From Bacteroidota bacterium (GTDB taxonomy: Bacteria > Bacteroidota > Bacteroidia > Bacteroidales > B39-G9): a stretch of DNA of 35,715 nucleotides. Shown here piece after piece: positions 1 through 35,715 of this stretch. A program made the position numbers and the translations under genes. Location: positions 1 through 35,715 of the forward strand of contig JADFUR010000077.1 in NCBI GenBank assembly GCA_015222055.1. Reading direction: 5' to 3'. The number at the start of each line of letters is the position of its first letter. The stretch's first letter is position 1. The notes beneath the pieces were generated by a model, which saw nothing but the letters and a program-made list of their open reading frames with translations, did not search any database and was not told the DNA's origin.

Positions 1-603
1 GTTTACTATCACTCTAAAAACGTAAATAAACAAGAATTGAAATTAGTTTTGGATAAATCAGAAGAACTTTTAAAGGCTTCTGAACTGTTTGAAAAAGAAC
101 TGAATCAAAAATTATTTTTATGTAATGGATTTTTGGAATTTGCTTTTTATGCCCCATTAGCCAGAAAAGCATTTGGTGGTAATTACCCATTAAGCAAAAA
201 TGTTTTTCTTTCTAAATCGAATGTTTCAAAAAATATTATAAGAAGAAACGGAAAAGAAAATAATGAAAGAAGCATGAGCAGTGTAATCGCACACGAGACA
301 ACACATTCCCTTTTAAGAAACAAATTAGGTTTTGTTAAAAACAAACTATTGCCTACATGGAAGAAGGAAGGATATTGTGAATTTATAGCTGGAGAGAGTT
401 CGTATAATCAGCAAAAAGGGCTACAGAATATTTGCAAGGGCAATGAAGATTTAGATTCGCCATCATTCAAATATTTTAAATATAGGCTTTATGTAAAGTA
501 TTTGTTTAAAGATGTTAATTTGACATTTGATGAGTTTGTGAATAACCATTTTGAAATTAACGAATTAAACGAAAGTTTGAAAAAAAAATACTGTCCACAA
601 TAA
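1..603 (+). CDS. HExxH-type putative metallopeptidase, 5' end cut by window
   Basis: The reading frame is open from base 1, so the N-terminus lies outside the window; 200 residues are visible. The motif VIAHETTHSLLR is a zinc-metallopeptidase HExxH signature, and KKEGYCEFIAGES about 30 residues later offers a glutamate that could be the third zinc ligand, as in gluzincins. An internal TTG at 37 is only a sense codon in this frame and need not be the start. I see no membrane segment in the visible part. The family is not recognised beyond the zinc-site pattern. The gene stands alone, followed by a 700-bp repeat region. Seen: the motif and the open 5' end. Inferred: peptidase-like activity. Confidence 0.6.
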   Translation, partial: VYYHSKNVNKQELKLVLDKSEELLKASELFEKELNQKLFLCNGFLEFAFYAPLARKAFGGNYPLSKNVFLSKSNVSKNIIRRNGKENNERSMSSVIAHETTHSLLRNKLGFVKNKLLPTWKKEGYCEFIAGESSYNQQKGLQNICKGNEDLDSPSFKYFKYRLYVKYLFKDVNLTFDEFVNNHFEINELNESLKKKYCPQ

Positions 604-1315
604 CCTACTGGTTTTACAAACATAAACGAACAATCTGTATATTAATAACAATATCAAGCCTTGACTTTATGAAAAAATTATTTTGTCTCAGCCCTTCAGG
701 CTGATGTCTATTATCTGTCTTATTTCTTGGGGCGTTGCCCCAAGCTGTGTTGTGAAAGCCTTTCAGGCTTATCTTAATTTATAAAACGGACTTATTTAAC
801 TTTTATATTTTAAAAGCCTGAAAGGCTTAAACAATAGTAACTTGGGGCATCGCCCCAAGCTAATAAACAACGAGCAAGAATCACCCTGAAGGGGTGAGAC
901 AAATTGCACCCAAAAATTTGATGTTAGAGATTTGTTATTCCAAACTAACAAGCATTATATTAATACTTTCGGATTGCAAATCCGAAAGAGCAGAAGGTTA
1001 GAAAATAGTCAGGGCTTGACTGCGTTTGCAAACAGATAAAAATATTAATACCAAAGTCAAGCCCTGACTTTAGTAATTAAAAAAGATTTCAAAGCTTTCT
1101 ATACTTAAATAAACCCTTAATCAATTTGACAAAATTGTAATAATTAATAATTTTGAGATTTCAATCAAGAGCCTACTCCGAATACTAAAATTATCAAGTT
1201 TTAGCCGCTTAGCGGTTTTGTAATAAGCTAATGTACAGACTTGTAACTTTCGTACTTTTTGTAAGCAAACCGCTTAGCGGCTTTTCGGAGTTGACTCAAT
1301 AAATAAATAATAAAC
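604..1315. repeat. Hairpin-rich intergenic repeat region, copy A
   Basis: There is no gene here. The stretch is a chain of short hairpins: CAGCC/GGCTG near 690; CTTGGGGC-GTT-GCCCCAAG (within 726-746) and CTTGGGGC-ATC-GCCCCAAG (within 841-861); AAGCCT-TTC-AGGCTT (756-770) and AAGCCT-GAA-AGGCTT (814-828); CACCC/GGGTG near 885; a 10-bp-arm hairpin at 966-988; and a 13-bp inverted pair GTCAGGGCTTGAC (1008-1020) / GTCAAGCCCTGAC (1056-1068). Near 1203-1285 two CCGCTTAGCGG motifs lie in inverted flanking context about 60 bp apart, just before the dehydrogenase. Most of the block recurs at 2281-2570. A minus-strand reading frame across 1228-1551 overlaps the dehydrogenase and is not supported. Confidence 0.85.
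966..988. repeat. Palindromic repeat P1, copy 1
   Basis: Perfect inverted repeat with 10-bp arms CTTTCGGATT / AATCCGAAAG and a GCA loop, followed by AGC. The same element with the same flanking TATTAATA is found at 2455, 4715 (variant) and 12458. Confidence 0.9.
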
Positions 1316-2266
1316 ATGAGCAAGTCTAAAATAAAAAAACAATTATTAATTTTACAAGACCTTGGCGTAACAAAACAAAATTTTGAAGAATTAAGTTTAA
1401 AAATAAACCTTCCTTTTGAATTTATTAATGATAAATGCAGTGACATTTTATCGCCAGAAATGCTTGAAGGCATTATCACAGTTAAAGAAAAAGTTGATGC
1501 TAAGCTGCTTAATAATTTCCCAAACATAAAATTTGTAGCAGTTGCTTTCACAGGATACGACTGTGTTGATTTAGATTTGTGTCGTGAGAAAAATATTGCG
1601 GTTTTTAATGTGCCTGCTTATTCAACGAATTCGGTTGCTGAGCTTGCAATTGGCTTAACAATATCGCTTCTTCGTGAAATTCCGGCAACAAACAATATAA
1701 TACGTTCTGGTAAATGGAATTATCGAGCCGGAACCGAACTAAGCGGAAAATCTATAGGTATTGTTGGTACCGGAGCAATAGGCATTCGTGTAGCTGAAAT
1801 ATTTTCTGTTCTTGGTTGTGATATTTATGGATGGTCAAGAACTGAACAGAAAGAATTTACCAATTTAGGAGGCAAGTATATACCTGATTTAGAAACACTT
1901 TGTTCAAAAGTAGATATACTTTCAATACATGTTCCACTAACATCAGCAACTAAAAATTTAATAAACAAAAAGCATTTTGAGCTAATGAAACCAACAGCTT
2001 TTTTAATCAACACTGCACGTGGGCCAATTGTAAATCAAAATGATTTAACTATTGCTTTACAAAATAAAACCATTTCAGGTGCAGCTATTGATGTTTACGA
2101 TAACGAACCTGTTGCACCAGATGACATGCTGTTAAAAACGACAAACTCTATACTTACACCTCATATAGCTTACAAAACAAATGAAGCCTTAAAACGTCGC
2201 ATTGAGATTACATTTAATAATATTAAAAACTTTTTAAAAGGTAATAATGAGAATAGGGTTGATTGA
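1316..2266 (+). CDS. D-2-hydroxyacid dehydrogenase (NAD-dependent)
   Basis: This is a 316-residue, soluble oxidoreductase of the D-isomer-specific 2-hydroxyacid dehydrogenase family, interconverting a 2-keto acid and a D-2-hydroxy acid with NAD(H). The Rossmann dinucleotide motif is GIVGTGAIG (GTGAIG at residues 151-156). The family's catalytic residues are present: Arg235 in NTARG, Glu264 in YDNEP and His283 in TPHIAY. The length is normal for glycerate or lactate dehydrogenase-like members, and there is no ACT domain as in long SerA. The substrate (hydroxypyruvate, phosphohydroxypyruvate, pyruvate) cannot be settled from sequence. The ATG at 1316 follows a run of TAAATAAATAA. The gene is monocistronic, flanked on both sides by copies of the same repeat block. 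Confidence 0.9.
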   Translation: MSKSKIKKQLLILQDLGVTKQNFEELSLKINLPFEFINDKCSDILSPEMLEGIITVKEKVDAKLLNNFPNIKFVAVAFTGYDCVDLDLCREKNIAVFNVPAYSTNSVAELAIGLTISLLREIPATNNIIRSGKWNYRAGTELSGKSIGIVGTGAIGIRVAEIFSVLGCDIYGWSRTEQKEFTNLGGKYIPDLETLCSKVDILSIHVPLTSATKNLINKKHFELMKPTAFLINTARGPIVNQNDLTIALQNKTISGAAIDVYDNEPVAPDDMLLKTTNSILTPHIAYKTNEALKRRIEITFNNIKNFLKGNNENRVD

Positions 2267-2280
2267 TTCTATTTATAAAA

Positions 2281-2575
2281 ATTATTTTATCTCAGCCCTT
2301 CAGGCTGATATCTATTGTCTGTCTTATTTCTTGGGGCGTTGCCCCAAGCTAATAAACAACGAGCAAGAATCACCCTGAAGGGGTGAGACAAATTGCACCC
2401 AAAAATTTGTTGTTATAAATATGCAATCTCGAAATAACAAACTGGATATTAATACTTTCGGATTACAAATCCGAAAGAGCAGGACCTTAAGGTCGTTGCT
2501 ACTCAGGATTTAAAAAATAGTCAGTGCTTGACTGCGTTTGCAAACAGATAAAAATATTAATAACAAAGTCAAGCT
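2281..2575. repeat. Hairpin-rich repeat region, copy B (deleted version of copy A)
   Basis: This region lies between the dehydrogenase and the convergent glycosyltransferase gene. It repeats the order of copy A: the CAGCC hairpin, CTTGGGGC-GTT-GCCCCAAG, the AATAAACAACGAGC stretch, the CACCC hairpin, palindrome P1 and the 'GCTTGACTGCGTTTGC' tail. The 115 bp that in copy A separate the two CTTGGGGC hairpins (747-861) are missing here, so a single CTTGGGGC hairpin joins straight to AATAAAC. The terminal 13-bp inverted pair is partly decayed. No gene is seen. Confidence 0.85.
2455..2477. repeat. Palindromic repeat P1, copy 2
   Basis: Same 10-bp arms CTTTCGGATT / AATCCGAAAG as at 966, with loop ACA instead of GCA. 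It is preceded by ATATTAATA and followed by AGC. Confidence 0.9.
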
Positions 2576-2594
2576 GTCGTTGTGAACATCACTC

Positions 2595-4553
2595 CTACCT
2601 TCCCAAGGATTTCCATGTTCTAAAAATTATAAAAACATCGTGGTAAATTTTATAATCTTTAGCATAAATTATATTTAATTTCTCAATTAAATTATTTGTA
2701 AAATTTTTGTTTTTGTGCATATCAACAGGGTTTAAAACACCTTTTTTAATAACAGGCAGTTTGCTTGTATTTATTTCTGAATTTAACAAATATCCAACCC
2801 ACGATTTTTCGCCAATCAAAACAATAAAAATATTTTTAATAAAATTCCATTTCCTTTTAACTGTAAAAATTAAAATCGGGCTTAGCAGCAGAAATAAAAC
2901 CGATAGAAGTAAATCAAAAATTCGTTTATTCCTTATATTTGATTTTTTAGATATTGAATTAATATTTACCTCATAAAAATCGCCGGCAGTGTTTATTGAG
3001 TTACTTCCAATAATGGAAAGACTTTCGGGAGGTGCAATTTTATAATCCACTTTAACATTAGAAAGTTGAAGCATATTTTTTATAATCTTTTGGGAAGCAA
3101 TATCTTTTGCACAAAAAACCACTTCGTTAATCTTATTAATTGCTACAATCTCACTTATTTGTTCAACTTTACCAATATACTCAGTCGATTTAATACTTTT
3201 GTCGGGACTAACAAAACCAACAACTTCATGCTTAATTTCAGTATTGTTTAATAAGGATAATACACGGGTGGCTTCTTTTTGATTACCAATAATAATAATT
3301 CTTTTCTTTTTGTTTGAATCAAGTTTAAAATCTTTAATATTCAACGCATTAAGCGACAAGCGAGATATTAAAGTTGATAAAAACGCCCAGCCGGAACCTA
3401 TTAAAATCAATGCTCTTGAAAAACGCCATTGTTCGCTTAACATTGAATAAATAATTAGTATAATTAAAGATCCTGCAACAATTCCTTTTATTATGTTAAT
3501 TAACTTAATTGGTTTTTCGTAACCACCGGAAAACAGCACAGCCAAAATCCAAATTAAAATATAAATAGGAACTACATAAATAAGATAATAATCGGGATAA
3601 GTACCTCCACCTGGGAATTTGTATGCTTCCCAGTAAGGTTTGATAATATAAAACCCTAAAAATATTATTGATGCATCTAATAAAGGCAAGAAAATATTTT
3701 TAAAAAATCTTGCAAGAATAGCCAACATTGCTCTCAAATAAATTGCTGTGTTTATTAATGCTGAAAACGCTTTTGCATTCTTTTTCGAAAAATGTTTCTG
3801 AGCAAAAATTATCATAGCTTTATAAAAAACCATTACATAATTTATACTCCCTTTTTTAGTGCTTTCGCCTTTATAATGTATTATTGTTGTTTTTGGGAAA
3901 TAATAATTTTTATATCCGCCTTTAGTAATTCTGTACGAGAGGTCAATATCCTCGCCATACATAAAATAATCCTCGTCGAGCAAGCCTACTTCGTCTAATG
4001 TTTTTTTACGCAAAAGCATGAATGCTCCTGCTAATATCTCAATCTCATTTATCTCATCTTTATCTAAATATCCGAGATGATATTTGCCAAATGTTTTTGA
4101 TTTTGGAAATAATTTTGAAAGACCCGAAATTTTATAAAAAGCCGTCATCGGTTTGGGTAAACCACGTTTTGATTCGGGTAAAAAATTACCTTTACCATCA
4201 ATCATCTTCACTCCCAGCCCGCCTGCGTCATCATGAGCATCCATGAACTCAATAATATTCTCAAAAGTATCTTCTTCAACAACAGTGTCGGGATTTAGCA
4301 ATAAAACATACTCGCCTTTCGATTTTTTTATTGCCTGATTATTGGCATACGAGAAACCCGTGTTTTTTTTATTTTCGATTAAAAATATATCTGAAAATTT
4401 CTCTCTAACCATTGAACATGAGCCATCAACAGAATTATTGTCAACAACAAAAACCTCGGCATCAATATTTTTTGTTGCTTTTTTTACAGAATAAAGACAT
4501 TGCTCTAAAAAATATTTAACATTATAATTTACAATTATTACTGAAAGCTGCAT
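2595..4553 (-). CDS. GT2 glycosyltransferase fused to a degenerate polyprenyl-phosphate sugar transferase
   Basis: The 652-residue product has two parts. Residues 1-240 are a GT-A family 2 glycosyltransferase of the rhamnosyltransferase-like type: VIIVNYN at the start, VVDNNSVDGS, a NPD triad at 87-89 for nucleotide-sugar/metal binding, and GEDIDLSYR at 200-208. Residues ~265-405 hold four or five hydrophobic helices. Residues ~416-510 form a Rossmann-like domain starting KKKRIIIIG, as in WbaP/WcaJ-type initiating transferases. From 543 (KRIFDLLLS) the sequence enters the C-terminal transferase region, but the catalytic centre seen in that family (the KFRSM and Asp-Glu region) is absent and the frame passes directly to GEKSWVGY (581-588) and the family's C-terminal tail. 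It likely acts at the inner membrane in surface polysaccharide synthesis, with transfer by the GT2 half. The phosphotransferase half is probably inactive. Confidence 0.85.
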   Translation of the reverse strand: MQLSVIIVNYNVKYFLEQCLYSVKKATKNIDAEVFVVDNNSVDGSCSMVREKFSDIFLIENKKNTGFSYANNQAIKKSKGEYVLLLNPDTVVEEDTFENIIEFMDAHDDAGGLGVKMIDGKGNFLPESKRGLPKPMTAFYKISGLSKLFPKSKTFGKYHLGYLDKDEINEIEILAGAFMLLRKKTLDEVGLLDEDYFMYGEDIDLSYRITKGGYKNYYFPKTTIIHYKGESTKKGSINYVMVFYKAMIIFAQKHFSKKNAKAFSALINTAIYLRAMLAILARFFKNIFLPLLDASIIFLGFYIIKPYWEAYKFPGGGTYPDYYLIYVVPIYILIWILAVLFSGGYEKPIKLINIIKGIVAGSLIILIIYSMLSEQWRFSRALILIGSGWAFLSTLISRLSLNALNIKDFKLDSNKKKRIIIIGNQKEATRVLSLLNNTEIKHEVVGFVSPDKSIKSTEYIGKVEQISEIVAINKINEVVFCAKDIASQKIIKNMLQLSNVKVDYKIAPPESLSIIGSNSINTAGDFYEVNINSISKKSNIRNKRIFDLLLSVLFLLLSPILIFTVKRKWNFIKNIFIVLIGEKSWVGYLLNSEINTSKLPVIKKGVLNPVDMHKNKNFTNNLIEKLNIIYAKDYKIYHDVFIIFRTWKSLGR

Positions 4554-4578
4554 TCTAAAAAATTTATAAGAAGATAGA

Positions 4579-4586
4579 CAAAAATA
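4579..4586 (-). promoter_or_regulatory. Candidate -7 box upstream of the GT2 fusion gene
   Basis: The minus strand reads TATTTTTG, a match to the Bacteroidota -7 consensus TAnnTTTG, about 25 nt before the ATG at 4553. No -33 TTTG is found at ideal spacing; the nearest TTG is 23 nt upstream. Confidence 0.35.
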
Positions 4587-4714
4587 CCATTTTTTTTATT
4601 AAAAATTAGCAATTACTTATGTTCCTGTTAATTTATAATAGGTCTATTTTTCGGTAAAGACAATATCAATAATTTTTAAATTGTGTAATAATTGTAATTC
4701 TATAAAAATTTAGA

Positions 4715-4737
4715 CTTTCAGATTGCAAATCCGAAAG
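4715..4737. repeat. Palindromic repeat P1, copy 3 (one mismatch)
   Basis: CTTTCAGATT-GCA-AATCCGAAAG followed by AGC. It has one arm mismatch to the other copies and lies in the 223-bp gap between two minus-strand genes. Confidence 0.8.
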
Positions 4738-4776
4738 AGCGACGGGAATAACAATTTAACCATTAACAATTAATAA

Positions 4777-6594
4777 TTATTTAATAATTTTCATCACACA
4801 ATTTTTACAATCGAACTCTAAACGATATTTATTGTTTTTGTCAACAAGGTAAAGAGGCTCAACAATTTTGGAATGTTTCTTGATTTTGGGACATAGTCCA
4901 AACTGATATTTTAAACAATGTCTTGTTGTCATAATTGTTTTCCCGTCAAGCTTTTTTTGTAATTCAAAGGCTGGTTCTGTTTTTTCAGCTTTATGCCGTT
5001 TATAAAACTCTTCTGCTTTTTTGTTTAATATGTTTGCATTGAAATCAAGCTTTTTTTCAGGATAGGGGAAATTATTTTTCACCAAGCTCACTCTTTGAAG
5101 CTTATAATTTTTCTCTCTTTCTTTTTCAAGAAGAGTTAAAACCTCTCGTCTCATATTATTTAATGCACTAATCTGTATAAAATAATTTTCTTTTACATTT
5201 ATCTCAATTTTAGATGCATTAAATATGGAATTCCCTGTTTTGCTTATTTGTTTTTTTATATTCTCATTAAAATTATTCTTATTGTTTGATAATATTTTTT
5301 TGCAATCATAAGAGTATTGAACAAAATTATCATCTTCATCTTTTGCTTTAATACAAAACCCATTATCAGTCTCTTCAAAAACAAATTCAACATCAATTTT
5401 TCGTTGCGATGTATTATTTGAATTTAACTTTTTAGTAAAATTTTTGTCAAGATTTCTATAAATAGAAGTTTCTTCTTTTATATTGATTTTCTCAGCCGTA
5501 TAAATTTTATCACCAACAACATTATTAATATTAATTCCTACGAGCTTACCTTCTTTATTAAAAAAACAAATTCCATCGCCATTGTTAAGCTTTGATTTTG
5601 AATTAATTACAAAATAATCTTTGTTAACAGAAGAGACCTTGCCAATAAATTCCCCAATAGCTTTGGGTGTGTTTAGCGATACAATATCCTTCTGTCGTTC
5701 GTGTAAAAAATAATTAGTGAAACCACGCGAAAATGTTTTTTCGGGCACAGGATTAAAATATATTTTTGTTTTGCCCGACGATGCTTTTATTATTGATTTA
5801 TCTGTTTCAATTAGACTATCAATTTTTTGTCGATAATAAGATGTTATATTTTTCACATAGCCGACATCTTTTAGTCTGCCTTCAATTTTAAAAGTTGAAA
5901 TTCCTGCTTTAATAAGCTCATTTAAATGGGCCGAAAGGTTTAAATCTTTCATCGATAACAGATGCTTATCCTTAGCCAAAACATTTCCTTTTGCGTCAAC
6001 CAACGAATAAGGCAGACGGCAAGGCTGAGCACATTCTCCTCTGTTTGCACTTCGGTTATATACAGCTTGACTAAAATAGCATTGTCCGCTAAAACTTACA
6101 CATAATGCACCGTGCACAAAATATTCAAGCTCAATATTAGTATTTTGATTTATATTATTTATTTGCTTTAGAGATAATTCTCTTGCGAGGATAAGTCTTT
6201 GAAAACCCACATTCTGTAAAAATAAAATTTTATTTAAATCATAATTATGAGTTTGTGTACTGGCATGTAAAGGAATTGGCGGCAAATCTAATTCAAGTAA
6301 TCCCATATCCTGAATAATAAGGGCATCAGCACCAGCTTGATATAATTGATTTATAATTTTTTTAACACCTTCTAATTCATCATCAAACAAAATTGTGTTA
6401 ATTGTAATATAAACTTTTGCATAATATTTATGAGCATATTTAATTAGTGCTTCAATATCTTGAATATTGTTACTGGCGGCTTTTCGTGCACCAAATTTAG
6501 AAGCACCGATATAAACAGCATCAGCACCATGATTAATTGCGGCAATACCACATTCTAAATTTTTAGCAGGCGATAATAGTTCAATAGTTGTCAT
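4777..6594 (-). CDS. Peptidase U32-family protein (RlhA/TrhP-like RNA hydroxylation type)
   Basis: The 605-residue protein belongs to the U32 family, whose characterised bacterial members (RlhA, TrhP/YegQ) take part in hydroxylation of rRNA or tRNA rather than proteolysis. The N-terminus (ELLSPAKNLECGIAAINHGADAVYIGA) is the TIM-barrel start of the family. The conserved cysteine cluster appears as HGALCVSFSGQC (C165, C172) and RGECAQPCR (C188, C192), a likely iron-sulfur site. Downstream lies a region like DUF3656 and a Cys-rich C-terminus (RHCLKYQFGLCP, then CKNC at 596-599). The length suits the long U32 subgroup. A good promoter is seen at 6614-6643, so it is probably transcribed alone. The exact RNA target is not decidable from sequence. 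Confidence 0.9.
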   Translation of the reverse strand: MTTIELLSPAKNLECGIAAINHGADAVYIGASKFGARKAASNNIQDIEALIKYAHKYYAKVYITINTILFDDELEGVKKIINQLYQAGADALIIQDMGLLELDLPPIPLHASTQTHNYDLNKILFLQNVGFQRLILARELSLKQINNINQNTNIELEYFVHGALCVSFSGQCYFSQAVYNRSANRGECAQPCRLPYSLVDAKGNVLAKDKHLLSMKDLNLSAHLNELIKAGISTFKIEGRLKDVGYVKNITSYYRQKIDSLIETDKSIIKASSGKTKIYFNPVPEKTFSRGFTNYFLHERQKDIVSLNTPKAIGEFIGKVSSVNKDYFVINSKSKLNNGDGICFFNKEGKLVGININNVVGDKIYTAEKINIKEETSIYRNLDKNFTKKLNSNNTSQRKIDVEFVFEETDNGFCIKAKDEDDNFVQYSYDCKKILSNNKNNFNENIKKQISKTGNSIFNASKIEINVKENYFIQISALNNMRREVLTLLEKEREKNYKLQRVSLVKNNFPYPEKKLDFNANILNKKAEEFYKRHKAEKTEPAFELQKKLDGKTIMTTRHCLKYQFGLCPKIKKHSKIVEPLYLVDKNNKYRLEFDCKNCVMKIIK

Positions 6595-6613
6595 TCTTTA
6601 AATATTTATCCTG

Positions 6614-6643
6614 CAAAAATAATATTATTTTTTAGTCTTCAAA
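6614..6643 (-). promoter_or_regulatory. Bacteroidota-type promoter for the U32 gene
   Basis: The minus strand reads TTTG (6643-6640), 18 nt, then TATTTTTG (6621-6614), matching the -33/-7 consensus of the Bacteroidota primary sigma factor. The start codon at 6594 is about 20 nt further on. Confidence 0.6.
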
Positions 6644-6663
6644 TTGGGATTAAGAATATATAA

Positions 6664-6856
6664 TTATCTGATAATCTTTTTTAAATCAGGAATTAGAAAA
6701 AATAAATTAATTTTGCTTTTTCTGTTTGCTTTTTGAAATAAATATGTGATACCTGAAACCGCAATACGGGGAATAAATTTAACGGCAAATACTAAAATTT
6801 GCAAACTCTAGACCAATAAACCGGGAAGCTCCGGTTATTAAAGCTGTTTTTTTCAT
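6664..6856 (-). pseudogene. Remnant of a short-chain dehydrogenase/reductase (SDR) gene
   Basis: Starting at an ATG at 6856 the minus strand reads MKKTALITGASRFIGLEF, the unmistakable N-terminus of a classical SDR (TGxxxGIG nucleotide-binding motif, with the second Gly changed to Phe), then stops after 25 codons. A second stretch in another frame (IPRIAVSGITYLFQKANRK, ending at a TAA at 6664-6666) resembles an SDR C-terminus. About 200 codons between them, including the catalytic YxxxK, are missing. So the gene has lost its middle and is frameshifted. It sits downstream of the acyltransferase gene in the same direction, which suggests it was once the third gene of a TetR/acyltransferase/SDR operon. 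The N-terminal call is firm; the C-terminal assignment is an inference. Confidence 0.75.
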
Positions 6857-7032
6857 TTTATATTTATGTCAATTAATTTAAAATGTTTTATTATTAAAAA
6901 CGTTTTATTAAATCGACCTCAATATATTAGTTTATAACAAATTAGATTTTAGACACAATTTTCTGGTATTGATTATCCGTTGATAAAAAAAAATTCTAAT
7001 TTTTAAAATAATGAATTTTATATTTAACAATA

Positions 7033-7602
7033 TTACGCTTCAGCGTGAATATTACCGATAGAAAAATTATTAGGGATCTTTGCTGTAACATTTTTATAAC
7101 AATTTTTAATTTCCATCATATCAGCATTCATATCACCCGAAGGTTCAATAATTTTTTTAATTCCAACTACTTTATGCTTATAATCGAGATATGCTACAAC
7201 AATAGGTACATTGGCTTTTTGAGCAATATAATAGAATCCTCTTTTCCAATGAGTTACTTTTTTTCTGGTTCCTTCAGGTGCAATAGCGAGAGCCATATAT
7301 TCGTTACTATCAAATTTCTCGGTGAGTTGAAAAATAATATTTGTATCTCTCCCTCTATCAACAGGTATTCCTCCCAAATATTTTAATATACTTCCAAGCG
7401 GGAAAAAAAACAATTCTTTTTTTTGTAAAATATTTAAATTTAGACCTAAAATTGTTGAATATAAACGCCCAATTATAAAATCCATGCCACTTGTGTGAGG
7501 TGCAAGTATTATAATATATTTCTTCATTTGCGGTAATTCACCTTCAAATCTCCACCCTAACAGATTTACTAATAATGCCCGACTTAATATTTTTGTTATC
7601 AT
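7033..7602 (-). CDS. 1-acyl-glycerol-3-phosphate acyltransferase (PlsC-like)
   Basis: The 189-residue protein has the PlsC/LPLAT acyltransferase motifs: motif I HTSGMD (His36 and Asp41 of Hx4D), GGIPVDRGR as motif II, and PEGTRKK (109-115) as motif III. It would transfer an acyl chain to a glycerolipid or a related acceptor at the inner face of the membrane. It is shorter than E. coli PlsC and lacks an obvious long N-terminal membrane helix. Its ATG (7602-7600) shares one base with the TAA of the upstream tetR-type gene (TAATG), so the two are translationally coupled. Context with a TetR regulator and an SDR remnant points to a regulated lipid-modification operon rather than the housekeeping PlsC. 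Confidence 0.85.
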   Translation of the reverse strand: MITKILSRALLVNLLGWRFEGELPQMKKYIIILAPHTSGMDFIIGRLYSTILGLNLNILQKKELFFFPLGSILKYLGGIPVDRGRDTNIIFQLTEKFDSNEYMALAIAPEGTRKKVTHWKRGFYYIAQKANVPIVVAYLDYKHKVVGIKKIIEPSGDMNADMMEIKNCYKNVTAKIPNNFSIGNIHAEA

Positions 7603-8195
7603 TACAAATTAGTTTTTTTTATACCGTTAAAAATTATGTTAAATATTTCGTTAATTTCATTTTCTAAATTAGTTATGCTGTTTTTTTTAACAAAATATTG
7701 ATTTTCAAAACCATTAAATGTTATTATCAATGCTTGTGTTGAAATGTCAATGTTATTAATTATTAATTCATCATTTTTAACTCCCTCACTTAAAATTGAT
7801 TTAATAAAATTTTTTTCGAGGGCTTCAAATTTTTTTGAGAAATTTTGAGCGAAATTAAAATATTTAAAATATTCGTTGTTTAATGTTTCAGTAAAATTTT
7901 GCGATTCACACATTATTTGTATTCGTGTTAGAAAAAATTCTTTCAGTTTAAAAAGAGAGTTTTCTTTTTTATCAACAACTTTTAATAATTCATTTTTTAA
8001 ATGTTGATATTCATTTTCAACAACAGCTTGAAAAATGTCATCCTTATTTTTAAAATAATAATAAATTGATCCCTTTGCTTTTCTAGCTGCATGAGCAATT
8101 TCATCAACAGTCGTTTTTTGAAAACCAAATTTTTTAAAAATATTACTTGCTACTTGTAATATTGTATCTTTTGTCGCTAAATTATTTTGTTTCAT
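7602..8195 (-). CDS. TetR/AcrR-family transcriptional regulator
   Basis: The 197-residue product carries a TetR-type N-terminal helix-turn-helix at about residues 8-55 (TILQVASNIFKKFGFQKTTV ... KGSIYYYFKNKDDIF). The remainder is a helical ligand-binding domain with no conserved signature, as is usual in the family. Its TAA stop overlaps the ATG of the acyltransferase gene by one base, so it probably controls its own operon, with a lipid or acyl-CoA-like ligand as a guess from context. The region upstream of its start contains TTTAT-CGT-ATAAA, a small symmetric element that could be an operator. Confidence 0.88.
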   Translation of the reverse strand: MKQNNLATKDTILQVASNIFKKFGFQKTTVDEIAHAARKAKGSIYYYFKNKDDIFQAVVENEYQHLKNELLKVVDKKENSLFKLKEFFLTRIQIMCESQNFTETLNNEYFKYFNFAQNFSKKFEALEKNFIKSILSEGVKNDELIINNIDISTQALIITFNGFENQYFVKKNSITNLENEINEIFNIIFNGIKKTNL

Positions 8196-8619
8196 ATTTG
8201 AAAAAATTGACTATTTTCGTTTTATCGTATAAAGATATACAATTTTTTGCAACTATTCATAATTTATTTTCAATGTTATGAGGAGAGATATTGCCTGTTT
8301 TTTAATTTGCTTATTTGTCATTTCGAACGTTAGAGAGAAATCCCCTTCACTTACTATACCCGCTGTCGCAGGCGTCCTCGCTTGTGACTGTTGATTACTG
8401 CTTACAAACAAGTACCAGCCAAAATCTGCGTCTTATGTTGTTCCTCGGCTGTTATTCTGTCCGCCAAGTGGCGGATCAGAATCTTTTCATTTCAACAATA
8501 ATTGTGTTCAGAAATATGCAGTCTCATGTTCGGCCTGATTCGCACTAACAAGTATGTATAGATTTTCTAAATCTTTGAAATTTTGCAAATTAAAAAAAGC
8601 AAAATAATCAATCTCAAAT
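8196..8619. other. Intergenic region with palindromic repeats, no gene
   Basis: This lies between the divergent-side end of the tetR-type gene and the end of the flavoprotein gene. It contains GTCGCAGGCG-TCCT-CGCTTGTGAC at 8365-8388, an imperfect palindrome related to the 17.6-17.8 kb repeats, and CCGCCA-AG-TGGCGG at 8461-8474 with flanking TCTG/CAGA extending the symmetry. A plus-strand frame of 77 codons (8315-8548) runs straight through these palindromes and has no protein-like features, so I do not call it a gene. Confidence 0.7.
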
Positions 8620-9888
8620 TCACAATTTGCAATTTTTAACTGCTTCTTCACCTGCCAGTCGTCCGGTTGAAAAAGCTGCCTGTAGGTTATAACCTCCAGT
8701 ATCTGCATCAATATCAAGAACTTCGCCAGCAAAAAACAAATTATAATTAAGTTTCGATGACAAAGTTTTTTTATCAATTTCTTTTAAATCAACACCTCCG
8801 GCTGTAATAATTGCTTCGGAAATTGGTCGGGCTGATTTAATATCCAAACTAAAATCTTTTAACCAAATGCGTAATTTTTTTCTATCTTTCGAATTAATTT
8901 GGTTACATAATTTATCTGTTGGTATTCCTGTTAGCTCAGAACAAACTGGTATTAATTTTAATGGTAATAAGGTTTTTAAAATATCTTTAAATTGATTTTT
9001 TCCATTATTATTAAGCTCACGTATAAGTCGAGTATCTAGTTTATTATTATCAAGTGCCGGTTTTAAATCAATATTAATTTTTACACTATTTTTTTTATTT
9101 AAAGCATCAACAACTGTTTTGCTTAAAGATAAAATTGTTGGACCTGAAATTCCAAAGTCGGTAAAAGTCAGTTCACCAAAAGCTTCAGTTTCCTTTTTGT
9201 TGTTCACCCAAACACTAACTGAAACATTTTTTAAATTCAGCTCATTTAATTTATCACAAAAACCTTGCTCTACCTCAAGCGGAACTAAAGACGGACGAAC
9301 AGGAATTATTTTATGACCAACAGATTTTGCAAATCGATAACCGTCACCTGTTGAACCGGTTCTTGGGTAAGAAACTCCACCAGTAGCAACAATAACTGTT
9401 TTAGCAAAAAACTGATTAGTTCTATTATCAGTTTTATTAAATACTTTTACTCCCTCAAGTTTCTCTTCGTTAATTATTAATTGTTTAACCTCACAATTGC
9501 TTTTAATTTCAACTCCTGATCTATAACACCATTTTTTTAAAACATCAACCACATCTACAGCTTTTTCACTTTTAGGGAACACTCTCCCACCTCTTTCAAC
9601 AACTGTTTCTAATCCTAAATTATTGAAAAATTCGATTAAATCGTTTGAGAAAAATGAAGAAAATGAATTTCGTAAAAACCTACCTTGATTATTAAAATGT
9701 TTTAAAAAATCAGCCAATTCAAGAGAATTAGTAATATTACATCTACCTTTACCCGTGATACTTAATTTACGACCAATGCGGTTATTTTTTTCTATTAAAA
9801 TAGTTTCAGCTCCCAACTCTGCTGCTCTGCCTGCCGCCATTAATCCTGCCGGGCCTCCTCCAATTACTATTATATCGTATTTTTGCAT
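8620..9888 (-). CDS. BaiN/YhiN-type NAD(P)/FAD-dependent oxidoreductase
   Basis: The 422-residue protein is a HI0933/BaiN-family flavoprotein. The N-terminal FAD-binding Rossmann motif is IIVIGGGPAGLMAAG (GGGPAG at 10-15), followed by the family signature GRKLSITGKGRCNITN at 39-54. A second nucleotide-contacting segment is VIVATGGVSYPRTGSTG, and the C-terminus carries FAGEVLDIDADTGGYNLQ, another family hallmark. Length is normal. Members are widespread and mostly uncharacterised; a Clostridium homologue acts in bile-acid metabolism, but that function should not be transferred here. Monocistronic, upstream of an AT-rich tandem array. Confidence 0.9.
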   Translation of the reverse strand: MQKYDIIVIGGGPAGLMAAGRAAELGAETILIEKNNRIGRKLSITGKGRCNITNSLELADFLKHFNNQGRFLRNSFSSFFSNDLIEFFNNLGLETVVERGGRVFPKSEKAVDVVDVLKKWCYRSGVEIKSNCEVKQLIINEEKLEGVKVFNKTDNRTNQFFAKTVIVATGGVSYPRTGSTGDGYRFAKSVGHKIIPVRPSLVPLEVEQGFCDKLNELNLKNVSVSVWVNNKKETEAFGELTFTDFGISGPTILSLSKTVVDALNKKNSVKINIDLKPALDNNKLDTRLIRELNNNGKNQFKDILKTLLPLKLIPVCSELTGIPTDKLCNQINSKDRKKLRIWLKDFSLDIKSARPISEAIITAGGVDLKEIDKKTLSSKLNYNLFFAGEVLDIDADTGGYNLQAAFSTGRLAGEEAVKNCKL

Positions 9889-9962
9889 TCTATATATTAT
9901 TGATATTATTTAAACTTTTAACTTTATAACTTTATGAACTTTTAACTCTTTACTTTTAACTC

Positions 9963-10050
9963 TATGAACTCTAAAATCTATGAACTCTAAAATCTATGAA
10001 CTCTAAAATCTATGAACTCTATGAACTCTAAAATCTATGAACTCTAAACT
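9963..10050. repeat. 16-bp tandem repeat array
   Basis: The unit TATGAACTCTAAAATC is repeated head to tail at 9963, 9979 and 9995; a 9-bp partial unit (TATGAACTC) follows at 10011, then a full unit at 10020 and a last incomplete unit at 10036-10050. The preceding 60 bp (ACTTTATAACTTTATGAAC ...) look like decayed versions. It sits in the 168-bp gap between two minus-strand genes. Confidence 0.9.
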
Positions 10051-10056
10051 TATTCC

Positions 10057-10710
10057 TTATGGATAAAAGAAAAATTTTGCATAGATATATGCTATAAAAT
10101 TTCCAATAACTGTTCTCACACCTTGACTTGTAGTCCACCACTCTTTATCTTTAAAATCTCTATTGTTATGTGCATAAATTCCAATAATTACATCATTATT
10201 AAAAGCCTCGTTATATAATAATAAAGTTCGTCGCGAATGTGAACCTAGGGTATACACATTTATTGATTTTATTCTTGGTTTGTTTTCATTGAGCCAATTT
10301 CTCACAGCAATTGCTGAGGCATAGGTTCTGTCTTTCTTAACATTTTTTGTTGGTATTGCAATTATCTTCGTTTCATCAAGGCCTAATTTTATTAATGTTT
10401 TTTTTGAAATATTAGCAAAATTTTGATATTCAGATAGATAATAACCTTTTAGCAAAGGAACTCCTGTTGTTATTATAATCTTATAATTATTTGTTTTGTA
10501 TTCATTTACTGCGTTTTTCAAAGCATAATCAGGCAACCACCCCTCCACAACTAAAATTTCGGCATTCACTGTTTTATTTGTTGCCAAAAAAGGGTAAACC
10601 TTATACTTGAATAAAATAAAAAGATTAAAGATGATTAAAATTATTAATAACCAAGCTTGTAAAGTTAAAACCTTAGTCTTTTTATTTTTTAATAATTTAA
10701 TCTTCAGCAT
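10057..10710 (-). CDS. SanA/YdcF-like (DUF218) membrane-anchored protein
   Basis: The 217-residue protein begins with a basic stretch and one transmembrane helix at about residues 15-36, then a globular domain of the DUF218 (SanA/YdcF/ElyC) type: AEILVVEGWLPDYAL at 50-64, YKIIITTGVPL, and SINVYTLGSHSRRTLLLY. In Gram-negative bacteria such proteins are linked to envelope integrity and peptidoglycan or polysaccharide precursor metabolism; the biochemical role is not established. The domain would lie in the periplasm. A promoter with TTTG-N18-TACCTTTG at 10728-10757 precedes it, overlapping the T-run of the upstream gene's terminator. Confidence 0.75.
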   Translation of the reverse strand: MLKIKLLKNKKTKVLTLQAWLLIILIIFNLFILFKYKVYPFLATNKTVNAEILVVEGWLPDYALKNAVNEYKTNNYKIIITTGVPLLKGYYLSEYQNFANISKKTLIKLGLDETKIIAIPTKNVKKDRTYASAIAVRNWLNENKPRIKSINVYTLGSHSRRTLLLYNEAFNNDVIIGIYAHNNRDFKDKEWWTTSQGVRTVIGNFIAYIYAKFFFYP

Positions 10711-10727
10711 AAGAGTTTAATTTTCTG

Positions 10728-10757
10728 CAAAGGTAATTTAATTAATTTGTCACCAAA
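10728..10757 (-). promoter_or_regulatory. Bacteroidota-type promoter for the SanA/YdcF-like gene
   Basis: The minus strand reads TTTG (10757-10754), 18 nt, TACCTTTG (10735-10728), the same spacing as the U32 promoter. The start codon at 10710 is about 17 nt downstream. Confidence 0.6.
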
Positions 10758-10790
10758 AAAAATATCTCGATGCAAAGCAATCGAGATATT
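10753..10790 (-). terminator. Rho-independent terminator of the HU/SPOR gene
   Basis: Arms AATATCTCGAT (10761-10771) and ATCGAGATATT (10780-10790) form an 11-bp stem with an 8-nt loop. On the minus strand the stem is followed by a run of T (complement of the A-run at 10755-10760), as expected for the gene ending at 10812. Confidence 0.85.
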
Positions 10791-10811
10791 TAAAAAAAAA
10801 TAAAAATATTA

Positions 10812-11798
10812 TTAATAATGTAATACCCAAGATTGAATTTCTTGTTTTTTCATTCTTTCAAGCTCATTATAAGCTTCTCTTTCGGTACCGAAAGAAGAGT
10901 AACAAACAGTATAGAATCCATTTCTTTCTCCAATATATTCGGGAGTAAATCCTTTTTCAGTCAGTTTATCAATAAAACCTTTGGCATTTGCTTCAATATT
11001 AAAGCTACCTGCAACAAGATAATATTTTCTCACATTAGATTTTTGTACTTTTTCAGCTTGATTTTTCTCTACAGGCATAACTGCATCTAATTCTACTGCA
11101 GAAGCTGTTGTATCAGAAATTTCTTTTGTCTCAATAATAGATTCAATTGTTTTTTCAGCCGCTTTGGTTTCTGTTTTTGCAAAATATTTATTATTAATTG
11201 TTTGAATAACATCAAAATAATATATAGACCAACTAATAGCAGCTACAAGAACAACAATTATTGCAACAGGTAGAATAACATTTTTCTTCTCTTCCGATGG
11301 CTTCTCTTTTTTATTAAAATTTGCAGCTTGTTTTTTCTCAATTTTAGGGATAGGTTTCATAATTGATTCTTTTTTTGCAACAGGCTCTTTTTTAGTTTCT
11401 TCAATTTTCTTTTTTTCCGGCTTTTTAGCTTCTACTTTCTTAACTTCTACTTTTTCTTTCACCTCTCCTTTGGCAGAAAAACTTATACCTCCTCTATTAT
11501 CTTTGCTTAACTCACCTAAATCGTCAATTACATATTTATTGTTTTTCCTAAACTCCTGCTCAACACTTTTAATGTATTCTTTAATTTTTTTAACAGCTTC
11601 AACTTTATTAATGTTTTCTGTTTTAATAATATGATTAATTAAAACACCATCATTAAATTTTAAAAAATCATTAAAGCTGATTTTTCTCGTACCATCTTCA
11701 CCATCAGGAGCTTCTGTAACTTTTACAATAAATGCCCCAAAATCAGGTATAATTACTCGGGTATGAGCTTTTAGAAGTTCAATTATGTATTTATTCAT
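10812..11798 (-). CDS. HU-CCDC81/SPOR domain membrane protein
   Basis: The 328-residue protein has a layout particular to Bacteroidota. An HU-like (CCDC81-type) region spans about residues 1-110 (RVIIPDFGAFIVK; ISFNDFLKFNDGVLINHI), then comes a highly charged Lys/Glu linker (110-170). A transmembrane helix follows at 173-193 (NVILPVAIIVVLVAAISWSI), and a C-terminal SPOR domain at 257-328 (KYYLVAGSFNIEANA ... GFYTVCYSSF). SPOR domains bind denuded glycan strands of septal peptidoglycan, so this protein probably links the cytoplasm, where the HU-like part may bind DNA or protein, to the division site. It is transcribed alone, with a clear terminator downstream. Confidence 0.88.
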   Translation of the reverse strand: MNKYIIELLKAHTRVIIPDFGAFIVKVTEAPDGEDGTRKISFNDFLKFNDGVLINHIIKTENINKVEAVKKIKEYIKSVEQEFRKNNKYVIDDLGELSKDNRGGISFSAKGEVKEKVEVKKVEAKKPEKKKIEETKKEPVAKKESIMKPIPKIEKKQAANFNKKEKPSEEKKNVILPVAIIVVLVAAISWSIYYFDVIQTINNKYFAKTETKAAEKTIESIIETKEISDTTASAVELDAVMPVEKNQAEKVQKSNVRKYYLVAGSFNIEANAKGFIDKLTEKGFTPEYIGERNGFYTVCYSSFGTEREAYNELERMKKQEIQSWVLHY

Positions 11799-11936
11799 TA
11801 CTAATTTACATTTAATTCATTGTAAATGTACAATTTTTATTTAAAAAATTAAATTTTTTTTAAAACTTGTTCATTATAGTGTTAGTTTCAACATATTTTT
11901 CGTTAATAATATTATAGATTTCATCTTTTTATTTTT

Positions 11937-11944
11937 TACTTTTG
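11937..11944 (+). promoter_or_regulatory. Candidate -7 box for the small secreted protein gene
   Basis: TACTTTTG matches the TAnnTTTG consensus and lies 22 nt before the ATG at 11966. No clear TTTG is found at the -33 position. Confidence 0.4.
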
Positions 11945-11965
11945 TCACTATAAAAAAAATAAATT

Positions 11966-12400
11966 ATGAAAAAATTATTAATAAGTAGCTTTATTTTATT
12001 AGTCCTTATTTCAAGCAGTTTTTCGCAAACAAAAAATAAATATCAAAAATTTCAGGATAAAAAAGGCCTCGTTTTTTATTATAAATACAGTCATTCAAAT
12101 TTTTTAAATAAAAAAAGCCCCTTACGGCTAATCCTCAAAATTGAAAATACAAATTCGTATAATGTAAAGGTGAATTTTGTTGTTGATTATTACTGGATAG
12201 CAATAATAAGTGCCAATAGTGAAAAGCCACGAACATATTGCATTAAAGCAAATAAAAATATTAAAGGACGATATCACAAATTGCATTTTTCTCCTTTTGA
12301 GTTTACTAACGAACAAATGTTAAGCGATGATTTCTTTATTGAGCTTTCAGGTATTGAAATTACAAAAGTTGATGATTGTAAAAAAATTAAAAACGAATAA
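11966..12400 (+). CDS. Small secreted protein of unknown function
   Basis: The 144-residue protein starts with a classic Sec signal peptide (MKKLLISSFILLVLISSSFS, probable cleavage after SFS-Q at about residue 20). There is no lipobox cysteine, so it should be a soluble periplasmic or exported protein of about 14 kDa. The mature part is basic and rich in aromatic residues and beta-prone stretches (LRLILKIENTNSYNVKVNFV) with two cysteines that could pair. I do not recognise the family. It stands alone and converges with the GNAT gene; two palindromes lie just after its stop. Confidence 0.7.
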   Translation: MKKLLISSFILLVLISSSFSQTKNKYQKFQDKKGLVFYYKYSHSNFLNKKSPLRLILKIENTNSYNVKVNFVVDYYWIAIISANSEKPRTYCIKANKNIKGRYHKLHFSPFEFTNEQMLSDDFFIELSGIEITKVDDCKKIKNE

Positions 12401-12416
12401 ATAATGGCTCTCCTGT

Positions 12417-12435
12417 TAGGAATTGAAAATTCCTA
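12417..12435. repeat. Small palindrome after the secreted-protein gene
   Basis: TAGGAATT-GAA-AATTCCTA, a perfect 8-bp-arm hairpin with a 3-nt loop, 17 bp downstream of the stop codon and next to palindrome P1. It is not followed by a T-run, so termination is uncertain. Confidence 0.7.
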
Positions 12436-12457
12436 ACTAACAAACTGTATATTAATA

Positions 12458-12480
12458 CTTTCGGATTGCAAATCCGAAAG
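12458..12480. repeat. Palindromic repeat P1, copy 4
   Basis: CTTTCGGATT-GCA-AATCCGAAAG with upstream ATATTAATA and downstream AGC, identical to the copy at 966. It lies in the gap between convergent genes. Confidence 0.9.
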
Positions 12481-12495
12481 AGCATAGAATAAATA

Positions 12496-13044
12496 TTAAT
12501 TTCGATTCTTTTTAAGTTTACAATAAACTTCAAGGTCAGTATAAATGTTTCCGGTCAATAATTCACCGTCACGTTCAATTCCTTCTAACTTAAAATTTAA
12601 TTTTTGTGGAATTGATTTGCTTGGGAAGTTTCCCACAGCACATTTTATTTGAATTCTATTAATGTTCAACTCATCAAAAGCAAAGTTAATTAATAATTTT
12701 ACTGATTGTGTAATTATTCCTTTCTTTTGATAGTTTTCACTAAGCCAATAACCAATTTCTGTTTTATTATTTAATCTATCAATATCTTTTAATCCTATCA
12801 ATCCTACAAATTTACCTTTATAATGAATTACAAAAATTAAATCTCTGTTTTCTTCCGGCAAGTCAAGAATAGATTGTATAAATTTTTCTGTATCAGACAT
12901 TTCAATTGTAGTGGCGACAAAAGTTAACCACTCTCCCAAGTATTCTCGTTGAGAATCAATTGCCTGAAAAACATCATTAGCGTCAGAGAGAGCAATCTGT
13001 TTCAATTTAACCAGCTCATTAACTTTAATAATTTTTTCAGACAT
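12496..13044 (-). CDS. RimJ/RimL-type GNAT acetyltransferase
   Basis: The 182-residue protein fits the RimJ/RimL-like branch of the GNAT superfamily, which acetylates protein N-termini or small amines using acetyl-CoA. Visible features are LKQIALSDANDVFQAID at the N-terminus, LIFVIHYKGKFVGLIGLKDI for the beta4 strand, and EIGYWLSENYQKKGIITQSV for the acetyl-CoA pyrophosphate loop (Q-K-K-G-I). The segment INRIQIKCAVGNFPSKSIPQKLNFKLEGI is the typical C-terminal motif with its Asn and bulge. The length is normal. It is 14 bp downstream of the NUDIX fusion gene and may be co-transcribed with it. Substrate unknown. Confidence 0.88.
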   Translation of the reverse strand: MSEKIIKVNELVKLKQIALSDANDVFQAIDSQREYLGEWLTFVATTIEMSDTEKFIQSILDLPEENRDLIFVIHYKGKFVGLIGLKDIDRLNNKTEIGYWLSENYQKKGIITQSVKLLINFAFDELNINRIQIKCAVGNFPSKSIPQKLNFKLEGIERDGELLTGNIYTDLEVYCKLKKNRN

Positions 13045-13058
13045 AATTAATATAATTT

Positions 13059-14126
13059 TTATTTAAAGATATACTTTTTTAAAATATCAAATTCTAATTC
13101 AAAATTTGGTGTGAGAACGCCTGTCCCAAGTTTTTTGTTTATTTCAGTTACTGACCAAAACCTGCCTTCTTCAAGTTCCTGTTTATTAACTTTAATCTCA
13201 TTGTCGTAATTAGTAACAAACATATAAACCAGTTCTGTTTCAATATCACTTTCCCATTTATAATTATTAATTAATTTCGCTTCAAAATTTGATATACCAA
13301 TCTCTTCAAAAGTTTCACGCTTAAGACCTTGTTCAAGAGTTTCATCAACGGAAATGTGTCCGCCAACAGCAGTGTCCCATTTCCCGGCTTGCACTTTTTT
13401 ATAAGCAGGTCGTTTTTGCAAAAAAATCTGTTTCTGTTTATTTATCACATGCAAATGAACAACAGGATGCATCAAACTTTTATCTGAATGACAAACAGAG
13501 CGAGGTGCTTTGCCTAATACTTTTCCTTCTTCATCAACAATAGGAAGCCACTCTTCATTTTTTAATTTATTCTGCTTAAGCTTATTATTGATTAGTTCGT
13601 AAACAAAATAAACTCCAAATAAGATATAAAAAAGCCCGCCACTAATAAAAGCCCATGCTTCGTTTGACATATAAAAAGCAGAATATAAAACCAAGAGTGT
13701 GTAAGCAGTAAAAAGATAAAACATTATTTTTATACTTCTGTTTAATGCTTTTAATTGGTTTGAATCAACCTGCATACCTTTCAAATATCTTTTCGACATC
13801 AATAACATTAAATTGTGCGAAGAAAAAGCAGAAACACCAAGAACAGCACAAATCAAAACTCCTATAAATGCCGGTTTTAATTTAAAAAATATCTCGTTGT
13901 TTAACAATATTGATATTAATCCCAATGCTACAAGCAGAGCTGTATCGAACAATATAAACTTATCAAACCTTTTTTCTTTGAAGTAAGTATAAATAAGTTC
14001 TAATACTCCTGAGATTACAGCTACAATAAGACCAATTTTTGTTCCCCAAATCTCATCGGCGACAATAAATATTATTATTGGCAAAAATCCGGGTAATAAT
14101 TGTTTAAATAATGCTTTTTTATCCAA
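13059..14126 (-). CDS. Multi-pass membrane domain fused to a NUDIX hydrolase
   Basis: The 355-residue protein has an N-terminal membrane region of roughly six helices (residues ~10-180; LPGFLPIIIFIVADEIWGTK and later segments), resembling septation-protein-A/VC0807-type membrane proteins. A C-terminal NUDIX domain spans ~195-355. The Nudix box is complete: G256, E262, R270-E271 and E274-E275 in GGHISVDETLEQGLKRETFE, followed by EIGI. Upstream, LHVINKQKQIFLQKRP matches the IPP isomerase/YfcD-like NUDIX subgroup, which acts on nucleoside- or isoprenoid-type diphosphates. The fusion would hold the hydrolase at the cytoplasmic face of the membrane. The active site looks intact; the substrate is unknown. 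The GNAT gene follows 14 bp downstream. Confidence 0.85.
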   Translation of the reverse strand: MDKKALFKQLLPGFLPIIIFIVADEIWGTKIGLIVAVISGVLELIYTYFKEKRFDKFILFDTALLVALGLISILLNNEIFFKLKPAFIGVLICAVLGVSAFSSHNLMLLMSKRYLKGMQVDSNQLKALNRSIKIMFYLFTAYTLLVLYSAFYMSNEAWAFISGGLFYILFGVYFVYELINNKLKQNKLKNEEWLPIVDEEGKVLGKAPRSVCHSDKSLMHPVVHLHVINKQKQIFLQKRPAYKKVQAGKWDTAVGGHISVDETLEQGLKRETFEEIGISNFEAKLINNYKWESDIETELVYMFVTNYDNEIKVNKQELEEGRFWSVTEINKKLGTGVLTPNFELEFDILKKYIFK

Positions 14127-14181
14127 TTTCTTTTTAAATTTATAAAGTCAAAATTATATAATATTGTTAATTAATAAGTAT

Positions 14182-14802
14182 TTATATAGATGATTCAAAA
14201 GGTGTTCTGTTAACAATTGAACGTCCTAAAGTAAGTTCGTCGGTATATTCTAACTCATCACCAATTGAAACACCTCGGGCTATTGTTGACATAACTACAT
14301 TATATTTATTTAATTTTTTATACAGAAAAAAATTTGTAGTATCTCCTTCCATTGTAGTGCTTAAAGCAAAAATTAATTCTTTAACATCGCCTTTGGCAAC
14401 ATTTTGCTCTAAAAGGTCTATTTTTAAATCATTTGGTCCAATACCATCCATTGGTGAAATAATTCCTCCCAAAACATGGTAAATTCCGTTATATTGATTA
14501 GTATTTTCAATTGCAATAACATCTTTAATACTCTCAACAACACAAATGAGAGAATGATCTCGCGAAGGCTTAGAACAAATTTCACAAATATCATTATCAG
14601 AAATATTATTACACTGCTTACAATGTTTTACTTCATTTCTAAGTTTAATAATTGCTTCACCAAACATATTTACCTGCTCAACATCTTGCCTTAGTAAATA
14701 CAAAACTAAACGCAAGGCTGTTTTTCTGCCAATGCCCGGTAATTTTGCAAATTCATTAACTGCATTGTCTAATAATTTTGATGAAAACTTATTTACATAC
14801 AT
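14182..14802 (-). CDS. recR: Recombination protein RecR
   Basis: The 206-residue RecR works with RecO (and RecF) to load RecA onto gapped single-stranded DNA. All expected parts are present: a helix-hairpin-helix ([12 protein letters not shown], 21-32), a four-cysteine zinc finger (C61, C64, C73, C76), and a TOPRIM domain starting at SLICVVES and continuing through [10 protein letters not shown] and [14 protein letters not shown]. The C-terminal motif [19 protein letters not shown] is the conserved RecR ending. Length agrees with the E. coli protein. The gene stands 55 bp upstream of the NUDIX fusion gene in the same direction, and diverges from the symporter gene. Confidence 0.97.
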
Positions 14803-14810
14803 ATTTTTTG

Positions 14811-14851
14811 TGCACTTAATTTTATATAATTTTCAGTGTTTTATTAGTGCA
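14811..14851. promoter_or_regulatory. Inverted repeat in the recR / symporter divergent region
   Basis: TGCACTTAAT (14811-14820) and ATTAGTGCA (14843-14851) form an imperfect inverted repeat separated by about 22 bp, starting 8 bp upstream of the recR start codon. It could be an operator or simply part of the leader; there is no further support. Confidence 0.3.
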
Positions 14852-14935
14852 TAAAATTAATAAAAAAAACAACATTATCTTTTGTTTGTCAAATGATAAA
14901 TATAGATTTACATTTTAAAAAATTATAATAATACT

Positions 14936-16417
14936 ATGTCTCCAACAATAATATTAATTACAATAATAATATACTTTGCAATCCTATTTATCATATCATA
15001 TTTTACGGGAAAAAATGCTAATAACGAAACCTTTTTTGTAGGAAATAAAAAATCACCATGGTTTGTTGTTGCTTTTGGTATGGTTGGAGCATCTCTTTCG
15101 GGAGTTACTTTTATTTCAGTTCCTGGATGGGTTGGCACAAGCAGTTTTTCTTATTTACAGTTGGTTTTAGGATATTTGCTGGGATACTTCTTCATTGCAA
15201 AAATATTATTACCAATTTATTATAATCTTAATTTAACATCAATATACACATATCTTGAAAAGCGCTTCGGTTATTATTCTTATAAAACCGGAGCCTCATT
15301 TTTTCTTTTATCAAGGTCAATTGGTGCTGCTTTTCGTTTGTTTATTGTAGCTAATGTTTTGCAACTTGTTGTTTTCGATTATTGGCATATTCCTTTTATT
15401 GTAACTGTTAGCTTAACAATATTGCTCATTTGGTTATATACATTTAGGGGTGGAATAAAAACAATTGTTTGGACAGACACTTTACAAACATTGTTTATGC
15501 TGTTGGCTGTTGGTTTTGCTATTTATTATATTTCGAGCAGCTTAAATTTCAATTTTCATGAAATGGTTAATGCTGTTGCTGATAGTAAACTTTCGAAAAC
15601 ATGGTTTTTTGGCGATTGGCATGATAAGCGTAACTTTTTTAAACAATTTTTTAGCGGTGCCTTTATTACTATTGTAATGACAGGATTAGATCAAGACATG
15701 ATGCAAAAAAATTTGAGTTGTAAGAATTTAAAAGATGCACAAAAAAATATGTATTGGTATGGATTTGCCTTTCTTCCTGCCAACATTTTGTTTATGTCGC
15801 TTGGTGTATTACTTTATATTTTTGCATCAAAAAACGGCATTGCAATTCCTGCACATACCGACGATTTGTTCCCCATAATTGCGACTAAGGGTTACTTACA
15901 TCCTGTTGTAGGAATCTTCTTTATTTTAGGATTAATTGCCGCTGCATATTCGAGTGCAGACTCGGCTTTAACTGCTCTAACAACATCATTTACCATTGAT
16001 ATTTTAGATATTAGAAAAAAATTTAAAGACGAGAAAAAAAGAAAAAAAGTCAGAATACAAGTTCATATTTGTGTTTCTATAGCACTTGGAATTTTAATTA
16101 TGCTTTTTAAAGCAATAAATAATCAGAATGTTATAAGTGCAATCTTTACAGTAGCAGGATATACTTATGGACCTCTCCTTGGAATGTATGCTTTTGGATT
16201 ATTCACAAATTATAATTTAAAAGATAAACTTGTTCCTTATATTGCAATTGTCTCACCTTTAATCTGTTTAATTATTAATCATTTCTCTGAATTCTGGTTT
16301 AATGGCTATCAATTCGGTTTCGAATTGCTTATGCTTAACGGATTAATTACTTTCATTGGATTATTTTTTATTAAGAAAAAAAATACTGATACAAAACTTA
16401 AATATAAGCATAACTAA
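14936..16417 (+). CDS. Sodium:solute symporter (SSS family)
   Basis: The 493-residue integral membrane protein has about 13 hydrophobic helices and motifs of the solute:sodium symporter family: FFVGNKKSPWFVVAFGMVGASLSGVTFISVPGW near the N-terminus (TM2 with the sodium-site region), YTFRGGIKTIVWTDTLQT, and GLIAAAYSSADSALTALTTSF (TM8 Ser/Thr sodium ligands). The overall features resemble the sialic-acid/glucose/unknown-substrate branch of SSS in Bacteroidota. The substrate cannot be assigned and no metabolic genes lie next to it. ATG at 14936 in an AT-rich leader; single gene, divergent from recR. Confidence 0.9.
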   Translation: MSPTIILITIIIYFAILFIISYFTGKNANNETFFVGNKKSPWFVVAFGMVGASLSGVTFISVPGWVGTSSFSYLQLVLGYLLGYFFIAKILLPIYYNLNLTSIYTYLEKRFGYYSYKTGASFFLLSRSIGAAFRLFIVANVLQLVVFDYWHIPFIVTVSLTILLIWLYTFRGGIKTIVWTDTLQTLFMLLAVGFAIYYISSSLNFNFHEMVNAVADSKLSKTWFFGDWHDKRNFFKQFFSGAFITIVMTGLDQDMMQKNLSCKNLKDAQKNMYWYGFAFLPANILFMSLGVLLYIFASKNGIAIPAHTDDLFPIIATKGYLHPVVGIFFILGLIAAAYSSADSALTALTTSFTIDILDIRKKFKDEKKRKKVRIQVHICVSIALGILIMLFKAINNQNVISAIFTVAGYTYGPLLGMYAFGLFTNYNLKDKLVPYIAIVSPLICLIINHFSEFWFNGYQFGFELLMLNGLITFIGLFFIKKKNTDTKLKYKHN

Positions 16418-16579
16418 AAATAAATATATAGCCTCTATATTCTTTTTTGCACACAAGTCCAAATATTAAAAAGAAAATTATTATGTTGAACAAAACATTT
16501 TTTTTTACATCTTTTAAATGAAAAAGATAAAAAAAGTCAATAGATTTGCGAAATATTTTATAACCAAAACTATTTATTT

Positions 16580-17512
16580 ATGTCATTCATAGCAAAAGAT
16601 AAAATTTTTTCAAAAAAATGGTTTATCTCTTATAGCTTAATCATTTTAGGTTCATTCATTCTCTCAGCCGGATTTGTATTTTTTATATCACCATATAAAA
16701 TTGTACCTGGTGGAGTTTATGGTATAGCAATTGTAGTTCATTATATAACTGCAGGGCTTTTCTCGTGTTGTCCAAATGGAATTCCAATTGGATTGTTTGG
16801 TTTAGTTTTAAATATTCCGTTAACAATAATTGGAATAAAAGTATTAGGGCCACGTTTTGGGATTAAAACTGTTGTTGGTTTTGTATTAACTTCTGTTTTT
16901 ATGGATGTATTAACATATTTTGTTGGCGAAGATCCTTTAAAACTTGGTGATGAAGTTTTACTATCGTGTATTTTTGGTGGTGTTTTAATTGGTGTAGGCT
17001 TAGGATTAATATTTAAATCAAAAGCTACATCTGGTGGTTCTGATATTATTGCCATGGTAATTGCAAAATACACAAAACTACCTCTTGGTCAATTAATGAT
17101 TTATGTTGATTCTGCTATTGTTTTAATTGGATTAGTTGTTTTTAAAGACTGGAAAATTCCACTTTATTCTTGGTTAGTAATTTATATAACCGGTAAGGTT
17201 ATTGATACTGTAATTGAAGGTGTTAGCTACGATAAAACATTATTTATTATATCTGATAAATATGAAGAGATTAGGATTAAAATCATTTCTGACCTGAACC
17301 GCGGTGGAACCATTATAAAAGGAACTGGTATGTATAATGGTAAAGAAAAAAATATTATTTATACTGTTGTAAACAGAAGAGAAGTTACAATGCTCGAAGA
17401 TTTTGTGCATAAAATTGATCCTAATGCTTTTATTACTGTTAGCGATGCTAAGGAAATATTAGGCGAGGGTTTTAAATCTTTGAATGAAAAAGTTGAAGAA
17501 ATAAACAGCTAA
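16580..17512 (+). CDS. YitT family membrane protein (DUF161/DUF2179)
   Basis: The 310-residue protein has five or six transmembrane helices carrying two YitT (DUF161) repeats: GSFILSAGFVFFISPYKIVPGG and, later, GVLIGVGLGLIFKSKATSGG. A soluble C-terminal DUF2179 domain follows, starting near YDKTLFIISDKYEEIRIKI and containing RGGTIIKGTGMYNGKEKNIIYTV. The family is widespread and probably transports or senses a small molecule, but function is not established. The C-terminal domain resembles a ligand-binding regulatory module. It is followed by a clear terminator. The gene is separated from the upstream symporter by 162 bp and may have its own promoter. Confidence 0.92.
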   Translation: MSFIAKDKIFSKKWFISYSLIILGSFILSAGFVFFISPYKIVPGGVYGIAIVVHYITAGLFSCCPNGIPIGLFGLVLNIPLTIIGIKVLGPRFGIKTVVGFVLTSVFMDVLTYFVGEDPLKLGDEVLLSCIFGGVLIGVGLGLIFKSKATSGGSDIIAMVIAKYTKLPLGQLMIYVDSAIVLIGLVVFKDWKIPLYSWLVIYITGKVIDTVIEGVSYDKTLFIISDKYEEIRIKIISDLNRGGTIIKGTGMYNGKEKNIIYTVVNRREVTMLEDFVHKIDPNAFITVSDAKEILGEGFKSLNEKVEEINS

Positions 17513-17553
17513 TTTTTAATTCTCATTTATATTTTGTGATTAAATCATAAAAC

Positions 17554-17588
17554 AAAAAACGGTTGCTTATATAAACAACCGTTTTTTT
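17554..17588 (+). terminator. Rho-independent terminator of the YitT gene
   Basis: AAAAAACGGTTG (17554-17565) pairs with CAACCGTTTTTTT (17576-17588), an 11-bp stem with an AT loop ending in a T-run, about 40 bp after the stop codon. Confidence 0.9.
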
Positions 17589-17635
17589 AATATTTGCAGA
17601 ATATATCTAAAATATAATCACAATTTTATACATAT

Positions 17636-17901
17636 CTGTCGCAAGAATCCTCGCTTGTGACGGTTTACAAACAATGCACACACACATATCCGCTCCTACT
17701 GTTTGTCATGCCGAACTTGTTTCAGCATCTCCTCCTATTAGCGACTGTCTATCGCAAGCGTCATCGCTTGTGATGGTTTATAAACAAAGCACACACAACA
17801 TATCTGCTCATACTTTTTGTCATGCCGAACTTGTTTCAGCATCTGGTTCTATTAGCGACTGTTCGTTTTTCAGACAGATACCGAAACAAGTTCGGCATGA
17901 C
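17636..17901. repeat. 113-bp tandem duplication with inverted tail
   Basis: A unit beginning CTGTCGCAAG (17636) recurs as CTATCGCAAG at 17749, a period of 113 bp with scattered changes. Each unit holds an imperfect palindrome (GTCGCAAG ... CGCTTGTGAC type), CACACACA, and TCATGCCGAACTTGTTTC. At 17883-17900 the last motif occurs in reverse (GAAACAAGTTCGGCATGA), so the array ends in an inverted copy. The remaining gap from 17513 to 17941 holds only this and the YitT terminator. A 77-codon frame at 17674-17907 arises from the repeats and is rejected. Confidence 0.85.
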
Positions 17902-17941
17902 TGCTAATAATTAGTATAACCGATTGTTAAATATCATCACC

Positions 17942-19063
17942 TCATAAATCTAACTCAATTTCATAAATAACAGGCCATCGTTTTCCTGTAACATAAAAAG
18001 TGTTTTTCACCGAATTATAAGCTATCCCATTTAACACATTATCCTGACTTCCAATATATTCTTTGGGAACAAGCTTTTTGCAATTAATAACTGCTACTAC
18101 CTTTCCGTTAGTTGGGTCAATCTTAATAATATTATTTGTTTGCCAAACATTAGCATAAATAAAGCCATTAACATATTCTAGCTCATTAATATTGCTTATA
18201 GCAGTATTATTATCACAAACTTGAAATTGCTTTAATTTTGTAAAAAATTCAGGTTCAAGATAATAAATTGTTGATGTTCCGTCACTCATTATTAAATTTT
18301 CACTGTCGGTAGTAATTCCCCAGCCCTCGGTTTGATAATTGAATTTGTGTAAAAGCTTGAAACTTTCTCTATCGTAAACATAGCAAATTAAAGACTGCCA
18401 CGTTAATTGAAAAATTTGATTATTAAACAAAACAATACCTTCCCCAAAAACATCGGAAGGTAAATTTAAACTTTCAACTAAATCTCCTGTTTCAGCATTA
18501 ACTTTTCTTAGAGTAGATTCTCCATACTGACCAGTTCCTTCGAAGAAATAGCCATTATCATATACAAAGCCCTGAGTGTAAGCTTTCGAATCGTGAGTGA
18601 ATGTATTTAAAATTTTATAAGTGATTTTTTTCGGCACAACATCAGAAACGAAAAAAAGCTTAAGCTCTTTGGTATCTTTCGACTTGTCGGAAATAAAACT
18701 TATTGTTTTAATGCTATGAAACCCTACAGACAATTTGTTTGTGGCAAAATTAAATGAATAAGGTTTTTTCACTAAAGTGCTAATTTTTTTATTATCTAAA
18801 AACCACTCAATAGAATCTATTTTATGAGTTTTATTTTTAAAAATAATTTCTGCGTTTATCACATCACCAATTAATTGCTTTTGCGTTCTATTTTTCAAAA
18901 TCAACTCCGTTACATCACTAACTTTATTTGTTTCAACAGGAATTTCATTTTTTACCGATTTATTATTATCAAGCTTTTTATTTGATTTTTTATCGGCACA
19001 AGAAAAAAATATTGAGATAACAAAAACTAAAACAATTATTTTATAGAATTGATTTTTAATCAT
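17942..19063 (-). CDS. Glutaminyl-peptide cyclotransferase, lipoprotein
   Basis: The 373-residue protein has a lipoprotein signal (hydrophobic IIVLVFVISIFFSC with lipobox cysteine at about residue 22). After an Ig-like segment (~40-130) comes a glutamine cyclotransferase beta-propeller of the plant/bacterial QC type (PF05096): HDSKAYTQGFVYDNGYFFEGTGQYG, LPSDVFGEGIVLFNNQIFQLTW, GWGITTDSENLIMSDGTSTI, INELEYVNGFIYANVWQTNNI and NVLNGIAYNSVKNTFYVTGKRWP. The enzyme converts N-terminal Gln to pyroglutamate on exported proteins, probably in the periplasm or at the outer membrane. The N-terminal extension before the propeller is typical in Bacteroidota. A proline iminopeptidase gene lies 35 bp upstream in the same direction, so co-transcription is possible. 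Confidence 0.9.
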   Translation of the reverse strand: MIKNQFYKIIVLVFVISIFFSCADKKSNKKLDNNKSVKNEIPVETNKVSDVTELILKNRTQKQLIGDVINAEIIFKNKTHKIDSIEWFLDNKKISTLVKKPYSFNFATNKLSVGFHSIKTISFISDKSKDTKELKLFFVSDVVPKKITYKILNTFTHDSKAYTQGFVYDNGYFFEGTGQYGESTLRKVNAETGDLVESLNLPSDVFGEGIVLFNNQIFQLTWQSLICYVYDRESFKLLHKFNYQTEGWGITTDSENLIMSDGTSTIYYLEPEFFTKLKQFQVCDNNTAISNINELEYVNGFIYANVWQTNNIIKIDPTNGKVVAVINCKKLVPKEYIGSQDNVLNGIAYNSVKNTFYVTGKRWPVIYEIELDL

Positions 19064-19098
19064 TTATGCATTTTTTAATTATAATAAATGGTTTTATT

Positions 19099-20061
19099 TT
19101 AAAAATACAGCTCTTTAAAATCTTCGCAAGCTTGAATTAAACCGCTTACTGTACCTGTTTCAACACCCGAATGTCCGGCATCTTTAACAATATCAATTTT
19201 CGATTTAGGTAAGGCTTTATGTAGTTCCCATGCACTACCAACCCTACAATCCATATCGTAGCGACCATTTACAATTCTACAAGGAATGTCTTTAATTTTA
19301 TCAACATTCTCCATAATGTAATTATCAGATTCATAAAACATGTTATAAAAGAAATAATGACATTCAGTTCTAGCCATTGACAATGCAAGGTGAGGGTCAC
19401 CAAATTCGTCCATTGTTTCTTCTTCGTTAGGGAATAATTTCACAATGCTTCCTTCCCACACGCTCCATGCTTTTGCTGCATCCATTCGTGTTTTTTCGTC
19501 ATTGCTTGTTAACCTTTCATAATATGCTTTTATCATATTATTTCGCTCATTTTTAGGAATTAAATCGCGGAAAATTTCCCATTTTTCGGGATAAACCATA
19601 CTTGCTCCTTCTTGAAAGATCCAATCAATCTCTAATTTTCTTCCAAGGAATATTCCTCGTAAAACGAGAGCCATTGTCTTGTCAGGATGATTAATTGAAT
19701 AAAGTAAGGCTAAAGTAGAGCCCCAACTTCCACCAAAAACAATCCATTTATCTATCTCAAGATGCATTCGTAGCTTCTCAATATCTTCAACCAATTTCCA
19801 ACTTGTATTATCACTTAACTCAGCATGAGGAGTACTTTTACCAGCACCTCTTTGGTCGAATAATATTACTCTGTAAAATTCGGGGTCAAAATATCTTCTA
19901 TAATCAGTACATAAACCGGCACCGGGTCCACCATGTAAAAAAACAATTGGTTTACCTTTTGAGTTACCAACTTCTTCGTAATATAAAGTGTGAATATCAG
20001 AAACTTTTAAGGTTCCAGTATTATAAGGTTCAATTTCGGGATAAAACTCATTTAATTTCAT
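19099..20061 (-). CDS. pip: Proline iminopeptidase
   Basis: The 320-residue alpha/beta hydrolase (peptidase family S33) removes N-terminal proline from peptides. The oxyanion-hole motif is FLHGGPGAG (HGGPG at 43-47), DQRGAGKS follows, and the nucleophile elbow is GGSWGS (Ser112). The acid and base appear in IVNGRYDMDCR and VKDAGHSG near the C-terminus. There is no signal peptide, so it is cytoplasmic. Length matches the family (about 310-320). The downstream cyclotransferase gene is 35 bp away. The upstream 285-bp AT-rich region is shared with the divergent ECF sigma gene. Confidence 0.93.
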   Translation of the reverse strand: MKLNEFYPEIEPYNTGTLKVSDIHTLYYEEVGNSKGKPIVFLHGGPGAGLCTDYRRYFDPEFYRVILFDQRGAGKSTPHAELSDNTSWKLVEDIEKLRMHLEIDKWIVFGGSWGSTLALLYSINHPDKTMALVLRGIFLGRKLEIDWIFQEGASMVYPEKWEIFRDLIPKNERNNMIKAYYERLTSNDEKTRMDAAKAWSVWEGSIVKLFPNEEETMDEFGDPHLALSMARTECHYFFYNMFYESDNYIMENVDKIKDIPCRIVNGRYDMDCRVGSAWELHKALPKSKIDIVKDAGHSGVETGTVSGLIQACEDFKELYF

Positions 20062-20181
20062 ATCTTTTTTTTATTTAATTAATATTCAAATCGTGTTATA
20101 ACTTTTTCCTTGAAACTTTAAACTTTTTGCTAAGTTACACATTGTAAAATTAAAAATATTTTTTTTAAAAGTTCATTACAA

Positions 20182-20211
20182 TTGAAATAAAAAAAAATAT
20201 TCTTAAATTTG
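20182..20211 (+). promoter_or_regulatory. Candidate promoter for the ECF sigma operon
   Basis: TTG at 20182-20184, 19 nt, then TAAATTTG at 20204-20211, close to the Bacteroidota -33/-7 consensus. It lies about 135 nt upstream of the sigma factor start and would give a long leader. Confidence 0.45.
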
Positions 20212-20346
20212 GGTAAATATAAAATTTATAAGTAAACAATAATTTTTTTATAAGAACTCTAAAAACAAATTAATAAAATAATTATTATTGTTAAGTTAAT
20301 GCAACACTAAATATTTTTTAACGTCTTTTGAATAGAAATTCGAATT

Positions 20347-20904
20347 TTGAGAAAGCTTTATAGGAACATACACCATGACATAATTGACAGATGTAAGAAA
20401 AAAGAGCAAAAAGCTCAGTTTGAGTTGTACAAATTATACTATAAAGCAATGTACAATACTTGTTTTAGAATTGTACAAAATACAGCAGAAGCTGAAGATA
20501 TAATGCAAGAGTCTTTTCTTTCAGCTTTTAGCAAGATAAAATCTTATAAAGGAAAAGTTAGTTTTGGTGCATGGTTGAAAAGAATTGTAGTTAACAAAGC
20601 AATAGATGCTGTTAGAAAGAAAAAAGAATTTATTGAACAAATTGATGAAAAAAGCTTATCAATAGAAAATCAAAATTTTGACATTTATATTGATGAATTA
20701 AACAAAGAGAAAGTTAAAAAAATACAAAAGGCTGTAAATCAATTACCTGATGGATATCGAATCGTTCTTACTTTGTTTTTATTTGAGGGCTATGATCATG
20801 AAGAGATAAGTAAAATATTAAATATATCAAATTCAACATCTCGTTCTCAATATGCTAGGGCAAAAACAAAATTAAAAAAGATATTAGCTGAAAACAATAT
20901 TTAA
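20347..20904 (+). CDS. ECF-type RNA polymerase sigma factor
   Basis: The 185-residue protein is a two-domain ECF sigma factor. Region 2 is seen at about residues 20-85 (AQFELYKLYYKAMYNTCFRI, then TAEAEDIMQESFLSAFSKI) and region 4 at ~125-180 (LPDGYRIVLTLFLFEGYDHEEISKILNISNSTSRSQYARAKTKL). No ATG is available between the upstream in-frame stop at 20329 and the conserved region, so TTG at 20347 is the likely start (RKLYRNIHHDIIDRCKKKE). It heads an operon with a single-pass anti-sigma candidate and a DUF4097-type protein, a common Bacteroidota arrangement in which sigma activity is held by the membrane partner. Confidence 0.92.
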   Translation: MRKLYRNIHHDIIDRCKKKEQKAQFELYKLYYKAMYNTCFRIVQNTAEAEDIMQESFLSAFSKIKSYKGKVSFGAWLKRIVVNKAIDAVRKKKEFIEQIDEKSLSIENQNFDIYIDELNKEKVKKIQKAVNQLPDGYRIVLTLFLFEGYDHEEISKILNISNSTSRSQYARAKTKLKKILAENNI

Positions 20905-20967
20905 CAATACTTTACGCTTAGGCGAGGTTAACCGAACAAAGATTATGTTTTTTGCCTAATAAAAATT

Positions 20968-21057
20968 GTCATTTAGTTGTCATTTGGATTCACCGACATT
21001 TATTTTATTGGAATTAATTAAATGACTATTAATGACCACTTAATGACTATAAATGAC
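20968..21057. promoter_or_regulatory. Phased AATGAC/GTCATT repeats between sigma and anti-sigma genes
   Basis: GTCATT occurs at 20968 and 20979; its complement AATGAC occurs at 21021, 21031, 21042 and 21052. Spacing within each set is 10-11 bp, one helical turn, so the motifs face the same side of the DNA. Position upstream of the anti-sigma gene suggests a regulatory array, though a simple tandem duplication is also possible. Confidence 0.4.
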
Positions 21058-21064
21058 TTTGACG

Positions 21065-21090
21065 CTTCCTGGTCTTTCAGACTGTGGAAG
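21065..21090 (+). promoter_or_regulatory. Leader hairpin before the anti-sigma gene
   Basis: CTTCC (21065-21069) pairs with GGAAG (21086-21090), and inside it GTCT-TTC-AGAC forms a second stem. This interrupted hairpin ends about 20 nt before the ATG at 21110. It could affect translation or reduce transcription from the sigma gene. Confidence 0.35.
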
Positions 21091-21109
21091 GTCACTAAAA
21101 ATTAAAATT

Positions 21110-21613
21110 ATGGATAAGCTCGAAAAAATAATAATTAATAATCGTAATAGTTTCGACAATCTCGAACCTAACGACGAGCATCTTGAAAGACTTGAAGCCA
21201 GATTGAATAATTTCAATAAAAACAATAATTATTCGTTTGCTTATTTTTTAAAAGCTGCTTCGGTTACTATTTTAATAGCGATTTCATCATTATTCATTTA
21301 CAACAACTTAAAGCCAGGCAATACAAAAACATTAAGTAATATTTCTCCTGAGTATCACGATGTAGAAACATATTACTTGGCTCAGGTTAATAGTAAAATA
21401 AAACAAATTAATAATATTAATTTTCAAGATAATAATAGTCAAAAAGAACTTTTAAAAAAGGAATTTACTGGATTAAATTCCATATATATAAATCTTCAAA
21501 AGGAGCTCAAAACAAATCCTAATGATAAAAGAGTTATTAATGCGATAATTAATAATTATCAAATGAAGATTGATATTTTAAGTAATATTTTGGACTTTTT
21601 GAATACAATTTAA
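21110..21613 (+). CDS. Putative single-pass anti-sigma factor
   Basis: The 167-residue protein starts at ATG 21110 (MDKLEKIIINNRNSFDN); the frame is open upstream, but that part runs through the leader hairpin and repeats. Residues 1-40 are charged and would bind the sigma factor. One transmembrane helix lies at about 43-66 (SFAYFLKAASVTILIAISSL), then an extracytoplasmic part with a long helical, Lys/Asn-rich stretch (YLAQVNSKIKQINNI ...) suggesting a coiled coil. There is no zinc-binding HxxxCxxC motif, so it is not of the ZAS type. Function is inferred from topology and from its place directly after an ECF sigma gene. Confidence 0.7.
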   Translation: MDKLEKIIINNRNSFDNLEPNDEHLERLEARLNNFNKNNNYSFAYFLKAASVTILIAISSLFIYNNLKPGNTKTLSNISPEYHDVETYYLAQVNSKIKQINNINFQDNNSQKELLKKEFTGLNSIYINLQKELKTNPNDKRVINAIINNYQMKIDILSNILDFLNTI

Positions 21614-21674
21614 AAACTTTGAAATAAATAACGAAAAAGAAATTAAAATGTTAAACAAACTAAAATATAATAAA

Positions 21675-22745
21675 ATGAAAACTCTAAGATTTAAAATAAT
21701 AATATTGATATTAATGATATTTGCCGGGAATATGTTTGCAACCGGGAAAACAAATAAAAGAGTATTATCTGAAGAATATACTAAAAAATTCCATGAAGAA
21801 TATAGTATTAATAAAAGCACTAAATTCAACATTACGAATAAATTTGGTGATATTAACATCAAAAACTGGGATAAAGACGAAATATCTATTGATGCCACAA
21901 TAACTGTTAAATCAGCAAATAAAGATAAAGCGGACAAAATTTTTAGTAAGATTGATGTTACTATTTCAAAAGAAGGAGATCTTATTAAAGCTATTACTGA
22001 AATTAATGACAAAATTCACAATTCAGATTTCTCTATTGATTATGTTGTTAAAACGCCATCGTATATTAACATTCAATTATACAACAAATTTGGATCTGTA
22101 TATATTGAAGAACTTACCGGCAAATCAAACATTTCGGTAAAATACGGAAATCTTAAAGCTGATAAAATTTATGATGACAATACTAAACCTCTAAGTAAAA
22201 TTAATCTAGGTTATTGTAACAAAGCTAATATTACTGAATTTAACTGGGGTGAAATATTTATTAAATACTCTAAAATTCATGTTGAAAAAAGTAAAGCATT
22301 GATTATTGTCAGTAAATATTCTAAAGTTAGTGTAGACCAATCGTCTTCAATTGTAGCAGAATCAGGATACGATTCTTATAATATTGGCAATGTTCAAAAC
22401 TTAGTAATTGTATCTAAATATACTGATGTAAATATTGATAAAGTAGAAAAATTAATTGACTTAGATTCAAAATACGGTAATTACAAAATTGGAGATATTC
22501 CTGCTGAATTTAAAAGCGTTAAAGTACTTAATAGATATGGGAAAATAAATATAGGGCTATCACCTGAGGCTTCATATAAATTAGATGCATTTTTAAAATA
22601 TGCAGATATTAGATATCCAGAAGGTAGAGTGTCAAGAATTAAGGATGACAATGAGTTGAAAGTAAAAGGGAAAATTGGTAAAAACGCAACTAAATCTACA
22701 GTAGAAATTTCAAGCCAGTATGGTAATATATATTTAACTAAGTAA
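21675..22745 (+). CDS. DUF4097-like exported beta-repeat protein of the sigma operon
   Basis: The likely start is ATG 21675 (MKTLRFKIIILILMIFAGNM), giving 356 residues with a Sec signal peptide; an in-frame ATG at 21648 would add nine residues ahead of it. The mature protein is built of short beta-repeats, roughly 10 copies with the pattern [S/K]-Y-[G/S/T]-x-[V/I]-x-[I/V]: KYGNLKADKI, KYSKIHVEK, SKYSKVSVDQ, SKYTDVNIDK, KYGNYKIGD, NRYGKINIG, SQYGNIYL. This is typical of DUF4097/adhesin-like beta-helix proteins that often accompany ECF sigma/anti-sigma pairs in Bacteroidota. Location is periplasmic or cell-surface; function unknown. A bidirectional terminator follows. Confidence 0.8.
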   Translation: MKTLRFKIIILILMIFAGNMFATGKTNKRVLSEEYTKKFHEEYSINKSTKFNITNKFGDINIKNWDKDEISIDATITVKSANKDKADKIFSKIDVTISKEGDLIKAITEINDKIHNSDFSIDYVVKTPSYINIQLYNKFGSVYIEELTGKSNISVKYGNLKADKIYDDNTKPLSKINLGYCNKANITEFNWGEIFIKYSKIHVEKSKALIIVSKYSKVSVDQSSSIVAESGYDSYNIGNVQNLVIVSKYTDVNIDKVEKLIDLDSKYGNYKIGDIPAEFKSVKVLNRYGKINIGLSPEASYKLDAFLKYADIRYPEGRVSRIKDDNELKVKGKIGKNATKSTVEISSQYGNIYLTK

Positions 22746-22773
22746 GTGCTTAAAATCTTTTGAAACGAGTACT

Positions 22774-22808
22774 AAAAAATGCCTCAAATAAAATTTGAGG
22801 CATTTTTT
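22774..22808. terminator. Bidirectional terminator between the DUF4097-like gene and folD
   Basis: AAAAAATGCCTCAAA (from 22774) pairs with TTTGAGGCATTTTTT (ending 22808). The stem ends in T-runs on both strands, serving both convergent genes. Confidence 0.92.
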
Positions 22809-23699
22809 TTATTTGTAAATTTCGTTGTTAGCAGCTAACAGTGTATTTTTCATTAATGAGACTATTGTCATTGGGCCAACACCGCCCGGAACAGGAGTAA
22901 TAAAACTACATTTAGGTGCTACTTCGTCAAACTTAACATCACCTAATAATTTCCAGCCTGATTTTGTTTTATCAGATTTAACTCTTGTTATACCAACATC
23001 AATAACAACAGCTCCGGGTTTCACCATATCGGCGGTTAAAAACTCAGCTTTTCCAAGAGCAATAATAATAATATCGGCTTCTCTACTTATTTCTTTAATA
23101 TTTTTAGTGCGACTATGGCAAAGTGTTACGGTTGAATTTCCCGGATACGATTTACGCGACATTAAAATACTCATTGGTGTACCAACAATATTGCTTCTGC
23201 CAATTACTACACAATTTTTTCCCGAAGTTTCAATATTGTAACGTTTCAACAGTTCCATAATTCCTGCAGGAGTAGCAGAAACATAAGTTGGCAAGCTGGC
23301 AACCATTCTGCCCACATTTATTGGATGAAAACCATCAACATCTTTTTTAGGAGCAATTGTTTCAATAACTTTTGTTTCAGAAATATGCTTTGGTAAGGGC
23401 AGTTGAACAATTAAACCATCAATATCATCATTATTATTAAATTCTTCAATCTTATTAAGCAGCTCTTCTTCGCTAACAGTATCTTCATAACGTACCTCAG
23501 TTGATTTAAAACCAACTTGCTCACATGCTTTTATCTTGCTTGCAACATAAGTTTCGCTTGCTCCATCGTGACCAACAATAATAGCAGCCAGATTTGGAAT
23601 AACACCACCTTGTTGTTTAATTTTGTTAACTTCTTCAGCAATTTCTAATTTAATTTGCTTTGATATTTTTTTTCCGTCAATAAGTTCCATTTTAGACAC
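22809..23699 (-). CDS. folD: Methylenetetrahydrofolate dehydrogenase / cyclohydrolase FolD
   Basis: The 296-residue bifunctional enzyme of one-carbon metabolism interconverts 5,10-methylene-THF, methenyl-THF and 10-formyl-THF with NAD(P). Signature segments are [14 protein letters not shown] (Tyr51 and catalytic Lys55), [26 protein letters not shown] and the Rossmann motif [17 protein letters not shown]. The C-terminal [15 protein letters not shown] is diagnostic. Translation may begin at [10 protein letters not shown] (23699) or three codons later at MELIDGK; either is consistent. Length is normal. It is followed on the complementary side by a strong terminator and preceded by ffh in the same direction at a 209-bp gap, so the two may be expressed separately. 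Confidence 0.97.
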
Positions 23700-23908
23700 T
23701 AATTTAATTAATTACACCTTGCGTGGTTATTTTTTCATATAATGAGATTTGTCTGCTCTTTCTAATTTGTAATCCTAAAATTATTAAAAGCTCAAATATT
23801 TATTGTATATTCTTCATTTATAAACAGTTCACACTTATGACACTAATTTGTTTTGCTAATATTTTTTTCTTAACAAATATATTATATTTATGATTCTGAT
23901 ACACAATT

Positions 23909-25243
23909 TTATCTAGTTTTCAAATTCATGCCACTCATTATGCGTGAAATATTTTTGCCTCCGCTCATCATCTTCATCATTTTGCGAGTATCGTTAAATT
24001 GCTTAATAAGTCGGTTAACATCCTGAATATTCGAACCGCTTCCTGCAGCAATTCTTTTTCTACGACTACCATTTAATACAACAGGGTTTTCGCGTTCTTC
24101 AGCTGTCATTGAATAAATAATTGCTTCAATACCTTTAAATGCATCATCATCAATATCAACATTTTTTAATGCTTTTCCAACGCCGGGAATCATACTTGCC
24201 AAGTCTTTCATATTTCCCATTTTTTTAATCTGCTTAATCTGAGATAGAAAGTCATTAAAGCTAAATTGATTTTTTGCAATCTTCTTTTGCAATTGTCTGG
24301 CTTCTTCAACGTCAAACTGCTCCTGAGCTTTTTCAACCAAAGAAACAATATCACCCATACCCAAAATTCTGTCAGCCATTCTATCGGGATGGAAAACATC
24401 TAAAGCATCTAATTTTTCGCCTGTACTAACAAATTTTATTGGTTTATTTACAACTGTGCGAATTGATAAAGCAGCACCACCACGTGTATCACCATCTAAT
24501 TTAGTTAGAATAACTCCGTCGAAATCAAGTCTGTCGTTAAATTCTTTTGCAGTATTCACAGCATCCTGACCAGTCATTGAGTCAACAACAAACAGAGTTT
24601 CTTCCGGCTGAATAGCTTTTTTTATTGATGATATTTCTTTCATCATCTCCTCGTCAACAGCTAATCGACCGGCAGTATCAACAATAACTAAATCATAACC
24701 TTTTTGTTTTGCATGTTTAACTGCTGATTTGGCAATATGCACAGGATTTTTATTTCCTTCTTCGAAGTAAACAGGAACAGAAATCTGCTCACCCAAAACT
24801 TTTAACTGCTCAATAGCAGCCGGACGATAGATATCACCTGCAACAAGCAAAGGATTTTTTCCTTTTTTTTCTTTTAATAGCTTAGCTAATTTGGCAGTAA
24901 AGGTTGTTTTACCTGAACCTTGTAAACCTGAAATTAATATTACACAAGGATTACCCTTTAAATTAATATCTTGTTTTTGTACACCCATTAATGAGACTAG
25001 CTCGTCGTGAACTATTTTTGTCATCATTTGTCCGGGCTGCACTGCATTTAAAACATTCTCACCAAGTGCTTTTTGTTTAACATTATCAGTAAACGATTTA
25101 GCAATCTTATAGTTAACATCGGCATCAAGCAATGCACGACGCACATCTTTTAATGTTTCTGCAATATTTATTTCGGTAATTCGTCCTTGACCTTTTAATA
25201 GTTTAAACGAATGTTCTAATCTTTCTGATAAATTTTCAAACAT
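23909..25243 (-). CDS. ffh: Signal recognition particle GTPase Ffh
   Basis: The 444-residue protein-targeting GTPase binds 4.5S RNA and signal peptides and interacts with FtsY to deliver membrane proteins. Seen in order: the N domain ([24 protein letters not shown]), the G domain with P-loop [15 protein letters not shown] and [12 protein letters not shown], and the C-terminal M domain rich in Met ([19 protein letters not shown]) with the RNA-binding [15 protein letters not shown] region. Length matches the family. The -7-like box TATTTTTG at 25281-25274 precedes the start at 25243. No 4.5S RNA gene was identified nearby. Confidence 0.98.
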
Positions 25244-25273
25244 GCTTTTAAATTTTCATTCTTATAAGAACTG

Positions 25274-25281
25274 CAAAAATA
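25274..25281 (-). promoter_or_regulatory. Candidate -7 box for ffh
   Basis: Minus strand TATTTTTG, 30 nt before the ATG of ffh. No TTTG at the -33 position. Confidence 0.4.
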
Positions 25282-25397
25282 ATAAAATTTTTTGCATCTT
25301 TCTTATTACTGTTTACAAATTAATGGAAAATCAATAATTGAGACCAGTCCAAGAACTAAAATTATCAATTTATAGAGTTTTATAAGTCGCAAATTCG

Positions 25398-25405
25398 TAT
25401 TTTTG
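25398..25405 (+). promoter_or_regulatory. Candidate -7 box for the YgiQ-type gene
   Basis: Plus strand TATTTTTG followed by C, 69 nt upstream of the start codon. No clear -33 element is seen. Confidence 0.35.
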
Positions 25406-25474
25406 CAATAATTATCTTGATGTCTGAAAATATTTTTTAAAATATTTTTATATATCAAAACCACAAATAGTTAA

Positions 25475-27316
25475 ATGCACAAAATGGATAATAAGCAAAA
25501 ATACCATATTACAGATTGGCTTCCTACTTCGATAAAAGAATTAAAACAACTGGAATGGGATTATGTTGATGTAATAATTTTTTCGGGAGATGCTTATGTT
25601 GACCATCCTTCGTTTGGTGCTGCTGTGATTGGACGTATTCTTGAAAGTGAAGGCTTAAGAGTTGCTATTGTGCCACAGCCTAACTGGAAAGACGATTTAA
25701 GGGATTTTAAAAAATTAGGTAAACCCAGATTATTTTTTTCTGTTACATCAGGATCAATGGATTCAATGGTTAACCATTACACTGCAAATCGTCGTTTGCG
25801 TTCAAATGATGCATATACTCCCAGTGGAAAAGCAGGCTTTAGACCTGATTATGCGACAACTGTTTATACTAATATTCTTAAAGAATTATATCCTGAAACT
25901 CCTGTAATAATTGGAGGTTTAGAGGCATCTATGCGCCGTTTAACACATTACGACTATTGGTCGGATAAGCTAATGCCAAGCATATTAATTAACAGCAAAG
26001 CCGATTTATTAGTTTACGGAATGGGGGAAAAACCCATTAAAGAAATTGTTCGATTGTTGCAAAAAGGTGTACCATTTAAAAATTTAAATTCAATACCTCA
26101 GACTGCTTTTTTAATTAATGATGATGATGAAATTAATTTTAATAAAAAATGGGAAAAGATATTTATTAATTCTCACGAAGAATGTTTAACTGATAAATTG
26201 AAATTTGCTAAAAATTTTAAAGTTATTGAAGAACAAGCAAATTCAATTCATGCCAAGGTAATAATTCAAAATTTCGACAATAAATTAATCGTTGTCAATC
26301 CTCAATATCCCAAAATATCTGAAAAAGAAATTGATTCATTTTATAATCTGCCATTTACAAGATTGCCCCATCCTCGATATTATAAAAAAGGAGCAATTCC
26401 TGCTTATGAGATGATTAAATTTTCGATAAATATTCATCGTGGTTGTTTTGGTGGCTGTAGCTTTTGCACAATTTCGGCACATCAAGGGAAATTTATTGTC
26501 AGTCGGTCGGAGAAATCAATTTTGAAGGAATTGGAAGAAGTTATACGAATGCCTGATTTTAAAGGATATATTTCAGATATTGGCGGACCATCGGCAAATA
26601 TGTATAAAATGCAGGGACGTGATTTATCGCTATGTGAAAAATGTAAACGACCATCGTGCATAAACCCGTCAATATGTAAGAATTTAGACACTAGTCATGA
26701 AGCTTTAATAGGTTTATATAAAAAGATAAGCAAGCATCCTGAAATAAAAAAAGCATTTGTAGGAAGCGGCATTCGGTATGATTTGTTATTTGACAAAGAT
26801 CTTGAGATAAAAGGTGATTACTTAAAATATTTAAACGAGCTTGTTGTTAATCATGTTTCGGGCAGACTAAAAGTTGCACCCGAACACACTTCAGATAATG
26901 TTCTGAAAATAATGAGGAAACCAACTTTCTCGCTTTTTATTAAACTGAAAAAATATTTCGATAAAATTAACAAAGACAATAATCTTGCTCAGCAACTAAT
27001 ACCATATTTTATTTCAAGCCATCCGGGCAGTAAAAATGATGATATGGCTGATCTGGCAATAAAAACAAAAAACTTAGACTTTAAACTCGAGCAAGTGCAA
27101 GACTTCACTCCTACACCAATGACGCTTGCAACAGTTATTTATTATTCGGGTTATCATCCATATACATTAGAAAAAACTTTCTCGGCAAAAACAAAAAAAG
27201 ACAAGCTAGATCAACGAAGTTTCTTTTTCTGGTATAAGAAAGAATATAAACAACAAATTAAACAGGTGCTGGAAAAAATTAACCGAAAAGATTTGATTAA
27301 GAGGTTGTTTGAGTAG
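25475..27316 (+). CDS. YgiQ family radical SAM protein
   Basis: The 613-residue protein belongs to the YgiQ (UPF0313) radical SAM family. The N-terminal region (~1-300) has the family's binding-fold features (DVIIFSGDAYVDHPSFGAAV, PVIIGGLEASMRRLTHYDYW). The radical SAM cluster is RGCFGGCSFCTIS (CxxxCxxC, binding a [4Fe-4S] cluster and S-adenosylmethionine) at about residues 326-336. Additional cysteines (CEKCKRPSCINPSIC) may bind a second cluster. The C-terminal part (QDFTPTPMTLATVIYYSGY) is conserved in the family. Start at ATG 25475; a second in-frame ATG three codons later is equally plausible. The reaction catalysed is not known. Transcribed alone. Confidence 0.93.
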   Translation: MHKMDNKQKYHITDWLPTSIKELKQLEWDYVDVIIFSGDAYVDHPSFGAAVIGRILESEGLRVAIVPQPNWKDDLRDFKKLGKPRLFFSVTSGSMDSMVNHYTANRRLRSNDAYTPSGKAGFRPDYATTVYTNILKELYPETPVIIGGLEASMRRLTHYDYWSDKLMPSILINSKADLLVYGMGEKPIKEIVRLLQKGVPFKNLNSIPQTAFLINDDDEINFNKKWEKIFINSHEECLTDKLKFAKNFKVIEEQANSIHAKVIIQNFDNKLIVVNPQYPKISEKEIDSFYNLPFTRLPHPRYYKKGAIPAYEMIKFSINIHRGCFGGCSFCTISAHQGKFIVSRSEKSILKELEEVIRMPDFKGYISDIGGPSANMYKMQGRDLSLCEKCKRPSCINPSICKNLDTSHEALIGLYKKISKHPEIKKAFVGSGIRYDLLFDKDLEIKGDYLKYLNELVVNHVSGRLKVAPEHTSDNVLKIMRKPTFSLFIKLKKYFDKINKDNNLAQQLIPYFISSHPGSKNDDMADLAIKTKNLDFKLEQVQDFTPTPMTLATVIYYSGYHPYTLEKTFSAKTKKDKLDQRSFFFWYKKEYKQQIKQVLEKINRKDLIKRLFE

Positions 27317-27340
27317 TTGGGGTTGTTAATATAAATTTAA

Positions 27341-27441
27341 CATATAAATAAAAAACCTTGTTGTTTATGCGCATTTAAATCTGCGTATTGTTTACCACAT
27401 CCAAATTTATTTATTATATGAGACGCATGATTATGCGTCTC
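27341..27441. repeat. RAYT-associated repeat, copy 1
   Basis: Shares with copy 2 (27604-27708) the order CATATAAATA, a GCATTTAAATCTGCGTA segment, ACCACATCCAAATTTAT and a terminal palindrome. The palindrome here is GAGACGCAT-GATT-ATGCGTCTC (27420-27441). Confidence 0.85.
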
Positions 27442-27603
27442 TTTCGTTATTGATATTATTGTGTTTTCTATTTCAAGTTTCTTTATCTTGCTCATATTTA
27501 ATATTTTCCAAAGTGGTCAAATTCTACCACTTTAAATTTTTTATCCAAAAACAATCAATTTTTAGAACAATTAATGAAGGTGTAAAAAAAATATTATTTA
27601 TGG

Positions 27604-27708
27604 CATATAAATAGAAAACGTGGTTGTCCTACGCATTTAAATCTGCGTATGTTACCACATCCAAATTTATTATATGACCTGTAGAGACGCATAATCATGC
27701 GTCTCTAC
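27604..27708. repeat. RAYT-associated repeat, copy 2
   Basis: Direct copy of 27341-27441, ending in the longer palindrome GTAGAGACGCAT-AATC-ATGCGTCTCTAC (27681-27708). Its loop AATC is the reverse complement of the GATT loop in copy 1. The palindrome lies inside the RAYT remnant. Confidence 0.85.
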
Positions 27709-27816
27709 CATGTTATTGCATCCATCACCAGGTTTATTTATAATAATTATCCCATGAATATGATTAGGCATAATCACAAATTTGGATAATTCAACAAATG
27801 GAAAATATTCAGGAAA
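27670..27816 (-). pseudogene. RAYT (REP-associated tyrosine transposase, IS200-like) remnant
   Basis: The minus strand reads EYFPFVELSKFVIMPNHIHG followed by IIIINKPGDG, which carries the HUH (HIH) motif and flanks typical of TnpA-REP/RAYT proteins. It ends after the segment encoded by the palindrome (VETHDYASLQVI, then stop at 27670). A stop codon lies just upstream (27817-27819) and the catalytic-tyrosine half is missing, so this is a fragment of about 49 codons. RAYTs mobilise short palindromes of the kind seen here, which suggests that these repeats were once its substrates. Confidence 0.75.
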
Positions 27817-28172
27817 TTATTTAAAAAATATTAATGAAATCTAAATTCGTTAAAAAAAAATATTAAAATTACATAGTTGCTGAAATTGTTTTCATAACAA
27901 ACAATCCGCTGTCTTTGGTTTTCAACATCGAATATAAAAGCTCGAATCGGCAAAGACATCCTAGTTAATTAAGTCTAATATATTCTAAAAACAAATTGAT
28001 AGATATTAATCTATAAGAAATGATATTCCCAAAAATAAAAAAGGAGGGTGAAATACAAGATTAAAAAAGCTAAAAATGTAAAATAGTCTTCTCAAATATA
28101 TAAATATTAAACAACAAGCAGGTAAAATTTGATTCTTACATGGTTGGTTTATAGGAATGCTGATTCTAGGTA

Positions 28173-28192
28173 CAATCGTGCGGCAGCGGGGA
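28173..28192 (+). repeat. Cassette-boundary motif, copy 1
   Basis: CAATCGTGCGGCAGCGGGGA, followed 6 bp later by CTTAGCAG. It matches 18 of 20 positions of the reverse complement of 29335-29354, and its core recurs at 30146. It lies just beyond the 3' end of the DUF2971 gene. Confidence 0.7.
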
Positions 28193-28216
28193 GTTTGCTT
28201 AGCAGTAATTTTTTAT

Positions 28217-28260
28217 TTTTTAATAAAAAGGCGTAGTCAAAGACTACACCTAGCGAGGGG
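28217..28260 (-). terminator. Hairpin terminator of the DUF2971 gene
   Basis: The minus strand forms GTAGTC-TTT-GACTAC (28247-28233), extended by GCC and followed by TTTTTATT, a good intrinsic terminator directly after the DUF2971 stop codon. The sequence GCGTAGTC ... TAGCG is shared with the hairpin downstream of the SecB-like gene (33874-33892). Confidence 0.75.
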
Positions 28261-28262
28261 CT

Positions 28263-29177
28263 TTATTTTTTGTTTTGGAATTTATTAACTATTTTCATCC
28301 ATTCCCTGTAATCTCTAGGTTTAAAGGAATCGTCCTTCCATTTCATTTCAATTATTGGTAAATCATGCTTTGCATATTCAAGTAATTCCTCTTTTTGTTT
28401 TTCATTTGCAAAGCTAGAAACAAAAATGGCTTCTATACATCCTGAAATTTTAAGCTTATTTGGTTTATCAAAAATCAATTCATCTCTAACTTTTTCTATG
28501 GAACAGTTTTTTTTATCATAAAGAGTACCTATTCTATACTCATCTTCTCCTTTGTAATCCTGATGTTTATAAAAAAATGATTTTTTTACTCTTTTTTCTA
28601 TTTCATCTTTGTATTTTTCTTTTCCTACTCTTTCTAAATAGTCAACTTGAATATCCCCCATTTTTTTTCTTGACAATTCGTCAAAAGATAAATATTTTAA
28701 GTCGTCTTCTATTAGTTTTAACTTTTCACTATTTAACGCTAAAATCTTTTTTTTAGATAAGGCTATACAAACACCTTTATATTTATCTGCATATTGATCC
28801 CACATTCTGAGCTTTGTAAATCCAAACAGTTCTTCATTTCCTTTAAATTCACAAGTGCAGTATTCAATTCCAGAATCATCTTCTTTAGAATTTTTACAAA
28901 AACATATTTGATAAAACTGCTTTTCCAGATTAGAAATAAAATCATTTACTTCGTTGGCATCTATATTATTTTTTTTTGTTCTTGATTTTAGGGATTTATT
29001 AGAAGAATATTCTATTACTCTTCTATGATTACAACTCTCAATTGGGTCAGTAGATTTTTTAGATTCGCTAAATTTTAGCTCTTTATTATAAAGAATAAAA
29101 TTTATAGCCGTAGAAGCCTTTGTGTAATGATAAATAATATCATCATTATAAAATTTTTTAAAAAAATCAATACTCAT
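28263..29177 (-). CDS. DUF2971 family protein
   Basis: The 304-residue soluble protein matches the DUF2971 pattern: an opening IIYHYTKASTAINFILYN, then ELKFSESKKSTDPIES, QICFCKNSKEDDSGIEYC, the conserved LRMWDQYADKYKGVCIAL (M-W-x-x-Y-A-x-x-x-x-G), and SFFYKHQDYKGEDEYRIG (K-x-x-x-Y-x-x-E-x-E-x-R). DUF2971 proteins occur often in defence islands and mobile regions, and a nucleotide- or NAD-related toxin role has been suggested, but the function is not settled. No partner gene is adjacent; the gene is bracketed by inverted cassette motifs (28173 and 29335), so it looks like a one-gene unit. The start ATG at 29177 is supported by the conserved N-terminal motif shortly after it. Confidence 0.85.
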   Translation of the reverse strand: MSIDFFKKFYNDDIIYHYTKASTAINFILYNKELKFSESKKSTDPIESCNHRRVIEYSSNKSLKSRTKKNNIDANEVNDFISNLEKQFYQICFCKNSKEDDSGIEYCTCEFKGNEELFGFTKLRMWDQYADKYKGVCIALSKKKILALNSEKLKLIEDDLKYLSFDELSRKKMGDIQVDYLERVGKEKYKDEIEKRVKKSFFYKHQDYKGEDEYRIGTLYDKKNCSIEKVRDELIFDKPNKLKISGCIEAIFVSSFANEKQKEELLEYAKHDLPIIEMKWKDDSFKPRDYREWMKIVNKFQNKK

Positions 29178-29334
29178 ACTTTCAATTTTTCAGTTTATAC
29201 ATTTAGCTTTATACTTATTAAAATCTTTTTCTTTCATGTCGCATATATAGATATATATTTAAAAATTAAAAAAATAAGATATTAATTTCATTGCTAAGTG
29301 AAGTTTACAAGAGTTTAATTATTCTTTTTGTTTT

Positions 29335-29354
29335 CCCCCGCTACCGCACGATTG
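29335..29354 (-). repeat. Cassette-boundary motif, copy 2 (inverted)
   Basis: On the minus strand this reads CAATCGTGCGGTAGCGGGGG, an 18/20 match to copy 1 in inverse orientation. A CTTAGCA motif also follows it downstream on the same strand (near 29290). It separates the DUF2971 and GNAT genes. Confidence 0.7.
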
Positions 29355-29370
29355 CTTTTGTGGTTAGTAT

Positions 29371-30108
29371 TTAAATTTTCCCTATCTCATTAATAATTAA
29401 AAAATTTACTTGGGCATGTCTTTTATTGTCAAAATTTTTCATAATCCTTTTCTCATATATTTTATTTCCTTTCTTAAAACAAACTGTCCATTCACTTTCG
29501 GCTGGATGAATTAATGGCAATGTCAATTTATCAGATTCTTTTTCTCTTTCGATTTTCCATCTCCATTTTGGTGTCATTTTGCAGCTTTCAACAATGTGGT
29601 CAGCTTCGTCCCATAATTCAATTATCTCATTAAGATTATCATCAGAAGATTCATTAAAATAATCAAGATGCGGTACTATAATTTTATATAAATAAATCCT
29701 TGAATCGTTTATTACTCCTTTAGGAAAACTTTTAAATCCAATTTTTTTCCAAAAAATCTCAGATGATTTAGGGTCACAATACAATTGAACTACTTGTACG
29801 CCTTGTTTAATAAAATAGTCAGAGCATAATTTTATTAAATTCCCCCCAATTCCTTTTTTTCTTTCTGATGGCTTGACTTCTGCAATTCCTATGTCAACAA
29901 TTTTATCTGAAATATAGAAAGTTAAGAATCCAATTGCTTTATTGTCATCATCTGATAATAAAAAGGCATTTCCTTTTTTAAATGCGGGTTCAATTGTATT
30001 CCATTGACAAAAAAATCCTTTGTTTGATTGTCTATCCTCATATTCTAACCATTCTCTAATTTCATTCAATTGAATAAATGATGGGGTACTTGTTATATCA
30101 AGATTCAT
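29371..30108 (-). CDS. GNAT acetyltransferase with an extra C-terminal domain
   Basis: The 245-residue protein has a GNAT domain in its first ~145 residues: AIGFLTFYISDKIVDIGIAEV (beta4), RKKGIGGNLIKLC (acetyl-CoA loop at 83-95), and VVQLYCDPKSSEIFWKKIGF (motif B). The remaining ~95 residues (LDYFNESSDDNLNEIIELWD ... CFKKGNKIYEKRIMKNFDN) form a separate region I do not recognise. The long form is unlike short GNAT toxins (about 160-180 residues, next to an RHH antitoxin), and no antitoxin gene is adjacent. It lies between two cassette-boundary motifs pointing away from each other. The substrate is unknown; a small molecule or tRNA-linked amino acid are both conceivable. Confidence 0.8.
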   Translation of the reverse strand: MNLDITSTPSFIQLNEIREWLEYEDRQSNKGFFCQWNTIEPAFKKGNAFLLSDDDNKAIGFLTFYISDKIVDIGIAEVKPSERKKGIGGNLIKLCSDYFIKQGVQVVQLYCDPKSSEIFWKKIGFKSFPKGVINDSRIYLYKIIVPHLDYFNESSDDNLNEIIELWDEADHIVESCKMTPKWRWKIEREKESDKLTLPLIHPAESEWTVCFKKGNKIYEKRIMKNFDNKRHAQVNFLIINEIGKI

Positions 30109-30145
30109 CGTAAAAAATTTTTATATTAACGGATTATGGTATGGT

Positions 30146-30166
30146 TTCGTGCGGTAGCGGTGGTGA
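30146..30166 (+). repeat. Cassette-boundary motif, copy 3
   Basis: TTCGTGCGGTAGCGGTGGTGA, sharing the TCGTGCGG[TC]AGCGG core with copies 1 and 2. It is preceded by TAACGGATTATGG and followed by a 75-bp spacer before the AbiTii-type gene's stop. Confidence 0.65.
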
Positions 30167-30248
30167 TTTTCTATCAAGTTACACCGAACTGGGGCTACGT
30201 GTCATTAATTTACTACCGTAAGGCAATTATCTATGAATTCATGTTAGT

Positions 30249-31175
30249 CTACATTCCATAATATTGTTTCAATAATTCTGCTAATATTGAGCCAGCTACT
30301 CCAATCCCTACTTGCCAAGTTCCATTCAGAGCCTTATTTGTCATTTTTTGAATCCAATTATTAACTTTTGGTCCAAATAACTTTTTTTCAAAGTCAGGTT
30401 GTTCCTCAATTATTTTCTTCAGTTCGTTTATTTCCTCCTCTTGAACAAAATTTTCTTGAAGAGCTTTTCTCAAATTATCAAAATTTGACTTCTCAATGTG
30501 AACATTGTTACTAATCGAACTACCGTTGCCAGTATTAATCACATTACCATAACCTTTATTTATTATTGTTTGTTTCATGATGTTATTTATTATTTCATTT
30601 GCATGTGACTTTTTTTTAATTAATTCTTGAAGATCAATTTCAACTCCAAATTCTTCTTCTAACTTCAATAATAAATCAAGAGTTTTATTCTTTACCTCTG
30701 AAATTGCCTTTAGTATTACACCCAAGTCAACTTGTTTCTGGGCAAAATAAACGGATATGTGATCATTACCCATTTTCTTATAATTGTCAGTCAAAAAGCA
30801 ATAATTCTCTGGGGGAATAGCAGATGCAAGAGGATTATTGTTTTCTTCAATATATCTTTCTAATACAGAAATAGGTTGGTTAAATTTAATTTTTTCTACA
30901 GATTCTCTTATATTATCAGGAAGACCAGCTGTTGCTATAATTTGATTTCTCAAGTCCAAGTTTCTATGCATTATATTTCCAACCAATACACAACTAGTAA
31001 CTCTATAACTTGGAATTTCATCAACAGACTTATATCCAGACAATTCTTTGTCAACCCAATTATACAATGGTTTATTCTTCAATCTTGATGCTAATACTTT
31101 AACCTTAAGTAATGAGACTGTTAACGGAATAGTATTGTCTATTAATTGGTCAATTATGTCTGTTAGAATATTCAT
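30249..31175 (-). CDS. AbiTii-domain protein (abortive-infection type)
   Basis: The 308-residue protein has the AbiTii domain at its N-terminus (DIIDQLIDNTIPLTVSLLKV ... YNWVDKELSGYKS with W40 and the E-L-x-G-Y motif at 44-48, then IPSYRV). The middle ends in a Gly/Asn/Ser-rich linker (NVINTGNGSSISNNVHIEKS). The conserved C-terminus includes LFGPKVNNWIQKMTNKALNG and ELLKQYYGM. AbiTii is a toxin-type domain found in phage-defence contexts, often fused or paired with other genes. Here it follows the DUF3883 gene by 58 bp on the same strand with no repeat between them, so the two likely form one transcriptional and functional unit. Mechanism is not established. Confidence 0.85.
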   Translation of the reverse strand: MNILTDIIDQLIDNTIPLTVSLLKVKVLASRLKNKPLYNWVDKELSGYKSVDEIPSYRVTSCVLVGNIMHRNLDLRNQIIATAGLPDNIRESVEKIKFNQPISVLERYIEENNNPLASAIPPENYCFLTDNYKKMGNDHISVYFAQKQVDLGVILKAISEVKNKTLDLLLKLEEEFGVEIDLQELIKKKSHANEIINNIMKQTIINKGYGNVINTGNGSSISNNVHIEKSNFDNLRKALQENFVQEEEINELKKIIEEQPDFEKKLFGPKVNNWIQKMTNKALNGTWQVGIGVAGSILAELLKQYYGM

Positions 31176-31233
31176 TTTAGTATGTTATTTATTTTCATTA
31201 CCCCTAAACGTTTTGTATGCTGGATTTTATTCA

Positions 31234-33018
31234 TTATTTGACATTTATTTCTACTCTGTAATTTATTGGCTGTAATTTCAACTTGCTTTTATACTTTTTA
31301 AAAGGCTCTTCAATCCTCCAAATTTTTGGTCTTGTTGTATTAGCCTCAAAAACTACATAAATAAAATAATTATCAAGATTTTCAGACTTTTCTTTTTCAT
31401 TCTCAGTTATAATGAAATTTGCATTGCCTTTTTGTCTTTGTGTAGCTTTAACTTCTATATATTTAATTTTACCATCAATATCCAATGATTGAATATCATA
31501 CCCTAATCTATCATCGTTTCGTGATGAATGAATTAATTTTTCAATTGGAAATCCCATTTGCTTAAAAAATTCCTTTTCAATATTGAACACAATATTTTCA
31601 CCTCGTTTTCCTAATCGATTATTTCTATCTGCTTTTTCTTTATAATTAGGCTTGGCTTCACCTTTGCCTTTTATTCCATTGTCTTTTGAAATTTCATCAA
31701 TTGATAAATCAATTATCTCAGGTTTAACTTTCTCGATTGCAGGTAAAGCACCTTGACTTTGTTCCTGCTCGTCATTTGAAGGTGGACGACCAAAAGTTGT
31801 GTACAGAAAACTGTTAAACTCAAAATTAGTCCATTTCACCATTAATTCATCCGATTCTTTAAATAATAATAGTACTTTCTGTTTATCAAGTATCCTTTTA
31901 CCATTTGGGTTAAGCCCTAATTCACTAATAAAAAAATCAATATGTCTATGTGAGTACAAATTAAGATATTCAGAAGGGTAATAAGTGCCTAATACCTTGT
32001 ATTTAAACAAATCCGCAAGTCTATTTGAATGAATGGCATTTTCATCCTTTGTTCTTCCTGCTTTTATGAGCTTAATTATTTCACTTTTTACATTTGATAA
32101 TGCTTCATATTCATTAGCTACTTGTCCAAGTTTTTTTGTAAATCGGTATTTAGATTCGCTTCCTTCACCTTTTTTTCCATAATAAACTACAAAGACTTCT
32201 GCGGTTGAACCTCGCATATTACCAATCTTATCCAACTGGCGTTCTATTCTATAACAAAATGAAGTATGTGAACCTTTGCCTTCTATATAATCATCAAGAG
32301 TTAATTCTTTTATTCTATTAATGGTAAAATCTTGGACAAAAGCTTGTTGCAATAATCCGAAATCAACAAAATGTCGCGAATCAAGTTGTTTTTGTATATC
32401 AAACTTCTCAATACTATGTTTAAGTTCTTTTGATTTTATTAAAGCTCTTTTTGAAACACTTGGATCCCTGCCAAAATATTTAGATGAGAAACTATTCTTT
32501 TTAGTTTTTGGTATTGGTTTGTCAATTATTTCAGAATCCATCTCATTCGATGAACACATTTCCTCTTGCATTTGAAATAACTCTTCTTCAGAATCCTTAC
32601 TAATTAATCTATCAGAAAAGCGTGCAACAAATTTATCCAATTGATTAAAATCCAATAATTTTTTTGACTGACCATATTCTTTAAAGTCAGGCCATACATA
32701 AGTCATTTCCTCAATATCAATCGGTTTGTCATAAACTAAAATCGAACTTGAATCAAATTGAAGATACTTTCCTCGTTCATCATTATCTTTTCCAAGTAAA
32801 TTTCCAGACCCAATAATTTTGGTTTTAAATTTGAATAAAATCATTGTATTCTTTGGTTCAGAGATACCAGATTTCTCATAATAATAACGTCCTTTTTCAA
32901 TTACCGGCAAATCTTTCAGTAGATAATCAAATTGTATTGATTTTAAATCTCTTTTGCCATCTTCAAATTCATCTTCAGACATTGGAAGAATTTGAATTTT
33001 ATTAATAGATTCTCTCAT
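31234..33018 (-). CDS. Three-part restriction-like protein with C-terminal DUF3883 nuclease-type domain
   Basis: I take the ATG at 33018 (MRESINKIQILPMSEDEFED, 594 residues); the frame opens further upstream with a TTG at 33066, but those 16 codons lie in repeat sequence. Residues ~1-135 form a beta-rich N-terminal domain (NTMILFKFKTKIIGSGNLLG; YLQFDSSSILVYDKP) that looks like a PUA/EVE-type reader. Residues ~235-400 match the N-terminal module of McrB-like enzymes (LDDYIEGKGSHTSF ... YYPSEYLNLYSHRHIDFFI). Residues ~475-594 are DUF3883 with a PD-(D/E)xK-like site (GYDIQSLD ... YIEVKAT; D508, E522, K524). A modified-DNA reader plus nuclease is a reasonable inference. No helicase or methylase is present; the AbiTii gene follows. 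Confidence 0.72.
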   Translation of the reverse strand: MRESINKIQILPMSEDEFEDGKRDLKSIQFDYLLKDLPVIEKGRYYYEKSGISEPKNTMILFKFKTKIIGSGNLLGKDNDERGKYLQFDSSSILVYDKPIDIEEMTYVWPDFKEYGQSKKLLDFNQLDKFVARFSDRLISKDSEEELFQMQEEMCSSNEMDSEIIDKPIPKTKKNSFSSKYFGRDPSVSKRALIKSKELKHSIEKFDIQKQLDSRHFVDFGLLQQAFVQDFTINRIKELTLDDYIEGKGSHTSFCYRIERQLDKIGNMRGSTAEVFVVYYGKKGEGSESKYRFTKKLGQVANEYEALSNVKSEIIKLIKAGRTKDENAIHSNRLADLFKYKVLGTYYPSEYLNLYSHRHIDFFISELGLNPNGKRILDKQKVLLLFKESDELMVKWTNFEFNSFLYTTFGRPPSNDEQEQSQGALPAIEKVKPEIIDLSIDEISKDNGIKGKGEAKPNYKEKADRNNRLGKRGENIVFNIEKEFFKQMGFPIEKLIHSSRNDDRLGYDIQSLDIDGKIKYIEVKATQRQKGNANFIITENEKEKSENLDNYFIYVVFEANTTRPKIWRIEEPFKKYKSKLKLQPINYRVEINVK

Positions 33019-33047
33019 AATACAATTTTTTTCAGGCTTGTTGCTAA

Positions 33048-33328
33048 TAATTAAATCCCCACCCAATTCCTTTCATTTCATTATAGTAATATTTGTTTTT
33101 GTCTAAAAATTAGAGGCAAAAACTTTAAAGCTGTAAGAAAAATTGGTTTTTTGTTATACCAAGTGTAGCAAAAAAGGCATTGTTTTAAATACAGTTTTTT
33201 GTTATTGTTGTAAATTTACAAAATTTGTATGAGATGAAAAATCTTTTTTTGGTTTTGTTTTTAAGAAGTTGAGTTCATAAAAAGCGTAGTTGGAGAGTAA
33301 TCTTAGCAGTGGATATTTTTTTCCGTCT
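33048..33328. repeat. Accessory-island spacer repeat, copy 1
   Basis: It begins near TTAAATCCCCACCCAATTCC and continues ATTATAGTAATATTTGTTTT, TTGTTATACCAAGTGTAGC, TTGTAAATTTACAAAATTTG, TTTTTAAGAAG and GGAGAGTAATCTTAGCAG, ending near TTTTTTCCGTC. Copies 2 (33634-33940) and 3 (35550-35715) share the core. It lies upstream of the DUF3883 gene and its far end is embedded in the Bro-N gene. Confidence 0.85.
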
Positions 33329-33549
33329 GAGGCTTTTAATTTCAGTTGTACGATAATTTCGTACAACTGGTTAAACCCTTCTTTTGATAATTTTCGTTTT
33401 AAATCACTCCAGTACCTACGTGGATTATTACTTTCTGTTAAAGTCTCAATTATGTCAATTACTGAAAAATACCATTTCTCAGATTCATTATCCCAATGAA
33501 CTCTTATTTTTTTTGATTCAAATAATTTTATTGAATTCTCTTTTGTCAT
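33202..33549 (-). pseudogene. Truncated Bro-N domain protein
   Basis: The frame opens at ATG 33549 (MTKENSIKLFESKKIRVHWD; a TTG eight codons earlier is less likely). The first ~75 residues match the N-terminal Bro-N type domain found in phage antirepressor-like and Bacteroidota accessory proteins (WYFSVIDIIETLTESNNPRR, YWSDLKRKLSKEGF, EIIVQLKLKASDGKKY). Full-length relatives run to about 250-290 residues, continuing after the DGK motif. Here the sequence passes at DGK straight into spacer repeat copy 1, and the last ~40 codons (YPLLRLLSNYAFYEL ...) are translated repeat. The DNA-binding-like N-terminus survives but the rest is lost, so I treat it as a fragment. Confidence 0.7.
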
Positions 33550-33633
33550 AATTTTATTACTATTCAAATTCAAAAATAATCATTTTTTTTAATCTTTTTT
33601 TTTTCGACAACGGATTTTTACAATAAATTTCAA

Positions 33634-33940
33634 CAATTAAATACCCGCCCAATTCCGTTTATTTCCATTATAGTAATATTTGTTTTTGTCTAAAATTAGA
33701 GGCGAAAAATTTAAAGCTGTAAAAAAAATTGGTTTTTTGTTATAACAAGTGTAGCAAAAAAGGCATTGTTTTAGATACAGTTTTTTAATACAGTTGTAAA
33801 TTTACAAAATTTGTATGAGCTAACAAATAATCTTATGGTTTTGTTTTTAAGAAGCTGAGGTATTCATTTAAAAGCGTAGTCAGAGACAACGCTTAGCGGG
33901 GGTTTGGAGAGTAATCTTAGCAGGACTCAAGTTTTCCGTC
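33634..33940. repeat. Accessory-island spacer repeat, copy 2
   Basis: Direct repeat of copy 1: CAATTAAATACCCGCCCAAT, CATTATAGTAATATTTG, TTGTTATAACAAGTGTAGC, TTGTAAATTTACAAAATTTG, AAAGCGTAGTCAGAGACAAC and GGAGAGTAATCTTAGCAG, then TTTTCCGTC. It carries an extra hairpin segment (33874-33892) absent from copy 1. It ends 4 bp before the stop codon of the SecB-like gene. The stretch 33550-33944 contains no gene. Confidence 0.85.
33870..33895 (-). terminator. Putative terminator after the SecB-like gene
   Basis: The minus strand forms GCGTTGTC-TCT-GACTACGC (one mismatched pair) followed by TTTTAAAT. It is the first hairpin after the end of the toxin-antitoxin-chaperone operon and resembles the DUF2971 terminator at 28233-28247. 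Confidence 0.55.
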
Positions 33941-33944
33941 GACT

Positions 33945-34385
33945 TCAATTAAGTTCAATATCATTTTTAATCAATTCTGTTACATTTATTGTTGGGAGAA
34001 AAAAATTATTATATTCTGTATTTTCTGTTTTGCAGTGTAATGTTCCTCTCAATGTTCCAATAGTCAACATTACCAAATGAGATGCAAATCCCTTTGGTAT
34101 AATAAATTCTGTTTCTGTTTTATTAAAACTTTCCCACGCATCATCTTCAATATCGAAATGATTGGCGATTTCAATTATTAAAAAAGGAGCTTTTTTTTGT
34201 TCAAATTGAACTTTTACAAATGATGCTATTATTTTTTTTTCTTTGTCTAAAGCAAATTTTAATCCTATTGACATATTTATTTTAGGATTATTTTTATCAT
34301 AAACATCTTGAATGATAGCAAATTGCTCAGTAGTAATTTTTCTTAATTGAAAACCAATTGATATATTTTTTTGTTTCTTTTCCAT
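33945..34385 (-). CDS. SecB-like chaperone of a TAC-type operon
   Basis: The 146-residue protein shows the SecB-like pattern seen in toxin-antitoxin-chaperone systems rather than true export SecB. It has an N-terminal beta region (NISIGFQLRKITTEQFAI), an internal FVKVQFEQKKAPFLIIEIAN strand, FNKTETEFIIPKGFASHLVM leading into the helix, LTIGTLRGTLHCKTENTEYN, and the closing FFLPTINVTELI that matches the SecB ending (LLPxxN-F/V). It would bind a disordered tail of the antitoxin and protect it from degradation. It is the last gene of a three-gene operon, starting 4 nt after the antitoxin gene's stop. Homology to SecB is inferred from pattern, not from an alignment. Confidence 0.72.
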   Translation of the reverse strand: MEKKQKNISIGFQLRKITTEQFAIIQDVYDKNNPKINMSIGLKFALDKEKKIIASFVKVQFEQKKAPFLIIEIANHFDIEDDAWESFNKTETEFIIPKGFASHLVMLTIGTLRGTLHCKTENTEYNNFFLPTINVTELIKNDIELN

Positions 34386-34388
34386 AAT

Positions 34389-34829
34389 CTATCCTACTTT
34401 ACCACAAATCATATTTTTAGAATATATTTCCCTTTTTTTCTCATATTTAAATGTTTTTTGAGATACGGTTTTGGGCTTATTGTAAACATTAAAATAGACT
34501 GGTTGAGGAATATATTCTTTTTGAAAAATTACACTTTCATTTTTTGTAAATAACAATTCAATATTTAAAGCATTTTCAAGCTTGGCAATAGTCATTAAAG
34601 TTAAGTTCTCGTTACCTTTAACTATCTTATTTATTTGTTGTGCAGAAACACCTATCATTTCAGCTAATTGCTTTTGTTTTATGCCTTTTTCTCTTAGGGC
34701 TTTTAAAACTTTTATTGCAATTTTTTGCGAGTGTTTTTGCCAAGCTCTATTTTCTTTTCTTTTTTGAGCTTCATCTTTCCATTTGGAGCTATTTGAAGCC
34801 AATTTATTTAATTTATCTAAATTTGTCAT
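34389..34829 (-). CDS. XRE-family antitoxin with a C-terminal extension
   Basis: The 146-residue protein has a helix-turn-helix of the XRE/Cro type at about residues 38-93 (IAIKVLKALREKGIKQKQLA, EMIGVSAQQINKIVKGNENL, TLMTIAKLENALNIELL). Ahead of it is a charged N-terminal segment (LNKLASNSSKWKDEAQKRKE) common in Bacteroidota antitoxins. After the HTH is a ~50-residue tail with many aromatic residues (VIFQKEYIPQPVYFNVYNKP), where antitoxins of TAC systems carry a chaperone-addiction domain. It begins 4 nt after the toxin-like gene's stop and ends 3 nt before the SecB-like gene. It likely represses its own operon at the palindrome upstream of the first gene. Confidence 0.82.
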   Translation of the reverse strand: MTNLDKLNKLASNSSKWKDEAQKRKENRAWQKHSQKIAIKVLKALREKGIKQKQLAEMIGVSAQQINKIVKGNENLTLMTIAKLENALNIELLFTKNESVIFQKEYIPQPVYFNVYNKPKTVSQKTFKYEKKREIYSKNMICGKVG

Positions 34830-34833
34830 AATC

Positions 34834-35445
34834 TTACAAGTTTAATTCTAAAAAATCTACAATACTATCATTGTCAATTATATTTTCTGAAATTAAAAAT
34901 TGTTTTACTTTGTCTAATTTTTTAAGTTCTTTTAGTGTGTGCTTTCTCTCATTCATTGTTTTTGTTAACTTTATTGCTCCGCCAGTAATAAAAAAAATAT
35001 TTTTGTCTATTCTTATTGCATAAATTTGTAACCAACTTTTTTTTGAACCATAAGCCTTGCTTTTTTGAAAATTTAGAATCGGGTATATAATTTCTTCTCT
35101 CTTATTTAAAGGTTTAAATAGCGATTGTAAATTTTGTAAAAATTCTTTTTTCCCATTCTCGGCTGTTGACAAAATTTTTTGTTGAAAATCGTAAGCTTCA
35201 TCAATAGTTTTTTCAATTGCGTCCTCAATTGAAATGTTCTTAAAAAATTTTCCTTGTAAGTCTTTTTTGTTCTTGTTGAAAAATTCGTCTAAATATTCAG
35301 GATCTTGCCAATTGTTAAATAATCTGTTAAATTCATCTTGTGGCTCTTCATCTTCAACAAATTCGTTATTTTCAAATTCATCAATTTCTCCTTCATATTT
35401 AACTGCGTATAAACTATCTTTAACTATTGTTTCGATTGCAAACAT
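34834..35445 (-). CDS. Candidate toxin, first gene of the TAC-type operon
   Basis: I choose ATG 35445 (MFAIETIVKDSLYAVKYEGE, 203 residues); the open frame extends to a TTG at 35469, but that lies inside the operator palindrome. The N-terminal half is acidic (EFENNEFVEDEEPQDEFNRL, NNWQDPEYLDEFFNKNKKDL) and helical. The C-terminal part (SWLQIYAIRIDKNIFFITGG at 137-156, AIKLTKTMNERKHTLKELKK) is reminiscent of the end of RelE/HigB-type toxins, with the family's K-x-[TL]-x-K and following helix. The protein is about twice the usual RelE/HigB length. The toxin role is inferred from gene order with an XRE antitoxin and SecB-like chaperone; the family itself is not one I can name. Confidence 0.6.
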   Translation of the reverse strand: MFAIETIVKDSLYAVKYEGEIDEFENNEFVEDEEPQDEFNRLFNNWQDPEYLDEFFNKNKKDLQGKFFKNISIEDAIEKTIDEAYDFQQKILSTAENGKKEFLQNLQSLFKPLNKREEIIYPILNFQKSKAYGSKKSWLQIYAIRIDKNIFFITGGAIKLTKTMNERKHTLKELKKLDKVKQFLISENIIDNDSIVDFLELNL

Positions 35446-35458
35446 ACAACTTACTTTT

Positions 35459-35488
35459 AAATAAATCAACCTGTAGGTTGATTTATTT
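35459..35488. promoter_or_regulatory. Perfect palindrome, likely operator of the TAC-type operon
   Basis: Arms AAATAAATCAACCT (35459-35472) and AGGTTGATTTATTT (35475-35488) with a 2-bp centre GT: 14 bp of perfect symmetry, starting 13 bp upstream of the ATG at 35445. Such a site is expected for autoregulation by the antitoxin's HTH. No other perfect palindrome this long with so short a centre was noticed in the island. Confidence 0.7.
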
Positions 35489-35549
35489 TATATCTTTTAA
35501 CATATTTTTAGAATTTCCTTAATTTCTCATTATACCAAACGAATGAATT

Positions 35550-35715
35550 AGTGAGTTTTTTGTTATAACAAGTGTAGCAAAAAAGGCTTTGTTTTAAATA
35601 CAGTTTTTTAATACTTGGGTAAATTTACAAAATTTGTATGAGTTGAAAAATATTTTTTTGGTTTTGTTTTTAAGAAGTTGAGTGCATTTAAAAACTTAGT
35701 TAGAGATTACTCTTA
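35550..35715. repeat. Accessory-island spacer repeat, copy 3 (runs off the window)
   Basis: GTTTTTTGTTATAACAAGTG, AAAAAAGGCTTTGTTTTAAA, GGGTAAATTTACAAAATTTG, TTTTTAAGAAGTTGAGTGCA and TTAGAGATTACTCTTA match copies 1 and 2 in the same orientation. It lies upstream of the TAC-type operon and continues past the window end. Confidence 0.85.

Follow-up and report, generated by a model that had tools for sequence, protein, structure and literature searches.

A Bacteroidota bacterium of the B39-G9 lineage encodes a 652-residue protein in which a GT2 glycosyltransferase continues into the body of a large monotopic phosphoglycosyl transferase (PGT; the large type, Lg-PGT) that lacks its catalytic centre. 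On the sequence evidence, both the descent from a PGT and the loss of the catalytic centre are clear, and the dead domain is under purifying selection. We consider it probable, with a good deal of room for doubt, that an active GT2 is held at the membrane by the dead PGT scaffold and acts beside one particular active Lg-PGT. Lg-PGTs, GT2s and PGT fusions are already known; the conserved dead form is new as far as our searches show, and no description of dead PGT scaffolds of this kind was found in the literature searched (open-licence papers).

Gene and domain organization

The window, that is, the whole stretch of DNA analyzed, comprises 35,715 nucleotides (contig JADFUR010000077.1, assembly GCA_015222055.1). 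At positions 2595-4553 the minus strand is open for 652 aa, and the plus strand over the same positions is riddled with stops. A preliminary description had taken this gene for an intact frame joining a glycosyltransferase to a WbaP/WcaJ-type sugar transferase; the open frame, the Pfam matches (GT2 and CoA_binding_3) and profile-profile alignment (hhalign) agree with it on both counts. The features are as follows.

2595-4553, minus strand (stop codon at 2595-2597): whole gene, GT2 plus catalytically dead large-PGT scaffold, 652 aa; open frame with full-length orthologs.
3834-4553, minus strand: GT2 glycosyltransferase domain, residues 1-240; PF00535 (E 1.3e-23), invariant motifs, GT-A structures at the top of the fold search.
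3702-3833, minus strand: conserved helical stretch linking the GT2 to the membrane part, residues 241-284; model helices 230-254 and 257-312, conserved in alignment A1.
3339-3701, minus strand: predicted four-helix transmembrane bundle, residues 285-405; four helices in the C-half model, aligns with Lg-PGTs and WbaP.
2946-3308, minus strand: Rossmann/DUF domain of Lg-PGTs, residues 416-536; PF13727, hhalign.
2961-3014, minus strand: IIGSNS segment, residues 514-531, putatively at the place of the WbaP domain-swapping hairpin (251-268), going by WbaP alignment numbering and the hairpin limits in the part of PMC10942596 cited here.
2865-2933, minus strand: re-entrant helix remnant of the PGT domain, residues 541-563 (KR.FD, then Pro; D-x11-P); alignments.
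2832-2861, minus strand: junction without the catalytic core (KFRSM to LDELP), residues 565-574; gaps of 52 and 8 residues, WbaP jump from 307 to 382.
2598-2831, minus strand: C-terminal PGT-domain remnant, residues 575-652 (WVGY; Tyr630 and Asp639 kept); Y630 in 162/162 and D639 in 159/162 members.

The GT2 domain is recognized by Pfam at residues 4-127 (84.2 bits against a cut-off of 23.3) and has the acidic motif of such enzymes. The Rossmann part of Lg-PGTs, CoA_binding_3 (PF13727), matches residues 363-508 (E 7.5e-8) and, together with hhalign and the structural model, gives the C half the bundle and Rossmann/DUF of a large PGT. The match to the NCBIfam exopolysaccharide sugar transferase model EPS_sugtrans (TIGR03025) spans residues 292-564, equivalent to model positions 2-280 of 445, and breaks off there, and the PGT catalytic domain (PF02397) had no match at E <= 1 in a Pfam search with the whole 652-aa protein. 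None of the Pfam or NCBIfam models matched covers the joint architecture. The adjoining genes code for a U32 peptidase (4777-6594, same strand) and a D-2-hydroxyacid dehydrogenase (1316-2266, other strand).

The window also contains repeats. A dispersed intergenic repeat, CTTTCGGATT(G/A)CAAATCCGAAAGAGC, lies at 959-991, 2448-2480, 4708-4740 and 12451-12483 (one copy being a variant), on both sides of the fused gene; exact copies of its 19-mer core number 27 across the genome, against none for the reversed control. Repeat blocks at 673-1062 and 2277-2574 (160, 74 and 65 nt, 88-96% alike) flank the dehydrogenase gene, a 168-nt repeat occurs three times (33106-33273, 33692-33859 and 35515-35682; 77-90% alike), and an overlapping direct-repeat array with a spacing of mostly 16 nt occupies 9953-10048.

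Loss of the catalytic segment

We collected 162 long members of the family (160 distinct sequences, some loci sharing one genome): the window's own, 1 of the same genus, 2 of the same family, 32 of the same order, 11 of the same class, 37 of other classes and 78 from a named collection. Their C halves were aligned by hhalign with 28 PF02397 proteins of more than 400 aa from the window's genome and its relatives (probability 99.94, E 1.7e-36, 358 columns). The alignment located the missing segment as two gaps, one of 52 residues that contains KFRTM and one of 8 residues that corresponds to KMRLDELP, with the Asp-Glu dyad. The absence of the catalytic Asp-Glu and KFRSM, claimed in the preliminary description, is thus confirmed: the fused protein has neither of these hallmarks of large PGTs. 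Flanking the cut are KRIFDLLLS (residues 543-551) and GEKSWVGY (581-588). From K543 to G587 the long members have a median length of 45 residues (range 39-80); in intact PGTs this stretch is 101 residues in 16 of the 22 measured, the spacing pattern giving no value for 6 of the 28 and outliers of 139, 176 and 394.

Comparison with solved structures located the cut at the same place. A profile of 43 C halves matched WbaP in three pieces (30us, E 8.7e-27; 8t53, E 6.3e-26), jumping from WbaP position 307 to 382, and matched PglC, a small monotopic PGT (8e37 and 8g1n, E about 4e-12), solely from chain position 99 onward, in a numbering that may differ from the published one by a few tag residues. 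The dyad of PglC is D93-E94, with K59, R88 and R111 as further active-site residues in the part of PMC12802240 cited here. The likeness to PglC (chain positions 99-185) is therefore confined to the C-terminal part, starting just past the dyad region, and the catalytic half is gone. When PF02397 was run against the 43 C halves, 29 matched at E <= 1 (best 3e-15); the window's own C half gave E 0.61 and 10.0 bits, below the curated cut-off of 27, over profile positions 127-176 alone. Another mark of the enzymes, the D-x12-P motif of the re-entrant helix, is termed strictly conserved in PMC12802240. The window's protein has D-x11-P (D547 to P559), while the x12 spacing occurs in at least 17 of the 37 family members from other classes and, by a crude pattern, in 22 of the 28 intact PGTs.

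Catalytic residues were not found elsewhere in the protein either. Searches for K(F/L)R(S/T)M and LDE(L/I/F/W)P-type motifs in the family ORFs of L166-L214, and for K(F/L)R(S/T)M and DE(L/I/F/W)P in those of L250-L279, gave no hit, and a DE dipeptide between K543 and G587 is absent from all 162 long members, the window's own included. The loss therefore stands. A relocation of the catalytic residues within the protein is rejected on these searches, and a frameshift or assembly artefact on the conservation across relatives.

The fused protein thus resembles Lg-PGTs (WbaP, WcaJ, EpsZ) in the four-helix bundle, the Rossmann/DUF domain, the start of the re-entrant helix and the C-terminal subdomain. 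It differs from them in having a GT2 placed in front, no KFRSM and no Asp-Glu dyad, WVGY where the active enzymes have SLVGPRP, and D-x11-P instead of D-x12-P. Bifunctional monoPGTs combine a PGT domain and another enzyme in one chain. They have been named as a class (in the part of PMC10653937 cited here), and the fused protein is like them in joining a PGT-derived domain to another enzyme; they have an active PGT domain, whereas here the dyad and KFRSM are missing and that domain is dead.

Structure

The model of the full-length protein (pLDDT 83) matched GT-A enzymes over residues 1-273 with Z up to 23.3, and a fold search on the GT2 returned ppGalNAc-T2, TarS and RmlT, GT2 enzymes that share the GT-A fold but not the fusion to a PGT scaffold. 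Since the VIA-align results for the whole model were filled by GT2 rows, the C half was folded alone. That model (pLDDT 86) contains the bundle with its four helices, a Rossmann fold, and a PGT remnant that is helical. WbaP 8t53 was its sole Foldseek match at E <= 0.001 (1.2e-10) and also the top one by Z (12.5 over 312 residues, rmsd 12.4), a score that is not decisive alone for helical bundles. The global superposition is poor (TM 0.28-0.29, rmsd 13), which counts against the role that we favor; in the models, the parts appear alike and their relative placement different. PglC superposed on the C-terminal part with Z 8.1 and rmsd 4.0 over 112 residues. Residues 514-531, aligned with the domain-swapping hairpin of WbaP, are modelled with low confidence in the monomer; the hairpin of WbaP was oddly placed when that enzyme was modelled as a monomer, according to the part of PMC10942596 cited here.

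Conservation and selection

The GT2 motifs N87 P88 D89, G200 E201 D202, D204 and H226 are present in all 162 long members, so sugar transfer is likely the surviving activity. The PGT-derived part is also well conserved: Lys543 is found in 153, Arg544 in 155, Gly587 in 156, Asp639 in 159 and Tyr630 in all of the 162, and the family-specific Trp585 in 124. Between the window and a congener (88.7% identity), dN/dS by the Nei-Gojobori method was 0.040 for the GT2, 0.097 for the bundle, 0.084 for the Rossmann domain and 0.103 for the PGT remnant. Of 53 pairs, 40 were listed; where dS was finite in these, the value for the remnant never exceeded 0.29 and was mostly above that of the GT2. A lost catalytic motif in a fold under purifying selection is what characterizes a pseudoenzyme, and both are found here.

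These values bear on two other views of the C half. One is that it is the decaying leftover of a bifunctional GT-PGT, functionless now. The later erosion in several lineages (see below) would fit, as would the one member whose C part is broken by stops (G069), but with so low a dN/dS in the remnant and the identical cut in every one of the 162 members we regard this as highly improbable. The other, that the C half carries a different, new chemistry, could draw on Trp585 and the invariant Tyr630. However, no new conserved acid cluster was seen in the remnant, several of the conserved residues are common to intact PGTs, and we give this view hardly any credence. A loss of activity with retention of the scaffold, as the preliminary description had it, is what the open frames in the relatives, the uniform cut and the purifying selection bear out.

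Distribution and age of the cut

Among 99 genomes (the window's own and 98 relatives), the family is present in 72 (best E < 1e-60) and absent from 27, in a table read by eye. The search for the same fusion in related genomes found one open frame aligned to residue 600 or beyond in 60 of the 99; in G037, G050, G054 and G066 the gene is truncated by contig ends. A scan with one genome per species gave at least 574 candidates, and the best 80 of them are all labelled as Bacteroidota, Bacteroidetes or their subgroups, bar one "uncultured bacterium". Of 395 genomes sampled across the phylum, 291 are hit at E <= 1e-30 among the matches listed, an upper figure because presumed GT2 paralogs (e.g., L265-L273) are counted.

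The C-terminal end of the remnant was compared with intact PGTs by profile score (of four motif patterns tried first, two matched none of the 28 intact PGTs). The members from other classes scored higher, with a median of 8.4 bits and at least 10 bits in 18 of 37, against a median of 3.0 bits and at least 10 bits in 15 of 125 for the remaining ones. From this resemblance and the distribution across classes, the catalytic cut looks older than the sampled Bacteroidota classes, unless it has spread by transfer. An intact ancestor, with the GT2 joined to an active PGT, was not found among the family members fetched. Two further variants were seen: in G027 (L129:4297-7188) the long form continues without a stop for some 300 residues more (963 aa in total), and in distant families the GT2 carries an insert near position 187, of about 26-31 residues in L257, L258, L259, L260 and L262 and about 17 in L263.

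Short forms and later erosion

Short forms of 277-405 aa are found in six genomes within the order (L117-L121, L214) and in sixteen belonging to other families of the class (L215-L230). These 22 exclude the contig-cut L058, L089, L122-L127 and L131 as well as L128 and L130; further short forms (L253, L255, L261) lie outside them. Their surroundings contain recR in 15 of the 22, a 2-oxoacid-dehydrogenase E2-like gene in 7 (just 28% identical to the query in L225) and a GNAT gene in 5. When long and short forms are pooled, giving 127 loci of which many have short flanks, recR lay upstream in 42, E2 was present in 25, GNAT in 21 and an upstream PS decarboxylase in 16, the neighbor families being named from one representative apiece. 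The recR, E2 and GNAT neighbors are common to short and long forms.

The tails of 16 short forms jointly match the Rossmann domain (97.4, E 9.7e-12; singly, i-E ranges from 5e-9 to 66), and an (I/V/L)GS...G segment stands at the end of 10 of the 22. It would appear that these orthologs kept the GT2 while most of the scaffold went, some lineages retaining a Rossmann-derived tail. A tree of 89 GT2 domains (24 short or broken, L128 and L130 among them, and 65 chosen of the 162 long ones) has 8 changes of architecture, 3 of them forced by well-supported branches, with five short rows very long-branched; the homology of the tails suggests that the changes are losses of the scaffold. A 426-aa form in G043 (L128:4587-5867) has kept the GT2 and the helix bundle, and the Rossmann domain and PGT remnant are missing. 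FpgA of Flavobacterium psychrophilum, 319 aa and adjoining another glycosyltransferase gene in the part of PMC4293000 cited here, was considered as an ortholog. It was judged a different GT2, by size and neighbor gene and not by sequence, since the f99 orthologs have 366-392 aa.

Short orthologs with a GT2 and no membrane part indicate that some lineages can dispense with the scaffold, and that several manage without bundle and PGT remnant weighs against a membrane scaffold as the best reading. In many of them the Rossmann remnant has outlasted both, as might be expected if this domain were mainly a nucleotide sensor throttling the GT2 and the PGT remnant were ballast. There is a precedent in WbaP, whose DUF is stabilized by UMP, UDP and UTP and whose full enzyme is inhibited by UMP (in the part of PMC10942596 cited here). 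Yet the PGT remnant is itself under purifying selection, with its invariant tyrosine, and much of the Rossmann body is gone from the short tails, so that we hold a sensor role to be unlikely.

Linkage and co-occurrence with an intact Lg-PGT

A screen of 194 loci for PGT-like neighbors gave eight positives, all from other classes. We then examined 20 wider stretches from other classes (L280-L299), the eight positives and twelve more. An intact Lg-PGT gene, with KFR(S/T)M-type and DE-P motifs, was found on the same strand in 14 of the 20 (8 of the 20 having been preselected for it), within three genes in 12 and at +4 in L296 and +6 in L294. The twelve stretches that were not preselected had it in 6, within three genes in 4. 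The genes usually follow one another as Lg-PGT, another GT2 (about 240 aa), the fused gene and accA; in L286, L287 and L297 the PGT, small GT2 and accA are on the other side, past one opposite-strand gene. The small GT2, present in 12 of the 20, is by eye like dolichol-phosphate-mannose-synthase-like enzymes, Pfam assigning GT2 only. AccA is present in 18 of the 20, and in 15 of these 18 it is directly behind the fused gene, an odd pairing of glycan and fatty acid synthesis. Neither gene occurs in the control loci (L033-L112, a named collection drawn mostly from the part of the phylum to which the window belongs, with no flank longer than 6 kb; L040 was dropped as it lacked an anchor).

Scored against the PGT of locus L113 in the window's genome, the 12 close PGTs reach 241-332 bits, compared with 133-171 bits against that of L114; those of L294 and L296 had their top scores against other relatives' PGTs. 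An L113-type PGT (E <= 1e-60) occurs in 78 of the 99 genomes, one apiece. From lists taken from the tables by hand, 65 genomes have both it and the family, 7 the family only, 13 the PGT only and 14 neither (p 2.0e-5, kinship ignored); for the 86 genomes at least 90% complete the figures are 60, 4, 10 and 12 (p 4.5e-6, kinship ignored). In a weaker test, none of the five genomes that lack PF02397 proteins altogether has the family (p 0.0011, kinship again ignored). The neighboring PGT genes and the co-occurrence raise the odds that the fused protein works with an active PGT. On the other side, none of the 79 control loci has an Lg-PGT neighbor, and four of the genomes at least 90% complete (G038, G041, G053 and G059) have the family without the L113-type PGT.

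The preliminary description had also suggested a complex with an active enzyme. The working together is supported by the linkage in other classes and by the co-occurrence; physical contact would be a further step. The dead scaffold might bind the active Lg-PGT directly, bundle and Rossmann domain pairing the two into a mixed dimer in which newly made Und-PP-sugar passes straight to the GT2. The regions by which WbaP dimerizes are kept and linkage and co-occurrence involve one PGT type, both as direct binding would have it. Linkage, however, speaks for a shared pathway and not for contact, and the short forms do without the bundle; we see direct binding as a possibility, and a doubtful one. Direct docking, nucleotide sensing and plain anchoring would look alike in the sequences.

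Proposed role

In the reading that we favor, a GT2 working at the membrane on a dead scaffold, a large monotopic PGT body fused to a GT2 would have lost its active site long ago. As the fold suggests, the four-helix bundle and what remains of the re-entrant helix would fix the protein to the cytoplasmic face of the inner membrane and so hold the GT2 there. By analogy with WbaP, the Rossmann domain and the IIGS hairpin would probably pair two copies into a dimer. There the lipid-linked product of one particular active Lg-PGT in the cell would serve as the acceptor to which the GT2 transfers a sugar. The likeliest such Lg-PGT in the window's genome is that of locus L113, and the scaffold would keep the GT2 near this partner.

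Monotopic PGTs start many bacterial surface glycans and have been studied as gatekeepers. A wider and more tentative proposal, which we rate as less likely to be right than wrong, is that the family is a phylum-wide pseudo-PGT. A GT2-PGT fusion that existed before the split of the classes would have lost its priming site and become a non-catalytic membrane platform, docking one active Lg-PGT and organizing the next glycan step, and some lineages would later have been pared to a Rossmann tail ending at the dimerization hairpin. Whether or not that proposal holds, a dead PGT joined to a GT2, conserved widely and in distant classes linked to an intact PGT gene, would be the first pseudo-PGT described, as far as literature searches show. 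It would provide a natural test of the role of the non-catalytic bundle and DUF, and would point to a glycan pathway common across the phylum.
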